Shown here one piece after another: positions 1 through 64,000 of a stretch of 64,000 nt of DNA (position 1 is the first letter of the stretch; every line of letters starts with the position of its first letter). The notes under the pieces are model-generated. The model was not told where the DNA came from, did no database searches, and saw only the letters and a program-made list of their open reading frames with translations. This DNA is from Rheinheimera sediminis (GTDB lineage Bacteria > Pseudomonadota > Gammaproteobacteria > Enterobacterales > Alteromonadaceae): NCBI RefSeq assembly GCF_004005375.1, contig NZ_RZUF01000011.1, positions 62,001 through 126,000 on the forward strand. Reading direction: 5' to 3'. The translations under genes and the position numbers were made by a program.

Positions 1-383
1 TAATCCAACTGGTTAAATTGCTCGACTGCGGTTTCGCCTATCGCAATCAATTGCTGATTTTTAAATAAAATAGCAGTGCATTCATCTTTGGTGGTGATGC
101 CATCAGTTTTTGTTCTGTGAGTGCGGTAATACAGTACCTGAAAAACCTGCTGCTGGTGCTTTTTGGCTTCAGTAATATCAGGGCCGCCGAGAAAATTTAT
201 CACCTGATTTCTGCTGATGGCTTTGGTTAAATCCAGTTTATAAATATATTTAGTGTTAAATGCTTCTCTGTCCTGCCAGTTCATCTGATCAGGATCATCT
301 TTATAAAACATCAGGGTAATACTGGTTAAACCGGCATACAGCACTAATCCTGCAAGTAACAAGGCTATGGTTTTTAGTTTCAT
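1..383 (-). CDS. DUF3192 family protein, 3' end beyond the window
   Basis: The reading frame starts at the ATG at 381-383 on the minus strand and is still open at base 1, giving at least 127 codons. Residues 1-25 form a hydrophobic N-terminal segment (MKLKTIALLLAGLVLYAGL...), likely a signal anchor or uncleaved signal. The C-terminal half carries the DUF3192 signature, with YYRTH, then DGITTKDECT and LFKN near the visible end. The same signature occurs in the lipoprotein at 10462-10827, so the two are paralogues. It begins 8 bases after the xni stop and is probably the third gene of ppnN-xni-DUF3192. The function of the family is not known to me. Confidence 0.8.
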   Translation of the reverse strand, partial: MKLKTIALLLAGLVLYAGLTSITLMFYKDDPDQMNWQDREAFNTKYIYKLDLTKAISRNQVINFLGGPDITEAKKHQQQVFQVLYYRTHRTKTDGITTKDECTAILFKNQQLIAIGETAVEQFNQLD

Positions 384-391
384 TTTTTGCC

Positions 392-1195
392 TCAGCATGC
401 TGTAAAACGTACTTGCTGTAAGTTAAGCCCCAACTGTAAATCAGTTCTGAGACTTAAAATCTGCATAAATAACTGCAGTTCAGCACGGGACGCCATAATC
501 TTCTCTTTTAGTTTGGCCGGACAATCCGGATGAGCCAGAGCCGTTCTAATATCTGGCCCCAGTTTTAACAGTTCTGTAGCCGTTTTGGGCCCTATTCCTG
601 TCAGACCACTAATGTTATTCGTTTTATCGCCAACCAGACTCCAATATCGGACTAACTGCTCTGGTAACACGCCAAACTTCTGCTGCACTGTCTCAGCGTT
701 ATGTTGCTGGCGATTAAAATGGTCGTACACAGCCACACCTTCAGCTAATAAAGGTAAATAGCCCTTGTCTGTTGATACTATAGTAACTTGCTGCTGATGT
801 TTACGCATCGTCATAGCAAGGCTGGCTATCACATCATCAGCTTCCTGATCTGGCATTTGCAGGCTTTCGATGCCTATATCTGCCAGTTTTTGCTTCAGTG
901 CAGGCAAAGCCGTTTGTAAATGCTCCGGCATCGGCAAACGATCCGCTTTGTAAGCAGGGTACAGCTGAGTGCGCCAGTTCAGATGTGTCACTTCGAACAC
1001 TGCCAGTGCATGGCTGGGCTTAAATTGCCGCGTTAGCTTGACTACGATTTGTTGCAGCTGCTCTGCGGTATTGTGCAGCAGTTGCTGGCCAGTAGCTTCA
1101 CTGTACGGAGCAGGGGAGTTATGAAAAGGACGTTCCTGTGCGGCGTATAAACGACGGACTAAATTTAGCCCGTCGAGCAATAACAAATGCGCCAT
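392..1195 (-). CDS. xni: Flap endonuclease Xni (ExoIX-like)
   Basis: This 267-aa protein belongs to the 5'-3' exonuclease/FEN fold family and matches E. coli Xni (about 250 aa). Visible landmarks are LLLDGLN at residues 5-11, EADD at 118-121 (metal-binding acidic cluster), STDKGYLPLL from 141, and the helix-3-turn-helix VGDKTNNISGLTGIGPKTA at about 188-206. Xni is known to process flapped DNA without the polymerase domain of Pol I. The gene starts two bases upstream (in coordinates) of the ppnN stop codon and is therefore very likely cotranscribed with ppnN. Confidence 0.93.
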   Translation of the reverse strand: MAHLLLLDGLNLVRRLYAAQERPFHNSPAPYSEATGQQLLHNTAEQLQQIVVKLTRQFKPSHALAVFEVTHLNWRTQLYPAYKADRLPMPEHLQTALPALKQKLADIGIESLQMPDQEADDVIASLAMTMRKHQQQVTIVSTDKGYLPLLAEGVAVYDHFNRQQHNAETVQQKFGVLPEQLVRYWSLVGDKTNNISGLTGIGPKTATELLKLGPDIRTALAHPDCPAKLKEKIMASRAELQLFMQILSLRTDLQLGLNLQQVRFTAC

Positions 1196-1196
1196 A

Positions 1197-2552
1197 TCAG
1201 TTCAGAATTTGATAACAAGGCTCATAGGTCGAGCCTGGTAGCTTCATCCTGCCCTGAACGACAAAAGCCTGCAGCAGCTTATCCATCAGGTTCATCAATG
1301 CAGGTTCACCTGATAGCTGAAAAGGCCCGTTTTGTTTGATGGCTCTTATACCTTCATCTTTGACATTACCAGCTACTATGCCAGAGAAAGCCCGGCGCAA
1401 GTGGGCGGCTAATTTAGCTTTGTCCTGCTCCAGATGCAGGTCTAAAGACGCCATATTCTGGTGAGTGGGAGCAAAAGGATGCTGGAAGTCAGGCGCTATA
1501 TGTAAGGTCCAGTTGAAGTGATAGGCGTCACCACAACTTTTACGGTATTGCCTTACTTCAGCGCAGCCTTGTTTCAGGCGTTGCGCGACCAAAGCTGGGT
1601 CATCTATGATGATTTCAATCAGGTTCAGAGCCTCTTTTCCCAAAGTTTGCTCTATGAAACTAGCCAGTTCAGTAAAATAAGCAGCGCTTTGCTGTGGTCC
1701 TGTCAGGATCACCGGAAGTTTTTGCTCTTTGTTTTTTTCGTGCAACATAATACCCAGTAAATACAGCAATTCTTCCGCTGTTCCTGCTCCACCCGGAAAA
1801 ATGATAATGCCGTGAGCCACCCGGATAAATGCTTCCAGACGTTTTTCAATATCAGGCAGTATTACCAGCTCGTTAACTATAGGGTTTGGTGGTTCTGCTG
1901 CAATAATACTTGGTTCTGTTAAACCTAAATAACGGCCTTTGGTATTGCGCTGCTTGGCATGACCAATAGTAGCGCCTTTCATTGGGCCTTTCATAGCGCC
2001 AGGGCCACAACCAGTACAGATATCCAGGCCACGTAAACCTAACTGATAGCCCACTTCTTTAGTGTATTTGTATTCAGCTTCGTTAATAGAGTGGCCCCCC
2101 CAACAAACAATCATATTGGGTTCTACAGCAGTATCTATCACACGGGCATTACGCAAAATATCGTACACCGTATGCGTAATATGATCGCTGTTTTGTAAAT
2201 CCAGTCGATTAGCATGAGTCAGTTGGGTGTGAAAAAACAGAATATCGCGCAATACAGCAAATAAATGCTCATGGATACCACGGATGATCTGTCCATCCAC
2301 AAAAGCGCTTTTCGGTGGATTAAATAATTCAATTTTGATGCCGCGCTCACGGGCCAATAAATTTACTTCAAAGTCTTTATATTGATCGTAAATTTCGCTG
2401 GAGCTGTCGGTGTGGCTACCTACGTTCAGTACGGCAAGGCAGCAATTTCGAAACAAATTAAAGGCGTCAGAGCTGGTGTTGTTTTTCAGGCGGTCAACTT
2501 CAAGTTGAGATAAAAGCGCCATAGCGCCCAAAGGATTCAGTTGTACATGCAT
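1197..2552 (-). CDS. ppnN: Pyrimidine/purine nucleotide 5'-monophosphate nucleosidase PpnN (YgdH)
   Basis: The 451-aa product has the length of E. coli PpnN (454 aa). It contains the LOG/lysine-decarboxylase-like signature PGGAGTAEE at residues 253-261 and a glycine-rich [14 protein letters not shown] stretch at 181-194 that form the ribose-phosphate site. PpnN hydrolyses nucleoside monophosphates to free base and ribose 5-phosphate and in E. coli is activated by (p)ppGpp. It heads the ppnN-xni unit; ppnN and xni are also near each other in E. coli. The ATG at 2552 opens with [11 protein letters not shown], as expected for the family. Confidence 0.94.
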
Positions 2553-2656
2553 AGATTACTTCCTTATGACACGGCTTTATTTAACTTGATAAATCAGATA
2601 GATAAACCAACTTATTGACTCAGCCTAAGTCTTTGCTTGTCCCATTTTCAGGTGAT

Positions 2657-4222
2657 TCAACTTTTCAGTACGACCAGATCTCTGCCTGCGCGTTTAGCTT
2701 CGTATAAAGCCTCATCTGCACGGTCAAATGCTGCTCTGTTGCTATCAGTGCTTTTGAATTCAGTCGCACCAAAAGAAATAGAAATGGGCACGTTTTTGTC
2801 TTTGAATTTAAAAGGGATTTTTTTGATCCTGTCTTTCAGATTATTCAGAGGCAGTTTAAGTTCAGACAAATGTGTTTCCGGGAACAAAATAATAAACTCT
2901 TCACCACCATAACGAGCTATAAAGTCTGTTTCACGCAAGCTTTGTTTTAACGCCTGAGCTATGACTTTTAAGGTTTTGTCACCAGCGCTGTGGCCATAGT
3001 TGTCATTGATTTGTTTGAAGTGATCGACGTCAGCCAAGGCTATAGCTAAAGGTTTGCCATAGCGCTGAGCCCTGCGGATTTCCAGCTCAAAACGCTCATC
3101 AAAAGCAGCTCTGTTTGGCAGCTCTGTTAATGCATCCTGCAAGCTTCTGAATTTTTGTTCAGAGAGGCGTTTTTTAAATTGGCTAGCTTCTTTTTCTAAT
3201 TCAGTCAGACGGGATTCCATATGGCGTAATGTAGTTAACATCAGCTCCCGGTCGTCTTTTTCCAACTGCTCTTTCTCGCGCAGTGAATTAGTAATAGCGC
3301 CTAGTTTTGTACTGACCAGAGATTGCAACTGCTCCAGTGTGGTTGCTGACTTAGTATCTGCTGTTAAATGATTGATTTGCTGTTCTATTTGCCGGTTCAG
3401 CAGCAGCATTTTTTCTTTGACGCTGGTGGAGTTATTCAGCGAAGAAACAACAGCTTGTTGCACCCCAGTCAGGGCATCATTTAGTTTCAGCAAGAAATGT
3501 TGAGCAGATTGGCGCTCGTCTGTGACTGACGCAATAATGATTTCAATAGTGCGCAGGCAGGATTGCAGCAAAGACTCAATGTTAATATCAGACAGCAAAG
3601 CCAGGCGAATTCGCTCAATATCCTGACCATACTTACCTTCAAAGGCCAGTTCGCTTAGCAGGTTAGTTAGTTCAATAGAAATCTGTCGACAAATGGCTTG
3701 ATGTTTAGTGTCATCCGCAGCTGTACCGCTTTGTTCGCTTTGTTGTTTAGTTGCCAAAGCAGCTTGATATAACGCTGTTAAATCAGTCAGGTGAGGCAAA
3801 AACGCCTGAACAGTAGAAGATGGTTCTTCTACTTTCGTTAATAAATCACGCAGGTCCCTTCTTAATTGGTCAGGTAAACCTCGTTGTTTTTGCAACTGCT
3901 TTCCAGCATCCGTAAGCGTATTTTGAGCTTTTTTTAATTCTTGCTGCTGACGAGATTCGAGGTTTTTTAAGGCTTCTACCGCACTTTCTATTAGAGGCAG
4001 GATTTTTTCCAGATCAGTGCCTTTGGCAAACTCCTGACGCAAACGTGCCAACTTATTGTCTAATTCAATATCTATGCCTTTACATGCCAAAGATAGCCTG
4101 GAGACAAATTGAGACAATATTTGAAATTGACTTTCGTAGGTATCTTCCAACTGCTTACGTGCTTTGACTGCATTTGCCAGCTGTTGTTTTACGTCACTTT
4201 GCTGCTCGGCCACCAGAATCAT
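2657..4222 (-). CDS. Coiled-coil diguanylate cyclase (GGDEF)
   Basis: A 521-aa soluble protein with no obvious signal or membrane segment. Residues 1 to about 350 are rich in Leu, Gln, Glu and Lys with heptad-like patterning, consistent with long coiled coils. The GGDEF domain follows (about 355-521) with the active-site GGEEF at 439-443 and the metal Asp in ADVDHFKQINDNYGH. A product-inhibition I-site RETD lies exactly five residues before GGEEF. It should synthesise cyclic di-GMP from two GTP, with the helical N-terminus probably dimerising or sensing. The input signal cannot be read from the sequence. Confidence is high for the enzyme class and low for the specific pathway. Confidence 0.92.
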   Translation of the reverse strand: MILVAEQQSDVKQQLANAVKARKQLEDTYESQFQILSQFVSRLSLACKGIDIELDNKLARLRQEFAKGTDLEKILPLIESAVEALKNLESRQQQELKKAQNTLTDAGKQLQKQRGLPDQLRRDLRDLLTKVEEPSSTVQAFLPHLTDLTALYQAALATKQQSEQSGTAADDTKHQAICRQISIELTNLLSELAFEGKYGQDIERIRLALLSDINIESLLQSCLRTIEIIIASVTDERQSAQHFLLKLNDALTGVQQAVVSSLNNSTSVKEKMLLLNRQIEQQINHLTADTKSATTLEQLQSLVSTKLGAITNSLREKEQLEKDDRELMLTTLRHMESRLTELEKEASQFKKRLSEQKFRSLQDALTELPNRAAFDERFELEIRRAQRYGKPLAIALADVDHFKQINDNYGHSAGDKTLKVIAQALKQSLRETDFIARYGGEEFIILFPETHLSELKLPLNNLKDRIKKIPFKFKDKNVPISISFGATEFKSTDSNRAAFDRADEALYEAKRAGRDLVVLKS

Positions 4223-4309
4223 TCCCTAGGTATAAAACCCGCTCGGTTTACGCTAAGTATATCTGCAATAATGATAAAAGCGACATCATAATCTAGCGGG
4301 AAATGAAAA

Positions 4310-4330
4310 AAGCGGACTAAAAGTCCGCTT
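4310..4330 (-). terminator. Perfect hairpin with U tract on the minus strand
   Basis: AAGCGGACT at 4310-4318 and AGTCCGCTT at 4322-4330 pair perfectly around a 3-nt loop. A run of A residues at 4306-4311 on the plus strand gives a U tract on a minus-strand transcript. It therefore looks like an intrinsic terminator for leftward transcription entering from 4331-4600, where no normal gene is present. Confidence 0.6.
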
Positions 4331-4364
4331 AAAATCAGCAATGATGTAGGGTATTTTTTTGTGG

Positions 4365-4427
4365 CTACTTTTTGGTTAAATAGTAGGGTAACCAGCTTTG
4401 TTCTTCAGCAGAGGTCAGATAGTTCAT
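4365..4427 (-). other. Possible gene relic or micro-ORF (20 codons)
   Basis: On the minus strand a frame ends at TAG (4365-4367), 35 bases upstream of the minus-strand hairpin at 4310-4330. The only ATG gives 20 residues, MNYLTSAEEQSWLPYYLTKK. The frame is open further upstream to about 4590 without an ATG and reads ...PDRDNPINFRLKVNK before the Met. The composition looks protein-like, so this may be the C-terminus of a decayed gene. No ribosome-binding site is evident and expression is doubtful. Confidence 0.25.
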
Positions 4428-4639
4428 CTTGTTCACTTTTAGTCTGAAGTTAATAGGATTGTCCCTGTCAGGACGCTGTGCATTAAAACAGAATTTGATC
4501 TGAAAGTAAAAGCTAAAGTGTAATAGTACGAGGTGGGTTACATAGTTTTGAGCGCTTTTATCTGGCTTTTGGTAGTGTTTTATTCGCTATTTATTTGAAT
4601 TTATGGTTGTTTTTAAATTTTGGTTTTGGAGGTTGCAGC

Positions 4640-6406
4640 GTGAATTTTCTGAAAGTTATTTTTGTACTGATCATAATGTGCAGTTCTGCATACAGTAGGG
4701 CACAAGTGGATTATCAAATCAGTATTACTGAACCAGAGCATCATTTAGCAAAAGTCAGGATGGAGCTGAGAGTAACAGAGGCCAAGGCTCTGACATTAAT
4801 GTTGCCGTCCTGGCGCAGTGGTAAATATAAAATTTTAGATTTAGCCAATGGCATCAGTGGCTTCAGCGCTGTAGACGCGCAAGGCAAGACCATCAGTTGG
4901 CAAAAAACTGAGAAAAGCAGCTGGACTTTAGAGCCAACAGCAGCGGGTAAAGTTGTAGTGGAATACGCTGTCTATGCCAATCAACTGGTGGAACGCACCC
5001 GCCATATTGATGAAACTCATGCCTATATCAATGCCAGTGCTTATCTACTGTTTAGCCAGCCACACAAAGCTGAAGCTGTATCAGTGCAGTTAGAAGTGCC
5101 AAAAGGCTGGCGTTCTTTCTCTGGTATGGATAAGAAGGATAACGAACACAAATTTGTTGCCGCTAATTACGATGTACTGGCCGATTCACCTATAGAAACC
5201 GGCATCAATCAGCACCACAATTTTCAGGTCGATGGCCGTGATTACGATCTGGTGATTTGGGGCGAAGGTAACTACAACGAGACCCAGATGCAAAAAGACT
5301 TAGCTAAGCTGGTGCAGCACACTGACTCTATCTGGCAAGGTTATCCTTACAGCCGTTATTTATTTATTGTGCATGCCACAGACGGTGTTCGTGGCGCCAC
5401 TGAGCATTTAAATTCAACTGTGATCCAAAGAGACAGATTCACCTTTGGCAAAAGAGAAGATTATCTGGAGTTTTTAAGCACAGCGTCACACGAAGTTGTG
5501 CATACCTGGAATGTCAAAGCCTACAGGCCTGCTGGCTTAGTACCTTATGACTACATCAACCCTAACTACAGCAGTTTGTTATGGATTTCAGAAGGCTCTA
5601 CCAGTTATTTCCAAAACCAGTTGTTACTGCGCGCCGGTTTAATGACAAAAGCAGAGTTCTATCAGGATCTGACCAAACGCCTGTACAGATTTATACATAC
5701 ACCAGGGCGTTTAGTTCAGTCGGTAGCCGAAGGCAGTTTTGACAGTTGGATAAGCTCTGGCGGAGACCACGGCGCTAATTTTAATGTCAGTATTTATTCA
5801 GAAGGTTATATCGCCAGTTGGCTGCTGGATGAATTAATTTTGCGGCAGTCCGGCCGCAAAGCCAGCTATCGTGAATTGCATAACCAGCTGTATCAGCGTT
5901 TCGCTAAAACCACAGCTTTTACCGCCCAAGACGTGATTCAGATTGCTTCTGAGCTGACAGGTGAAGATCAAAACTTATGGTGGCAACAACAAATAGAGCA
6001 GCCAATGAAATTCGAGCCTGAACAGCTGTTAGCCAGTTTTGGTTTGCAATGGCAAAGAGGTAAAGAACGTGAAACCTTTGCAGGTATTATGTCTGAAGAC
6101 AAAAGCGGTTTTGCGCTGGTGCAAAGGGTTGAACGTGATAGTCCGGCCTGGAAAGCGGGTTTTACCTCTGAAGATTTAATTGTTGCTATCAATGCTTTGC
6201 AGTTAAAAGGCGATTTGGGTCAACGTTTGCAGGATTTTAAAGCTGGCGACAAAGTACAAGTCAGTTATTTCCGTCAAGGCAGATTACAGCATCAACCACT
6301 GGTGTTGGGTGATAAACCGAAAGGGATGGGGAAAATCGAGCCTGTGGCTAAGCCAAGCCGTCAGCAAAAGGCGATGCATAAGGCATGGTTGGGTGTGGAT
6401 TTATAG
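4640..6406 (+). CDS. Exported M61-family (glycyl aminopeptidase-like) peptidase
   Basis: The best start is GTG at 4640: GGAGG at 4628-4632 is well spaced from it and the product then begins with a clean signal peptide (MNFLKVIFVLIIMCSSAYSRA), giving 588 aa. An ATG at 4595 would add 15 residues before the signal. The zinc motif HEVVH lies at about residues 284-288 with WISEGSTSYF about 20 residues later supplying a third ligand. The C-terminal 90 residues form a PDZ-like domain (SPAWKAGFTSEDLIVAIN). Family M61 enzymes are metallo-aminopeptidases with a preference for small N-terminal residues. The location is probably periplasmic. The gene stands alone. Confidence 0.88.
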   Translation: MNFLKVIFVLIIMCSSAYSRAQVDYQISITEPEHHLAKVRMELRVTEAKALTLMLPSWRSGKYKILDLANGISGFSAVDAQGKTISWQKTEKSSWTLEPTAAGKVVVEYAVYANQLVERTRHIDETHAYINASAYLLFSQPHKAEAVSVQLEVPKGWRSFSGMDKKDNEHKFVAANYDVLADSPIETGINQHHNFQVDGRDYDLVIWGEGNYNETQMQKDLAKLVQHTDSIWQGYPYSRYLFIVHATDGVRGATEHLNSTVIQRDRFTFGKREDYLEFLSTASHEVVHTWNVKAYRPAGLVPYDYINPNYSSLLWISEGSTSYFQNQLLLRAGLMTKAEFYQDLTKRLYRFIHTPGRLVQSVAEGSFDSWISSGGDHGANFNVSIYSEGYIASWLLDELILRQSGRKASYRELHNQLYQRFAKTTAFTAQDVIQIASELTGEDQNLWWQQQIEQPMKFEPEQLLASFGLQWQRGKERETFAGIMSEDKSGFALVQRVERDSPAWKAGFTSEDLIVAINALQLKGDLGQRLQDFKAGDKVQVSYFRQGRLQHQPLVLGDKPKGMGKIEPVAKPSRQQKAMHKAWLGVDL

Positions 6407-6875
6407 AAATTGTTGGGGCAGGGTTTATCCTTGCCCGTTTTGGGTTTGAGGCGTTTAAACAACCCTCTGGCTACGCAGTGCTAATGCTTAGGTTTAAGAT
6501 ACGTAGGTTGTACTCGCCGCGTAGCGGCAGTGCAACAAATAAGCTGGTAGCCGTCAGTAATTTAAGGATTCTTAATCCAAAGCTAGAAAGTGCAGGAAGC
6601 ACTTTCTAAAAGCCGAAGGCTGGCCCTTAGGGTGACGAACGCAGTGAGTATAAAGCAGCGTTCTAATGGGGGAATTGGTGTCAGTAGTTGATTACGCTCT
6701 TTTTGATGAATTGCAAAGAGCGAAATGAGGCATCGGGGCACATCGCAAGACCTGACCCTTAGCGTTTCTTTCCCAATGTCACATAAATGTCGCACTAATG
6801 ACGCTACCACGACGTTTTCAAAGGCTTAAAAAGCCTCAAAATGATATCTTTAGCAACTTGTGACGGTAGCGGTTT
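6407..6875. other. Hairpin-rich intergenic region, no credible gene
   Basis: This 469-base gap holds a chain of inverted repeats. They are a REP-like element at 6415-6437, an imperfect stem at 6507-6536 (GTTGTACTCGCCGC with GCGGCAGTGCAAC), GGATTcttAATCC at 6567-6579, a 9-bp stem with 5-nt loop at 6585-6607, an 8-bp stem CGCTCTTT/AAAGAGCG at 6695-6722, and AAGGCTT/AAGCCT near 6821-6836. Short open frames on both strands lack ribosome-binding sites and look spurious. The region could be a mosaic of dispersed repeats or contain a structured RNA. Confidence 0.5.
6415..6437 (-). repeat. REP-like dispersed palindromic element, copy 1
   Basis: Read on the minus strand the element is CGGGCAAGGATAAACCCTGC followed by CCC. 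It matches the copy at 38115-38141, with the shared core CGGGC(A/G)(A/G)GGATAAACCC, just downstream of the M61 peptidase stop. The family also occurs at 14272-14297, 14344-14372 and 58439-58465. Confidence 0.6.
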
Positions 6876-7622
6876 ATGTACATGCAAATAAACAGTAAAA
6901 TTTTAATAGAGCTGAGAAAAAAGCGCGCTTGGAGTCAGAGTGAGTTGGCTGAAGTGACGGGGTTAAGCTTGCGAACTGTGCAGCGAATCGAAAAAAGTGG
7001 CACAGCATCGTTGGAGTCAGTAAAGGCATTTGCGGCAGTGTTTGAATTAGCGCCAGAATCTTTGCAGTTAGCTGCAGTTACAGATGAAGAGACCGCGAAT
7101 TCAAACGAAACCTGCGTTATCCTCACCCAAACCCGCCCCTCTTTTACGTTAAGCGACCAGGCACTTCAGCTCTCTTTAGCGCTGTTTTTACCAGTTTCAA
7201 TGATCATGCTGTTTATGTTGTTTACTAAAATCCCGAATGTAGACTGGATCCATACCATAAGGCTGACGATATTTAATGAAGTTTTGCCGCAATGGTTAAA
7301 CTTAATTATTAATCTAACCATAGCTTTGCTGCCTGTTTTTATTTTTTCCACAATAGCCGGAGTTTGTTGGGATTTATATAAACGACAAGGGGTTTCGGAC
7401 TTTATCAGACCAATGATCAAGAGACCTTTTCCTCTCAGGGCACTGTTAAGCAGACTTTATACAAACTCGCGTCGAGCTGCCTTTTTGGTTAAGAAACCCG
7501 CTCAGGTCTCTGTGCTGCTATTAGTCCTGACGGTTAGTGTTATAGGTTTGACTATGGAGCCTTATCAGAAAGCTAATCTTAAACATTTCATGGCCCAAAT
7601 TTTATATGGCAGCGACTCCTAA
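6876..7622 (+). CDS. XRE-type HTH regulator with three membrane segments
   Basis: Residues 8-62 are an XRE/Cro helix-turn-helix (QSELAEVTGLSLRTVQRIEKSG is the recognition region). A linker to about residue 90 is followed by three hydrophobic segments at about 97-117, 142-165 and 209-226 with basic loops between them. The protein should bind DNA while anchored in the inner membrane. In related bacteria this architecture is a membrane-tethered regulator of unknown signal. Two in-frame ATGs (6876 and 6882) are possible and neither has a strong ribosome-binding site. It is monocistronic and converges on queF. Confidence 0.8.
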   Translation: MYMQINSKILIELRKKRAWSQSELAEVTGLSLRTVQRIEKSGTASLESVKAFAAVFELAPESLQLAAVTDEETANSNETCVILTQTRPSFTLSDQALQLSLALFLPVSMIMLFMLFTKIPNVDWIHTIRLTIFNEVLPQWLNLIINLTIALLPVFIFSTIAGVCWDLYKRQGVSDFIRPMIKRPFPLRALLSRLYTNSRRAAFLVKKPAQVSVLLLVLTVSVIGLTMEPYQKANLKHFMAQILYGSDS

Positions 7623-7743
7623 GTCTTAGTGCCATAACTTGGCTGCATATAAAAAACAATCCAGACATAAAAGTCATATTTGTGCAGTCAGCTTTGACTT
7701 TGCTCTGGCACTTTAGGGGGCAATACAACTTACCCCCAACTTA

Positions 7744-8583
7744 TCACTGCCGTGTTAACCGCAAATTTGGCTGAGCACAAGGCTCGCTGCTGCGTAGTGG
7801 GTTGATATCCAGGCCGCCTCTTCTGGTGTAGCGAGCGTAGACCATTAAAAACTCTGGCTGGCACAGCTTCCACAAGTCCAGATAAATCCGCTCTACACAT
7901 TGCTCGTGAAATTCATTGTGGCTTCTGAAACTAATCAGATACTTCAACAAAGACGCATGATCTATAGCTTTGCCTTTGTAATGAATATAAACACTGGCCC
8001 AGTCGGGTTGAGAGGTAATTAAGCAGTTGGATTTCAGCAAATGCGAATGCAGCTTTTCGTCTACCAAAGCGCCTGTTGGGTTTAATTGCAGCAGCTCTGG
8101 TTTGTAGTCGTAATGCTCCACTTCAATATCTAAATCGTCGATGCAGCGACCTGGCAACCAGGTCGGTTGAAAGGCGGTCAGCTCGTTGACGTTATGCAAA
8201 GTCACTTGCACAGGGCCACCGGCGCAGGCCGATAAATCGGTTTTCATGGTGCGGTATAACTGACTGATATCGGCAAATTTGCTTTGATTTAGGCTGTTTA
8301 AATACAATTTGAAGGATTTGGATTCAATCAGGTTCGGCGTATTAAAAGGCACGACAAAAGTGGCTAATGCCACCATAGGTTTACCTTTAGGGGTCAGCCA
8401 TGACAACTCGTAGCCATGCCAGGTATCCTGACCAACAAAAGGTAATTCTTCGCCTAAACCTATAGCCTGACGGCCTAAAGTGCGCGGCACAGCCTGCAAT
8501 AATTCAGGACTGTAGTGATCGATATAAGCAGTGGCCTGGCCAAGTGTTAAGCCGGCCAATTGCTCTGTCTGTATTTTTGTCAT
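7744..8583 (-). CDS. queF: NADPH-dependent 7-cyano-7-deazaguanine reductase QueF
   Basis: The 279-aa protein is the long, two-domain QueF type of E. coli (282 aa). It contains the T-fold signature ESKSFKLYLNS at residues 87-97, the catalytic Cys187 in KSNCLIT, Asp194 in QPDW, and the substrate-binding HNEFHEQCVERI from 222. QueF reduces preQ0 to preQ1 in queuosine biosynthesis for tRNA wobble position 34. It is divergent from syd, as in E. coli where queF and syd are adjacent. Confidence 0.96.
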   Translation of the reverse strand: MTKIQTEQLAGLTLGQATAYIDHYSPELLQAVPRTLGRQAIGLGEELPFVGQDTWHGYELSWLTPKGKPMVALATFVVPFNTPNLIESKSFKLYLNSLNQSKFADISQLYRTMKTDLSACAGGPVQVTLHNVNELTAFQPTWLPGRCIDDLDIEVEHYDYKPELLQLNPTGALVDEKLHSHLLKSNCLITSQPDWASVYIHYKGKAIDHASLLKYLISFRSHNEFHEQCVERIYLDLWKLCQPEFLMVYARYTRRGGLDINPLRSSEPCAQPNLRLTRQ

Positions 8584-8701
8584 AGAGCCTTCTCACGGGA
8601 AGCAATAGCGAATTTGATTGCATCTTGTTACACCAATGGCTTGGGAATACAATCGCAACCAAGTTAGAATGGCGGCAATTTTAGCACAGAAGCGAATTAC
8701 C

Positions 8702-9229
8702 ATGCCGGGCCAATTCAATCAGCAATTCACAGAATTTGTAGAGTCTTATTACGAAAAACAGCCAAAACTGATCAGTTGGCTTGACCCAGAACTTGATTCG
8801 CCTTGTCAGTATGGCGATGCAGTAGACGGCGAGGTGCATTGGCGTCCGGTTAAGGCTGAACCTGCTTTGGATTTATCTAAAACCCTGCAGGCATTAGAGC
8901 TGCAGTTTCCTGAACAGCTGACAGAGTTTTACAGCAGCTATTTTGGTGGGGGTTTAAAGGTTCAGCACGAAAGAGGAGAGCTGCAGCTGCTGATGAGCTG
9001 GCACCAGGCCGATTTTGAGAGGCTGCAGCAAAATATCATCGCGCATATTCTGATGAAAAGACGCTTAAAGCAGCGTGAGACTGTATTTATTGCTGCCACA
9101 GACCATGATGATTATTTGATTTCAGTGTTAGTGGCAACAGGTGAGGTTTATCTGGAGAAAGTAGGAATGGAAGTAAAAGATTTACTGGCACCGGACCTGG
9201 CAGCTTTTTTAAAGCAGCTTAGTTTTTAA
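8702..9229 (+). CDS. syd: SecY-interacting protein Syd
   Basis: From the ATG at 8702 the product is 175 aa, close to E. coli Syd (181 aa). An upstream frame to 8618 adds 28 residues that do not resemble the family. Recognisable Syd features are the acidic first third (YYEKQPKLISWLDPELDSP), QLLMSWHQADFERLQQNIIAHILMKRRLKQ in the middle, and TVFIAATDHDDYLISV. Syd is a peripheral inner-membrane protein that binds SecY and may act in quality control of the translocon. It lies next to queF and opposite the DUF2310 gene. Confidence 0.93.
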   Translation: MPGQFNQQFTEFVESYYEKQPKLISWLDPELDSPCQYGDAVDGEVHWRPVKAEPALDLSKTLQALELQFPEQLTEFYSSYFGGGLKVQHERGELQLLMSWHQADFERLQQNIIAHILMKRRLKQRETVFIAATDHDDYLISVLVATGEVYLEKVGMEVKDLLAPDLAAFLKQLSF

Positions 9230-9235
9230 GCTGCC

Positions 9236-10012
9236 TCAAGGCTGGCAATCAAAAGCTGTATTCGACAACAACTGGCAAGGTTCACAGCAAAAATCAAACA
9301 AACCATGCCAGCTTTCCGTTAGCTTCCAGTCAGAACCACAACAAGGACATTTTTTCTCTGCTTCAGCTGCACAGTCGGTACTGCTACCACTGTACAGATA
9401 ATAATAAACCGGCTTGTTCAGCTCTTTACTTAGCGATTTAGCCTGCTTATAACCTTGTTGGTTTAAGCCACTGTAAAAACCCTGCACACTTTGTTCTGCG
9501 CTTTTAAGCAGTACTCTTGCTTCCTGCATCTGAATTTCATCCAGCGCCTGATACTGCAATTGCCAGCGTACTAAATGCTCAAAATCCTCATCTGATATTC
9601 GGCCCACTTTGTACAAAGGCACAGGCGCAAAATGTTCAGCGCAGTACAGCACTGAGTTGGTGGCTGAAAAGCTACAAAATAAAATCAAAGCAGAGTGATT
9701 GGGGCAAGGGTCGGTATGATTTGACATCAAATCATCGCCAAGCACCGTCAGCTTGGGATAACTTAAACCCACTTGCTGTAATTGTTCTAAGGCATCCAAG
9801 CCTGCTGCGCTGTGTGATTTTTTGTTCAACGCATCAGCTTGAGGTAACACTACACGACTAAAAAAACTGTCGTGGGCCTGATAAGTCGGGAATTCTCTAC
9901 CTAAAATCTGGCCCTGAAAAATCAGTTTTTCCAGATAATGGCGAATACCTTTTTCCGCTTCGTCAAAGCTGGTGTCGGCAATAATTTTAAATTCCAGCTC
10001 TGCAACTAACAT
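9236..10012 (-). CDS. DUF2310 zinc-ribbon-containing protein
   Basis: A 258-aa protein that matches DUF2310 (annotated elsewhere as Zn-ribbon-containing, possibly nucleic-acid-binding). The C-terminal end has paired cysteines, CPCC at 222-225 and CCEPC at 242-246, likely one zinc ribbon, preceded by a hydrophilic linker. The N-terminal 200 residues have no motif I can name. Its start codon overlaps the TGA of the upstream 92-aa gene (TGATG), so the two are translationally coupled. It also sits beside syd in other gammaproteobacteria. Its molecular function is unknown. Confidence 0.82.
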   Translation of the reverse strand: MLVAELEFKIIADTSFDEAEKGIRHYLEKLIFQGQILGREFPTYQAHDSFFSRVVLPQADALNKKSHSAAGLDALEQLQQVGLSYPKLTVLGDDLMSNHTDPCPNHSALILFCSFSATNSVLYCAEHFAPVPLYKVGRISDEDFEHLVRWQLQYQALDEIQMQEARVLLKSAEQSVQGFYSGLNQQGYKQAKSLSKELNKPVYYYLYSGSSTDCAAEAEKKCPCCGSDWKLTESWHGLFDFCCEPCQLLSNTAFDCQP

Positions 10013-10290
10013 CAGATCCCCAGCTTTTTGATGATCAGATCAAGTTTGGCCTCAATTCGCGCCAAGTCAGACTTTAAATCAGAGTCTGGTTCACTCGCAA
10101 CTTGAAGTACTTGCTCGGAAGTGTTTTGTACAATCACAGCGCCATTACGCCACGCCTGATACGCCTGTAATAAAGCCGGGCTCATAGTAGCCGTACCTAA
10201 GCGAGCTTTAACCAGCGCCAGGCTGGGTTCTTTCCCTTCTTGCTGCAGCTGAGCCGCAATTTTTGCAATTTGTTGGCTAAGTGGTTCCAT
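10012..10290 (-). CDS. Small KfrA-N-like DNA-binding-type protein
   Basis: From the ATG at 10290 the product is 92 aa; a GTG at 10308 would add six residues. The first 45 residues (QIAKIAAQLQQEGKEPSLALVKARLG) resemble the helix-turn-helix N-terminus of KfrA-type proteins. The last 20 (LARIEAKLDLIIKKLGI) form a short coiled coil suited to dimerisation. It is coupled to the downstream zinc-ribbon gene. A perfect 10-bp palindrome lies 12 bases upstream of the ATG and could be its own operator. The DNA-binding role is inferred. Confidence 0.7.
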   Translation of the reverse strand: MEPLSQQIAKIAAQLQQEGKEPSLALVKARLGTATMSPALLQAYQAWRNGAVIVQNTSEQVLQVASEPDSDLKSDLARIEAKLDLIIKKLGI

Positions 10291-10302
10291 AAGCTTCAAT
10301 AG

Positions 10303-10323
10303 TTTCACTAAATTTTAGTGAAA
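10303..10323. promoter_or_regulatory. Perfect 21-bp palindrome, candidate operator
   Basis: TTTCACTAAA at 10303-10312 and TTTAGTGAAA at 10314-10323 are exact inverted copies around one base. The site lies 12 bases upstream of the ATG of the KfrA-N-like gene and 138 bases upstream of the divergent DUF3192 gene, a normal position for an autoregulatory operator. Confidence 0.5.
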
Positions 10324-10358
10324 TTTACCACCTAAATTACTCGTATCACCAGCTTGAT

Positions 10359-10396
10359 TTTTTAAGTTGTTGTTATTAAACAACTTAAAAAGTTGG
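10359..10396. promoter_or_regulatory. Mutually exclusive hairpins upstream of the DUF3192 gene
   Basis: TTTTTAAGTTGTT (10359-10371) can pair with AACAACTTAAAAA (10379-10391). The second arm can instead pair with the following AAGTTG (10390-10395). The three alternating AAGTTG/CAACTT/AAGTTG blocks resemble an either-or RNA switch or overlapping protein sites. They lie 66 bases before the ATG at 10462. Confidence 0.4.
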
Positions 10397-10461
10397 CCCC
10401 GGTTTTGCTTTTGACTACCAACACATTAAAACCAACAAGTTAAAACTCTAAGGGAACAGCA

Positions 10462-10827
10462 ATGAATTATTTAAAGGTATTAACAGTAGCAACAGCCATG
10501 ATGGCGTTATCTGGTTGTGTGGTAGCTATAGGTGGTAAGGATGAGAATGACAACAACAACTCATCATGGAAAAAAACGCAAAAATTAAATAATCAGGTGA
10601 TTAGCCAGTTAAATCTGGGCACTGAACTAGCTTCGGTGCGTGGCCAGTTAGGCACCCCAGATTTCAGTGAGTCATTCCGTGACGCTGACGATGAAACTGT
10701 CGTCCTGTTTTACCGTACTCACCATGAACACAGTGACGGTGAAACCACCAAAGACGAATGCACTCCGTTGGTATTTAAAAACGGTGTGTTAACTGGCTGG
10801 GGTGAAAAAGCCTACCGTCAGTTATAA
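10462..10827 (+). CDS. DUF3192 lipoprotein
   Basis: A 121-aa protein with a lipobox at residues 16-19 (LSGC), so Cys19 should be lipidated and the protein anchored in the envelope. After an Asn/Asp-rich linker comes the DUF3192 domain (LGTELASVRGQLGTPDFSES, then FYRTH, DGETTKDECT and VFKNG). This is the same signature as in the truncated gene at 1-383. The start has AAGGGAA about 6 bases upstream. A strong terminator follows at 10841-10873, so the gene is monocistronic. No function is established. Confidence 0.88.
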   Translation: MNYLKVLTVATAMMALSGCVVAIGGKDENDNNNSSWKKTQKLNNQVISQLNLGTELASVRGQLGTPDFSESFRDADDETVVLFYRTHHEHSDGETTKDECTPLVFKNGVLTGWGEKAYRQL

Positions 10828-10840
10828 CAATTCCTGGACC

Positions 10841-10873
10841 AGGGAGGTGTTGCCAGTACGACAGCACTTCCCT
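10841..10873 (+). terminator. Intrinsic terminator after the DUF3192 lipoprotein
   Basis: AGGGAGGTGTTG (10841-10852) pairs over 12 positions, with two G-T pairs, with CAGCACTTCCCT (10862-10873). TTTATT follows. It may also serve the convergent DUF2789 gene. Confidence 0.75.
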
Positions 10874-10884
10874 TTATTCAGACC

Positions 10885-11115
10885 TCAATGCCGCAATAGT
10901 ACATTTAACTGATCTATCACTTCGCACCAATCTGCATCCTGCTTCCAGTTCTCTCTAAGAAAACTTGCCTGAGCATTTGTCCAAAAAGAAGCTTCAGCTA
11001 GGGATAACTGTGCAGCAAGCTTATGACTGGCGATAAAAGCCTCGATAGAAGATGGACTATTGTCCAAACCAAGCTGAGCAAATAAAGTTGCCATATCGTG
11101 AGTGGTCATATCCAT
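10885..11115 (-). CDS. DUF2789 family protein
   Basis: From the ATG at 11115 the protein is 76 aa, the normal DUF2789 length; GAGGG lies about 9 bases upstream. An upstream frame to 11178 adds residues not typical of the family. Family features seen are TLFAQLGLDNSPSSIEAFIASH, then ASFWTNAQASFLRENW and DADWCEVIDQLN at the end. The protein is small, acidic and without membrane segments. It is common in gammaproteobacteria and its function is unknown. Confidence 0.85.
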   Translation of the reverse strand: MDMTTHDMATLFAQLGLDNSPSSIEAFIASHKLAAQLSLAEASFWTNAQASFLRENWKQDADWCEVIDQLNVLLRH

Positions 11116-11232
11116 AATGAAATCCCTCTGTTGTGTTCTGTTTACTATAGTTGTTTGATAGAGCCAGCGCATTGGCAATCCGTCTCTTCGCTGCTATGTT
11201 GATAGTCAAACTAGAATAAATAACAGGGACAT

Positions 11233-11895
11233 ATGATGCCAAACCAACCTGCTCTAGATCTGAACCAGCTTAAAGCACAGTTGTTAACCCCCGATGAACT
11301 GAAATTAGCCGCTTCGCTGCTATACCAGTCTTACCATGACGATCCGGTCTTTATGGAGATCTTCCAGTCGGAAAAAACCGACTATGAACAACGCTTAAGA
11401 GCGGCCATCCGTGAAGAGCTGAATGTATTCTGGCAGGAAGAGCAGCCTATTATAGGGATTTTTATTGAGCAGCAGTTATTAGGTGTGGCTTGTGTTACAG
11501 AACCAGGTTCTAAATTAAGTGGCGACAGATTTTGGCATTGGCGACTAAAAATGTTACTGACAGCAGGTTTTGTCTCAACTAAGCAATTGTTGGAAAAAGA
11601 ACAACGAATTCATGCTGCTATGCCAGTACAGCATTATCATATGCTGGCTTTTATCGCTATTTCTCCCAAGTATCAGCATCTTGGATTGGGTCATTACTTA
11701 ATGCACGCTGTTGATTCCGTTGTAGAAAAAAATCCTGCATCTTTGGGGATAGGGGTTTTTGTAACACTGGACAAAAACAAAGCCTTTTTTAATTCGGATC
11801 ATTATCAGCAGGTGACAGAGTTGAATTTCAGTAAAGTCAAAGGTACGTTAATGTTTCGGGCAAGGCAAAGTAGCCCTTTAACGCTAGTGGAGTAA
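11233..11895 (+). CDS. GNAT-family N-acetyltransferase
   Basis: The 220-aa product has GNAT motif A at about residues 140-160: IAISPKYQHLGLGHYLMHAV, with the acetyl-CoA pyrophosphate loop Q-H-L-G-L-G at 148-153. The N-terminal half is helical and mediates substrate choice, which cannot be predicted here. Two adjacent ATGs (11233 and 11236) share the same weak upstream CAGGGA. It is followed 7 bases later by the Mpo1-like gene, so the two are probably cotranscribed. Confidence 0.85.
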   Translation: MMPNQPALDLNQLKAQLLTPDELKLAASLLYQSYHDDPVFMEIFQSEKTDYEQRLRAAIREELNVFWQEEQPIIGIFIEQQLLGVACVTEPGSKLSGDRFWHWRLKMLLTAGFVSTKQLLEKEQRIHAAMPVQHYHMLAFIAISPKYQHLGLGHYLMHAVDSVVEKNPASLGIGVFVTLDKNKAFFNSDHYQQVTELNFSKVKGTLMFRARQSSPLTLVE

Positions 11896-11902
11896 GTAGC
11901 AG

Positions 11903-12223
11903 ATGTCCGACTTTCGTAGTTTTTCTGAGTTTTATCCCTATTATTTATCAGAACATAAAGACCCTGTCTGTCGCCGCTTGCATTACATAGGCTCTGCGTT
12001 AGTACTGGCGATTTTGATCACTTTGGCTGTGACAGGTTCGTGGGGATACTGGTGGCTGATGTTGCTGGCAGGTTATGGTTTTGCATGGTTAGGGCACTTT
12101 AAGTTTGAACACAACAAACCCGCCACCTTTAAATATCCATTGTATAGTCTGGCGGCGGATTGGGTGATGTTCAAAGATTTTCTGACCGGAAAGTTGGAGC
12201 AGAAATTACAGCAGTTGCCTTAA
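11903..12223 (+). CDS. Mpo1-like (DUF962) membrane protein
   Basis: A 106-aa protein with the DUF962/Mpo1 pattern: an N-terminal FYPYYLSEHKDPVCRRLHYIG, two membrane helices (about 31-48 and 51-66), GHFKFEHNKPATFKYP and a terminal SLAADWVMFKDFLTG. The His residues in H-x-D, LHYIG, GH and EHNKP match the iron-binding histidines of yeast Mpo1, a 2-hydroxy fatty acid dioxygenase. The bacterial substrate is not known. Its stop overlaps the DUF3301 stop by three bases (convergent). Confidence 0.88.
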   Translation: MSDFRSFSEFYPYYLSEHKDPVCRRLHYIGSALVLAILITLAVTGSWGYWWLMLLAGYGFAWLGHFKFEHNKPATFKYPLYSLAADWVMFKDFLTGKLEQKLQQLP

Positions 12224-12516
12224 ACTCTGTAGGGTGGTAATTGAAAACTCAGGTAACGCAGGCCGGATAAACGCAATTCAGCCTGATATCTGCTTTCGCC
12301 ATCGCCGCTAAAATCGACCTGATAGCTGGTAAACCAGCGCCATCTGTTATCTACTTTGGAAAACTGATGTTTGCCTCTGGCACATTCCAGAAACTGCAAT
12401 TGCTGTTGTTTACACAGATGTTTGGCCAGCTTAATGGCGGTTTCATCTTGCTTACGTTGCAGCAAAAACGCATAGACAAAAGCCATACCTAACAATAATA
12501 ACCAGACAAAATCCAT
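12220..12516 (-). CDS. DUF3301 membrane-anchored protein
   Basis: Start chosen at the ATG at 12516 because AAGGAG lies 6 bases upstream; a frame to 12543 is open but unsupported. The 98-aa product has one N-terminal membrane helix (residues 3-19, FVWLLLLGMAFVYAFLL) and a cytoplasmic RKQDE... domain with the DUF3301 ending YLSFQLPPYRV. DUF3301 genes commonly flank truC and yqcC in Vibrio and Shewanella, as here. Function unknown. Confidence 0.85.
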   Translation of the reverse strand: MDFVWLLLLGMAFVYAFLLQRKQDETAIKLAKHLCKQQQLQFLECARGKHQFSKVDNRWRWFTSYQVDFSGDGESRYQAELRLSGLRYLSFQLPPYRV

Positions 12517-12618
12517 TACGACTCCTTTGTTATGAGCAAGCATAATGGCGACGGGCTAGTGGTTTTGCAAGACTGCTCCGCCTCTTGCTGTGATAAAATC
12601 GGTCAGAGTTTTAGATGA

Positions 12619-12972
12619 ATGAGCAGAATCATGTATATGCAAGTCACTGTGTTGTTAAACCAGATTGAGTCAGAACTTAAGGCTTCTGAGCTTTGGGCTT
12701 GTGTTGCACCAGATGAGCAAGCTATGCAAAGCACAGCGCCTTTTTTTTGCGATACTATGCCGCTGGAAAATTGGCTGCAATTTGTATTTTTGCCGCGTAT
12801 GCGGGCTTTAGTTGCGGGCCGTTTGCCTTTGCCGCGACAAATAGCGGTATGTCCTATAGCTGAAGAAGCTTTTAAACCTCTAAACAGGCAAAAATTGCTG
12901 TTGATTAATAGTATCGCGGATTTGGATGAATTATTAAGTGGGAAACGTGAGCAAACAACAAGCAGAGCCTGA
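12619..12972 (+). CDS. yqcC: YqcC family protein (DUF446)
   Basis: A 117-aa protein matching E. coli YqcC (109 aa). It has LNQIESELKASELW, PFFCDTMPLENWLQFVFLPRM and LPRQIAVCPIAEEAF. ATGs at 12619, 12631 and 12637 are all possible starts; none has a strong ribosome-binding site. The 3' end overlaps truC by up to 35 bases, implying coupled translation. The yqcC-truC-yqcA linkage is conserved with E. coli. The function of YqcC is uncertain; it has been linked to tRNA modification by context only. Confidence 0.88.
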   Translation: MSRIMYMQVTVLLNQIESELKASELWACVAPDEQAMQSTAPFFCDTMPLENWLQFVFLPRMRALVAGRLPLPRQIAVCPIAEEAFKPLNRQKLLLINSIADLDELLSGKREQTTSRA

Positions 12973-13762
12973 GTTAATCGCTGTTCCTGTACTGACTATT
13001 TTATATCAGGATGACTATCTGGTGGCTATAGATAAGCCAGCCGGCATGCTGGTACATCGGTCGTTTTTAGACAGACACGAAACAGTCTTTGTGATGCAAA
13101 CCCTGCGTAATCAGCTAGGGCAGCATGTATTTCCGGTACACCGGCTCGACAGACCTACCTCTGGTGTGTTGTTATTTGCTTTGTCTTCTGATGTAGCACG
13201 TTTACTGACAGAACAACTCACAGAGCAGCACTGGCGTAAGTTTTATCTGGCGGTTTGCCGAGGTTTTGTCAAACAAGCAGGTATTCTGGATTATCCGCTC
13301 AAAGAGCAACTGGATAAAATCGCTGATAAATTAGCGGATCAGGATAAAGACAAGCAGCAGGCTGTAACGGCTTTATGGCCTTTGGCCCAAATAGAATTGG
13401 CTATAGCTATAGGTAAATATCCGGTTGCACGTTACTCCTTGGTAGCTTTACAGCCTTTAACGGGGCGGAAGCATCAGCTGCGCCGGCATTTATCGCATTT
13501 ACGCCACCCTATAGTGGGCGATACCACCCATGGCGAAGGCAAACATAACCGCTTATTTGCTGAGCATTTCAATAGCCACAGATTGTTGCTGATTGCCAAA
13601 CGACTGGAATTAAAACATCCGGTGACAGGTATCGATTTAGTGATCGAAGCACCACTGGGTGAAGTAAAACAATTATTTACAGAATTCGGTTGGCCCGCAG
13701 AAGATAGCTGGTACAGCATTTTTTTTGATCAGGCAGAGTTAAGTGGCTTGGCACCGCTTTAA
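12938..13762 (+). CDS. truC: tRNA pseudouridine(65) synthase TruC
   Basis: A RluA-type pseudouridine synthase of up to 274 aa. The catalytic motif HRLDRPTSGVLL lies at about 68-79 with Asp71 as the nucleophile. GRKHQLRRHLSHLRHPIVGD follows, typical of this family. It modifies U65 of tRNA Ile and Asp. The start must be non-ATG: GTG at 12938 or GTG at 12947, both inside yqcC. Neither has a clear Shine-Dalgarno, so translational coupling to yqcC is likely. Confidence 0.93.
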   Translation: MGNVSKQQAEPELIAVPVLTILYQDDYLVAIDKPAGMLVHRSFLDRHETVFVMQTLRNQLGQHVFPVHRLDRPTSGVLLFALSSDVARLLTEQLTEQHWRKFYLAVCRGFVKQAGILDYPLKEQLDKIADKLADQDKDKQQAVTALWPLAQIELAIAIGKYPVARYSLVALQPLTGRKHQLRRHLSHLRHPIVGDTTHGEGKHNRLFAEHFNSHRLLLIAKRLELKHPVTGIDLVIEAPLGEVKQLFTEFGWPAEDSWYSIFFDQAELSGLAPL

Positions 13763-13802
13763 CTTACCAAATATAAAGCGACAGTTATAAAACAGAGGAT
13801 TT

Positions 13803-14243
13803 ATGAAAAAAGTAGCTCTCATCGTAGGTACAGTGTACGGCGGTGCTCAGTTTGTTGCCGAAGAAGCAGAGCAGATTTTGCAGCGTAAAGGCTACCTGAC
13901 GCAGCTGAATCTGGAACCTAAACTAAATGATGTGTTAGCTTTTGCAGCTGATATCTGGTTGGTGATCACTTCGACCACAGGGCAGGGCGATATTCCTGAT
14001 AATTTGCTGCCATTTTTTGTCGACGTAAAAGACAGATTTCCGCTGTTAACAGGCAAACACTACGCTGTAATTTGTTTAGGTGACAGTGGTTATGGCGATA
14101 CTTTTTGTGGCGCGGGTAAACAGTTTTCCGAGTTATTGGCAGAATTACAAGGCACAGCTTTAGCCCCGGCCTTAGAGATTGATGCAGGCGAAACTCTGCA
14201 AGCAGAAGATTTGGCCTTACCCTGGATAGAACAGCAGTTTTAA
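13803..14243 (+). CDS. yqcA: YqcA/MioC-type flavodoxin
   Basis: The 146-aa protein is a short-chain flavodoxin. The FMN phosphate loop is at residues 8-15 (VGTVYGGA), the isoalloxazine loops are STTGQGDIPDNL (57-68) and CLGDSGYGDTFCGAG (around 90-106). It lies 40 bases downstream of truC, as in E. coli where yqcA is next to truC. The close relative MioC is implicated in biotin synthase function, but the electron partner here cannot be stated. Confidence 0.9.
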   Translation: MKKVALIVGTVYGGAQFVAEEAEQILQRKGYLTQLNLEPKLNDVLAFAADIWLVITSTTGQGDIPDNLLPFFVDVKDRFPLLTGKHYAVICLGDSGYGDTFCGAGKQFSELLAELQGTALAPALEIDAGETLQAEDLALPWIEQQF

Positions 14244-14271
14244 TTAATTGGGGCTGTAGTGAGAACAACCT

Positions 14272-14297
14272 AGGGGCGGGTCTTGTGCCCGGCTGTC
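14272..14297 (-). repeat. REP-like element, copy 2 (inverted partner)
   Basis: On the minus strand this reads GACAGCCGGGCACAAGACCC then GCCCCTA. It is an inverted, diverged copy of the element at 14344-14372, with the shared CCGGG-CAAG-GCCCCTA pattern. The pair encloses a shorter perfect hairpin. Confidence 0.65.
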
Positions 14298-14305
14298 TTA
14301 TGATA

Positions 14306-14335
14306 CCGCGGTGTAATATAGACAAAACACCGCGG
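14306..14335. repeat. Perfect 9-bp inverted repeat nested between REP copies
   Basis: CCGCGGTGT (14306-14314) and ACACCGCGG (14327-14335) are exact inverted copies around a 12-nt loop. They sit in the centre of the larger inverted pair. No T run follows on either strand, so a terminator role for yqcA or dapD is possible but not indicated. Confidence 0.65.
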
Positions 14336-14343
14336 AACCCATT

Positions 14344-14372
14344 GACGGGCCGGGACAAGCCGCGGCCCCTAC
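14344..14372 (+). repeat. REP-like element, copy 3
   Basis: Reads GACGGGCCGGGACAAGCCGC then GGCCCCTAC. It is followed 12 bases later by AATTGCAA, which also follows the copy at 58439-58465 at 13 bases. Confidence 0.65.
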
Positions 14373-14394
14373 ATGCCCGTTTCGAATTGCAAAC

Positions 14395-14417
14395 GTCAAC
14401 GCAGCTGCAGCTTCAAG
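14395..14417 (-). repeat. Second dispersed module, copy A
   Basis: The reverse complement of these 23 bases matches 58388-58410 at 22 of 23 positions (common core AGCTGCAGCTGCGTTGAC). In both places it is within 60 bases of a REP-like element. Confidence 0.6.
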
Positions 14418-14428
14418 TATTAAGGCTT

Positions 14429-15253
14429 TTAGTCGATACTGCGCAGCAAAGCGTTAATACCTACTTTAGCCCGGGTCTGGGCATCTACTTTTTTGACGAT
14501 AATAGCGGCGTACAGGCTATGTGTGCCATCTTTCGACGGAATAGAACCTGGCACTACCACAGCGCCTGCAGGAACGCGGCCATAAGTAATTTCACCGGTT
14601 TCACGGTCGTAAATGCGGGTCGATTGGCTAATATAAACACCCATAGAAAGTACTGCACCTTCTTCGACTATCACGCCTTCCACTACTTCAGAGCGGGCGC
14701 CGATAAAGCAGTTGTCTTCGATAATGGTTGGGTTGGCTTGCAGAGGCTCTAATACACCACCTATGCCTACGCCACCGGATAAGTGTACGTTTTTACCAAT
14801 CTGAGCACAGGAGCCTACAGTGGCCCAGGTATCGACCATAGTGCCTTCACCGACATAAGCGCCGATATTGACATATGAAGGCATCAGCACCACGTTTTTA
14901 TCGATAAAGCTGCCTTTACGCACAGCGGCTGGAGGCACAACACGCACACCTTCGGCGACAAAACGCTCGTGCGTGTAGTCAGCAAATTTCATCGGCACTT
15001 TATCGAAGAAGCGGTTTTCAGCACCGTCCATCACCTGATTGTCATTGATACGGAACGACAATAACACGGCTTTTTTCAGCCATTGGTGAGTCACCCATTC
15101 GCCTGCGATTTTTTCGGCAACACGTGCCTTACCGCTGTCCAAGAGTTCAATGGCTGCAGTCACTGCAGCTTTGACTTCAGCAGTTACTGTGGCTGGAGTA
15201 ATGGACGCTCGATCTTCAAACGCGGTTTCGATTATGGATTTTAAATCTGACAA
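14429..15253 (-). CDS. dapD: 2,3,4,5-tetrahydropyridine-2,6-dicarboxylate N-succinyltransferase
   Basis: 274 aa, the same length as E. coli DapD, and collinear with it. The left-handed beta-helix hexapeptide region spans about 105-235, including [31 protein letters not shown]. DapD succinylates tetrahydrodipicolinate in the diaminopimelate/lysine pathway. The start is TTG at 15253 ([15 protein letters not shown] matches the family start) with GAGGG about 10 bases upstream inside the glnD tail. It is 4 bases from the glnD stop and is the last gene of map-glnD-dapD. Confidence 0.97.
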
Positions 15254-15257
15254 AACT

Positions 15258-17882
15258 TTATCCCTCTGTCACATGAGTTAATTGTTCGACAAGAACACGG
15301 CGCAGCTGTGCTTGTTGATCGGCATCAAGCGCCTGATCTTGTCTCGTAGAAATCATAAAAAAATCTTCGGCTTTTTCGCCTATGGTGGTGATTTTAGCTG
15401 CGTGAATACTGATCTCGCAGCGCTGGAATACTGAGCCTATATCCGCCAATAAACCCGGCATATCCAAAGCAGTAATTTCCACCATAGTGCGGTGTTTATT
15501 GGCACCTGGAATAAAGACCACTTTGGGCGCTATATTAAAGGGCCGCATCTGCCGTGATAAACGGGGTTTACCGCGTGACAGGTCCGGTTTGCCGCTAATA
15601 TAAGTTTCGAGAGCACGTTTGAGGCTCTGTAAACGGGATGGTGAGGTTACAGGTTCACCATTTTGTTCCAGCACGACAAAGGTATCCATGGCATAACCAT
15701 CTTTATTGGTCATGATCTGGGCATCAAAAATATTGACCTTTTTGCTGTCGAGCGCAGCCACTAAATGGGCGAATAAGTTGTCCTGATCCGGGGTGTATAC
15801 AAAGACCTGAGTACTGCCACGAAACGGCGTTTTATCTATTAATACCAAAGGCTCATGTGGATCTTTGTGGCGCAATATATGTTCACAGTGCCAGACAATT
15901 TGTTTAGGGTTATAGCGGGCGAAATAATCTGCTTTGATCCGACCCCATAACTGTAATACTTCATGTTCAGTAAAGGCCTGTTTTTGCAGCAACTTCATCG
16001 CTTCTGCTTGATTTTCACGAATTAAATCGCGTAAATCCATCGGCTTCTCGAGGCCGCGGCGGAAGGCTTTTTGTGTGCCTAAATAAAGTTCGCGTAGCAG
16101 CGAGCCTTTCCAGTCATTCCATAAGTTGTCATTCGTAGCCCGAATATCGGCCAGCGTCAGGCAATACAAATAGTTAAGACGGGTTTCGTCCCGCACTTTA
16201 TCGGCAAATTCAGCGATCACTGCCGGGTCGTGAATATCGCGGCGCTGCGCTGTCACTGACATCAATAAATGGCTTTCAACCAACCAGGCCAGCAGCTTGC
16301 TGTCAAAGTCGCTTAATTTATGCAGCTTGCCAAATTCACGTGCGTCCAGGGAACCCAGTTCTGAGTGGTCGCCACCTCTGCCTTTGGCAATGTCGTGGAA
16401 AACACCAGCCAGATACAAAATCTCTGGTTTTTCCATACGTTTGACTATGTCAGTGCAGAGTGGAAACTCGTTTTCAAAGCCTGCTTGTGAATAGCGATAC
16501 AAGTTTTTCAGCACACGGTGAGTATGTTCATCCACTGTATAGGCATGGAATAAATCGAACTGCATCTGGCCGACTATATTACGCCAGGCTGGCAGGTAAG
16601 ACGCCAGAATACCGTGCCTATGCATCAATGTGATGGCTCTGTCCATGCCACGCGGATGACGAATGATGCTCATAAACAGCTGACGGCAGGCTTCATAATC
16701 CTGCAAATCGCCCATCAGACGACGCCGGACTAAACGTAATAAACGAATAGTGTCGGAGTGAATGCCGGTGATATTGGAGTTATTGGCTATATGCCAGAAC
16801 AAGCGCAGAATATTTTCACGACGGGCAAAAACTGCATTGTCTGTGGCGCGGATTAAATGACCTGTCAGTTCAAAAAAGTCATCCAGTTTTTGCTGTTTCA
16901 GTTTGCTTTGGCTATTAAGAATACTGCCGTCAAAATGCTGCAGCAGCATATCGTTCAGCTCTGCGACACGTTGCACTGTCTGGAAAAACCTCTTCATCAT
17001 GCGTTCAACAGAGGCTTTACCATCATCACCAAAACCTAAACGTTTGGCGACAGCAGGTTGATAGTCAAATAAAATACGGTTTTCGTTGCGGCCAGATTCA
17101 ACATGCAATGCAAAACGCATCTGCCATAAATAGGCTTCACATTCCATCAGCTCCTGATACTCATCTTCTGTCAGGTACTGGTAGGCCACCAGTTCACGCA
17201 TGGTTCTGGTATTAAAGTGTTTTTTTGCTACCCAGCCTATGGTTTGGATATCGCGCAGACCACCAGGGTTGGCTTTTAAATTCGGTTCTAAGTTGTAGGC
17301 TGTGCCGTGATACTGGGCGTGACGCTGCTGCTGCTCGTCCCTTTTGGCCTGAAAAAATGCCTGAGAAGACCAAAAATTATCTTTGCAGACCAGGACCTGC
17401 AGCTCATCAAACAGCTCTTTGCTGCCGGTCAGCAAGCGCATTTCCATCAGGTTGGTGGCAATAGTGATGTCTTCTTTGCCGAGCGACACTGACTCTTTCA
17501 CGCTACGGACACTGTGGCCGACTTCTAAACGCAAGTCCCACAGCAGGGTAATAAACTGGCTGATTTGTTCTTTTTGCTGAGCGTCGAGTTTGCTGTCGGT
17601 CAGCAGCAACAAATCGATGTCAGAGCAGGGGTGTAATTCACCTCTGCCGTAACCACCTACTGCTATCAGACTGATTTTTTTATGTTTATGCAGGTCGAAG
17701 TGCTGCCATAAAGACACCAGCACCTCGTCGATAAAACGGGCGCGGGCTTTGACTAAACTGCCAACGGTTTGATGCTCAAAGGCATGTTTCAGCCAGTCGT
17801 TGAACTCGGCAAAATGTTTTTTATAACTGTCCAGAGTACATAAACCCGGTAAAGACTTATTAAACGCCAGCGCCATGTTCAT
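15258..17882 (-). CDS. glnD: Bifunctional uridylyltransferase/uridylyl-removing enzyme GlnD
   Basis: 874 aa with the expected four domains. The nucleotidyltransferase has [15 protein letters not shown] at 76-90 with its catalytic Asp pair. The HD domain has [16 protein letters not shown] near residue 490. Two C-terminal ACT domains lie at about 690-770 and 795-874 ([18 protein letters not shown]). GlnD senses glutamine and uridylylates or deuridylylates PII. GAGGTAAAGCAA precedes the ATG at 17882. The order map-glnD-dapD matches E. coli. Confidence 0.97.
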
Positions 17883-17929
17883 TTGCTTTACCTCAGGTCT
17901 TAAGCGGCCGCCGCTGGTGCGGTATCAAT

Positions 17930-18721
17930 TTATTCGGCCGTGACTATTCGTTCTATGGTGTCGTCTGCTCTCAGAGTTAAAATTTCGCAGCCAGTCTCTG
18001 TGACGACAATAGTGTGTTCAAACTGCGCTGATAAACTACGATCTTTAGTCACAACCGTCCAGCCGTCTTTTAACAATTTACTATGACGCTCACCCGCATT
18101 GATCATAGGTTCTATCGTCAAACACATACCGGTTTTTAAGGTGTCACCTGTACCGGGGCGGCCATAATGCAGCACTTGTGGGTCTTCGTGGAATACCTGG
18201 CCTATGCCATGACCACAGTATTCACGCACTACTGAGTAGCTGTGTTTTTCGGCATGCTGCTGAATCACAAAACCTATATCACCTAAACGGGCACCGTTTT
18301 TCACTTTACGAATGCCCATATACAAGCATTCCTGAGTCACACGAATTAGCCGGTCAGCCATAATGCTTGGCTTACCTATTACAAACATTTTTGAGGTATC
18401 ACCGTGATAACCGTCTTTAATCACAGTGATATCGATGTTGATGATGTCACCTTCTTTGAGTTTTTTCTCATCAGACGGAATACCATGACAAATCACCTGA
18501 TTGACCGAAGTACAGATCGATTTTGGAAAGCCGTGGTAATTCAGTGGGGCAGGGATAGCCTGCTGCACATCGACAATATAATTGTGGCAAATGGTATTGA
18601 GCTCTTCGGTGGTGACACCGGCTTTGACGTATGGCTCAATCATCTCTAATACTTCGGCAGCTAATTTACCTGCCACACGCATTTTTTCGATCTGATCTGC
18701 TGTTTTAATAATCGCGGCCAT
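17930..18721 (-). CDS. map: Methionine aminopeptidase type I
   Basis: Start set at the ATG at 18721 (MAAIIKTADQIEKM), giving 263 aa as in E. coli Map (264); a frame to 18766 adds 15 unrelated residues. Metal ligands are recognisable: INIDITVIKDGYHGDTSKMF (two Asp), GHGIGQVFHE (His), TIEPMIN (Glu) and QFEHTIVVTETG (Glu). The enzyme removes initiator Met from nascent proteins. It is divergent from rpsB, with about 240 bases of shared regulatory DNA, the conserved gammaproteobacterial arrangement. Confidence 0.97.
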   Translation of the reverse strand: MAAIIKTADQIEKMRVAGKLAAEVLEMIEPYVKAGVTTEELNTICHNYIVDVQQAIPAPLNYHGFPKSICTSVNQVICHGIPSDEKKLKEGDIINIDITVIKDGYHGDTSKMFVIGKPSIMADRLIRVTQECLYMGIRKVKNGARLGDIGFVIQQHAEKHSYSVVREYCGHGIGQVFHEDPQVLHYGRPGTGDTLKTGMCLTIEPMINAGERHSKLLKDGWTVVTKDRSLSAQFEHTIVVTETGCEILTLRADDTIERIVTAE

Positions 18722-18755
18722 GCCATCTCTCTCTGCTGTAAAAATACACATTTCA

Positions 18756-18784
18756 TTGTGTTTCAAGGGTGCTTATGGTATAAA
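18756..18784 (+). promoter_or_regulatory. rpsB promoter with GC-rich discriminator
   Basis: TTGTGT (18756-18761) and TATAAA (18779-18784) are separated by 17 bases. GCGCGCC follows directly. A GC-rich discriminator is the hallmark of stringently controlled ribosomal promoters. It predicts a transcript start near 18791 and a leader of about 170 bases. Confidence 0.7.
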
Positions 18785-18880
18785 GCGCGCCGCGATTTGG
18801 CAAATCAGATTCTGCTAAAAACGCAAAACGCAGATTAAAACTGCAATTAACTAAACAACACACATACATCGACACATAAT

Positions 18881-18962
18881 CCGGGGTGCTGCAACTCATT
18901 GAGTTACGGTCGGTTTTATGGGATGTATGGAGGCCCAACCCCATTACTAAGGAATATTTATA
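18881..18962 (+). ncRNA. Ribosomal protein S2 (rpsB) leader, putative autoregulatory structure
   Basis: The leader holds the hairpin AACTC-att-GAGTT (18893-18905), then GGTCGGTTTTATGGGATGTA. GGGGT (18883-18887) can pair with ACCCC (18938-18942), enclosing the hairpin. Gammaproteobacterial rpsB-tsf operons are known to be repressed by S2 through a conserved structured leader. The position and layout fit this, but the fold was assessed only by eye. Confidence 0.55.
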
Positions 18963-19691
18963 ATGGCAAAAGTTTCTATGCGCGATATGCTCCAGGCGGG
19001 CGTACATTTCGGTCACCAAACACGTTACTGGAACCCAAAAATGAAGCCATTCATTTTCGGCGCTCGTAACCGTGTTCATATCATCAACCTGGAACAAACT
19101 GTTCCAATGATGAACGATGCTTTAGCTTTCATTCAGTCTGTTGCTGCTAAAAAAGGCAAAATCCTGTTTGTTGGTACTAAGCGCGCTGCCTCTGAAGCGA
19201 TCAAAGAAGCTGCTTCTCAAGTTGACCAGTACTATGTAAACCACCGTTGGTTAGGTGGCATGCTGACTAACTGGAAAACTGTTCGCCAGTCTATCAAGCG
19301 TTTAAAAGACCTGGAATCTCAAAGCCAGGACGGTACTTTCGACAAGCTGACTAAAAAAGAAGCTTTAGACCGTACCCGTGAAATGGACAAGCTGGAAAAA
19401 AGCTTAGGCGGTATCAAAGACATGGGCGGCTTGCCTGATGTTCTGTTTGTGATCGATGCTGACCACGAACACATTGCAATTAAAGAAGCCAACAACCTGG
19501 GTATCCCAGTTGTATCTATCGTTGATACTAACTCAGATCCTAAAGGTGTTGACTTTGTGATCCCTGGTAACGATGACGCTATCCGCGCTATCCAGTTATA
19601 CCTGGGCGCAGTCAATCAGGCCATCACTGAAGGCCGCAGCAAAAACATCGAAGTTCAGGCTGAATCTGAAAACTTCGTAGCTGCTGAGTAA
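18963..19691 (+). CDS. rpsB: 30S ribosomal protein S2
   Basis: 242 aa, essentially the E. coli S2 length (241). It starts [27 protein letters not shown], the family signature, and contains [19 protein letters not shown] and [20 protein letters not shown]2 joins the small subunit late, near S1. AAGGAA lies 8 bases upstream of the ATG at 18963. Codon use is strongly biased as expected for a highly expressed gene. It is first in the rpsB-tsf operon. Confidence 0.99.
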
Positions 19692-19759
19692 TTGCATTGT
19701 CTCTGTAGCCTTGTCATCAGGGCTACATCTAGGACAGGTATAAAGCAGGTTTAAACATA

Positions 19760-19777
19760 CAGGGGCATTTGCCCCTG
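19760..19777 (+). terminator. Hairpin between rpsB and tsf (partial terminator/attenuator)
   Basis: CAGGGGCA and TGCCCCTG form a perfect 8-bp stem with a 2-nt loop, followed by TTTGT. The weak T run suggests partial termination that would set the rpsB to tsf ratio. Confidence 0.55.
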
Positions 19778-19811
19778 TTTGTCCACGAAAAAATTTTGCG
19801 AGGAACTCCCC

Positions 19812-20684
19812 ATGGCTGTAACTGCCGGTATGGTAAAAGAATTACGCGAGCGCACTGGCGCTGGCATGATGGACTGCAAAAAAGCTTTAGAAGAAACTGC
19901 AGGTGACATCGAAGGCGCAATCGAATTAATGCGTAAAAATGGTCAGGCTAAAGCTGCCAAGAAAGCTGGCCGTATCGCCGCTGAAGGTACTGTGATCACT
20001 CGCGTTGGTAACGGTTATGCTGTTGCAATCGAATTTAACTGTGAAACAGATTTCGTAGGTCGTGACGCGAGCTTCCTGGCTTTCGCTAACGCTGCTGCTG
20101 ATCTGGCTCACGCCAACAAACTGTTCACTGTAGAAGAGCTGTCTGCAGCTCAACTGGGCGACAGCACTGTTGAAGAAGCTCGCGCTACACTGGTGACTAA
20201 AATCGGTGAAAACATCAACATCCGTCGTATCTCTGTAGCTCAGGGTGACGTGATTGGTCAGTACACTCACTCAGGCCGTATCGGCGTGTTAGTGGTACTG
20301 GAAGGCGGTAACGAAGATATCGCTAAAGACGTTGCTATGCACGTTGCTGCGAACAACCCTTCATTCCTGACTCCAGAGTCAGTGCCAGCTGAAGTTGTTG
20401 CTAAAGAGCAGGAAATCCAGATCGAAATCGCTATCAACAGCGGCAAGCCAAAAGAAATCGCTGAGAAGATGGTTGCTGGTCGTATGACTAAGTTCACTGG
20501 CGAAGTTTCTTTAACTGGTCAGATGTTCGTAAAAGATCCGTCAATCACTACTGGTGATTTCCTGAAGCAAAACGGTGCTAAAGCTGTAAGCTACATCCGT
20601 TTAGAAGTTGGTGAAGGCATCGAAAAAGCCGAAACTGATTTCGCTGCTGAAGTTGCTGCGCAAATCGCTGCTGCTAAGAAGTAA
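19812..20684 (+). CDS. tsf: Translation elongation factor Ts
   Basis: The start is the ATG at 19812 ([26 protein letters not shown]), preceded by GAGGAA; a frame to 19779 is only leader. 290 aa. The N-terminal UBA-like segment and the TDFVGRD signature ([14 protein letters not shown]) that inserts into EF-Tu are clear. EF-Ts exchanges GDP on EF-Tu. It is downstream of rpsB and ends at a strong terminator. Confidence 0.99.
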
Positions 20685-20722
20685 TTTACGCTTTAGCAAT
20701 GCTTTGAAACCAGCTAGAATAA

Positions 20723-20758
20723 CCGCGACCTGACCTTCGTCTGTCGCGGTTTTTTTTG
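20723..20758 (+). terminator. Intrinsic terminator after tsf
   Basis: CCGCGAC (20723-20729) pairs with GTCGCGG (20743-20749), followed by a run of nine T. It separates rpsB-tsf from pyrH. Confidence 0.88.
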
Positions 20759-20869
20759 TGTACAGTTTAGGCAATACGGCTGATTGTGTTAACCCAACAC
20801 GCTGTATAACCTGACAATATGCAAGTAATCGACAGTAAAGGTTATACCTTCCAGATAAATGAGGACCTC

Positions 20870-21607
20870 ATGAGCAATCCAAAACTCGCCTATAGAAGAA
20901 TTTTATTGAAACTCAGTGGTGAAGCCCTGATGGGTGAAGAAGGCTTTGGTATTGATCCTAAAGTGTTGGATCGGATGGCTCAGGAAATCAAAGAGCTGGT
21001 TGAGTTAGGTATTCAAGTCGCCATTGTTATAGGTGGCGGTAATATTTTTCGTGGTGAAGGCCTTGCCAAAGCAGGTATGAACCGTGTGGTCGGCGACCAT
21101 ATGGGCATGTTAGCTACAGTGATGAACGGTCTGGCGATGCGTGATGCGCTGCACCGTGCTTTTGTCAACGCTCGTTTGATGTCTGCCATCCCATTAAATG
21201 GTGTCTGTGACAATTACAGCTGGGCAGAAGCCATCAGTCTGTTAAAGTCTGGCCGCGTGGTCATTTTCTCTGCCGGTACTGGTAACCCGTTTTTCACTAC
21301 AGATTCAGCAGCCTGTTTACGGGGTATTGAAATCGAAGCCGATGCGGTTTTAAAAGCCACTAAAGTCGATGGTGTCTATTCCGCAGACCCGGTGAAAGAT
21401 CCTACAGCGACCCTGTACAGCAAATTAAGCTACACAGAAGTATTGGAAAAAGAATTAAAAGTGATGGATTTAGCGGCCTTTACCTTGGCCCGTGACCACA
21501 ATATGCAAATTCGTGTCTTCAATATGAACACGCCTGGCGCACTGAAACGTGTTGTGTTGGGTGAAGAAGAAGGCACAGTGATCGACCACGCTGAAAAATT
21601 ACAGTAA
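20870..21607 (+). CDS. pyrH: UMP kinase
   Basis: The start is set at the ATG at 20870 ([22 protein letters not shown]) because GAGGA lies 6 bases before it and the family begins here; a frame to 20819 is open but unsupported. 245 aa (E. coli 241). Visible are the amino-acid-kinase loops [21 protein letters not shown] and [14 protein letters not shown]. PyrH makes UDP from UMP. It sits between tsf and frr as in most gammaproteobacteria. Confidence 0.98.
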
Positions 21608-21651
21608 ACTAACTGCCACTTTTTTGGTGTAGCAAAAAAAGGATAGCCAAA

Positions 21652-22209
21652 GTGATTAACGATATTCTGAAAGACAGCAAAACCCGGATGGAAAAAAGCG
21701 TTGATGCGCTGAAAAACCAATTGTCCAAGATCCGTACCGGTCGTGCTCACCCAAGTTTATTAGACGGCATTCAGGTGTCTTATTACGGTGCGAACACACC
21801 ATTACGTCAGGTGGCTAACGTGTCTGTAGAAGACGCCCGCACTCTGAGCATCAGTGTGTTTGATAAAACACTGGTTCAGCCTGTTGAAAAAGCCATTATG
21901 CAGTCTGATTTAGGTTTAAACCCTATGAGTGCTGGCACTACTATTCGGGTACCTTTGCCTCCATTGACCGAAGAGCGTCGTCGCGATTTAGTCAAAGTAG
22001 TGCGTAACGAAGCTGAAGGTGCTCGTGTTGCTGTACGTAATATTCGTCGTGACGCTAATGCTGACTTGAAATCTTTATTAAAAGATAAAGAAATTGGTGA
22101 AGACGATGAGCGTAAAGCTGTAGACGAAGTGCAGAAACTAACAGATGCTTTTGTGAAGAAAGTGGATGAAGTTTTAGCAGACAAAGAAAAAGAGTTGATG
22201 GAAGTTTAA
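21652..22209 (+). CDS. frr: Ribosome recycling factor
   Basis: 185 aa, the universal length. It starts at GTG 21652 ([21 protein letters not shown]) with AGGA about 8 bases upstream. Family motifs are [20 protein letters not shown] and the C-terminal [25 protein letters not shown] releases ribosomes from mRNA after termination together with EF-G. An A/T-rich CTTTTTTG/CAAAAAAAG stem precedes the ribosome-binding site in the pyrH-frr gap. Confidence 0.98.
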
Positions 22210-22235
22210 TCAACTCCGCCTGATTAGGGAAATAG

Positions 22236-22267
22236 CGCCGTGTAGGGTATACTTCGCGGCGTTTTTT
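22236..22267 (+). terminator. Weak terminator-like hairpin after frr
   Basis: CGCCG (22236-22240) can pair with CGGCG (22257-22261), followed by six T. The loop contains TGTAGGGTATACT, which could instead be an extended -10 for the uppS operon. Confidence 0.4.
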
Positions 22268-22292
22268 ATTATTGTGACAAGGTCAGATTCAG

Positions 22293-23060
22293 ATGACAGA
22301 AGTGCAAACCGCGTTACATAACGCGTTGCCACAACATGTCGCCATTATCATGGACGGCAACGGACGCTGGGCTGAACGGCAGGGTAGGCCTCGGGTATGG
22401 GGTCATAAAAAAGGCGTTGACGCAGTGCGTCGTGCAGTGAGCTTTTGCCGTAAATTAGGTATCCAGTCTCTTACCTTATTTGCTTTTAGCAGCGAAAACT
22501 GGCGTCGTCCTGAAGACGAAGTCAGTGGTCTGATGCAATTGTTTTTGTTGGTTTTACAGCAGGAAGTTAAAACTCTGCACAAGAATAATGTACGGCTAAA
22601 TATTATTGGAGATTTGTCTCCTTTTAGCGACAAACTCAAACAACATATTAAAGAGGCGCAACAGCTTACAGCTCAGAATACAGCTTTGACTCTTAATGTT
22701 GCAGCCAACTATGGCGGACGTTGGGATATAGTGCAGGCAGCGCAGCGTTTGGCTCAGAAAGTAGCTGATGGTCAGATGACGGCTGCACAAATTGACGAAC
22801 AAGAGTTATCTGGATACATGCAAATGCACGATCAACCGGAATTGGATCTGATGATTCGTACCGGTGGCGATGTACGCATCAGTAACTTTTTGTTGTGGCA
22901 AGCTGCTTATGCTGAGTTCTGGTTTACCGAAACTTTATGGCCTGATTTTGATGAGCAGGTATTTTCGGAAGCTTTGGCAACTTACGCCAGTAGAGAACGG
23001 CGTTTTGGTTGTACCGGAGCACAGATCCGTGAGCTGGCAATGCGTCCGACACAAGGATAA
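22293..23060 (+). CDS. uppS: Undecaprenyl diphosphate synthase (cis-prenyltransferase)
   Basis: 255 aa. The catalytic [24 protein letters not shown] has Asp21, then [11 protein letters not shown] and the C-terminal [24 protein letters not shown] are diagnostic. It makes C55 undecaprenyl diphosphate for peptidoglycan and O-antigen carriers. In this genome the order is frr-uppS-cdsA-dxr-rseP, as in Shewanella, Vibrio and Pseudomonas; in E. coli dxr precedes uppS. Confidence 0.98.
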
Positions 23061-23065
23061 CCAAT

Positions 23066-23929
23066 TTGTTTAAGCAACGAGTTATTACAGCCCTAATCAT
23101 GGCGCCGCTTGCGTTAGCCGCAGTCTTTTTTCTTCCTTTGCATTATTTTGCGATCTTTATTGCCTCAGCTTTTTTAATTGGCGCCTGGGAGTGGAGCTTG
23201 TTTTGTGGCTACAGCACTAAGTTGAGTCAATACAGCTTTGTCTCTGTGATTGCTGCGAGTATGATGCTGATTTATGGACAATTGCCTGATACGGCCTACT
23301 GGCCAGTGCAGCAAGATATGCTAAGCAATAGCCTTTTAGCTATAGGCGTTGGTTGGTGGCTGATTGCTGTGCTTCTGGTATTAAGTTATCCACGAAGCAG
23401 TCAAAGCTGGTCTAAGGGGCATATACGCCGTGCGGTGATGGGTTGGTTAACTTTAGTTCCGGCCTGGACAGCCTTATTGTTAATACGTTCTGTGGATTTT
23501 CATCAATCCAGTTACACCGGCGCCTGGTTGATTTGCTTGTTACTTGGAATCGTCTGGGCTGCTGATATCGGCGGTTATTTTATTGGCAAACCTTTTGGCA
23601 AACGTAAACTGTTGCCCGCTGTCAGTCCGGGAAAAACCCTGGAGGGTATGTTAGGTGGTGTTGGTTTTGTCATGCTGCTGGTCACTGCTGTAGCTTATTA
23701 CCATGGTTTTCCAGAAGAGGTTGCCACCTGGTATTTGGCGGCATTAGTACTGACGGTGTTATCTGTGTTTGGCGATTTAAGCGAAAGCATGTTTAAACGA
23801 GTGGCTGGGTTAAAAGACAGCGGCTCTATTATTCCCGGTCATGGTGGAATTTTAGACCGTATTGATAGTCTGACGGCCACAGCACCCTTATACGCAGTTT
23901 TAGTTGCGCTGCTTGGAGGTTTCGCGTAA
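23066..23929 (+). CDS. cdsA: Phosphatidate cytidylyltransferase
   Basis: 287 aa with about eight membrane helices. The CDP-DG synthase signature is at residues 241-268 (SMFKRVAGLKDSGSIIPGHG, then GILDRID). It converts phosphatidic acid to CDP-diacylglycerol in the inner membrane. The start is TTG at 23066, with AAGGA spaced 6 bases from it. The stop overlaps the dxr ATG (TAATG). Confidence 0.97.
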   Translation: MFKQRVITALIMAPLALAAVFFLPLHYFAIFIASAFLIGAWEWSLFCGYSTKLSQYSFVSVIAASMMLIYGQLPDTAYWPVQQDMLSNSLLAIGVGWWLIAVLLVLSYPRSSQSWSKGHIRRAVMGWLTLVPAWTALLLIRSVDFHQSSYTGAWLICLLLGIVWAADIGGYFIGKPFGKRKLLPAVSPGKTLEGMLGGVGFVMLLVTAVAYYHGFPEEVATWYLAALVLTVLSVFGDLSESMFKRVAGLKDSGSIIPGHGGILDRIDSLTATAPLYAVLVALLGGFA

Positions 23930-25122
23930 TGCGGACGCTGGTGATCCTCGGGGCAACAGGCTCAATTGGTTGCAATACTTTGGATGTAGTGGCTATGTAT
24001 CCTGATGATTATCAGGTACTGGGTCTGACCGGAGCCACCCAGGTCGATAAACTATTTGCTCAAATTCAGCGCTTTAAACCCCGATATGCAGTGATGACAG
24101 ACGTGCAGGCTGCGAATGCATTAAAGCAGTTGGTCAAAGAGGCCGGGATTGATACTGAAGTTTGGGCAGGGGCTCAAGCACTTTGTGATTTGGCTGCTGA
24201 TCCTGATGCTGACATAGTGATGGCCGCTATTGTCGGAGCTGCAGGTTTATTGCCCACACTGGCTGCCGTTGAACAAGGCAAAACCGTATTGCTGGCGAAT
24301 AAAGAAGCGCTGGTGATGAGTGGTGAGCTTTTTATCAACAAAGTACAACAGCATGGCGCTACTTTGTTGCCTATTGATAGCGAACACAATGCTATTTTCC
24401 AGTGTCTACCTGCTGCTTTACAGCAAAATACCGCAACGCAAACCTTATCTGACTACGGTATCAGTAAACTACTACTGACTGGCAGTGGCGGTCCTTTTTT
24501 ACGTAAGTCGCTGAGCGAATTCTCAAGCATCACCCCTGCTCAGGCGGTAGCGCATCCAAACTGGGTAATGGGACAGAAAATATCAGTCGACAGTGCCACT
24601 ATGATGAATAAAGGCTTGGAGTTTATTGAAGCCCGCTGGTTGTTTAACTGCGCTGCTGACGATATTCAGGTGGTGATCCATCCGCAAAGTATTATTCATT
24701 CGATGGTGCAATACACAGACGGTTCTGTTTTGGCGCAATTGGGCCAGCCGGATATGCGAACTCCCATAGCCCATGCGCTTGCTTTCCCCGGACGGATCCA
24801 GACCAATGTGAAGCCTCTGAACTTTTTTGAACTCGCGGACTTTAGTTTCTCGAAACCAGAGCCTGGCCGTTACCCTAATTTATATCTGGCAATAGCGGCT
24901 TGTGGCTATGGTCAGGGTGCAACAACAGCATTAAACGCAGCCAACGAAATCACAGTAGCGGCTTTCTTAGCGGGACAGATCCGCTTTACCGATATAGCAT
25001 CTCTGAACGAAAAAGCATTAGAGCGTTTTGCCAGCCTGAAAGCGCCTGATTTACCGAGTATTTTGGCATTGGATCAAGAAGCCAGAATATACATGCAAGA
25101 CCAACTGAAGAAGGTGGATTAA
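23929..25122 (+). CDS. dxr: 1-deoxy-D-xylulose 5-phosphate reductoisomerase
   Basis: 397 aa (E. coli 398). The N-terminal NADPH loop is GATGSIGCNTLDVV (8-21); the metal and substrate region is LLANKEALVMSGELF followed by PIDSEHNAIFQCLP; NKGLEFIEARWLF is also present. It catalyses the first committed step of the MEP isoprenoid pathway and feeds uppS upstream. It is coupled to cdsA and rseP by one-base overlaps at both ends. Confidence 0.98.
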   Translation: MRTLVILGATGSIGCNTLDVVAMYPDDYQVLGLTGATQVDKLFAQIQRFKPRYAVMTDVQAANALKQLVKEAGIDTEVWAGAQALCDLAADPDADIVMAAIVGAAGLLPTLAAVEQGKTVLLANKEALVMSGELFINKVQQHGATLLPIDSEHNAIFQCLPAALQQNTATQTLSDYGISKLLLTGSGGPFLRKSLSEFSSITPAQAVAHPNWVMGQKISVDSATMMNKGLEFIEARWLFNCAADDIQVVIHPQSIIHSMVQYTDGSVLAQLGQPDMRTPIAHALAFPGRIQTNVKPLNFFELADFSFSKPEPGRYPNLYLAIAACGYGQGATTALNAANEITVAAFLAGQIRFTDIASLNEKALERFASLKAPDLPSILALDQEARIYMQDQLKKVD

Positions 25123-26474
25123 TGTCGGGTTTTGTTTGGAATTCAATCAGTTTTGTTGTCGCTATTGGCCTGTTGGTGACAGTGCACGAATTTGGCCACT
25201 TCTGGGTGGCTCGCAAAAACAATGTGTTGGTCAAACGTTTTTCAATAGGTTTTGGTAAAGCACTATTCAGCTGGCGAGATAAACAGGGCACAGAATTTGT
25301 GATTGCCATGATCCCATTGGGCGGTTATGTCAGCATGCTGGATGAGCGGATTGATCCTATATTGCCCCAACATAAAAATTTAAGTTTTAATAGCAAAACT
25401 GTAGGCCAACGCATGGCTATTATTGCCGCAGGCCCAGTAGCTAACTTTTTGTTCGCTATCCTGCTTTTGTGGGGCATGTATCTGATAGGTGTGCCAAATA
25501 TCAAACCTATGATAGGACAGGTTACGGCAGAATCCATTGCTGCTAAAGCCGGTGTCCCGGCCAATGTTCAGATCACAGCTATTGACGGCGAAGCTGTAGA
25601 AGATTGGCGTGCTATTAGTTTATTGTTGGTTGAACATGTAGGTCGCTCTGCAGTTGATATTACTGTGCAGCAACTGGAAGGTAGTGATCAAAGTTATCAG
25701 TTGGATTTGACCGACTGGGTTTTTGATCCTGATACACAGAGTATATTTGGCAGCTTGGGTCTAGAGCCACTGCGGCCGCAAGTGTTGAACGAGATCAGTC
25801 ACATTCAGGCTGGCTCAGCAGCTGAAACTGCGGGTTTACAGTTAGGAGATACCTTGCTTTCAGTCGATGGCAAACTGGTAGAGGACTGGAACTCAGTGGT
25901 GACCTTAGTGCAGAACAGCCCAGAACAACAGCTGCTGTTTGGTATTGAGCGCGCTGGAAGGCCAATGGATATTCTGGTAACACCACAAAGCCGTGAAACT
26001 GCAGATGGTTTTCATCAGGGATACCTGGGAGTCAGTCCAAAAGTATTACCCTGGCCTGAACATTTATTGTTCACTCAGCAATATGGCCCTGTACAGGCGG
26101 CCTGGGTTGGGGTAGAAAAGACCTGGCAATTGGTGCGATTAAGCTTCTCGATGATTGGAAAATTCATTTTTGGTGATATTTCTGTCAAACATTTAAGCGG
26201 TCCAATTTCAATAGCACAAGGCGCTGGAAGCAGCGCAGATATTGGCTTGATTGCCTTTATTTCCTTTTTAGCACTGATTAGCGTCAACCTTGGGGTGATA
26301 AATTTACTGCCTCTGCCTATTTTGGATGGTGGCCATTTAATGTATCTTGTGCTGGAACTAATACGCGGCAAACCTGTCTCTGAGAAGGCGCAGGAGCTGG
26401 GTTTCCGGATCGGAGCTCTGTTGCTGCTGACATTAATGGGAATTGCGCTGCTCAACGATATTTCTCGTTTGTAA
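25122..26474 (+). CDS. rseP: RIP metalloprotease RseP
   Basis: 450 aa, the same as E. coli RseP. The zinc motif HEFGH is at 22-26 in the first membrane helix. Two PDZ domains occupy about 125-300 (SIAAKAGVPANVQITAIDGE and GSAAETAGLQLGDTLLSVDG). The third zinc ligand region is LLPLPILDGGHLMY near 392-405. RseP cleaves RseA inside the membrane to release sigma E and clears signal peptides. It is adjacent to bamA, whose folding stress feeds that pathway. Confidence 0.98.
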   Translation: MSGFVWNSISFVVAIGLLVTVHEFGHFWVARKNNVLVKRFSIGFGKALFSWRDKQGTEFVIAMIPLGGYVSMLDERIDPILPQHKNLSFNSKTVGQRMAIIAAGPVANFLFAILLLWGMYLIGVPNIKPMIGQVTAESIAAKAGVPANVQITAIDGEAVEDWRAISLLLVEHVGRSAVDITVQQLEGSDQSYQLDLTDWVFDPDTQSIFGSLGLEPLRPQVLNEISHIQAGSAAETAGLQLGDTLLSVDGKLVEDWNSVVTLVQNSPEQQLLFGIERAGRPMDILVTPQSRETADGFHQGYLGVSPKVLPWPEHLLFTQQYGPVQAAWVGVEKTWQLVRLSFSMIGKFIFGDISVKHLSGPISIAQGAGSSADIGLIAFISFLALISVNLGVINLLPLPILDGGHLMYLVLELIRGKPVSEKAQELGFRIGALLLLTLMGIALLNDISRL

Positions 26475-26501
26475 TAAACTAATCAAAAGTAGTCCAAAAC
26501 A

Positions 26502-28997
26502 ATGACAATTAAACGATTAGTAGCTGCGATGTTACTTGCTGGTTTAAGTAACTCGGTGCTCGCTGAACAATCATTTACAGTGCAAGACATTCAGGTTGAA
26601 GGCTTGCAACGTGTTGCGCTTGGTGCAGCATTAAATAATCTGCCATTCAATATAGGCGATACCATCACAGATGCGACCTTATCACGCAGTATTAAAAGTC
26701 TGTATGCGGCAGGTCACTTCGACGATATTCAAGTATTTCGTGACGGTAATGCTGTCATTTATCGCTTAAAAGAGCGTCCAACCATTAATAATATTGAGTT
26801 TGATGGCAATAAAGACATCAAAGAAGACCAATTAAACGAAAGTTTAATGGGGCAAAAAATTATTGTGGGTGAGCCCTTAGATAAAACGGTAATCAAAGAA
26901 GTAGAAAACGGTCTCACTGAGTTCTACCACGGCGTAGGTAAATACAACGCTGAAGTCGAAATGAAGGTTACTTATTTGCCTCGCAATAGGGTCAATCTGA
27001 AAATCGAGTTTGAAGAAGGTGATGCGGCCTCAGTTCGTCAGATTAACATTGTAGGTAACGAAGTATTCAGTGACGATGAGCTGCTGAAGAATATCGAGTC
27101 TATGTATGACCTGCCCTGGTGGCGATTTTTGTCTTCAGACCGTTACCAGAAGCAAACCTTGCAAGGTGACTTTGAGAAAATTCGCAGTTACTACCTGGAC
27201 CGAGGTTATCTCCGTTTTAACATAGATGCGAATCAAGTATCGGTCAGTACAGATAAAACGTCCGTTTATGTTACTTTGAACGTGACTGAAGGCGAACAAT
27301 ACACTATTACTGGCGTTGACTTTGTTGGTGATTTAATAGGCCAAGACGCTTTTATCAAGGCTTTGTTGCCCTTAAAAGCCGGACAGCTTTACAACGGCGC
27401 TTTAGTTACTTACACCGAAGAAAGTATCGCCAAGTTGCTAGCTCGTTTTGGCTATGCCAACTCTAAAGTCCGCACTATTCCAAATATAGATGACGACACC
27501 AAAGAAGTGGCTTTAACCATTAGCGTAGATCCTGGCAAACGTGTTTATGTGCGGCGTCTGGAAGTGGCAGGTAATGCTTCCACCAAAGACGAAGTGATAC
27601 GTCGTGAAGTCAGACAAATGGAAGGTGCCTGGTTATCCAATGATGCATTGGAGTTATCAAAAGATCGTATTCAACGTTTGCCTTATATTGAGAAAGTTGA
27701 GTTTGAAACCAAAGAAGTTGCTGGTGTAGATGATAAAGTGGACGTCAGCTACAAAATCAAAGAGCAGCCATCTGGCAATTTCAACGCTGGTATCTCTTAT
27801 GGGGATTTCCAGGGCTTATCTTTCCAAATTGGTGTAGAACAGCAGAACTTCTTTGGTACAGGTAATTCTGCCGGCATCAGCTTAAGCACGAACAAATACA
27901 ACAAGCAGATTTCGCTGTCTGTCACAGATCCTTATTTCACATTAGATGCGATAAGTCTGGGTGGTCAGGTGTTCTACTCAGATACCGACTATTCCAGTTT
28001 GTCATCTAACTTAGAAGCCTATAAGCAGAAACGCTATGGTTTTGGTGCTTCTGTTGGTTATCCAATCAATGAATACAACAGATTAAATTTCGGTACCAAT
28101 TTTGCTGTGAACGAAATCAGCTCTTTATCTGAGTATGATCAGTTGCGTCATTTCAGAGCTGTGCTGACAGATAAAAATAATCCGGACGGTGGTTATAAGT
28201 TCACTAACTATGAGTTGGTTGCCAGCTGGATCCAAAGCACATTAAACCGTGGTTTGTTCCCGACAGCGGGTCACGAATTGGTGTTAAGTGGTCGCGTGAC
28301 TACACCAAATTCTGACTTGCAGTACTACAAAACAACCTTTGAAGCTCGTAACTATATACCATTGAGTAACGACCATCGCTGGTCTTTCTTAAGCAAGCTG
28401 GAATTAGGTTATGGTAATGGTTATGGTGATAAAGATGGTTACGACTACACCTTGCCTTTTACTGACAATTTCTATGCGGGCGGACAGAACTTGCGTGGCT
28501 TTGAATCTCGTATTGTAGGCCCACACGCTGTCTACCGTCAGGTCACTACAGTGCCTGGTTTGCCAAATCCAACAGGTGGCAGTAGTGGCAGCTTTCCGAC
28601 AGATCCAAGTTTCGACACTTATTTAGTGTCTCCACGCTCAACGGGTGGTAATGCAATGGCTATTGCTACCCTTGAACTAATCACTCCAACACCTTTTGTT
28701 GGTGAGGATTATGTGAACCAGATACGCACCAGTATATTTATGGATGCGGGCAATGTTTGGGACACAGAGTTTGATCTCAGCCGTTACAATAATTTAAGTC
28801 AGGCTCCGAGCCAGGGATTCAGAAGCCCTCCGCTGCTGGATTACTCTGATGCTGGCTTAATACGGGTTTCGGCGGGTCTGTCAGTTCAATGGATTTCACC
28901 TATGGGTCCTTTGACATTTAGCCTGGCAAAAATCATCCGCAAAGAAGAGGGTGATGAGCAAGAAAACTTTAGTTTCAATATTGGTACTACATTCTAA
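26502..28997 (+). CDS. bamA: Outer membrane protein assembly factor BamA
   Basis: 831 aa with a signal peptide cleaved after about residue 21 (NSVLAEQS). Five POTRA domains cover about 23-425, then a 16-strand barrel ends in the beta-signal ...FSFNIGTTF with terminal Phe. The barrel L6 region has NLRGFESRIVGP, the VRGF-like motif. BamA is the core of the complex that inserts outer-membrane proteins. A Gly/Ser-rich extracellular insertion (TGGSSGSFPTDPSFDT, near 692-707) follows that motif. Confidence 0.98.
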   Translation: MTIKRLVAAMLLAGLSNSVLAEQSFTVQDIQVEGLQRVALGAALNNLPFNIGDTITDATLSRSIKSLYAAGHFDDIQVFRDGNAVIYRLKERPTINNIEFDGNKDIKEDQLNESLMGQKIIVGEPLDKTVIKEVENGLTEFYHGVGKYNAEVEMKVTYLPRNRVNLKIEFEEGDAASVRQINIVGNEVFSDDELLKNIESMYDLPWWRFLSSDRYQKQTLQGDFEKIRSYYLDRGYLRFNIDANQVSVSTDKTSVYVTLNVTEGEQYTITGVDFVGDLIGQDAFIKALLPLKAGQLYNGALVTYTEESIAKLLARFGYANSKVRTIPNIDDDTKEVALTISVDPGKRVYVRRLEVAGNASTKDEVIRREVRQMEGAWLSNDALELSKDRIQRLPYIEKVEFETKEVAGVDDKVDVSYKIKEQPSGNFNAGISYGDFQGLSFQIGVEQQNFFGTGNSAGISLSTNKYNKQISLSVTDPYFTLDAISLGGQVFYSDTDYSSLSSNLEAYKQKRYGFGASVGYPINEYNRLNFGTNFAVNEISSLSEYDQLRHFRAVLTDKNNPDGGYKFTNYELVASWIQSTLNRGLFPTAGHELVLSGRVTTPNSDLQYYKTTFEARNYIPLSNDHRWSFLSKLELGYGNGYGDKDGYDYTLPFTDNFYAGGQNLRGFESRIVGPHAVYRQVTTVPGLPNPTGGSSGSFPTDPSFDTYLVSPRSTGGNAMAIATLELITPTPFVGEDYVNQIRTSIFMDAGNVWDTEFDLSRYNNLSQAPSQGFRSPPLLDYSDAGLIRVSAGLSVQWISPMGPLTFSLAKIIRKEEGDEQENFSFNIGTTF

Positions 28998-29017
28998 TTT
29001 ATGGGAAAGGGAAACAC

Positions 29018-29536
29018 ATGTTCAAGCAAAGCTTAGCAAAAACTGCTCTGGTATTATTGGCTGGCCTGTTGATGGCTGGCACTGCTGCAGCAAAAGAAAT
29101 GAAAATTGGTTTAGTGGATGTGCAAGCTATTGTTGCTCAGTTACCTCAGACCACCACTATTCAAAATACATTAAAAGCTGAGTTCGAAGGCCGTATCGCT
29201 GCAGTACAAAAACTGGAGAAAGATATTGCTTTTAATCAGGAAAAGTTAAAGCGTGACGGCGCAACCATGAACGACCAGCAGAAAAAAGATCTGCAAGCGG
29301 AAATGGAAAAACAAATGCGCAATTATGAGCAGTTGGCTCGTCCTTTGGATGAAGACTACCGTAATCGTCAGGCAGAAGAGCGTAACAAACTGATGGCCCT
29401 GGTGAAAACAGCTATCGATGCATTAGCGAAAAAAGACAACTATGACCTGATCTTAAGTGCTCAGGCAGGTGTGTTTGTTAAGCCTGAATATGACATCTCT
29501 AACGCTGTTGTAGCTCAGGTGAGCAAAACTAAATAA
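29018..29536 (+). CDS. skp: Periplasmic chaperone Skp (OmpH)
   Basis: 172 aa with a signal peptide (ending GTAAAKEMKIG), then KIGLVDVQAIVAQLPQ and two long helical arms rich in Gln, Lys and Glu (about 50-130). Skp trimers hold unfolded outer-membrane proteins in the periplasm for BamA, encoded 20 bases upstream. GGGAAAGGGAAA precedes the ATG. Its stop overlaps the lpxD start (TAATG). Confidence 0.95.
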   Translation: MFKQSLAKTALVLLAGLLMAGTAAAKEMKIGLVDVQAIVAQLPQTTTIQNTLKAEFEGRIAAVQKLEKDIAFNQEKLKRDGATMNDQQKKDLQAEMEKQMRNYEQLARPLDEDYRNRQAEERNKLMALVKTAIDALAKKDNYDLILSAQAGVFVKPEYDISNAVVAQVSKTK

Positions 29537-30582
29537 TGGTAAAGCTAAGTCTTGCTTTTATAGCTGAGCAGTTAAATGCTCAGCTAATCGGAGACGCCAC
29601 GGCACTTATTAGTGCCGTTGGTACTTTGGAAGATGCTACCAGTCATCAGCTCAGCTTTTTATCCAACAGCAAGTATCGTAAGTTCTTGCAAAGCACCCAA
29701 GCCGGCGCTGTGCTAATCAAAGCAGATGACCAGAGTTATTGTCCTGTGAATGCGCTGGTGGTAAAAGACCCTTATGTGGCTTTTGCTAAAATCGCTCAAT
29801 TATTAGATTCCACACCTGCTGCCGCTTATGGCCGGGGGCAGAATATCGTAATAGACCCAACAGCCTCTGTCGCCGACTCAGCCGTTATAGGGCCCAACGT
29901 GGTGATCTCCGCTGGTGTTTTGATAGGTGAGAATGTACAGATAGGTGCAGGTTGTTTTATTGGCGAAAAGGCTCACATAGCCGCGGGTTGTAAACTATGG
30001 CCCAACGTGACTGTGTATCACGCTGTAAGACTAGGTAACAATTGCCTTATCCACAGCGGAGCTGTAATAGGAGCTGATGGTTTTGGTTTTGCCAACGAAC
30101 GCGGTAATTGGCTGAAAATACCTCAGGTTGGTACCGTTCTTATAGGTGATGATACTGAAGTGGGGGCCAATACCACTATAGACCGTGGCGCTTTAGGTGA
30201 CACTGTGATTGGTAAAAACGTTATTCTGGACAATCAGGTACAAATTGCCCACAACGTGCAGATCGGCGACCACACTGCTATCGCTGGCTGTACTGTAGTT
30301 GCCGGCAGCACTAAAATTGGCAAGTATTGTATTATCGGCGGTGCTTGCGCTATCAATGGCCATATGGAAATTTGCGACGGCGTACAGATCACCGGCATGT
30401 CGATGATTATTAAATCTATTACTGAAAAAGGTGTCTATTCATCTGGTACTCCGGCCAGTACTAATCTGGAATGGCGGAAAAATAGCGTCCGGTTTCGTCA
30501 ACTGGACCAGATGTATCAAAAGTTAAGGGAACTTGAGCAGCAAATGGCCGCTTTGTCCCTGCCGCCTTCAAAAGACGAATAA
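29536..30582 (+). CDS. lpxD: UDP-3-O-(3-hydroxyacyl)glucosamine N-acyltransferase
   Basis: 348 aa. The N-terminal uridine-binding domain ([13 protein letters not shown]) is followed by a left-handed beta-helix of hexapeptides from about 105 to 300. The catalytic His lies in [17 protein letters not shown] around 236-252. A C-terminal helix runs from about 315. LpxD adds the second hydroxyacyl chain in lipid A synthesis. It is coupled to skp and followed by fabZ-lpxA-lpxB. Confidence 0.98.
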
Positions 30583-30599
30583 AACAAAAGAGGTTCATT

Positions 30600-31052
30600 T
30601 TGGCTAACCAATTAAACATCCTTGAAATACAGGAAATCATGGCCCTGTTGCCACATCGCTATCCATTTTTAATGATTGACAGAGTACTTGATTACACTCC
30701 AGGTGAATCCTTAACTGCTATTAAAAATGTCACTATCAATGAACCTATCTTTACTGGTCACTTTCCTAATATGCCAATTTTTCCGGGAGTGTTGATTTTA
30801 GAAGCTATGGCACAAGCCACAGGTATTTTAGGTTTTAAAACAGTAGCGGAGCGCTCGGAAAATGAACTGTATTTGTTCGCTGCTATAGACGAAGCCCGGT
30901 TTAAAAAACCTGTAGTACCAGGCGATCAACTGGTATTGGAAGTGAAGTTTTTAAAAGAACGCCGCAATTTGTGGAAGTTTTATGGTGAAGCCAAAGTGGA
31001 TGGCCAGGTTGTTTGTACTGCTGAACTGATGTGCGCCAGAAGAGAGCTTTAA
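30600..31052 (+). CDS. fabZ: (3R)-hydroxyacyl-ACP dehydratase FabZ
   Basis: 150 aa, hotdog fold. The family start [12 protein letters not shown] and the catalytic pair His54 (GHFPNMP) and Glu68 ([14 protein letters not shown]) are present. The start is TTG at 30600 with AGAGG 8 bases upstream; the next in-frame ATG ([10 protein letters not shown]) would remove conserved residues. FabZ competes with LpxA for hydroxymyristoyl-ACP, so its place between lpxD and lpxA balances phospholipid and lipid A. Confidence 0.97.
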
Positions 31053-31053
31053 T

Positions 31054-31824
31054 ATGATTCATCCTAGTGCTGTGATAGAAACAGGTGCTGTTTTAGGCCA
31101 AAACGTTAAAGTCGGCCCCTTTTGTTATATCGCTTCTCATGTGGTGATAGGAGACAATACGGTACTTGAGTCTCATGTTGTTATAAAAGGTCCTACTACG
31201 ATAGGCAAAGGCAATCATTTTTACCAGTTCACCAGCATAGGTGAAGACTGCCAGGATAAAAAATACAAAGGTGAGCCGACAGAACTTATTATTGGTGACA
31301 ATAATGTGTTTCGTGAAAACTGCACAGTACATCGAGGCACTATTCAGGATCAGGGCGTGACCCGCATTGGTTCTAATAATCTTTTTATGAACAATACCCA
31401 TGTCGCACATGATTGTGTGATAGGCGACAACGTGATTTTTGCCAGTGGTGCGCAATCTGCTGGCCATGTCCATATAGGTGACTGGGCCATTTTAGGCGGT
31501 ATGAGTGGTATTCATCAATTCTGCCATATAGGCGCTCATGCCTTTATCGGTGGTGGTTCTATAGTGGTGAAAGACGTACCTCCTTATCTGATGGCTCACG
31601 GCTCTCATGCCGTACCAGCAGGTTTAAATGTAGAGGGTTTAAAGCGTCGGGGTTTTAGCAGCGATGCAATTCTTGAAGTGAAGCGTGCCTATAAAGAAGT
31701 GTACCGCAAAGGTTTAACAGTGCAGGAAGCTTTGGATGCTTTGACAGACAAAGCGGCTGAATTTCCTGAAGTAAAAGCCTTCACTGATTTTATTGCTAAC
31801 TCCAGCCGTGGCATTATCCGCTGA
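31054..31824 (+). CDS. lpxA: UDP-N-acetylglucosamine acyltransferase LpxA
   Basis: 256 aa (E. coli 262). The beta-helix hexapeptides cover residues 1 to about 185, with the catalytic His119 in [12 protein letters not shown] and [16 protein letters not shown] following. The C-terminal helical domain is intact. LpxA catalyses the first acylation in lipid A synthesis. The start lies two bases after the fabZ stop and the last base is shared with the lpxB ATG. Confidence 0.98.
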
Positions 31825-32993
31825 TGAGTGAGTTGCAATCCAAGGTGGATCCTTCTGTCATGAAAATCGCCTTAGTCGCCGGGGAACACTCCGGCGATAT
31901 TTTAGGTGCAGATTTAATCCGAGCTCTGAAACAGCTGTATCCGAATGCACAGTTTTACGGCATAGGTGGCGAGCGCATGAAGGCCCAAGGCTTTCAAGCT
32001 CTGTTTGATATGGAAGAGCTGGCTGTGATGGGCATAGTGGAAGTATTAGGCCGCTTGCCTCGTTTGCTGCAGGTGCGCAAAGAATTACTTGCTCACCTCA
32101 CAGCCACAGGGCCTGATGTGTTTATTGGCATCGACGCGCCGGATTTTAATATTCCGGTGGAGCTTAAACTCAAAGCTGCTGGTATTAAAACTGTGCATTA
32201 TGTCAGCCCTTCTGTCTGGGCCTGGCGGCAAAAACGTATTTTTAAAATAGCCAAAGCGACCAATATGGTGCTGGCGTTACTGCCTTTCGAAAAAGCTTTT
32301 TACGACAAATTTGACGTGCCTTGCAGTTTTGTCGGCCATACCTTGGCCGACCAAATGCCGCTGCAACCTGATAAAACTGCGGCGAAGATTGAACTGGGTT
32401 TAAAGCCAGAAGCGCCGGTACTTGCCATAATGCCTGGCAGCAGAACCAATGAAATCAAATTGTTAGCTGCAGATTATTTGCTTGCAGCACAGGAACTACA
32501 ACGCCAGCAACCAGATTTACAGCTGATTTGTAATATGGTGACAGAACAAAAAGCGCAAGTTTTTAACCAGATTAAACGGCAGGTTGCACCTGATTTAGCA
32601 GTGCAGTTGGAAATCGGCAAAGCCCGCAGCACTTTAACAGCAGCGGATGCTGTGTTTATTGCATCAGGCACCGCCACTTTAGAAGCCATGCTGGCTAAAA
32701 CTGCTATGGTGGTAGGCTATAAGATGAATTGGCTGACGCATCAAATTGCTAAACGTTTAGTCAAACTAAAGTATTTCAGTCTGCCAAATTTATTGGCTGA
32801 CCAGGCTTTAGTAACAGAGTTGCTGCAGGATCAGGTCACAGTAGATCATTTAGTCAAAGCCATGGCGCCTTTGTTGCAGGACCAGGACGCCCAGCGTTGT
32901 TGTGTTAGCTCTTTTACACAATTGCACCAGTTAATTCGGTGTAATGCCAGTGAGCAAGCCGCTGCTGCAGTAGCCAAAGTAATACAGGGTTAG
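31824..32993 (+). CDS. lpxB: Lipid A disaccharide synthase
   Basis: 389 aa, GT19 family. [21 protein letters not shown] near the N-terminus, [29 protein letters not shown] and [19 protein letters not shown] are diagnostic, as is [13 protein letters not shown] in the second Rossmann half. It joins UDP-2,3-diacylglucosamine and lipid X at the inner membrane face. It is coupled to lpxA (TGATG) and rnhB. Confidence 0.98.
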
Positions 32994-32995
32994 TG

Positions 32996-33628
32996 ATGAC
33001 AAAAGCGTTGAATGCTGAAACTTATCAAAGACCGCAAGTTCAGCTGATTTGTGGTGTGGACGAAGTAGGGCGGGGACCGCTGGTGGGCGCTGTAGTCACA
33101 GCCGCTGTGATACTGGACCCGAATAATCCTATTGTTGGTTTAAACGATTCTAAAAAACTGTCAGAAAAAAAACGTCTGCAGCTAGCTGAAGAAATTAAAG
33201 CCAAAGCCTTAAGCTGGAGCTTAGGCCGGGCTGAAGTGCATGAAATTGACAGTTTAAATATTTTGCACGCTACTATGCTGGCGATGACCCGCGCTGTGCA
33301 AGGATTACATATTAAACCGGAATGGGCCTTAATAGACGGCAACCGTGTGCCTAAAGATATAGGTGTTCAGGCCAGTGCTGTGGTTAAAGGCGATGCTTTA
33401 GTGCCGGAAATCAGCGCAGCCTCTATTCTTGCTAAAGTGGCGCGGGATGAAGAAATGCAGCAGCTGGATGCCGCTTATCCGCACTATGGTTTTGCCGGTC
33501 ATAAAGGCTATCCAACGGCAGAGCACTTAGCCGCTATTAAAACTCATGGTGTGATTAACCAGCACAGGCGAAGTTTTAAACCTGTCAGGGATGTTTTGGA
33601 GTCTGTTGTAGGGGCAGCTCATGGCTGA
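32996..33628 (+). CDS. rnhB: Ribonuclease HII
   Basis: 210 aa from the ATG at 32996; a GTG at 32993 overlapping the lpxB stop is the alternative. The first acidic motif is [32 protein letters not shown] and [15 protein letters not shown] supply the other catalytic residues. RNase HII removes ribonucleotides from DNA. The last 8 bases overlap dnaE. Confidence 0.97.
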
Positions 33629-36600
33629 TCCGGCTTTTATTCATTTAAGGGTGCACAGCGATTTTTCGATGATCGATGGCATCAAAAAAATAAAGCCTAT
33701 AGTCAAAGCGGCGAAAGAGCTGAATATGCCTGCGCTTGCTTTAACAGATCAGATGAATATGTGTGGTCTGGTACGTTTTTACAGTACAGCACACGAAGCT
33801 GGTATTAAGCCGATAGTAGGGGCTGATTTGTGGGTGCAGCATCCGCTGTTTCCTGGTGATGCCTGTCGTTTATTGATTTTGGCGGCCGACAATGTGGGTT
33901 ACCAGAACCTGACGATGTTGCTCTCTAAGGCCTATTTACGTGGCCATGTGCATCACAAGCCCCAGATCGATCACGACTGGCTGGTGGAATATAAAAAAGG
34001 CCTGATTGTCTTGTCAGGTGCTAAAGACGGCCCTCTCGGTAAAGCCCTAATTAAAGGCAATGCGCCTAGTGCTTTGGCGTTAGTGCAATTTTATCGTGAA
34101 CATTTCCCAGACCGGTTTTTTATTGAACTGACCCGCACCGGTCGTGCTGATGAAGAAACTTATATTCAGGCTGCAGTAGAGCTGGCAGAACGTGAACAGT
34201 TGCCAGTGGTAGCCACTAACGAAGTGGTGATGTTAAGTCCTGACGATTTTTCCGCTCATGAAATCCGGGTTGCCATTCATGATGGTTACACCTTAGAAGA
34301 CAAAAGACGACCAAAAAACTACAGCGAGCAGCAGTATCTGCGATCTGCAGAAGAAATGCTGGAGTTGTTCTCCGATATTCCGGAAGCGCTACAAAACTCA
34401 GTTGAAATCGCCAAACGCTGTAATGTCACTATACGTTTAGGTGAATACTTCCTGCCGGCTTTCCCGACCGGTGGTTTGTCTGACGCCGACTTCTTAGTCT
34501 TAAAATCTCAGGAAGGTCTGGAAAAACGCTTGCTGCAGTTATTCCCGGACCCGGAAGTACGCAAAGTAAAACGGGTTGAATACGACGAGCGTTTAGACAT
34601 TGAACTTGGTGTAATCAACCAGATGGGTTTCCCCGGTTACTTCCTGGTCGTAATGGAATTTATCCAGTGGAGTAAAGACAACGATATTCCGGTCGGCCCT
34701 GGCCGGGGTTCGGGTGCCGGTTCTTTGGTGGCTTATGCGCTGAGTATTACCGACCTTGACCCGTTAGAGTTTGATTTACTGTTCGAACGTTTCTTAAACC
34801 CTGAGCGGGTGTCTATGCCCGACTTTGACGTCGACTTCTGTATGGACAGGCGCGACGAGGTGATAGAACACGTTTCCGACATGTATGGCCGCGAAGCTGT
34901 ATCGCAAATTATCACCTTCGGTACTATGGCAGCTAAAGCTGTGATCCGCGACGTAGGCAGGGTGCTGGGTCATCCTTATGGTTTTGTTGACCGTATCTCC
35001 AAACTGATCCCGCCCACTCCTGGTATGACGCTGGAACAAGCCTTTAAAGAAGAACCACGTTTACCAGAATTGTATGCCGCCGATCAGGAAGTAAAAGACT
35101 TGATCGACATGGCGCGTCAGCTGGAAGGTGTAACCCGAAACGCCGGTAAACACGCCGGTGGTGTGGTGATAGCGCCGACTAAAATTACCGACTTTGCACC
35201 AGTGTACTGTGACGAAGAGGGGAATAACCCCGTCACTCAGTTTGATAAAAACGATGTCGAATACGCGGGTCTGGTCAAATTCGACTTCCTGGGTTTACGC
35301 ACACTGACCATCTTGCAGTGGGCTGTGAATATGACCAACGAGCGTCTGACGCGCGAAGGCAAGCCGCTGGTCGATATCAATACTATTCCGCTGACAGACC
35401 GCAAGAGCTTTGATCTGTTGATGAAGGCGGATACCACAGCTGTATTCCAGCTGGAAAGTCGTGGTATGAAGGACTTAATCCGCCGTCTGCAGCCCGACTG
35501 CTTCGAAGATATGATAGCGCTAGTGGCACTGTTCCGTCCTGGTCCTTTGCAGTCAGGCATGGTAGATAACTTTATCGACCGTAAACGTGGTCGTGAAGAA
35601 ATCTCTTATCCGGATTCCACCTGGCAACATGACTCGCTGATCCCTATCCTGGAGCCGACCTACGGCATTATCCTGTATCAGGAACAGGTGATGCAAATCG
35701 CTCAGGTCTTGTCTGGTTATTCACTGGGCGGCGCCGACTTATTGCGCCGCGCTATGGGTAAAAAGAAACCTGAAGAGATGGCCAAACAGCGCGATACCTT
35801 CCGTGATGGTGCTGTGGCCAATGGCGTTGATGCCGAGCTGTCGATGAAAATCTTCGACTTAGTAGAGAAGTTCGCAGGCTACGGTTTTAACAAATCTCAC
35901 TCCGCAGCTTATGCGCTGGTGTCTTACCAGACCTTGTGGATGAAGGCGCATTATCCGGCTGAGTTTATGGCCGCGGTTATGTCTGCCGATATGGATAACA
36001 CCGACAAAATAGTGATTCTGGTGGATGAATGTGAGCATATGAAGCTCAAACTCATTCCGCCTGATGTCAATTCTGGTGAATATAAATTTACGGTGAATCG
36101 TCAGGGCCATATCGTTTATGGCATAGGTGCTATTAAAGGCGTAGGTGAAGGTCCGGTGGAAGCTATTTTAGCAGCGCGGGCTAAACACGGAACATTCACC
36201 GATTTGTTCGACTTCTGTAATAAAGTTGATTTAAAACAGCTGAACCGCCGTGTGATTGAAAAGCTGATTTTATCCGGTGCTATGGACCAGTTAGGCCCAC
36301 ATCGCGCTGCTATGATGGCGACTTTAGAAGAAGCGATGAAAGGCGCAGAGCAGCAGGCCAAAGCCGAAGCTATGGGCCAGTCTGATTTATTTGGTTTAAT
36401 GGCACCAGAGCCGGAAAATGCCGCCAGTGCTTTTAAACAAGTGCCGATTTGGCCGGACGAAGTCTGGCTGGAAGGTGAACGTGAAACCTTAGGTTTGTAC
36501 CTGACAGGTCACCCTATAAATCGTTACCTGGTGGAGTTGCCGCATTACAGCTCTGGCCGTTTAGTCGATATGCAGCCTGGCCGCCGCGATCAGCTGGTGC

Positions 36601-37091
36601 ATGCAGCAGGTTTAGTCTTATCTGTTCGTACCATGATTAATAAAAAAGGTAAACGCTGGGCTATTGTCACTTTAGACGATAAGTCAGCCCGCTTAGATGT
36701 ACGTTTTTTCCCCGAACAGTTGGAAAACTTCGAGCATTTGCTGCAAAAAGACAAAATATTGGTGGTGTCGGGACAGGTCAGCTTTGATGATTTCAGTGGT
36801 GGCCTTACAATGTCCGGCCGTGAAGTAGTGGACATCATAGCTGCGCGGGAAAAATGCTTAAAATCCTTGACCTTAACTGTACATCAACAGCAAATGGGGC
36901 TGGATTATCTGCAAAAACTGCAGCAAGCTATGCACGAATTTAAATTAGGCACAGTGCCGGTGAAGCTGGTGTACCAGCGCGACGAAGGTCAAATCACAGT
37001 GGCATTGGGCACAGAATGGTGGGTGACCCCAACAGACGCTTTGTTGCATCAACTGCGACAATTAGCAACAATACAACTGGATTTTCATTAA
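33621..37091 (+). CDS. dnaE: DNA polymerase III alpha subunit
   Basis: 1156 aa (E. coli 1160). The N-terminal PHP domain is [19 protein letters not shown]. The polymerase catalytic Asp401 and Asp403 lie in [13 protein letters not shown], exactly where E. coli has them, and a third acidic residue is in [11 protein letters not shown]. The HhH region is [25 protein letters not shown] and the OB fold is near 990-1070. It is the replicative polymerase. The gene order lpxB-rnhB-dnaE-accA is conserved. Confidence 0.99.
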
Positions 37092-37108
37092 TTAGGTAGT
37101 GACAGTCG

Positions 37109-38065
37109 ATGATGCTGAATTATTTAGAGTTTGAGCAACCGATTGCGGAACTTGAAGCCAAAATAGAAGAACTTCGCAAAGTAAGCCGCAATGGCGAGTT
37201 TGATCTCGGCCTTGAAGAAGAAGTAAACAAGCTGAAGGAAAAAAGCTTAACTCTGACAAAAAAGATCTTCTCAGAATTAGGTGCCTGGCAGGTTGCTCAG
37301 TTAGCCCGTCATCCGCTGCGTCCTTACACGCTGGATTACATTAAGCATATTTTCACTGACTTCGACGAGTTTGCCGGTGATCGTACTTTTGCCAACGATC
37401 CTGCTATTGTCTGTGGCACAGCTCGCTTGGGTGACAAAACCGTGATGGTGATTGGTCATCAAAAAGGTCGTGACACCTCAGAGAAAATCAAACGTAACTT
37501 TGGTATGCCAAAACCTGAAGGCTACCGCAAAGCTTTACGTATGATGGAAATGGCTGAACGTTTTAATTTGCCAATCATCACTTTTATCGACACCCCAGGT
37601 GCATACCCAGGCGTAGGCGCTGAAGAGCGTGGTCAAAGTGAAGCTATTGCCCGGAACCTCAAAGTGATGGCTGGTCTGAAAGTTCCTGTGCTTTGTACTG
37701 TGATAGGCGAGGGCGGTTCTGGTGGTGCTTTAGCCATAGGCGTAGGCGATCAGGTCAATATGCTGCAATACAGTACTTATTCGGTGATTTCACCTGAAGG
37801 TTGTGCTTCGATTTTGTGGAAAAGTGCGGATAAAGCCCCTATTGCTGCCGATGCCATGGGTATTACTGCACCACGTTTAAAAGAGCTGAACCTGATTGAT
37901 GATATCGTCAGCGAGCCTTTAGGTGGCGCCCACCGTAATCATGAACAAATGGCGCAAAGCTTAAAGCAGGCTTTGTTACGTGACTTAGCCAAGTTGGAAA
38001 AGTTGAGCATTGCAGACTTGTTGGACAGACGCTACAAACGCCTGATGTCCTTTGGTTATTGTTAA
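37109..38065 (+). CDS. accA: Acetyl-CoA carboxylase carboxyltransferase subunit alpha
   Basis: 318 aa (E. coli 319). The family start [19 protein letters not shown] is seen as [14 protein letters not shown], then [47 protein letters not shown] and [15 protein letters not shown]. With AccD it forms malonyl-CoA for fatty acid synthesis. Two ATGs in tandem (37109 and 37112) are equivalent. It is followed by an intrinsic terminator at 38143-38163, closing the long uppS-accA unit. Confidence 0.99.
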
Positions 38066-38114
38066 AAGAAAAATCCTATGTAAAGCTGTATCAAATCAGC
38101 GTGCATATTAGGTA

Positions 38115-38141
38115 ACGGGCGGGGATAAACCCCGTCCCTGC
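38115..38141 (+). repeat. REP-like element, copy 4
   Basis: ACGGGCGGGGATAAACCCCG then TCCCTGC. It shares CGGGC-GGATAAACCC with the copy at 6415-6437 and the GGGGA-AA-CCCC-CCCT pattern with the others. It lies between the accA stop and the accA terminator hairpin. Confidence 0.6.
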
Positions 38142-38142
38142 A

Positions 38143-38163
38143 AGCCGCCGCAAGGCGGCTTTT
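38143..38163 (+). terminator. Intrinsic terminator after accA
   Basis: AGCCGCC (38143-38149) and GGCGGCT (38154-38160) pair perfectly across a GCAA tetraloop and are followed by T residues. It separates accA from tilS. Confidence 0.82.
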
Positions 38164-38234
38164 ATGTGCATGGACGGACGGTATGTCGCAACTGTCGGGA
38201 ACGTTGTTGCGACGAATATTAGGGTCTTGTGTTA

Positions 38235-39527
38235 ATGAGTACAGAGTTAACTGTCTCACTGCGTCAGCATATCCAACAGTTGGGTTTAAACCAGCTAGTG
38301 CTCGGCTTGTCTGGTGGCTTGGATTCTATGGTGTTGCTGGAGCTTTGCCATCAACTAATGCTGGATACAGACATTAAACTCAAGGCTGTGTATATCCATC
38401 ATGGTTTAAGTGCTAATGCCGATCAATGGGCTGATTTTTGTCTGCAGCAATGTGGTCAGCGTCACATTCCTTTTGAAGTTCAAAAAGTACAGCTAAACCC
38501 AACTGCCAATATTGAAGCTCAGGCCCGCGCTGCGCGTTATTCTGCTTTATCTACTTTTGTAAACTCAGCCCAGACTGCTTTGTTAACCGCTCATCATGCG
38601 GATGATCAACTAGAGACTTTGTTGTTGGCATTAAAACGTGGCGCAGGCCCAGCGGGTTTATCTGGTATAGCTGTTGTGCAGTCTTTTGCTTCAGGCTGGT
38701 TAGTGCGGCCTTTGTTAGATTTTAGCCGTGGACAGCTAGAGGTGTTTGCACAAGAGCAGCAACTGGTGTGGATTGAAGACGAAAGTAATAACGACAGCAG
38801 ATTCGACAGGAACTTTCTTCGGCTTGAGGTGATCCCTTTATTGCAGCAGCGCTGGCCAGCATTCCGGCACAATGCACTCCGCTCTGTGGAGCATATTCAG
38901 CAGCAGCAGTACTTTGTCGAAAAACAGCTTGAACAGTTGTTACCTACTGTAATGCTCGGTGCTGAATTAAATTTAAAATTGTTGGCAATGCAAGACTTCA
39001 CTACACAAAAGCTGTTGGTACGCCATTGGCTGGCTTTAACAGGGCTTAATCCATCAACCGATTGGCTGGAGCGATTCTTTTCGGAGCTCATGGGGGCTAA
39101 AGCCGATGCTCAGCCGTTGCTGGAGCTCGATACCTATCAAATCCGTCGTTTCAGTAACAAAGCTTATATCACGCAAGTTATAGAGATTCCGCAGGCTGGA
39201 GTTTTGTCCGAATTAAAACCCGGTCAGCAGCTGAATACTGTTGTAGGGCAGTTTATCCTTAGCAGAGAAGGCAAGGGCACGGCCTTGTTATTAACTGACG
39301 ATCCTTTGTATCTGGTATTTGGATTATTTAGTTTGCCTTTTAAACCTGCAGGTGAGCGTCAGAGAAAACCGCTAAAACAATGGCTTAAGCTATGGGCTGT
39401 ACCTCCATGGCAGCGCTTGCAGTTGCCTGTGCTGGTTCAGAACGGGCAGGTAGTCGCTGTACTGGGCTTAGCATCTAACGCAAATGCAGAGCAGGCCAAT
39501 GCCTATATTGATTGGCAAAAAAGTTAA
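38235..39527 (+). CDS. tilS: tRNA(Ile)-lysidine synthase
   Basis: 430 aa from the ATG at 38235 with AGGG upstream; a GTG at 38229 is unlikely. The PP-loop LGLSGGLDSMVLL is at about 22-34, followed by HHGLSANADQWADFC, AARYSAL and TAHHADDQLETLLLALKRG. The C-terminal TilS domains follow. TilS converts C34 of tRNA Ile2 to lysidine, which is essential for AUA decoding. The accA-tilS linkage is as in E. coli. Confidence 0.96.
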   Translation: MSTELTVSLRQHIQQLGLNQLVLGLSGGLDSMVLLELCHQLMLDTDIKLKAVYIHHGLSANADQWADFCLQQCGQRHIPFEVQKVQLNPTANIEAQARAARYSALSTFVNSAQTALLTAHHADDQLETLLLALKRGAGPAGLSGIAVVQSFASGWLVRPLLDFSRGQLEVFAQEQQLVWIEDESNNDSRFDRNFLRLEVIPLLQQRWPAFRHNALRSVEHIQQQQYFVEKQLEQLLPTVMLGAELNLKLLAMQDFTTQKLLVRHWLALTGLNPSTDWLERFFSELMGAKADAQPLLELDTYQIRRFSNKAYITQVIEIPQAGVLSELKPGQQLNTVVGQFILSREGKGTALLLTDDPLYLVFGLFSLPFKPAGERQRKPLKQWLKLWAVPPWQRLQLPVLVQNGQVVAVLGLASNANAEQANAYIDWQKS

Positions 39528-39537
39528 AATTTATCTG

Positions 39538-40446
39538 TTAAGCCTGATTCAATAGTGCAACCTTGACCGCATTTTTCCCTGCTTGTTTGGCTTGAGATAG
39601 CGCTTCATCAGCACGGTTAAATAACAAGGCTGATGTTTGATGCGGAGCAAGCTGAGCCAAACCAGCACTTGCAGTCACTGCAAAACGGCTACAAATATGG
39701 TGCTGATTAATAGCTTTCACCAAGCGATGAGCAACAAGCTCAGCAGCCAGAGCATCTTCTGATGTCAGCACTACCGCAAACTCATCACCGCCGAAACGAA
39801 ACAGGCAGTCGCTCACTCTCAAGGTCTGACGCATAGCTTCAGCCACAGCAATTAATACATCATCTCCTGCTGGATGACCAAAGTTATCATTGGTGTGTTT
39901 GAAATTATCTAAATCCAATAAGATCAGAGCACAGGCTTGCTTGCGTCTATTGGCAAGCTGCACAGCCCTCTCAAACTGATCGTCAAAATTCCGCCTGTTA
40001 CCCAGACCTGTCAAGCTGTCTTTTAACGCCAGTTGCTGTAAACGAACCACCACTAAGGTATTACGAAGAGGATATAACCATTGCCGCTCCAGCTGCCAGA
40101 GTTGGTGTTGGATCATGGGGGTGAAGGCGTGTTCAGATTGATAATGTAGCTCAGCCAAGCATTGGTCATTCAGCATCAATACACTACGATGCTCAACACT
40201 TCCGTGCTCAGAACCGGGCGCCAGGTACTTACCTACAGCAGTTTGCAACTGAATAGAGCGCAGCGGCAAAACTTTGCCTGCGGCCATAGAAAAAATTTGC
40301 AGTTGGTCTGCCAAATCTAAGCTGGTTTGTAATAGCTCTGGCAAAGTTGCTGGTTCTGAAGACAAACCAGACCAGTGTGGCTGACTGGTGATGCCAGCAT
40401 AACTGGTTCCACTTAATGTCATATCTTGTAAGCCAAATAATTCCAC
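39538..40446 (-). CDS. Diguanylate cyclase with uncharacterised N-terminal sensor region
   Basis: 302 aa. Residues 1 to about 135 have no named motif and no membrane helix. The GGDEF domain has the active site GGDEF at 219-223, an I-site RVSD five residues before it, and DLDNFKHTNDNFGHPAGDD. It should make cyclic di-GMP under feedback inhibition. The longest start is GTG at 40446 with CGGGGT upstream; an ATG at 40422 is the alternative. It converges on tilS (10 bases between stops). Confidence 0.9.
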   Translation of the reverse strand: MELFGLQDMTLSGTSYAGITSQPHWSGLSSEPATLPELLQTSLDLADQLQIFSMAAGKVLPLRSIQLQTAVGKYLAPGSEHGSVEHRSVLMLNDQCLAELHYQSEHAFTPMIQHQLWQLERQWLYPLRNTLVVVRLQQLALKDSLTGLGNRRNFDDQFERAVQLANRRKQACALILLDLDNFKHTNDNFGHPAGDDVLIAVAEAMRQTLRVSDCLFRFGGDEFAVVLTSEDALAAELVAHRLVKAINQHHICSRFAVTASAGLAQLAPHQTSALLFNRADEALSQAKQAGKNAVKVALLNQA

Positions 40447-40590
40447 TGCCGATACCCCGGAGCATGTCTAAGATAGCTTAAACAAGCAGGTATTGTGCCA
40501 CTTCAGTAAGTTTTTGATATTGTTGGTTTTTTAACTTTTCTGGTTTTGTCTGACGCTTTTTTGACAGCACTAAGGGGCTAAAAATTGCCC

Positions 40591-41736
40591 CTATGCTTTC
40601 AGGAAGTTCAATAGTTCGGGCATTTGCTGCATCGCATCATCATAGCCTATGTCTATCAAGCGTTTGGTATAGGATTTTTCAAATAATAGATAGCTGGTTA
40701 AGCTTGATTCTGAATGTTGGGTGATACCTGTCAGGCGTAACAAGCTACGAACCGCTATGGGCAGTTGCAGAAAATGTTGACTGGCGATTTGATTAAAATT
40801 GACGCTGGGATTAATAAGATAGCTGTCTACTTTCTTCAGATCTGTAGGGATATTATTGGCGTTTAGTGTATCAATAGTTCTATTTATCCGGGTCATTCGT
40901 TCTAAATCCGCATTTAAGGTGTCGGAAAAAATAGTATCCAGCAAATGGCCAGCCACAGTGGCGAGACCGGGATGATGAGGCATAGTATGGCTTAAATCAT
41001 CAACGCGCGGCTGTTCTAAACCTATGATCAGTATCTTATCTGCACCTAAGTGGATGGGGGCACTCAGTGGCGACAATTGATTAACTGAACCATCGCCATA
41101 ATAATGCTGATGGATGCGTACAGAAGGAAAGACCAAAGGGATTGAAGCTGATGCCAATAAATGATGAATACCTAAAAGGGTTTTTTGACCACAACGTTTT
41201 GCTCTTCGCCATTCTTTGGCATCATTGCCCTGGAAAAAGGTGATGGAATCGCCTGTGTTATAGCTTGAGGCTGTGACTGATACGCTGGACAGGTAACCGC
41301 CCTGAATGTTGCGGTCTATCCGTTGTAAATCAAGAATGTTGTGCAGTAGTAAACGCAGAGGTTTATTGTCCAGCAAGCTGACAGGCTTTTTATTGGCATA
41401 GTCTGCCTGAAAGGCACTTAAAAAACCGCGCAATAAATGCCAGCCTAAACGCAAATAATCTGAATAATACACATGATGGGTGTGAAAGTTACGCCAGACC
41501 CATTCGATTTTTTTCACTCCCAAGTGAAAGCAGGAGGCATAACAGGCAATGCCTGTCGCATTGATAGCGCCAGCAGAAGTACCGCATACAATTTCGAACG
41601 GAATTTTACTGTTGCGCGGATAATGTTGGGTCAGAGCTTTTAGCACACCAACCTGATAGGCGGCTCTTGCGCCACCACCGGTCAGCAGCAGCGCAACTTT
41701 TTTATCGGGGGTTTCAACTTTTTTATGCTCAGTCAC
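40591..41736 (-). CDS. Patatin-like phospholipase (NTE/RssA-like)
   Basis: 381 aa. The oxyanion loop is LLLTGGGARAAYQVGVLKAL (17-36), the nucleophile elbow GTSAG has Ser54, and the dyad Asp215 lies in YGDGSVNQLSPL. These make a complete Ser-Asp patatin active site for acyl-ester hydrolysis. No signal peptide is visible, so it is cytoplasmic or peripheral. The start is GTG at 41736 with AAGAAG upstream. An AGGGGC/GCCCCT stem (40573-40592) overlaps the stop. Confidence 0.9.
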   Translation of the reverse strand: MTEHKKVETPDKKVALLLTGGGARAAYQVGVLKALTQHYPRNSKIPFEIVCGTSAGAINATGIACYASCFHLGVKKIEWVWRNFHTHHVYYSDYLRLGWHLLRGFLSAFQADYANKKPVSLLDNKPLRLLLHNILDLQRIDRNIQGGYLSSVSVTASSYNTGDSITFFQGNDAKEWRRAKRCGQKTLLGIHHLLASASIPLVFPSVRIHQHYYGDGSVNQLSPLSAPIHLGADKILIIGLEQPRVDDLSHTMPHHPGLATVAGHLLDTIFSDTLNADLERMTRINRTIDTLNANNIPTDLKKVDSYLINPSVNFNQIASQHFLQLPIAVRSLLRLTGITQHSESSLTSYLLFEKSYTKRLIDIGYDDAMQQMPELLNFLKA

Positions 41737-41865
41737 TGAAACTTCTTAACTCATTAGAGACTCTCTGTTTATATATTGCTGAAAAGCAAAATAAATGCAA
41801 CGCTATAACCAGTTTTTCAACGGCTTACTACCAGTCATCCGACTACCTAAAAGGAAATAACAAAA

Positions 41866-42738
41866 ATGACCGAGAAGGCTTCTGGCACAGGCCAGCAACA
41901 ATATTACATAGGTTTAGCTGTAGTAGCTGTCACCCTACTCGCTATTGTCTGGTTTTTTTTCCGATCTGATGAAGCCATAGTACCGGACGCCGAGCCAACC
42001 CCTGTGCCTGTATTGCAGCAACCAGCTCCGGCTGATGTGTTGACAGCTGAACAAGAGCCTGTCGATAGTTTGACAGTGCAAGCACAGGACGAAACGCCCT
42101 TGCAGGAAACTCCACTTGACGATGCCGTAGCCGTTGAACCGACAGTAAAATTACCCAGTCTGGATAACTCAGATGCCGAAGTGAAGAGTGGTTTGTTGGG
42201 CTTACGCTGGAAAGCTGGTTTGGCGTCACTTTTTGTCACTGAAGATATGATCCGCCGTTTTGTGGTAAATGTGGATAACATTGCCCAGGGGACTTTGCCA
42301 AAAAATCAGGCGCTGCTTCAGCCTATGACAGTCAAGTTTGCCACTTTGCCCTCAGATGCTGGTGGCGTGCAGCTGGACCCGGCTAATTTCCAACGTTACG
42401 AGCCTTACCTGCAATTACTGGAGAGCGTTTCTGTGACCGAAGTCAAACGTTTGTTTGAATACTACTATCCCTTGATGCAACAAGCTTATGCAGAATTAGG
42501 TTATCCGGATGCTCAATTTCGTGTCCGGTTGCAGGAGGCTATCAAAGTATTGTTGGCTGCGCCTGAAATTGCTCCTCCCATGGAATTAGCCCGTCCAAAT
42601 GTGTATTACACTTACGCTGATGCTGAAACCGAAGCTTTGCCTTTGGCACAACGTCAGATGATCAGGTTAGGGCCAGATAATCAAAAACGTCTGAAAAGGG
42701 TTTTAGAAGCTCACCAATTGGTATTGGCACAACCTTAA
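41866..42738 (+). CDS. DUF3014 membrane-anchored protein
   Basis: 290 aa. One membrane helix at about 13-31 (YYIGLAVVAVTLLAIVWFFF) is followed by a Pro/Glu/Gln-rich periplasmic linker (about 38-105). The DUF3014 domain then runs from about 120 (MIRRFVVNVDNIAQGTLP) to 285 (RQMIRLGPDNQKRLKRVL). Function unknown. AAAGGAAATAAC precedes the ATG. The stop shares a base with the acyltransferase start (TAATG), so the two are coupled. Confidence 0.88.
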   Translation: MTEKASGTGQQQYYIGLAVVAVTLLAIVWFFFRSDEAIVPDAEPTPVPVLQQPAPADVLTAEQEPVDSLTVQAQDETPLQETPLDDAVAVEPTVKLPSLDNSDAEVKSGLLGLRWKAGLASLFVTEDMIRRFVVNVDNIAQGTLPKNQALLQPMTVKFATLPSDAGGVQLDPANFQRYEPYLQLLESVSVTEVKRLFEYYYPLMQQAYAELGYPDAQFRVRLQEAIKVLLAAPEIAPPMELARPNVYYTYADAETEALPLAQRQMIRLGPDNQKRLKRVLEAHQLVLAQP

Positions 42739-43328
42739 TGTCTGGTTTGCCTGCAATTCCTGCTACTTTGCCCCGACGTCATAGCCGCCTGAGTCAGAAA
42801 CTCGGGCTTTTCTTACTGAAGTCGCTTGGCGGCTGGACTATTACAGGTTCGGTACCCGACTACAAAAAGATGGTCATAGTCGTTGCTCCTCATACCTCAA
42901 ATCAAGATTTTTTTGTTGGGATAGCGGCAGCTCTTGCTTTAGATTTGAAGATAAGGTTTTTAGGTAAACACAGTATTTTTGTTTGGCCTGTCAAAGGACT
43001 GTTAACCTCTTTGGGTGGCATAGCAGTAGATCGCAGCCATCCCCATGGTGTAGTGGGGCAGGTCGTCGCTGAATTTCAGCAGTCAGATAGCTTATGGCTC
43101 GGACTGTCGCCCGAAGGCAGTCGTAAAAAGGTAGAAAACTGGCGTTCGGGTTTTTGGTTTATTGCTAAACAAGCCAATATACCAGTCTGCCTGGTGGGGC
43201 TTGACTATCAACACAAACAACTGGTGTTTGGTCCCTGCGTCACGGTTGGTGAAAATTTCGCCGACGATTTGCAGCGGATGCGTAGTTTTTTTCAGCAAAT
43301 GACCGCAAAGTATCCAGAAAACGCTTAA
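42738..43328 (+). CDS. PlsC-like 1-acylglycerol-3-phosphate acyltransferase family protein
   Basis: 196 aa. The HX4D motif HTSNQD is at 52-57, FLGKHSIFVWP and the GGIAVDRS block follow, and LSPEGSRKKVENWRSGF is the substrate-binding EGSR block. It lacks a long membrane segment. This short, soluble subgroup is usually annotated as a glycerol acyltransferase; its acceptor cannot be fixed here. It is coupled to the DUF3014 gene and lies just upstream of the SRP RNA gene. Confidence 0.87.
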   Translation: MSGLPAIPATLPRRHSRLSQKLGLFLLKSLGGWTITGSVPDYKKMVIVVAPHTSNQDFFVGIAAALALDLKIRFLGKHSIFVWPVKGLLTSLGGIAVDRSHPHGVVGQVVAEFQQSDSLWLGLSPEGSRKKVENWRSGFWFIAKQANIPVCLVGLDYQHKQLVFGPCVTVGENFADDLQRMRSFFQQMTAKYPENA

Positions 43329-43332
43329 GTTC

Positions 43333-43361
43333 TTGCACAGCCAAAAGCTTTTCAGCATAAT
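43333..43361 (+). promoter_or_regulatory. ffs promoter
   Basis: TTGCAC (43333-43338) and CATAAT (43356-43361) are 17 bases apart and GCGCGC follows, like the discriminator of the rpsB promoter. A precursor start near 43368 would leave a 5' extension containing the CCAGT-ttc-ACTGG hairpin (43369-43381) before the mature RNA. Confidence 0.7.
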
Positions 43362-43391
43362 GCGCGCACCAGTTTCACTGGTATCTTCAAT

Positions 43392-43505
43392 GGTGGCCTC
43401 ATCGGTCCTCCCGCAATACTAATTCGTTCACCTGGTCAGGTCCGGAAGGAAGCAGCCAAAGCGGATAACGTATGTGCCGGGATGTCGGCTGGTGAGGTCG
43501 CCACC
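43392..43505 (+). ncRNA. ffs: 4.5S RNA, bacterial signal recognition particle RNA
   Basis: The invariant domain IV sequence GGTCAGGTCCGGAAGGAAGC followed by AGCCA spans about 43436-43460, with the GGAA tetraloop and asymmetric bulge that bind Ffh. GGTGGC (43392-43397) pairs with GCCACC (43500-43505) to close the long hairpin. The length of about 114 nt matches E. coli 4.5S RNA. It also contains CTCCCGCAA and TGTGCCGGGATGTCGGCTGG, conserved in gammaproteobacteria. Ends were set by the terminal helix; a 1-2 nt error is possible. Confidence 0.96.
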
Positions 43506-43600
43506 CAAATATCTCCTAAGCTTTTCGTTTTCCAACTTGTGTACTGTCATCACTTTAAGTAAATTGATGTAGCTAACCAATTCTATGTAAAGGATTATGT

Positions 43601-45550
43601 ATGAAGTTCTCTCTGGCTCTGGCCATATTGCTCAGTGCCACCTTGCCTATGCTCAGTCTGGCGGCTGAAACAACCAAAGCGGAACCCCTCCCTCTTGAGA
43701 CCTTTTATCGGGGCGAACGTATAGAGCAGCTCAGCTTATCTCCGAATGGCAAGCGGCTGATAGCACTGAAAAATCTAAAAGAGTTTACCGCTATTCAACT
43801 GATCGATCTCGAATCAGGGCAAACTGTTTATCTAGCCAAAACGGATAACAAAAAATACAGATTTGCTTGGGTGCGTTGGGCCAATAACAGCCATTTACTG
43901 GTGAGTTTTCGGTTTGGTGCCGTACGTAGTGTTGGTCTTGGCCGTGCTGCAAAAACACATGAAACCAGACTTTTCGCCATGGAAGCCAAGGCTGGTGCTG
44001 AATTTATGCCTATGGTCAAACCGGCCACTGCAGATGAATACCAAAGTCAATTTCAGGATGATGTTGTCAAATTTCGGTTTCCGGATGACGACCATTTCCT
44101 GCTTGGCTTAGATCGACAGATGGCCGGTCATGACAGCCTGTATAAAATCAATGTAAAAACAGGTAACGCCAGTCTGGTAAAAAAATACCGCATTAATGTT
44201 AAATCTTGGGTAGTGGACAGACAAGGTGAGCCAAGAGCTAGTGTGGGCTATGATGATAAATCGACTGAAACCAGTATTAGAGTCTTACCTCCTGGCACTG
44301 AGTCCTGGCAGGAACTGGCCCGTTGGCCTGCCTTTTCTGATAAAGCTATTTCTATTCTGGGTTTTGGCAAAGATCCAAAAGATTTGTATATCACAGCTGT
44401 GCATCAAGGCCGTGATGCCGTGTTTAAAGTGGATATCAGTAAAGCGGATTTTCCAAGGCAGCTGATCCTAAGTCATCCGAAGTATGATATCGCAGGCGAT
44501 TTGATCTACTCATCTGCTCGTCAGGAGCCTGTAGGTATCTATTTTAATGACGAATCATCCGACAGTCTGTATTGGGACCAGGAGTTTAAAAACTTTCAGG
44601 CAGGCTTAGATGCAGTATTACCAGATACGGTCAATTACATCACTCAGTTAAGTGCTGATGAACGTAGCTATCTGGTGTATGCATCCAATGCCACCACACC
44701 TGGTTTATATTTGTTAGGTAACAGAGATGATAAATCTTTAACCTTATTGTCTGAAACTTACCCAGGCTTGAATGAAGACAATCTGGTGCCGAAACAGCGT
44801 ATTAGCTACAAAGCCAGAGACGGTCTTGAAATTGAAGGCTTTTTGTCGACACCTAAAGATACAGAAGGGCCGTCAGCCTTAATCGTCTTGCCTCATGGTG
44901 GACCTTTTACTCAGGATTCCAACAGTTTTGATATTTTCTCCGCCTATCTGGTCAACAAAGGCTACAGGGTATTCCAACCTAATTTCCGCGGCTCTACAGG
45001 CTATGGCCACGAGTTCTTAAGTCAGGCGGTAGGGAAATATGGTATGGCGATGCAGGATGATATTACCGATGGCGTACAGCACCTGATCCAAAAAGGCATA
45101 GCTGATCCAAAACGGATTTGTATTATGGGTGCCAGTTATGGCGGTTATGCTGCCTTGTTAGGCGCTGCGCGCACACCGGATTTATACCAATGCTCCATTA
45201 GTTTTGCTGGCGTGACTGATCTGGAAGAGCAGCGCAACAGCTACCGTAATTTTACCAGCTATAATCTGGCCAAAAAACAGATGGGTGAAGATGAGGACCA
45301 ATTGGAGGAAAACTCTCCGGTGAATATGGTCGACAAAATCAAAATTCCGGTACTGCTGCTTCATGGCACTGAAGACCGCAGTGTACCCGTGCGTCAGGCT
45401 CGTCTGATGGCTTCAGAACTGGCGGATCAGAAAAAAGTCTTTCAGTACATCGAAATCGAAGAAGGGACTCACCATCTGGACTATTTACCTCATCGGAAGC
45501 AGACCTTTGAAGCCATTGATCAGTTCTTAAATAAATACCTGCCACTCTAA
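43601..45550 (+). CDS. Exported S9-family prolyl oligopeptidase-type peptidase
   Basis: 649 aa with a signal peptide (cleavage near LSLAAET). An N-terminal beta-propeller-like region runs to about 390. The alpha/beta hydrolase domain has the nucleophile Ser512 in GASYGGYAALLG, Asp592 in HGTEDRSVPV and the catalytic His at 624 or 625 in GTHHLDYLPH. VLPHGGPFTQD is the oxyanion region. It is probably a periplasmic dipeptidyl or acylaminoacyl peptidase. GTAAAGGATT precedes the ATG. It is monocistronic. Confidence 0.92.
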   Translation: MKFSLALAILLSATLPMLSLAAETTKAEPLPLETFYRGERIEQLSLSPNGKRLIALKNLKEFTAIQLIDLESGQTVYLAKTDNKKYRFAWVRWANNSHLLVSFRFGAVRSVGLGRAAKTHETRLFAMEAKAGAEFMPMVKPATADEYQSQFQDDVVKFRFPDDDHFLLGLDRQMAGHDSLYKINVKTGNASLVKKYRINVKSWVVDRQGEPRASVGYDDKSTETSIRVLPPGTESWQELARWPAFSDKAISILGFGKDPKDLYITAVHQGRDAVFKVDISKADFPRQLILSHPKYDIAGDLIYSSARQEPVGIYFNDESSDSLYWDQEFKNFQAGLDAVLPDTVNYITQLSADERSYLVYASNATTPGLYLLGNRDDKSLTLLSETYPGLNEDNLVPKQRISYKARDGLEIEGFLSTPKDTEGPSALIVLPHGGPFTQDSNSFDIFSAYLVNKGYRVFQPNFRGSTGYGHEFLSQAVGKYGMAMQDDITDGVQHLIQKGIADPKRICIMGASYGGYAALLGAARTPDLYQCSISFAGVTDLEEQRNSYRNFTSYNLAKKQMGEDEDQLEENSPVNMVDKIKIPVLLLHGTEDRSVPVRQARLMASELADQKKVFQYIEIEEGTHHLDYLPHRKQTFEAIDQFLNKYLPL

Positions 45551-46004
45551 GCGTGCAGCCTTTAATTTCGAGCGAAAAGAGGTTCTTCGCACTAATGCCA
45601 GTCAGTTAAACTGACTGGCCTCATTGTTTGGTAGCAGAATAGCTGTATCCTCAACAGCACGAATGGACTTTCTTCGGACTGAGGCTGAAAAAACAGACCA
45701 TCCAAAGCGAGGAAAGGCAAAGCACTAAGCAGCCGCTGTGAGGCAAGGAGCCGAACAGAAGCCTCGAAGGGTGGGTTTAGGGCGTGGCAGTCTGGGCTTT
45801 GCTTTTCCCACTGCGTCCGCACCAACTATTGAATAGATAGGCGGTTTTTGAATAAAAACTACTTAATCTGCATATGGTCTTCTCCCATTTTTGATTGTTT
45901 GCAATTCAATGATGGTATATCGATGCCGAGGTGGGAGGAGATCATCACATCAGGTCACTTATCTGACTGGCATTGGTGTCTTCGCTGCTCCTTTTTATTT
46001 ACTG
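45551..46004. other. Intergenic region with a perfect palindrome, no credible gene
   Basis: This 454-base stretch starts with the hairpin at 45597-45619 and continues with GC-richer sequence to about 45840, then AT-rich DNA. Short frames at 45592-45825 (minus) and 45848-46057 (plus) have no ribosome-binding sites and unusual composition. The GC-rich part may be a dispersed repeat or gene remnant. Confidence 0.5.
45597..45619. terminator. Perfect 11-bp inverted repeat after the S9 peptidase
   Basis: GCCAGTCAGTT and AACTGACTGGC are exact inverted copies around one base, 47 bases after the stop. Only a weak T run (CTCATTGTTT) follows, so termination efficiency is uncertain. Confidence 0.5.
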
Positions 46005-46505
46005 TTAATCATCGTCTACGACGGAGTTTTTACCTGAATGCTGGATACGGTCTATGACTATCACTGCAGCCAGCAGTTGGGCTGTTAATTTAGGTTCGTG
46101 AATATCCACACCATAAGTGTCCGACCAGCTAAACCAAGACTTTGAAACTTCGGCCAACACTTTGCCGTTTTGGCTGATTTTGTATTCGTGTTGCCATAAA
46201 TTGCCGTGCATTTCCAGCTCACCAGCAGGGCCTGTCAGGGTAAAACGACTTGTCCAGAAGGGCCAAAAGCACTTGCGGATCAGCCATTCACTGCCATCCG
46301 CACACAACAGGCGGCAGGCCGGCATAATGCTGAGGTACTTACGTTTGATTTTTAAAATCTCAGCACCACGGCTGTCAAACAGGGTCTGACTGCTGGAGAT
46401 ACTGAAAAACTTGCCTTTGGCACTAAAGGCTTCGTTACCATGCTCATCTTCAATGCGAAAGCTGTCCGTCAGGCTGAATAGTTTCTGTTTTATTTTATAT
46501 TTCAT
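46005..46505 (-). CDS. LURP-one-related (tubby C-terminal-like) protein
   Basis: 166 aa matching the LURP-one/DUF567 fold. MKYKIKQKLFSLTDSFRIEDEHGN, then VKGKFFSIS-like AKGKFFSISSSQTLFD, ILKIKRKYLSIMP and AEVSKSWFSWSDTYGVDI are the family strands. No signal or membrane helix is seen. The family resembles phospholipid scramblase/tubby domains and probably binds lipids or acts structurally. Its role in bacteria is unproven. It is monocistronic. Confidence 0.85.
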   Translation of the reverse strand: MKYKIKQKLFSLTDSFRIEDEHGNEAFSAKGKFFSISSSQTLFDSRGAEILKIKRKYLSIMPACRLLCADGSEWLIRKCFWPFWTSRFTLTGPAGELEMHGNLWQHEYKISQNGKVLAEVSKSWFSWSDTYGVDIHEPKLTAQLLAAVIVIDRIQHSGKNSVVDDD

Positions 46506-46676
46506 CAGTGCAGCTCCATTCCCGCTTTTGGCTCATATCTACAATTTTTCTTATGCTGCCTGAGTTTTACTTTTTTTTGAAGGATTTACATATTGAGTTA
46601 CAAAATTATCCAGAGGTAAATTTTCAATTATTCTGATTAAAAAATGACAGTTGCCCAAAAGGCCGATGCGGCTATC

Positions 46677-47474
46677 TTAGTGCAGAGGCCAACCAAATTT
46701 GCTGAGTATGGTCTGATGCTCGGCATTGCCATAGACCTTAGCCCAGCTTTGCCTTAAATGATCTCTTTGTTGCTGGTTCATACTGTTGATGCTCGCGGCA
46801 AAGTAAGCTGGATTACTATGAACCAGCAAATGCTCCTTATAGATTTTATCGGCTTCAGGCTGATATTTCAGCCAAGCCCTGTATTGTGCTCTGTCTTCGA
46901 TAATACCAGCCACTCGGCCATGGGTGAGTAAATCGAGTTTTTGTTGCAAGGTGCTGACAAAAAGTAACCGTGATTCCAGACCTTCGGTGCGCAGTTGTTC
47001 GAAGGCTTCGCCAAAATAACCAAAACGCATCACACCAATTTGATCCTCCAGCGCTATGAGATGCTGTAACTGTTTCACTTTAAAAATCAGATCACGCCTA
47101 AGCACCAGTATGGCTTCTTCGTTGTAGTGAATACCAATAAAATCAGCATAGCGTTGCCGGTCTTGATTTTTTGACACTGTGAGCAATAGATCCAGCTCGC
47201 CACTTTGTAGTTGCTGCAGTGCTCTGGACCAGGGCAGAAAAACAAAATTCAGACTGCAGCCGCTGCTTCTGGCCAGTAACAAATACAACTCCTGATGTAA
47301 CTCTTGCCAGCTTGCAATATCGGTGTGGTGGTCATGGTCAGTTTGATTGCTTTGTTCATTCAGGCCAGCACTAAAATGGCAGGGCGGATCAGCCCGCACT
47401 GACAGGCTGGTCAGCAGGATACAGGTCAGACAAAGGACTAGGCCAGCAGGCTTGAGAAAGTTGAAGACTATCAT
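46677..47474 (-). CDS. Periplasmic solute-binding-like protein (family 3)
   Basis: From the ATG at 47474 the protein is 265 aa; ATGs at 47486 and 47477 are also possible, and a frame to 47531 is unlikely. A signal peptide (VLCLTCILLTSLSVRAD) is followed by an SBP_bac_3-like domain: FVFLPWSRALQQLQSGELDLLLTVSKNQDR, then GVMRFGYFGEAFEQL and GRVAGIIEDRAQY. No transporter genes are adjacent, so it may be an orphan sensor or binding protein. The ligand is not predictable. Confidence 0.75.
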   Translation of the reverse strand: MIVFNFLKPAGLVLCLTCILLTSLSVRADPPCHFSAGLNEQSNQTDHDHHTDIASWQELHQELYLLLARSSGCSLNFVFLPWSRALQQLQSGELDLLLTVSKNQDRQRYADFIGIHYNEEAILVLRRDLIFKVKQLQHLIALEDQIGVMRFGYFGEAFEQLRTEGLESRLLFVSTLQQKLDLLTHGRVAGIIEDRAQYRAWLKYQPEADKIYKEHLLVHSNPAYFAASINSMNQQQRDHLRQSWAKVYGNAEHQTILSKFGWPLH

Positions 47475-47523
47475 CATAAGCAGCATAGTAGAGCTGTAGA
47501 AAAAGCACAGAAAACAGCCACAA

Positions 47524-47554
47524 AAAAACACAGATGTTTTAGATCTGTGTTTTT
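47524..47554 (-). terminator. Terminator of the his operon
   Basis: AAAAACACAGAT (47524-47535) and ATCTGTGTTTTT (47543-47554) form a 12-bp stem. On the minus strand the T run follows, 25 bases after the hisIE stop. The symmetrical A/T flanks mean it could act in both directions. Confidence 0.8.
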
Positions 47555-47578
47555 AAATTAGTGTTGGACCTTGTGCTG

Positions 47579-48205
47579 TTATTTGGTGTGGCGCTGGCGC
47601 AAAACCTCCAGTACATCATGCAAAGCCAAATCCTGGCTTTTTAGCAGCACCAACAGGTGATAAATCAAATCTGCAGCTTCGTTTTTCAGCTCTTCACGAT
47701 CGCCCACTGTGGCGGCTAGCGCAGTTTCTACCCCTTCTTCACCGACTTTTTGCGCTATACGTTTGACGCCCTTGGCAAATAATGAAGCTGTGTAGCTGGA
47801 GCTGGGGTCAGCGCCGTATCTACTGTGGATCACTTGTTCTAACTGGTCTAAAAAGGCCAAGTCGGGTTGGTTGGCGTCTTCGGCGTGCCAGCAACTTTCG
47901 GTGCCAACATGACAGGTTGGGCCAATAGGTAGAGCCAAGGCCAGAATACTGTCCTGGTCGCAATCTGCCGCCATGCTTTGTAATTTCAGCGTATGGCCTG
48001 AACTTTCGCCTTTGGTCCATAAGCGGTTTTTACTGCGGCTAAAAAAAGTCACATCGCCGCTTTCCAGGCTTTTTTGCAGCGCTTCTTTGTTGGCAAAACC
48101 CTGCATCAGCACTTTACCGGAGCGGGCATGCTGCACTATGACCGGCAACAAGCCATCGCCTTTGCTGAAATCCAGCTGGTCCAGGTTGGTTAAATTCAGT
48201 TTCAT
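47579..48205 (-). CDS. hisI: Bifunctional phosphoribosyl-AMP cyclohydrolase/phosphoribosyl-ATP pyrophosphatase
   Basis: 208 aa HisIE fusion. The HisI half (1 to about 112) shows [20 protein letters not shown] and the zinc region [20 protein letters not shown]. The HisE half (about 120-208) shows [28 protein letters not shown]. It carries out steps 2 and 3 of histidine synthesis. It is last in the operon and overlaps hisF by 4 bases. Confidence 0.97.
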
Positions 48206-48975
48206 GGCCTGATCTCCAGCTTACGTTCTAATAAAAAGGCTTTTAGCTCTGGTATTGGAATAATGCCTTTGTGAAACACCGAAGCGGCTAAAGCGCCGTC
48301 TACATCGGCTTGTTCAAACACATCAGCAAAATGCTGCATAGCCCCTGCGCCACCACTGGCAATCAGTGGCACTTTACACGCATTTCGCATCAGTTGCAGT
48401 TGTGTGAGGTCATAGCCCTGGCGCACGCCATCCTGATTCATACAGTTCAGCACTATTTCACCTGCACCAAGCTCTTGCACCCGCTTTAACCAGTCCAGCG
48501 TTTGCCAGCGGGTTTTTTGGGTGCGACTTTCATCGCCTGTGAACTGATAGACCTGATACTGGCCTGTTTCTTTATCAAAAAAGCTGTCGATGCCTATCAC
48601 CACACATTGCTGACCAAAGCTGTGCTCCAGTTCACTAATCAGTTCAGGCCTTGCCAGAGCAGGGCTATTGACAGAGATTTTATCTGCGCCCATTTCCAGT
48701 ATTAAGCCAGCATCAGCGACAGATTTTATACCACCGGCGACACAAAACGGAATGTCGATGACTTCTGCTATGCGGCGCACCCAGCTTTTATCGACCACTC
48801 GGCCATCGCTGGAGGCAGTGATATCGTAAAACACCAGCTCGTCTGCGCCTTGTTCGGCATAAGCTTTGGCCAGCGGTACTATATCGCCAATGATTTCGTG
48901 GTTACGAAACTGCACGCCTTTGACCACTTTGCCATCGCGCACATCTAAACAAGGAATTATGCGTCTTGCCAGCAT
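48202..48975 (-). CDS. hisF: Imidazole glycerol phosphate synthase subunit HisF
   Basis: 257 aa (beta/alpha)8 barrel. Asp11 lies in [26 protein letters not shown] in the first phosphate region, and the second catalytic Asp is in [21 protein letters not shown] is the C-terminal phosphate loop. It pairs with HisH to form IGP and AICAR. It overlaps hisA by 19 bases and hisIE by 4. Confidence 0.98.
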
Positions 48976-49694
48976 TGGATTGCCTCCTCAACTGTGAACT
49001 TACCTTCCAGCAAGGCCCGGCCTAAAATCACACCAGCAACGCCAGTGGGTTTTAACGCTTTGATATCAGCCAAAGAGCCCACACCACCAGAGGCTTGCCA
49101 CTGAATTTGCGGATACTTCTGCACAAGCTCGGCATACAAGGCGACATTAGGCCCCTGCAAGGTGCCGTCCTTACTGATATCAGTGCACAGTACATGTTTA
49201 GCGCCAGCAGCAATAAAGCCATCCAGCACCTGCTCAAGCGTAATAGTCGACTCTTCAATCCAGCCGTGACTTGGCAAAGTTTTGTCGCCTTTGGCATTAA
49301 TGGCTACATCAAGCGCCAGAACAATTTTGTCGCCGCCATAAGTTCTTAACCAGCCTTGCACTGTTGCTGGCTCACGAATAGCCACACTGCCTACCACTAC
49401 ACGGCTGGCACCTGCTGCCAGTAACTGCTCTACATCAGCTGCAGTGCGCACACCACCACCTACTTGCACTGGCAGAGGGGCGTTTTTCATTAAGCTGGTT
49501 AACAGCTCAAGTTGGCGGTCCGCAGCGTTTTTTGCCCCTGTTAAATCCACCAGATGCAAAATGCCTGCGCCAGCTTCAGCGTATAAATCGCGCAGCTGCA
49601 GTGGAGTTTGTTGATATTCAGTGGTTTTATCGTAGCTGCCCTGATAGAGCCGCACTGTTTTACCTTGTATCAAATCTATAGCTGGAATAATCAC
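48957..49694 (-). CDS. hisA: ProFAR isomerase HisA
   Basis: Start refined to GTG at 49694: AGGA lies 6 bases upstream and the product [19 protein letters not shown] is then 245 aa, the E. coli length. A TTG two codons earlier has almost no spacing to AGGA. Asp7 and the second catalytic Asp in [10 protein letters not shown] are present. HisA opens the ribose ring of ProFAR. It follows hisH by about 36 bases. Confidence 0.97.
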
Positions 49695-49730
49695 GTTCAA
49701 TCCTGTAACGGCAAGGCCGGATGAGAAAAA

Positions 49731-50333
49731 TTAACCATTAAAAGCCAAAAAATTCTGTAATAAACGAGCACCAACAGCACCTGAACGTTCAGGGTGGAAT
49801 TGCGCGCCCAGCTTATTGCCTTTGCCAATCACAGCGGCAAAATCACTTCCGTAGTTGCAGCGGGCTAGAGTGGTATCGGATGGCGCTACTGCAAAACTAT
49901 GGACAAAATACACATAGTCTTTTTCGCCTATGCCCTTAAGTAGCGGGTGATTTTGCGCGCTCTCTTCTACCTGCAAAGTATTCCAGCCCATATGAGGCAG
50001 GCGTAAATCACCGACTTGCATGCGTTTGACCTGACCTGGTATTAAACCTAAACAGTCGACATCACCTTCTTCGCTGTGATCGGTAAGGAGCTGCATACCG
50101 AGGCAAATGCCTAAAAGTGGCTGCTCTGCCTGTTGTAAGGTGGTGATTAAATCGCGTTCATGCAAGTTCGCCATCGCCTGACGGGCAGCGCCCACACCTG
50201 GCACTAATAAACGGCTGGCGTTTTTAATCACTGTTAAATCGCGGCTGACTTTGGCATCTACACCCAAGCGCTGAAAGGCACAATAGACAGAGCTGATATT
50301 GGCGCAGCCTGTATCTACAATCACGAGCGACAT
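49731..50333 (-). CDS. hisH: Imidazole glycerol phosphate synthase glutaminase subunit HisH
   Basis: 200 aa class I glutamine amidotransferase. Cys77 is in LLGICLGMQLL, His180 and Glu182 in QFHPERSG complete the triad, and LVPGVGAA is the oxyanion strand. It supplies ammonia to HisF. The ATG shares a base with the hisB stop. Confidence 0.98.
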   Translation of the reverse strand: MSLVIVDTGCANISSVYCAFQRLGVDAKVSRDLTVIKNASRLLVPGVGAARQAMANLHERDLITTLQQAEQPLLGICLGMQLLTDHSEEGDVDCLGLIPGQVKRMQVGDLRLPHMGWNTLQVEESAQNHPLLKGIGEKDYVYFVHSFAVAPSDTTLARCNYGSDFAAVIGKGNKLGAQFHPERSGAVGARLLQNFLAFNG

Positions 50334-51403
50334 TAAAGCACTCCTTTACTGCTTGGCAGGGCTTCGCCTGATACTTTAATAGCCTGACCAAAAGCACGGC
50401 CAAAGGCTTTAAACAAACCTTCCACCATATGGTGTTTATTGCCAGGACTGACTGATAAGTGCAGCGTCATCAGCATGGCATCACTTAAAGAGCGGAAGAA
50501 GTGGTGCACCATCTCCAGGTTCATAGTGCCAACAGCACCCTGGCCCAAATCGGCATCAAACTTCAGTAGCGGACGGCCGGATAAATCCAGCACACATTCA
50601 GCGCGGCATTCATCCATAGGCAAGACAAAACCAAAGCGGGTAATGCCTTTTTTATTGCCAAGCGCTTGTTTAAGCGCCTGACCTAAAGCCAGGGCTGTAT
50701 CTTCTACGCTGTGGTGATCGTCTATGTGCAAGTCGCCTTTGACTTTTAACTGCAGGCTAAAACCACCGTGGGTGGCAATTTGATCCAGCATATGGTCAAA
50801 AAAGCCAACGCCGGTTTCAATGACGTTGCCACCTTGCTGATCTAAATCGACATTGACCTGAATATCGGTTTCGCGGGTGACACGATTGACACTGCCTTTA
50901 CGGCCTTTGCTTAACAGCTGTTTGGTGATTTCTTTCCAGCCTAAAGTGTCGCGGTCGTAACGGAACGAAGGCAGGCTCATATTTTCGGCCAGCTGCACGT
51001 CGGTTAAACGGTCGCCGATGACAAAAGAGTTGGTGAAATCTACTTTGCCTTGCTGCAGATAATCTTTCACTAAACCCAGCTTCGGCTTACGACAGCTGCA
51101 GTTATCGCTATCAAAGTGCGGGCAAATCAGAATATCGTCAAAACGAATGCCCTGCGAATTGAGCAGCTGCATCATTTTTTCCTGCGGCGCATCAAAAGTA
51201 TCACGTGGGAAACTGCTGGTGCCCAGGCCATCTTGGTTGGTCACCATCACCAGCGAATAACCAGCGGCCTGCAACTTCAGTAATGAAGGCACCAGATCGG
51301 GTTCGTAGGCTAATTTCTCCAGTGAATCCAGTTGTTTATCTACAGGAGGCTCTTCCACCATAGTGCCGTCACGGTCGATAAATAAAATAGCTTTGGCACT
51401 CAT
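50333..51403 (-). CDS. hisB: Bifunctional histidinol-phosphatase/imidazoleglycerol-phosphate dehydratase HisB
   Basis: 356 aa, the enterobacterial fused form. The N-terminal HAD phosphatase has Asp10 and Asp12 in [14 protein letters not shown] and a zinc loop with Cys/His residues ([15 protein letters not shown]). The dehydratase starts near 168 ([15 protein letters not shown]) with [14 protein letters not shown] and [14 protein letters not shown]. It overlaps hisC by 4 bases. A native fusion is a marker of this gammaproteobacterial his operon type. Confidence 0.98.
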
Positions 51404-52491
51404 AAAGACTCCTGTTTTTCTGAATTTGGTGATAAAGAATAAGACGACATAATTTGTTGCAGCTGCGCCATTTCGGTAGCTGAACCAATGGACACACGCA
51501 CCACCTGACCTAAACCCAGCTGGCTGGATTGGTTACGGATCAGCACACCTTGCTCTGCGACAAAACTAACCAGTGCAGCAGCATCAGGTACAGACAGCAA
51601 CACATAGTTGGCCTTGGATGGATAAACACGGCTGACATAACTCAGAGTTGTGGCAAAAGCACTGAAGCTGTCGCGTAAGCTATTGATTTGCTCCACAGTG
51701 GCGCGCATTTTTTGCTGGCCCTGGCCTGATAAGGCTTGCACTGCAATTTCAGCCACAGGAGCTGGCACAGGGTAGGGCGCTATCATCTGACGAAGGGCTG
51801 CAATGACTGAAGGCTCAGCCAAAGTAAAACCACAACGCAGACCTGCTAAAGCAAAAGCTTTAGATAAAGTACGCAGCACCACTAAGTTGCTGTATTGGCT
51901 TAATAACCCAGCCACAGAGGCTTCAGGTGCAAACTCAATATAGGCCTCATCAACCACTACTAAAGCTTTGTCTTTATAAAACTCCAGCACCTCGACAATT
52001 TGCTCCCGAGGTATTAGATCGCCTGTAGGGTTATTCGGGCTACAAATAAATACCAGTTTTACATTGGCTTTTTGCGCAAATAAAGTTGGCAGATCCAAGG
52101 TCAACTCTTGGGTTAAAGGCACGATGTTGACATCCACCAGCTGACTTTCGGCACTGATTTTGTACATGCCATAAGTCGGCGGGCAAATGCTGATGGCATC
52201 TTGTCCTGGTTCACAGAAGCTACGAATAAGAAGCTCAATCCCTTCATCAGCACCACGGCTGGTCAGTACCTGATTGGTTTCTACGCCAGCGTAAGATGCA
52301 TAAGCGCTGATCAGCTCTTTTGGCTGACAATCCGGGTATCTGTTGTACTGACCTGACAATGTATAGTCTGTGGCTAAGGAGTTTTCGTTGGCATTCAGCC
52401 ACACCGAGCCGCCACTCATGCTTAAGCGGGCTGAAGCATAAGGCACCAGTTGTTGCACTTTTTGCCTGGCTAAAGAACTGATACGGCTCAT
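51400..52491 (-). CDS. hisC: Histidinol-phosphate aminotransferase
   Basis: 363 aa, PLP fold type I. The pyridoxal lysine is Lys211 in [36 protein letters not shown] and [10 protein letters not shown] are also conserved. It converts imidazole acetol phosphate to histidinol phosphate. Four-base overlaps with hisD and hisB suggest coupled translation. Confidence 0.98.
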
Positions 52492-53831
52492 GAACGATTT
52501 TCCTCTGAAATTTTTGCTGAAAGCTCTAACTCTGCTAATCGGAACGACACCGCATTGGCGTGCGCATCTAATCCTTCGGCTTTGGCCAGTTTAACAATAG
52601 TGGGGCCTAAATCGCGCATACCATCTGCTGTTAAGCTTTGCACCGTGTAACGACGATAAAAGTCGGCCAAACTTAAACTGCTGTGATTACGGCTGTAGCC
52701 ATAAGTTGGCAATACATGGTTAGTACCACTGGCATAATCACCTGCTGATTCAGGCGTGTAAGGGCCAACAAAAATACTGGCGGCGTTGGTCAGTTTGCGA
52801 AGCAGACCTTGATCGTCAGCAGTTTGAATTATTAAGTGTTCAGGCGCGTATTGATTACTGACCAAAGCCGCTGTCGCTAAATCCGGCGTTAAAATCAGTC
52901 TGCTGTTGCTCAGAGCTTTTTTAGCAATTTCTGCGCGTGGTAATAAAGCTGTCTGACGTTTAAGCTCACTGATGGTATTAACCAACAAAGCTTCAGAAGG
53001 GCTGACCAACACCACTTGTGAGTCCGGGCCGTGTTCGGCCTGAGACAATAAATCTGCCGCCACAAAGACAGGGTTAGCATTGTCATCGGCAATCACCAGC
53101 ACTTCAGAAGGGCCGGCTGGCATATCAATAGCAGCGCCTCGGGCATCCTGGCTTACTTGCTGTTTGGCTTCGGTAACAAATCTATTGCCTGGGCCAAAAA
53201 TTTTATCCACTTTGCCAATGGTTTCAGTGCCATAGGCCAAAGCAGCGACGGCCTGAGCACCACCTAAAGTATAAATCTCGGTAATGCCACAAAGTGATGC
53301 GGCATACACAATCTCAGCGGCAATATCGCCCGCTTCAGGCTGACCAGGAGGTGTCACTAACACCACTCGGCGGCAACCCGCCAGTTGAGCAGGCACACCC
53401 AGCATCAACACGGTTGATGGTAAAGGCGCGCTGCCACCTGGTACATACAAACCAACCTGATCCAAAGCGCTGTAATTCAGCTCACAGACCACACCAGGCT
53501 GAGTTTCAATGCGGATATTCTGCGGTAATTGAGCGGCGTGAAAGGTGCGGATATTACGATACGCAATCTGAATGGCAGTTTTTAGCTCATCGGATAAAGA
53601 GACGATTAAGCTTTGTTGCTGCTGCTCTGACAAACGCAAAGGGTTGCTTTGCAGCTTGTCAAAGTCGCGGCTAAAACGTTGTAAAGCGGCATCACCTTCA
53701 GTGCGAACAGCGCGGATAATGTCCTTCACTGTCTGTTTTAAACTGTCTGATTCCTGCTGCAGCGGGCGCTCTAATAAAGCCTGCTGCGCAGTTTGATCCA
53801 GTTGTTGCCAGTTGCTGATCTGAAACTGCAT
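52488..53831 (-). CDS. hisD: Histidinol dehydrogenase
   Basis: 447 aa. LYVPGGSAPLPSTVLMLGVPA, DKIFGPGNRFVTEAKQ, DMPAGPSEVLVIAD and LLSQAEHGPDSQVVLV are the family blocks with the zinc ligands, and QYAPEHLIIQ follows. It performs the last two oxidations to histidine. It lies 3 bases after the hisG stop. Confidence 0.98.
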   Translation of the reverse strand: MQFQISNWQQLDQTAQQALLERPLQQESDSLKQTVKDIIRAVRTEGDAALQRFSRDFDKLQSNPLRLSEQQQQSLIVSLSDELKTAIQIAYRNIRTFHAAQLPQNIRIETQPGVVCELNYSALDQVGLYVPGGSAPLPSTVLMLGVPAQLAGCRRVVLVTPPGQPEAGDIAAEIVYAASLCGITEIYTLGGAQAVAALAYGTETIGKVDKIFGPGNRFVTEAKQQVSQDARGAAIDMPAGPSEVLVIADDNANPVFVAADLLSQAEHGPDSQVVLVSPSEALLVNTISELKRQTALLPRAEIAKKALSNSRLILTPDLATAALVSNQYAPEHLIIQTADDQGLLRKLTNAASIFVGPYTPESAGDYASGTNHVLPTYGYSRNHSSLSLADFYRRYTVQSLTADGMRDLGPTIVKLAKAEGLDAHANAVSFRLAELELSAKISEENRS

Positions 53832-53834
53832 CTT

Positions 53835-54743
53835 TTACTCCATCATCTTTTCAATGGGTAATACAAGAATAGAGCTGGCACCTAAGCCTTTCAGTTGCTC
53901 CATGGTTTCCCAGAACAAAGTTTCGCTGCTGACTACGTGCAAAGCCACTAGATCGTCATTGCCAGCCAGTGGTAATAATGTTGGGTTTTCGGCGCCAGGC
54001 AGCAGTGCTATCACTTCCTGTAAACGGGCCCGTGGCGCGTGCAACATAATGTATTTGCTTTCATTGGCTTGCATCACGCCTTGAATTCGTGGCATCAGTT
54101 TTTTAATCAGTTTCAGTTGTTTTTCATCTGCTAAATCACGGCGCTGGATCAGTACTGCTTTGGAGCGGTAAATCACTTCCACTTCTTTTAAACCATTGGC
54201 TTCTAACGTAGCGCCTGTGGAGACTAAATCACAAATGGCATCGGCTAAACCTGCTCGTGGCGCCACTTCAACTGAACCTTTTAAATTGACGATACGGCAA
54301 TTGACACCGTTTTGCTTTAAATAGCGGTTCAGTAAACGCGGGTAGGTGGTTGCTATAGTGCGGCCTTCCAGATCTTTGACTGAGCTATAGTTTTCTTCCT
54401 GTGGCACTGCTATGGATAAGCGGCAGCCACCAAAATCCAGACGGGCCAGCACAGTGTAATCGTAGGTTTCGTTATCCAGCTGGCGCTGTAATGACACTTC
54501 TTCCAGTACGTTTTCGCCAACAAAACCTAAATCACAAACACCGTCCATCACCAGGCCAGGGATATCGTCATCCCGCACCCGCAGTAAATCGATATCCATG
54601 TTTTCAACATGGGCGATCAGGCGCTGTTCACGTAAGTTGATTTTTAAACCACAACTGGTCAGCAGAGCCTGAGAGTCTTGTGACAAGCGGCCAGATTTCT
54701 GAATGGCGATACGTAATCTTTGGTTCTCTGTGTTTAATGTCAT
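53835..54743 (-). CDS. hisG: ATP phosphoribosyltransferase, long form
   Basis: 302 aa from the ATG at 54743; a GTG at 54755 is less likely. [13 protein letters not shown] at the start, [21 protein letters not shown] (PRPP region) and the C-terminal regulatory domain ending in VLPIEKMME identify the long, self-contained, histidine-inhibited type. It catalyses the first step of the pathway. It follows the attenuator at 54777-54802. Confidence 0.98.
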
Positions 54744-54776
54744 GTTATTTCGCACCTTATAAAATTGTAAAACAAA

Positions 54777-54802
54777 AACCCCGGGATTTTAGCCCCGGGG
54801 TT
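54777..54802 (-). terminator. his operon attenuator
   Basis: AACCCCGGG (54777-54785) and CCCGGGGTT (54794-54802) form a strong 9-bp stem, with a T run following on the minus strand (TTTTTG). It lies 73 bases after the hisL stop and 34 bases before the hisG ATG. Upstream GAGGCTGG/CC-AGCCTC (54833-54855) can form the competing structure. Confidence 0.85.
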
Positions 54803-54874
54803 CAGTTGGAATTTGTTTTCACTTTTCCTCCAGAGGCTGGTTATGACCTAGCCTCCAATGTCAACACGGACCGG

Positions 54875-54922
54875 CTAGTCGGATAAATGATGGTGATGAT
54901 GCCAGTGGATGTTGATCGTCAT
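54875..54922 (-). CDS. hisL: his operon leader peptide
   Basis: A 15-codon frame on the minus strand, MTINIHWHHHHHLSD, with six His codons including a run of five. GAGGAG lies 8 bases upstream of the ATG at 54922. Ribosome stalling at the His run when charged His-tRNA is scarce should prevent the attenuator hairpin at 54777-54802 from forming. The layout matches the classical enterobacterial his leader, here with six rather than seven His. Confidence 0.9.
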   Translation of the reverse strand: MTINIHWHHHHHLSD

Positions 54923-55191
54923 GGAAAGTTACTCCTCGTTAAGATGTATACAAGCTAACGGCTTTTTTGCTTTGAGGCAATAAAAATTTTCATGCTTTTG
55001 CGCATAGATAATAAAAGGATTTAATTTAATTTATTGTTTTTGTTGGTTATTTTAAATTCTATTTTCCACCGTGCTGAAGTGAAGAATTAATTATGGAAAA
55101 AAAAGCCATGAAAGAGGGGTTAAAAAATAATCATGTTGTATAGATAAAGTTTTTTTAATTGCGGCCGATACTGAATGACAAAGGAGGATCT

Positions 55192-55452
55192 ATGGATATT
55201 TTATTCCCTTACTTGTATCGTTCACCCAGTACGCCGGCGGAACAATCAGGCCCTATGATCGCCCCCGTATTTAAGGATGCGAAAATTAGTGCTTATGAAA
55301 AAGAGGAAAAACGCTATCTGATATTGCTGAAAGAACAACCGAAAAAACGTCAGGACAGACGCAGGCGTACTGACTATCCGGCTGCACCCAAAACTACGCC
55401 GGAGGAAGAGCAAAAAGTAGACGAAGACGGGCATCTCGATATTTTTATCTGA
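55192..55452 (+). CDS. Uncharacterised small charged protein
   Basis: 86 aa from the ATG at 55192, which has a near-perfect AAGGAGG spaced 5 bases away; a longer frame would start with TTG. The N-terminus is hydrophobic/Pro-rich (MDILFPYLYRSPSTPAEQ), the middle is strongly basic (KKRQDRRRR at about 52-60) and the end is acidic (EEEQKVDEDGHLDIFI). No family is recognised. It lies between the his leader region and yoaA, and may be cotranscribed with yoaA. Confidence 0.65.
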   Translation: MDILFPYLYRSPSTPAEQSGPMIAPVFKDAKISAYEKEEKRYLILLKEQPKKRQDRRRRTDYPAAPKTTPEEEQKVDEDGHLDIFI

Positions 55453-55570
55453 TCAGCAGGCAAGGACCTTTAGATATTTTCTGTGTTGCACGGCATAATA
55501 GCTGAAATTGTTGCCAGGCCTTCTTTATGCTTCCTTTGTTATTTTCTATTGCTGTTGTGTTGTCTTGCCT

Positions 55571-57490
55571 ATGCTAAAACAAGTGCAACAGGCTTTTGCC
55601 GAGCAAGGGGCTCTATCCAAAGCTATTGATGGTTTTAAAGCCCGTGAGCCACAAAAGCTGATGGCGGCCTCAGTGACTAAATCTATTGAAAACGGCAATG
55701 CGTTATTGGTCGAAGCTGGCACTGGTACAGGCAAAACTTACGCTTATTTAGTGCCAGCTTTGTTATCAGGTAAAAAAGTTATTTTATCCACTGGTACTAA
55801 AAACCTGCAGGAACAGCTGTATTTCCGTGATTTACCTACAGTACTCAAAGCTTTGGCTTTGCCGGTCGATACGTCGCTGTTAAAAGGCCGCTCTAACTAT
55901 TTGTGTTTATTTCGTTTAGACCAGCATTATCAGCATGTGCCTACAGCAGATGCCGCTGTGATCAATGATTTAAGTCTGATTAAGAAATGGTCCAACGAAA
56001 CCCAAAGTGGTGATATAGGCGAGCTGACTTATATCGCCGAAGACTCCAAAGCTTTGCCTCTGGTGACCAGTACAGCAGACAACTGCCTCGGCAAGGACTG
56101 CCCTTCTTATGAAGACTGTTATTTACTGAAAGCCCGTAAAAAGGCGATGCAGGCCGATTTAGTGGTAGTAAACCATCATTTGTTTTTTGCCGATATGGCG
56201 CTAAAAGACACAGGTTTTGGTGAGCTGCTGCCCAATATGGATGTAGTGATCTTTGATGAAGCTCACCAAATTCCGGATATCGCCAGTGAATATTTTGGCG
56301 AGACTTTATCCAGCCGTACTTTGCTTGAGCTGTGCAAAGAGCTGGAGCTAATTTGCAAAACTGAACTTAGGGATCATCCACAGCTTAGTAAGACAGCAGA
56401 CAAGCTGGCAACTTTAGTGCGGGATTGGCGGCTGCTGTGGTCGGATGAACCTGAACGTGGTAACTGGCGTGACAGTAGTAAAAGGCCTGATGTGCAGCTG
56501 GCGCTGACCCGGGTGTCTGAAGCCATGGGCATGTTATATCAGGTACTCAAAGGCAGTTTAGGTCGCAACGAAGTGGTAGACCACTGTTTTGAGCGGTTGG
56601 CTTTAGCTAAAACTCAGCTAGAAAAACTGCAGGATGTCAGCAAAACTGGTGTCAGCTTTTGGTATGAAACCACCAGACAACATATCAGCCTGCATTTAAC
56701 GCCTTTAAGTATCGCCGATAAATTCCGTGAGCTGGTGTTTGCCGAAAAACGCAGCTGGATTTTTACTTCTGCTACCTTGTCTGTTGATCAGGGCTTTGCT
56801 CACTATATTGAACAAATGGGCTTGCAACAGGCGGATACTTTGCTGCTCGATAGCCCTTTTGATTACGAACAACAAGCTATGTTGTTGGTGCCGCGTTATT
56901 TACCTGAACCTAACGACGCCCGTATGGGCAAGGCGCTGCTAAAATTGGCGGTGCCTTTAATTGAAGCCAACCAGGGCCGCTGTTTTTTCCTGTTCACCAG
57001 CCATCGTATGCTGCAATGGATGGCCAATGAGCTGCCACAGCATTTGTCTTTGCCTGTGCTGGTGCAGGGCACCACCAGTAAACGCTTATTGCTGGAACAG
57101 TTTGTTGAAACCAAACATGCGGTGTTACTCGGCACCGGCAGTTTTTGGGAAGGGGTGGATGTGCGCGGTGATACCTTAAGCTGTGTCATCATCGACAAAC
57201 TACCTTTTGCCTCACCTGACGATCCTTTATTGCAGGCACGAAATGAGGATTGCCAGATGAAAGGTTTGGACCCTTTTGCTTTGGTGCAATTGCCACAAGC
57301 TGTGATCACCTTAAAACAGGGCGTTGGCCGTTTAATCCGTGACGTGTCAGACCGCGGCGTCCTGGTGATTTGTGATAACAGGTTAGTGACCCGACCTTAT
57401 GGCTCTGTGTTTTTAAAGAGTTTACCGCCGATGCGCCGTAGCCGTGATTTGCAGGCTGCAGTAAGGTTTTTAGAAGATTTACCTAAATAA
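55571..57490 (+). CDS. yoaA: YoaA-type ATP-dependent DNA helicase (DinG/XPD family)
   Basis: 639 aa from the ATG at 55571 (E. coli YoaA 636); a TTG frame to 55508 adds a hydrophobic stretch not found in the family. The Walker A loop AGTGTGKT is at about 49-56, the DEAH box at 229-232, and four Cys (112, 172, 177, 183) form the Fe-S cluster seen in XPD-like helicases. YoaA unwinds damaged DNA and interacts with the replisome chi subunit in E. coli. It is followed by tsaB, as in E. coli. Confidence 0.95.
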   Translation: MLKQVQQAFAEQGALSKAIDGFKAREPQKLMAASVTKSIENGNALLVEAGTGTGKTYAYLVPALLSGKKVILSTGTKNLQEQLYFRDLPTVLKALALPVDTSLLKGRSNYLCLFRLDQHYQHVPTADAAVINDLSLIKKWSNETQSGDIGELTYIAEDSKALPLVTSTADNCLGKDCPSYEDCYLLKARKKAMQADLVVVNHHLFFADMALKDTGFGELLPNMDVVIFDEAHQIPDIASEYFGETLSSRTLLELCKELELICKTELRDHPQLSKTADKLATLVRDWRLLWSDEPERGNWRDSSKRPDVQLALTRVSEAMGMLYQVLKGSLGRNEVVDHCFERLALAKTQLEKLQDVSKTGVSFWYETTRQHISLHLTPLSIADKFRELVFAEKRSWIFTSATLSVDQGFAHYIEQMGLQQADTLLLDSPFDYEQQAMLLVPRYLPEPNDARMGKALLKLAVPLIEANQGRCFFLFTSHRMLQWMANELPQHLSLPVLVQGTTSKRLLLEQFVETKHAVLLGTGSFWEGVDVRGDTLSCVIIDKLPFASPDDPLLQARNEDCQMKGLDPFALVQLPQAVITLKQGVGRLIRDVSDRGVLVICDNRLVTRPYGSVFLKSLPPMRRSRDLQAAVRFLEDLPK

Positions 57491-57528
57491 AATACTCTTC
57501 GTACTTGAAGTTGCAACTTTGTTGCCTG
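57491..57528 (+). repeat. Possible diverged relative of the second dispersed module
   Basis: AATACTCTTCGTACTTGAAG followed by TTGCAACTTTGTTGCCTG shares the TACTTGAAG(C/T)TGCA beginning with the reverse complement of 14395-14422. It sits directly after the yoaA stop. Similar CTTGAAGYTGCA-type palindromic repeats are known after genes in enterobacteria; the link is by eye. Confidence 0.35.
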
Positions 57529-57657
57529 AGTGCTCTCATTGCTATACTGAATTGCACAGGAGAGGGGCAGGCTAAACCCAGCCCTAGCGGCATCGTCTTG
57601 CTGCAGCACCAAGTACTTTGAGTGTAGGAAAAAAACATTGATGAAAGGAGTAGCCTG

Positions 57658-58377
57658 TTGAAACTACTGGCATTAGATACCTCAACCGAAGCTTGTTCAG
57701 TGGCTTTAACTGTCGATGGCAACATTCTGACTTTAGATGAAGTTTGTCCTCAGCAACACAGCAAACGTATTTTGCCTATGGTGCAGCAGCTGTTGTCTGA
57801 AGCTGGCTTAACTTTGCAGCAACTGGATGGTTTGGTGTTTGGTAAAGGCCCTGGTAGTTTTACCGGTGTGCGTATTGGTGTAGGGGTTTGTCAGGGCCTG
57901 GCTTTTGGCGCTGAAATTCCTGTTTACGGCGTATCGACTTTAGCCGCTATGGCGCAAGCTGCGCACCGATTACACCAAGCCCATCAGGTGGTTGCTGCCA
58001 TCGATGCCCGGATGAATGAAGTGTACTTGGCCAGTTTTCAGTTAGATGAGCATGGCCTGATGCAGGCGCTAAGCGCTGAAATAGCGGCAAAGCCAACGGA
58101 TTTGCCTGGGCCTGTGTTAAAAGGCCACATTTGTGCCGTAGGTACGGGTTGGCAAACCTATCCACAGCAGTTGGAAGACTGGCACAAAACTGGCAATAGC
58201 GGTACAGAGGATCTTGCGCAAGTTCATCATAGTCCTGTGATTCTGTATCCTTCAGCCCAGGATATGTTGAGTCTGGCGGCAACCCCATTCCGGCAGGGGC
58301 ACTTTATTGCCGCAGAACTAGCAGAGCCAACTTATGTGCGCGATGAGGTGACCTGGCAGAAATTGCCCGGTAGATAA
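57658..58377 (+). CDS. tsaB: tRNA threonylcarbamoyladenosine biosynthesis protein TsaB
   Basis: 239 aa from TTG at 57658, with AAGGAG spaced 8 bases away; the product KLLALDTSTEACSVAL matches the family start exactly. KGPGSFTGVRIGVGVCQGLAFG and AAIDARMNEVYLASF are the ASKHA/YeaZ motifs. TsaB is the scaffold partner of TsaD in t6A37 tRNA modification. It follows yoaA, the conserved order. Confidence 0.95.
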   Translation: MKLLALDTSTEACSVALTVDGNILTLDEVCPQQHSKRILPMVQQLLSEAGLTLQQLDGLVFGKGPGSFTGVRIGVGVCQGLAFGAEIPVYGVSTLAAMAQAAHRLHQAHQVVAAIDARMNEVYLASFQLDEHGLMQALSAEIAAKPTDLPGPVLKGHICAVGTGWQTYPQQLEDWHKTGNSGTEDLAQVHHSPVILYPSAQDMLSLAATPFRQGHFIAAELAEPTYVRDEVTWQKLPGR

Positions 58378-58387
58378 ACCCGTCGTC

Positions 58388-58432
58388 CTTGCAGCTGCAG
58401 CTGCGTTGACTGCGTCTTCTCGCCCCGGTCAC
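58388..58432 (+). repeat. Second dispersed module, copy B
   Basis: The first 23 bases match the reverse complement of 14395-14417 at 22 positions. It continues through TGCGTCTTCTCGCCCCGGTC to CACAT. This CCCCGGTCAC extension resembles a palindromic repeat described in enterobacteria. It lies just after the tsaB stop. Confidence 0.6.
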
Positions 58433-58438
58433 ATAGCT

Positions 58439-58465
58439 CGGACGGGGACAAGTTCAGCCCCTACG
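58439..58465 (+). repeat. REP-like element, copy 5
   Basis: CGGACGGGGACAAGTTCAGC then CCCTACG. It shares GGGACAAG-GCCCCTAC with copies 2-3 and is followed by AATTGCAA at 13 bases. GGCGGGGACAAA occurs again at 58489-58500 as a half copy. Confidence 0.65.
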
Positions 58466-58575
58466 TTGCCTTGCTACAATTGCAATCAGGCGGGGACAAA
58501 GATTTATAAAAGCTACTTGGCGAAATGTTTTGCTAAGTTATACTGGCGCTATAGAAAGGCGAACTTAGAGCAGTT

Positions 58576-58881
58576 ATGACCATAGCCGTTAGCCGCGATG
58601 TACCCAAGAGTCCCAATGTCGGACTGGTATTTCAGGGCTCGAAAACTAAAGCCGTTGAGGCTGATCAGCAAAGCAAAACAGCACTGGTGCCTGCAGGTAC
58701 CGGTGTTCGTGCTGACGCCGAGGCTTTGTCTATGTTAGACCAGCAAGAGGCGCAAAAACGTACCATGTACGATCAGCCTAAACAGCGCAATCAACAAGCC
58801 TTAGATGCTTATGAGATGCTGGCCAATCAGGAAAAACGCGAAAAAGTTCAGCAAATGTTTAGCCTCGATCTGTACGCTTAA
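58576..58881 (+). CDS. Small conserved hypothetical protein
   Basis: 101 aa, hydrophilic and largely helical from residue 50 (LSMLDQQEAQKRTMYDQPKQRNQQALDAYEMLANQEKREKV...) with no membrane segment or signal. The VGLVFQGSKTKA start and the QQALDAY-to-LDLY tail give the feel of a conserved gammaproteobacterial family, but I cannot name it. No strong ribosome-binding site is visible before the ATG at 58576; TTAGAG is the closest. It is probably monocistronic. Confidence 0.6.
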   Translation: MTIAVSRDVPKSPNVGLVFQGSKTKAVEADQQSKTALVPAGTGVRADAEALSMLDQQEAQKRTMYDQPKQRNQQALDAYEMLANQEKREKVQQMFSLDLYA

Positions 58882-58988
58882 CGCGCACTGCTGTTTTACA
58901 ACCTCCGCTTTAAAATTCATGTAAAAAAATCAATGAAACTGGTCTGGTTGTGCTTTATGCTGTCTGCCTTATAAAAAAACGGATATGG

Positions 58989-59984
58989 ATGATGTTCGAA
59001 AGCAAGGTGTTCCGACTCTGGTTTATTGCAGCTTTGACCTTGTGGTTTGTGCTTTTTTATCAGTTTAATCAGCTAAGTTTTTTACTGGAGCATTGGTACT
59101 ACCCTGCCATTATGGTTGCAGGGGCCTTTGTCGCCGGTGTGACTCCCGAAGGTGGCGGAGCAGTGGCTTTTCCTGTGTTAAATATTTTTCTTAACATAGA
59201 CCGGACTATGGCGCGGGATTTTAGTTTAATGATCCAAAGTGTTGGCATGACCAGCGCCAGTATTTTTATCTTAAGTCACAAAGCGAACAGGCTGAAAACC
59301 TACAGACCTTTATTGCTGTTTATTCCCCTGGCATTTATTGGCTTTGTGCTTGGTATGCAGCTGCTGCAACAATTGCCTGTTTATATTATGCAGGCGCTGT
59401 TTTTAAGTCTGATCACCAGTTTTGCAGTGGTGTACAGCTTTGGCAAACACAGAGGCAGCAAACTGACTTTGGAGCTAAGTAAACCGCTGGATTTCCTGTT
59501 GTTGCTGCTGTTGTTGCTCGCAGGTGGCATGTGTGCCAGTTTATTTGGTACAGGCGCAGATATTATTTTGTTCACTGTTTTGGTGACCCATTTCAGGATG
59601 CAGGAAAAAGTTGCAACTCATATGAGTATTATGTTGATGGCAGCTATTAGTCTATTAGGTTTTGGTTACAGGCATTTTGTTGACCAGGCTTTAACTGGCT
59701 ATCAAGTGCAAACCTGGTTGTGTGCTTACCCTGTAGTCTTGCTGATGGCGCCACTCGGGGCCTATGTGTTGCACCTTATCAACAAGGAGATTATGTTGTA
59801 TGCGATTGCCGTGCTTAATATCGGTCAGTTACTATATTTTCTCTGCCATAACCCATCATTGGACAAGCTGATGTGGGCTTCAGCTTTTACTCTGGTATTG
59901 TCGACTGGCTTTTATATCTTGATCAGAAGCTTAAGCCGCAAAGTTATCTCCAGAGCGCAAGCTCAATGTGCTGGACCTGTTTAA
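58989..59984 (+). CDS. TauE/SafE (TSUP) family permease
   Basis: 331 aa from ATG 58989 (or 58992); an upstream frame to 58950 is unlikely. About eight membrane helices. The TSUP halves are visible: GAFVAGVTPEGGGAVAFPVLNI near the N-terminus and LAGGMCASLFGTGADIILFTVLV in the second half. These carriers export sulfite, sulfonates or other small organic anions; the substrate is not determined. A possible terminator or operator region follows before the SDR operon. Confidence 0.87.
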   Translation: MMFESKVFRLWFIAALTLWFVLFYQFNQLSFLLEHWYYPAIMVAGAFVAGVTPEGGGAVAFPVLNIFLNIDRTMARDFSLMIQSVGMTSASIFILSHKANRLKTYRPLLLFIPLAFIGFVLGMQLLQQLPVYIMQALFLSLITSFAVVYSFGKHRGSKLTLELSKPLDFLLLLLLLLAGGMCASLFGTGADIILFTVLVTHFRMQEKVATHMSIMLMAAISLLGFGYRHFVDQALTGYQVQTWLCAYPVVLLMAPLGAYVLHLINKEIMLYAIAVLNIGQLLYFLCHNPSLDKLMWASAFTLVLSTGFYILIRSLSRKVISRAQAQCAGPV

Positions 59985-59995
59985 AAGATCCAAGT

Positions 59996-60028
59996 AGATG
60001 TCGGACACGTATACCTATGTATACATCT
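59996..60028. promoter_or_regulatory. Dyad-symmetric operator candidate upstream of the SDR operon
   Basis: AGATGT (59996-60001) and ACATCT (60023-60028) are exact inverted copies, and two GTATAC palindromes lie inside at 60009-60014 and 60019-60024. The site is 17 bases before the SDR ATG. Related SDR-DUF2878-chalcone-isomerase clusters are often controlled by MerR/LitR-type light- or stress-responsive regulators, so such a regulator is a guess. Confidence 0.5.
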
Positions 60029-60044
60029 TTAAGAGTCTGAGTCT

Positions 60045-60788
60045 ATGTCCCGTTACTGCTTGATTACAGGTGCCAGTTCAGGTTTAGGCCGTGAATTGGC
60101 TATCCAATATGCCAGAGAAGGTTGGCAGGTTATTGCTGTTGCTCGTTCTGTAAATGCGTTAAATGAGCTGCATCAGGAATACAGCACTATTCATGCGTTT
60201 CCTTTGGATTTGACTAATACTGAGTTGTTTATTTCAGCCGTAAATCACTTGGCTGAGCAAATTCCAGCTTTAGATTTGGTCATTTTAAATGCTGGTAGCT
60301 GCGATTATGTTGATGCAAATCATCTGCCTCTGGATATTTTTGAGCGGACCATGACATTGAATTTCCAGGCTCAGGTCGCTGCTGTGAAGTTGTTACTGCC
60401 TCTTTTACAAAAATCAGAGCAAGGCACTGTGGCTATAGTTAGCAGCCTTGCTCATTTATTTCCATTTACTAAAGCACAGGCCTATGGTGCTAGTAAAGCC
60501 GCTTTAAGCTATTTCGCAGATAGCTTAAGAGTAGATCTAACAGATTCAGGCATTCGGGTATGTCTGATTGAGCCTGGTTTTGTTGACACACCTTTAACTC
60601 AAAAAAATGACTTTAAAATGCCATTTCTGCTGCAGGTATCTGATGCAGCAGGTCGCATTCGCAAAGGGCTTGATGCACAGCAGCAGCGCATAAGATTTCC
60701 GAAACGACTGGTATTTAGTCTGCATCTGTTGAATTTACTGCCTTACTCGTTGCGCTGCAAAGTTGCAGCCGGGATGCGCCAACCATGA
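60045..60788 (+). CDS. Short-chain dehydrogenase/reductase
   Basis: 247 aa. The cofactor loop GASSGLG is at 9-15, LNAG at about 84, Ser near 134 in VSSLAH, and the catalytic Tyr147-x3-Lys151 in YGASK. PGFVDTPLT follows. The substrate is unknown. The first gene of a three-gene operon; its TGA overlaps the DUF2878 ATG by two bases. In other gammaproteobacteria this SDR is linked to DUF2878 and chalcone-isomerase-like genes, often with cfa and photolyase. Confidence 0.9.
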   Translation: MSRYCLITGASSGLGRELAIQYAREGWQVIAVARSVNALNELHQEYSTIHAFPLDLTNTELFISAVNHLAEQIPALDLVILNAGSCDYVDANHLPLDIFERTMTLNFQAQVAAVKLLLPLLQKSEQGTVAIVSSLAHLFPFTKAQAYGASKAALSYFADSLRVDLTDSGIRVCLIEPGFVDTPLTQKNDFKMPFLLQVSDAAGRIRKGLDAQQQRIRFPKRLVFSLHLLNLLPYSLRCKVAAGMRQP

Positions 60789-61264
60789 CAGCAATCAACT
60801 GGCCGGTTTTAATAGGTTTTAAAGTAAGTTGGTTTGCCTTAGTGCTGTTGCAAAATCAACTCATAGTGCTGGTGCTGGTATTTTTGCTTTGGTCTTTGTG
60901 GCGCTGCAGTCAGGCGGAGCGTTTGGCTTGGTTGCTGTTAGCTGGTGTTGGTATAGCATTGGATTCGCTGCTGCAGTATGCCGGAGTTCTGAGTTTTACC
61001 GGCTCGACATGGTTACCACTGTGGATGCTGACGCTTTGGCTGGCATTCAGTTTGGTTGTGGTGAAGGTTTTTTCGGTCTATCTACAAAACTACTGGTTAG
61101 CAGCGCTTCTTGCAGCTGCGTCTGGTCCTATGGCTTATCTCGGTGGCTCAGCAGTCAGTGGTCAAATGCAGATCACTGCCACAACAGAAGCTTATATCGC
61201 CCTGGTTGTAGCTTGGGCTTGTTATGGCGTGTTATCAGGATGGAGCAGAAGATTCTATGCGTAA
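60785..61264 (+). CDS. DUF2878 membrane protein
   Basis: 159 aa with about five membrane helices spread over the whole length, basic termini and a C-terminal ...SRRFYA. The family is DUF2878, always small and integral to the inner membrane. Function unknown. It is coupled to the SDR upstream and overlaps the chalcone-isomerase-like gene by 8 bases, so the three act as one unit. Confidence 0.87.
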   Translation: MTAINWPVLIGFKVSWFALVLLQNQLIVLVLVFLLWSLWRCSQAERLAWLLLAGVGIALDSLLQYAGVLSFTGSTWLPLWMLTLWLAFSLVVVKVFSVYLQNYWLAALLAAASGPMAYLGGSAVSGQMQITATTEAYIALVVAWACYGVLSGWSRRFYA

Positions 61265-61766
61265 GATAATAGTTATGGTGGCAGTGCTGTTTTGTCTTAA
61301 TGCACAGGCTATACCCACAGATGTGAAGTTGGTAGGGCAAGGACAATTCAGCTATTTGTTTTGGGATTTGTATCAGGCAGAGCTTTATACTCAGGATGGT
61401 GGCTGGAGTGATTATCAGCAAAGTTCTCCTCTGGTGTTAAAGCTGACTTACCAACGTAAAATAACAAAAAAAGACTTTATTGAGGCTACTGTCGATCAGT
61501 GGAAGCATTTGAAGGGAGAGGTTTCTGTGCAGCATAAAGCATGGGCCGGGCAGTTGGCCGAGATTTGGACCGACGTGAAAAAAGGCGATCAGTTAAGTTG
61601 TGTATTACTACCTGACAATAGAGTCGAATTTTATTTTAATAACAAACTTTTGGGCGAGGTTGCTGACCCAAGTTTTGGTCCGGCTTTTTTAGATATCTGG
61701 TTGTCTGAGCAAACCTCAGCACCAAAATTAAGAAAACAGTTACTGAACCTAAGCTCGGGCACATGA
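61257..61766 (+). CDS. Exported chalcone-isomerase-like protein
   Basis: 169 aa from the ATG at 61257, which overlaps the DUF2878 stop; it starts with a signal peptide (IIVMVAVLFCLNAQAIPTD). VGQGQFSYLFWDLYQAELYTQDGGW and LKLTYQRKITKKDFIEATVDQW match bacterial chalcone_3-type domains. Flavonoid chemistry is not implied; the bacterial role is unknown, perhaps lipid or fatty-acid binding. It ends the SDR operon. Confidence 0.87.
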   Translation: MRKIIVMVAVLFCLNAQAIPTDVKLVGQGQFSYLFWDLYQAELYTQDGGWSDYQQSSPLVLKLTYQRKITKKDFIEATVDQWKHLKGEVSVQHKAWAGQLAEIWTDVKKGDQLSCVLLPDNRVEFYFNNKLLGEVADPSFGPAFLDIWLSEQTSAPKLRKQLLNLSSGT

Positions 61767-62289
61767 GTGCCAACCTTGGTCGGGGTAACGAATTCAATCA
61801 ACGAAGTAAAATCCTTGTGTAAAGCAATTAGAGTCTTTGCTGAATGAATGTACGGATTTTTGTGGAGCTGAAAGTTTCCCGTCCAGCCTTAGCTGGTGAT
61901 AGCCATATTGAGTAACTCAGAGAGGCGTGAAAATACGACTATTCAGTGGCAAGGCCTACTCCGGGTTTAGGTTGACTAATTTAGCTTATCTTGTTTTTCA
62001 TCTTATTTACTTCAGATTTTTGTGTTGGCTACTGCAAGATTTCTTTTCGTTTATTTATTCATCAAGCCTCTGATTGTCGTTTCCAGGCTGTAAATCAGAA
62101 TTATCATTTAGAAACAATTTGATAGGTCTTGCATGGGCTCTGTTGTCGGTGTTGCTGCTTATTTTGTTTTAGGTTGTTTTGCATACAATTAGTCATGTCT
62201 TTGATTTTTATCATAAATTTAACACCTGTGTTTTTTGCGACAGACGCCTGTTTAGCCGGGCTTTTGTTCCGCAAAAGCTGTTGACCACG

Positions 62290-62308
62290 GCAAATTAGAA
62301 CCATTATC
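62290..62308. promoter_or_regulatory. Candidate Fur box
   Basis: GCAAATTAGAACCATTATC matches the 19-bp Fur consensus at 14 positions (counted by eye), with the right half CATTATC exact. It is 112 bases before the receptor start, a plausible promoter distance. Confidence 0.4.
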
Positions 62309-62391
62309 ATCCGCCGCCGTTTTGGGAGAGCCCCAATTCAGGCGTGTTGTAGCTTCAATCAGCGCTCATGTTGATTGCCGTAAAAAACAGA

Positions 62392-62407
62392 GTCACTTCA
62401 CAGTGAC
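62392..62407 (+). promoter_or_regulatory. Hairpin next to the receptor ribosome-binding site
   Basis: GTCACT and AGTGAC form a 6-bp stem with a 4-nt loop, ending four bases before the GGGAG of the Shine-Dalgarno. It could modulate ribosome access. Confidence 0.4.
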
Positions 62408-62420
62408 CCAGGGAGAAAAA

Positions 62421-64000
62421 ATGTTTGTAAGTAGTAAGCTGTCAAAAGCAGTTAGTTTAGCAGTAGCTTTTGGCGCTGTGTCAGGCGTCACTTTTTCCGG
62501 TTCGGTACATGCTCAGGAAACTGATAGTGTTGAACGCATCCAGGTTACAGGTTCAAGTATCAAACGTACTGACTTTGAAGGTGCATTGCCTGTTCAGACT
62601 ATTGATCGTGCAGCTATCGATCGTTCAGGTCTGGCTACCGCTGGTGATTTAATTCAGTCTATTCCTTCTATGCAAGGTTTTACTACAGATGGTGACTCTG
62701 TAGGTGGCGGTGGCGGTGGTATGAAAACCGCTTCGTTACGTGGTCTGGGTGCTGAATACACGCTAGTTTTAATTAATGGTCGCAGAATGGCGCCTCGTGG
62801 CTCAGGCTCCACTATCGATTTGAACTCTATCCCTCTGGCTGCCATTGAGCGTGTTGAAGTACTGACAGACGGCGCATCTGCTCTGTACGGTTCGGACGCT
62901 ATCGCAGGTGTGGTGAACTTCATCACTAAAGACGACGCCCAAGGTGTGAATCTTTCCGCTCGTTACAACAAGCCACAAGAGAAAAACGGCAGCAGCGACA
63001 ATTTCTCAATCACTGGTGGTTTAGGTAATTTTGATACTGATGGTTACAATGTGCTGTTATCTTACAGCCGTGATTCTCAGGAACAGCTGAAAGCTACAGA
63101 TCGTGATTTTTCTAAATCAGGTATTATTCCGTTCAGCGTGAATAATAAAGATTATTATTTTGTCTCTGGTTCAGCGAATGCTATCCCTGGTAATGCTCGT
63201 TACTACTATAAAGATGCTGTAACTGGTGATACGAAAGATGTTACTTTTAACCCTTATGAGAAACAAAACGGCACCTGTGCACCGGACAACTTTAAATCTT
63301 CAACTGTCTGTCAGTACGACTTCACCACTACGATAGAAATTTTGCCAGAAAGCACACGTGATTCATTGATGTTGGGTACTGATGTTGCCATTAACGATGA
63401 TACAAAGTTATTCGTTGATGCGATGTACTCTGATTTCTCTCAGACCACTCGTATAGCACCAAATGCTACAGGTTTCTTCCCTCTGGCTATCGACTCTGCT
63501 TTAGTTCAGCAATATGTAGTACCTTATATTGATCCTGCTCATTTAGCATCAGTGACCACAGTGCAAGCACAATGGCGTGCTTTACCATTGGGTGGCCGCT
63601 CTACCGAGTGGAATACCAAGTCAACTCATATTGTAACTGGTGTTGAAGGCGTGATTGATACTATCGATTACTCAGCTGCCTTTACTTACTCAAAAAATGA
63701 TACGGACGAAAACGTAGCTGGTGGCTATCCGGATCGTCAGAAGTTCATGGCAGCTGTGCGCTCTGGACTGGTAAACGTATTTGAAACTCCTGATAAAATC
63801 AGCGCAGAAGGCTTGAAGGCTCTGCAGGATTCTCAATACTTCGGTAACTGGAGCAACGATACTACTGAAGTAAAAGGCGTTGATTTTAAAGCTTCAACAC
63901 CAGTTTATGAATTACCGGCAGGCGATGTCTATATTGGTACAGGCGCTGAGTTCCGTAATACGCAGTTTGTCAGCACTTTAGCTGATGCTAACAGAAACAA
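62421..64000 (+). CDS. TonB-dependent receptor, N-terminal part
   Basis: The frame starts at ATG 62421 with GGGAG 6 bases upstream and is open to the window end (at least 526 residues). A signal peptide (to about VHAQE) is followed by the TonB box region ETDSVERIQVTGSSIKR, the plug with SLRGLGAEYTLVLINGRRM, ERVEVLTDGASALYGSDAIAGVVNFITK, and the start of the barrel. A Gly-run (GGGGGG) in the plug at about 95-100 is notable. Such receptors of the Rheinheimera/Xanthomonas type often import glycans or peptides. The substrate is not deducible. Confidence 0.93.
   Translation, partial: MFVSSKLSKAVSLAVAFGAVSGVTFSGSVHAQETDSVERIQVTGSSIKRTDFEGALPVQTIDRAAIDRSGLATAGDLIQSIPSMQGFTTDGDSVGGGGGGMKTASLRGLGAEYTLVLINGRRMAPRGSGSTIDLNSIPLAAIERVEVLTDGASALYGSDAIAGVVNFITKDDAQGVNLSARYNKPQEKNGSSDNFSITGGLGNFDTDGYNVLLSYSRDSQEQLKATDRDFSKSGIIPFSVNNKDYYFVSGSANAIPGNARYYYKDAVTGDTKDVTFNPYEKQNGTCAPDNFKSSTVCQYDFTTTIEILPESTRDSLMLGTDVAINDDTKLFVDAMYSDFSQTTRIAPNATGFFPLAIDSALVQQYVVPYIDPAHLASVTTVQAQWRALPLGGRSTEWNTKSTHIVTGVEGVIDTIDYSAAFTYSKNDTDENVAGGYPDRQKFMAAVRSGLVNVFETPDKISAEGLKALQDSQYFGNWSNDTTEVKGVDFKASTPVYELPAGDVYIGTGAEFRNTQFVSTLADANRN

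Follow-up and report, generated by a model that had tools for sequence, protein, structure and literature searches.

The SDR, DUF2878 and chalcone-isomerase-fold (CHI) genes of Rheinheimera sediminis very probably belong, as a small operon, to the photo-oxidative-stress regulon of RpoE-ChrR (ECF11), and are a piece detached from a larger operon. They lie in the window, by which we mean the whole 64,000-nucleotide stretch analysed (G000:C4:62001-126000, in a genome of 4.49 Mb). The operon of origin would have had the order ybgA-phr-SnoaL-SDR-FAD oxidase-DUF1365-cfa-DUF2878-CHI-DUF3833. We envision that singlet oxygen or peroxide, the presumed inducing signal, inactivates the zinc anti-sigma factor ChrR, whose gene lies on a different contig. 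The sigma factor thus freed would then presumably start transcription at GATCC-N16-CGTATA, about 30 nt 5’ of the SDR start codon, and the same release would simultaneously switch on the photolyase/cfa operon, rpoE-chrR and a glutathione-peroxidase-like gene. The proposal is built from the genes, the promoter, the conservation and sharing of that promoter, the sigma factor and the metal ligands of ChrR, and the split gene order, all of them read from sequence. The original prediction that control may act in trans is very likely right, with a sigma factor as the most likely regulator rather than anything bound to the dyad that had been placed before the genes. The suggested kinship with operons linked to light or oxidative membrane stress is also supported.

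The three-gene unit, its promoter and the dyad

A reductase, a membrane protein and an exported protein had been read from three overlapping genes, and Pfam confirms this reading (Table 1). Given ATG 61257 as the start of the third gene, the SDR and DUF2878 frames overlap by 4 nt and the DUF2878 and Chalcone_3 frames by 8 nt. Because the frames overlap, a single, translationally coupled transcription unit is expected, and the view that the three genes act as one unit is supported to this extent. The longest open reading frame for the Chalcone_3 gene begins at 61224; ATG 61257 is the likely start and gives the protein what appears by eye to be a Sec-type signal peptide at its N-terminus. The SDR sequence carries the motifs TGASSGLG, NAG and YxxxK (YGASK). 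Its top NCBIfam match, PRK06101.1, lies under the cut-off of that model, as is also the case for three SDRs of the large operon.

Table 1. Predicted features of the SDR-DUF2878-CHI unit and its upstream region (window coordinates)
Feature	Position	Strand	Details
ECF11 (RpoE-ChrR type) promoter, predicted	59987..60013	+	-35 GATCC 59987-59991, 16-nt spacer, -10 CGTATA 60008-60013
GTATAC-CTAT-GTATAC, dyad core	60009..60024	.	left half is part of the -10 element; judged incidental
SDR oxidoreductase, 247 aa	60045..60788	+	PF00106, E 3.2e-43
DUF2878 membrane protein, 159 aa, six predicted helices	60785..61264	+	PF11086, E 1e-20
Exported chalcone-isomerase-fold protein (Chalcone_3), 169 aa from ATG 61257	61257..61766	+	PF16036, E 1.8e-16

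By sequence comparison, the conserved element in front of the SDR gene is a promoter of the ECF11 (RpoE-ChrR) type, and it extends into the first half of the dyad. RpoE2 promoters of Shewanella have the form TGATCC ... CGTATT/CGTAAT with the same 16-nt spacing, and Shewanella RpoE2 is called an orthologue of R. sphaeroides RpoE (PMC4336711), which a review classes as an ECF11 sigma factor (PMC6852236). The TGATCC-like -35 and CGTA-like -10 at fixed spacing that would mark a member of this regulon are present in Rheinheimera: RATCC-N16-CGTA, with a spacer of exactly 16 nt, lies 5’ of the SDR gene in 22/22 same-genus loci, which are related congeners and not 22 independent events, and in which the motif was both recognised and counted. 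The pattern persists in close and divergent congeners, the DUF2878 proteins of 11 aligned congeners being 31-83% identical to that of the window. Among named loci, which overlap the 22 genomes (e.g. L218/G052, L203/G123) and add names rather than independent counts, the SDR gene is directly 5’ of DUF2878 in 18, and the promoter pattern lies within 150 nt in 17 of these. At the remaining locus, L206, it is displaced by an inserted repeat, as it is at L099. In both cases a repeat of ~130 nt has been inserted right after the -10 element, leaving the promoter intact and the leader longer.

Transcription of the three genes could instead be dominated by read-through from an upstream TauE-like gene or by an unrecognised housekeeping promoter, with the ECF11-like element weak or idle. 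The TauE-like gene is well placed for this, as it lies on the same strand with its last nucleotide at 59984, which leaves 2 nt to the -35 element. However, in the more distant congeners L211-L216 and L218 no gene of TauE-like size was found directly 5’ of the SDR gene, yet the promoter is retained. No sigma-70-like promoter was detected on the + strand of 59800-61900, and the conservation of the ECF11 promoter in all 22 loci also counts against this alternative, which we consider very improbable.

The original prediction centred on a 33-bp dyad with two GTATAC sites. The 16-bp core, GTATAC-CTAT-GTATAC, is exact, but the 33-bp structure does not hold up: only 7/16 positions pair across 59996-60028, and at least 8 are reached by 2030 stretches of 33 nt in the window. 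The best symmetry near the dyad (even lengths of 14-40) is equalled or bettered by 28 (length 16) to 338 (length 30) window stretches, and is not unusual, since that many stretches of the 64-kb window do as well. In a single-stranded DNA fold prediction the region does not stand out from shuffled sequences (z-score -1.07). The genome contains two copies of GTATAC-N0-10-GTATAC versus one of the reversed pattern, and the sole other GTATAC pair, at C7:27298, has a different gap. The core is found in 1/22 same-genus loci, namely the window’s own; it is not conserved in the nearest relatives, and 21/22 copies of the same promoter lack it. The suggested check, a search for the dyad before cfa and photolyase genes, also went against it, as it is absent from the rpoE-chrR and ybgA-phr-cfa promoters inspected, and with it falls the dyad as the defining element of a regulon. 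Conservation, pairing, folding and genome count together led us to reject it as an operator. We judge the dyad to be incidental, its first GTATAC belonging to the predicted ECF11 -10 element; a misleading palindrome is thereby replaced by a concrete, testable regulatory element.

A strain-specific factor could nevertheless act through GTATAC-CTAT-GTATAC in addition to the ECF11 promoter, for instance by covering the start site as a repressor. The repeat is exact and sits over the -10 element and the expected start, but it lacks conservation in the nearest relatives, and the only other genome match has a different gap, against 1 match for the reversed pattern. We think a factor of this kind very improbable.

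In the original prediction, a MerR/LitR-type regulator was expected. Control of the operon by a MerR-family light regulator (PhrR/LitR type) bound to the GTATAC dyad draws some support from other genomes: a gene of the MerR cluster is present in 14/57 order-wide loci (one member checked, PF13411, E 1.2e-19), and the listed regulon of the MerR-family protein PhrR includes VC1123, the DUF2878 gene of V. cholerae (PMC12971978). In V. cholerae, the cfa gene VC1122 and the chrR operon are induced by blue light, a response shared by two regulators, ChrR/SigmaE and MerR (PMC5241685). Unlike V. cholerae, Rheinheimera has the ChrR pair and no operon-type MerR that we could find: the operon MerR of L094, used as query, has no relative in the R. 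sediminis genome at E <= 0.001, and same-genus genomes gave short HTH-level matches only. A conserved operator is also missing, in that the dyad, the sole operator sequence examined, is present in 1/22 loci. A more remote MerR protein could still be encoded, but we hold control by such a regulator through the dyad to be very improbable. Our search of the PhrR literature yielded nothing usable; PMC5343134, in the part available, concerns a different PhrR.

A separate observation concerns operons that do carry a MerR-type gene. In L049, L052 and L058, TTGTAC overlaps the spacer of an ECF11-type promoter 5’ of ybgA; the MerR protein might use it as an operator within that promoter.

A split operon and its probable sigma/anti-sigma pair

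We return to the ECF11 reading and to the genes that would share it. Across the order, DUF2878 is encoded in 62/119 genomes, and 57 of the 61 other DUF2878 loci were examined over 18 kb each. A recurrent operon emerges, [ECF sigma-ChrR] ybgA (MerR) photolyase SnoaL SDR FAD oxidase DUF1365 CFA DUF2878 CHI DUF3833, not all parts of which are present everywhere. SDR, FAD oxidase, DUF1365 and CFA genes lie on the same strand within 18 kb in 38/57 loci, together with DUF2878 in 33 and with CHI as well in 26.

In R. sediminis this set is not contained in one operon. The genes ybgA-phr-SnoaL-FAD oxidase-DUF1365-CFA are on contig C1 (L158), rpoE-chrR on C12 (L138) and SDR-DUF2878-CHI on C4, in the window. 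Pfam confirms every C1 gene and samples of the other clusters; in L158, PF02353, PF01593 and PF07103 (CFA-type methylase, FAD oxidase and DUF1365) adjoin. The original prediction that cfa, photolyase and a regulator are missing holds for the neighbourhood but not for the genome, where cfa and photolyase are on C1 and rpoE-chrR on C12. The same split arrangement was found in the congeneric loci examined. In two single-contig congeners, DUF2878, DUF1365 and ChrR genes are at ~1.37, 1.83 and 2.70 Mb (G120) and at ~1.31, 1.81 and 2.74 Mb (G137). An SDR of the large operon, used as query, retrieves the window SDR as the best match in the R. sediminis genome (E 1.9e-45; second match 1e-12). By this measure, the window SDR is the ortholog of the large-operon SDR.

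Both partners of the predicted regulatory switch are encoded on C12. Among PDB entries, the sigma factor comes closest to 2q1z, the sigma-E of R. sphaeroides, with an E of 4.1e-40; the second-ranked solved sigma factor reaches 2.2e-14. The adjacent ChrR matches 2z2s (E 4.6e-20), and the alignment retains the zinc ligands H, H, C, C and the cupin ligands H, H, E, H, as these are named in PMC6852236. Zinc-site and cupin patterns are present in 21/21 ChrR genes fetched in the genus. Elsewhere on C4, at G000:C4:26749-27375, a 244-aa frame has two ChrR-type cupin matches and is distinct from the sigma-adjacent ChrR; a similar double match is present in many congeners.

The kind of system described here is already known. 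In S. oneidensis, RpoE2-ChrR (SO_1986-1985) is a sigma/anti-sigma pair that, as in Rheinheimera, goes with a TGATCC-CGTA promoter of 16-nt spacing, and its targets resemble those proposed here: SO_3386 to SO_3374 (ybgA, phrB, cfa) and pgpD, SO_3349, a periplasmic glutathione peroxidase (PMC4336711). Expression of RpoE2 in Shewanella raises rpoE2-chrR, ybgA-phrB-cfa and periplasmic glutathione peroxidase transcripts (PMC4336711). In Rheinheimera, unlike S. oneidensis, the SDR-DUF2878-CHI genes stand apart as an operon preceded by a promoter copy of their own. The sigma-E-ChrR system of R. sphaeroides likewise pairs an ECF11 sigma factor with a ZAS/cupin anti-sigma factor (PMC6852236), and a sigma-E operon encodes an FAD oxidoreductase and a DUF1365 protein, with a fatty acyl methylase in the pathway, families that Rheinheimera shares (PMC7380195). 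In the portions available of three R. sphaeroides accounts (PMC6852236, PMC7380195, PMC3818230), DUF2878 and a CHI-fold protein are not named. Aeromonas salmonicida has a cluster of the same families, cfa, SDR, FAD oxidoreductase, DUF1365 and DUF2878, which is unsplit and predicted to be one operon; it is described in a riboflavin study and not in connection with this sigma factor (PMC10012899).

Two things are new: the gene set is split in Rheinheimera, and SDR-DUF2878-CHI has a promoter copy to itself. A gene set that is kept together in most relatives examined (the 38/57 loci above) is here in pieces, each with the same predicted sigma promoter, and three proteins of obscure role can be tentatively tied to the ECF11 singlet-oxygen response in this genus. 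For Rheinheimera and ChrR, our search of the open literature found nothing beyond heavy-metal remediation.

Sharing of the promoter across the genome

The expectation that the element before the SDR gene is shared with cfa and photolyase genes proved correct for the ECF11 promoter. One pattern, RATCY-N16-YGTA, was applied to a single region (-250 to +110) of all genes compared. It precedes SDR in 22/22, ybgA in 19/19, rpoE in 19/21, gpx in 16/22 and a DCC1-like gene in 9/10 cases, the last count referring to the 10 copies in the stretches fetched. Among other first genes of the same genus loci, with the DCC1-like gene left out, it was found in 0/234. An earlier genus control, made over a shorter region than was used for the test genes, gave 9/244, all nine being the DCC1-like gene, and order-wide control upstream regions gave 1/365. 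The matches are not uniform. At the ybgA operon promoter, the -10 has TGTA in place of CGTA; the remaining two of the 21 rpoE loci have GAACC at the same spacing; and the gpx set includes 6/22 upstream regions without the pattern as well as two of the 16 matches that fall inside seemingly over-extended reading frames.

Within the R. sediminis genome, RATCC-N16-CGTAW has 16 matches versus 14 for the reversed pattern, and the same number, 16, is obtained with N17 spacing. Because the pattern is not enriched genome-wide, it is solely position and conservation that carry the claim. Intergenic matches 20-60 nt before a start number 4/16 with N16 versus 0/16 with N17. These four lie 25-41 nt before the starts of SDR, rpoE, a gpx-like gene (PF00255) and a DCC1-like gene (PF04134). 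RATCC-N16-CGTAW had replaced a first pattern, GATC-N15-18-CGTATA, which was unselective (5 matches versus 11 reversed).

Two of these genes may extend the regulon. The gpx-like gene (G000:C26:6286-6837; L189, L258) has a signal-peptide-like start, and the DCC1-like gene on G000:C1 near 162.3 kb (L178) encodes a thiol-disulfide oxidoreductase; each has a RATCC-N16-CGTA promoter, and both are likely to be further members.

Order-wide, the element precedes first-of-unit genes to varying degrees: rpoE in 3/4, SnoaL in 10/20, ybgA in 8/24, DUF2878 in 2/9, SDR and photolyase each in 1/5, CFA in 1/6 and CHI in 0/8. One of the 10 SnoaL matches resembles photolyase coding sequence. Matches ahead of SnoaL that lie within photolyase genes were rejected as promoters, as by eye they are coding, with recurring Asp-Pro-x-Gly-x-Phe-Ile-Arg codons. 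The nine DUF2878 genes are those that border the large operon or lie away from it; the promoter was found in L047 and L089, and the pattern was not matched in L044, L050, L053, L071, L075, L076 or L081. By eye, a variant -35, GAACC, stands 16 nt from CGTA in L150 and L153 (rpoE) and in L071 (DUF2878).

Possible roles of the three proteins

The proposed regulon points toward lipid chemistry. In R. sphaeroides, UfaD (an FAD oxidoreductase), UfaO (DUF1365) and UfaM (a methylase) make furan fatty acid (PMC7380195), and RSP_1090 (UfaO) is required for ChrR degradation under singlet oxygen (PMC3818230). By family, R. sediminis encodes all three. Because its CFA-type methylase, FAD oxidase and DUF1365 genes stand side by side, a lipid modification related to the furan fatty acid pathway is likely in Rheinheimera. 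Deletion of RSP1087, 1088 or 1089, the extra genes of the R. sphaeroides sigma-E operon, left fatty acids unchanged (PMC7380195). This speaks against the three window genes taking a direct part in making furan fatty acids, although RSP1087, 1088 and 1089 are not necessarily their orthologs.

We suppose that membrane acyl chains, once oxidised or modified, are processed or carried by the three proteins. The SDR would be a cytoplasmic NAD(P)H reductase and DUF2878 an inner-membrane component, with the CHI-fold protein binding a fatty-acid-like ligand in the periplasm. A more specific version, which we offer as a speculation more likely wrong than right by a wide measure, is a membrane-to-periplasm module that salvages what singlet oxygen leaves of furan or methylated fatty acids, themselves products of the co-regulated DUF1365/cfa enzymes: oxo-acyl chains would be reduced by the SDR, handled within the inner membrane by DUF2878, and carried or sensed in the periplasm by the CHI-fold protein. 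With such a module, the ECF11 response would have a branch of its own for repair or signalling. Whatever the chemistry, a small detached operon is a handy target for studying the roles of DUF2878 and of bacterial chalcone-isomerase-fold proteins; our search of the literature on the latter returned nothing usable.

The AlphaFold2 model of DUF2878 has a mean pLDDT of 91 and gave no Foldseek match at E <= 0.001. The mycobacterial Insig homolog MvINS was considered as kin and rejected, as a Z of 6.2 over 116-117 residues, with an rmsd of 3.4-3.5 A, is too weak for a helical protein; we note this faint resemblance as a lead only.

For the CHI-fold protein, a sequence-profile search against PDB chains yielded three matches that we attribute to chance, the best (E 0.0006) being to a repeat protein with no single significant stretch, and did not provide a usable sequence alignment to a plant protein. 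The structural model is a confident one (pLDDT 86). It matches plant CHIL with a Z of 15.0, AtFAP3 with 14.4 and AtFAP1 with 13.4, so that Pfam and structure comparison agree in placing the protein, by fold, in the chalcone isomerase-like superfamily. It differs from these plant proteins in being bacterial and in having, by eye, a signal peptide, and shares 10-14% identity with them. Since the matches in this Z range of 13-15 are plant CHIL and fatty-acid-binding proteins, the model is in line with a hydrophobic ligand.
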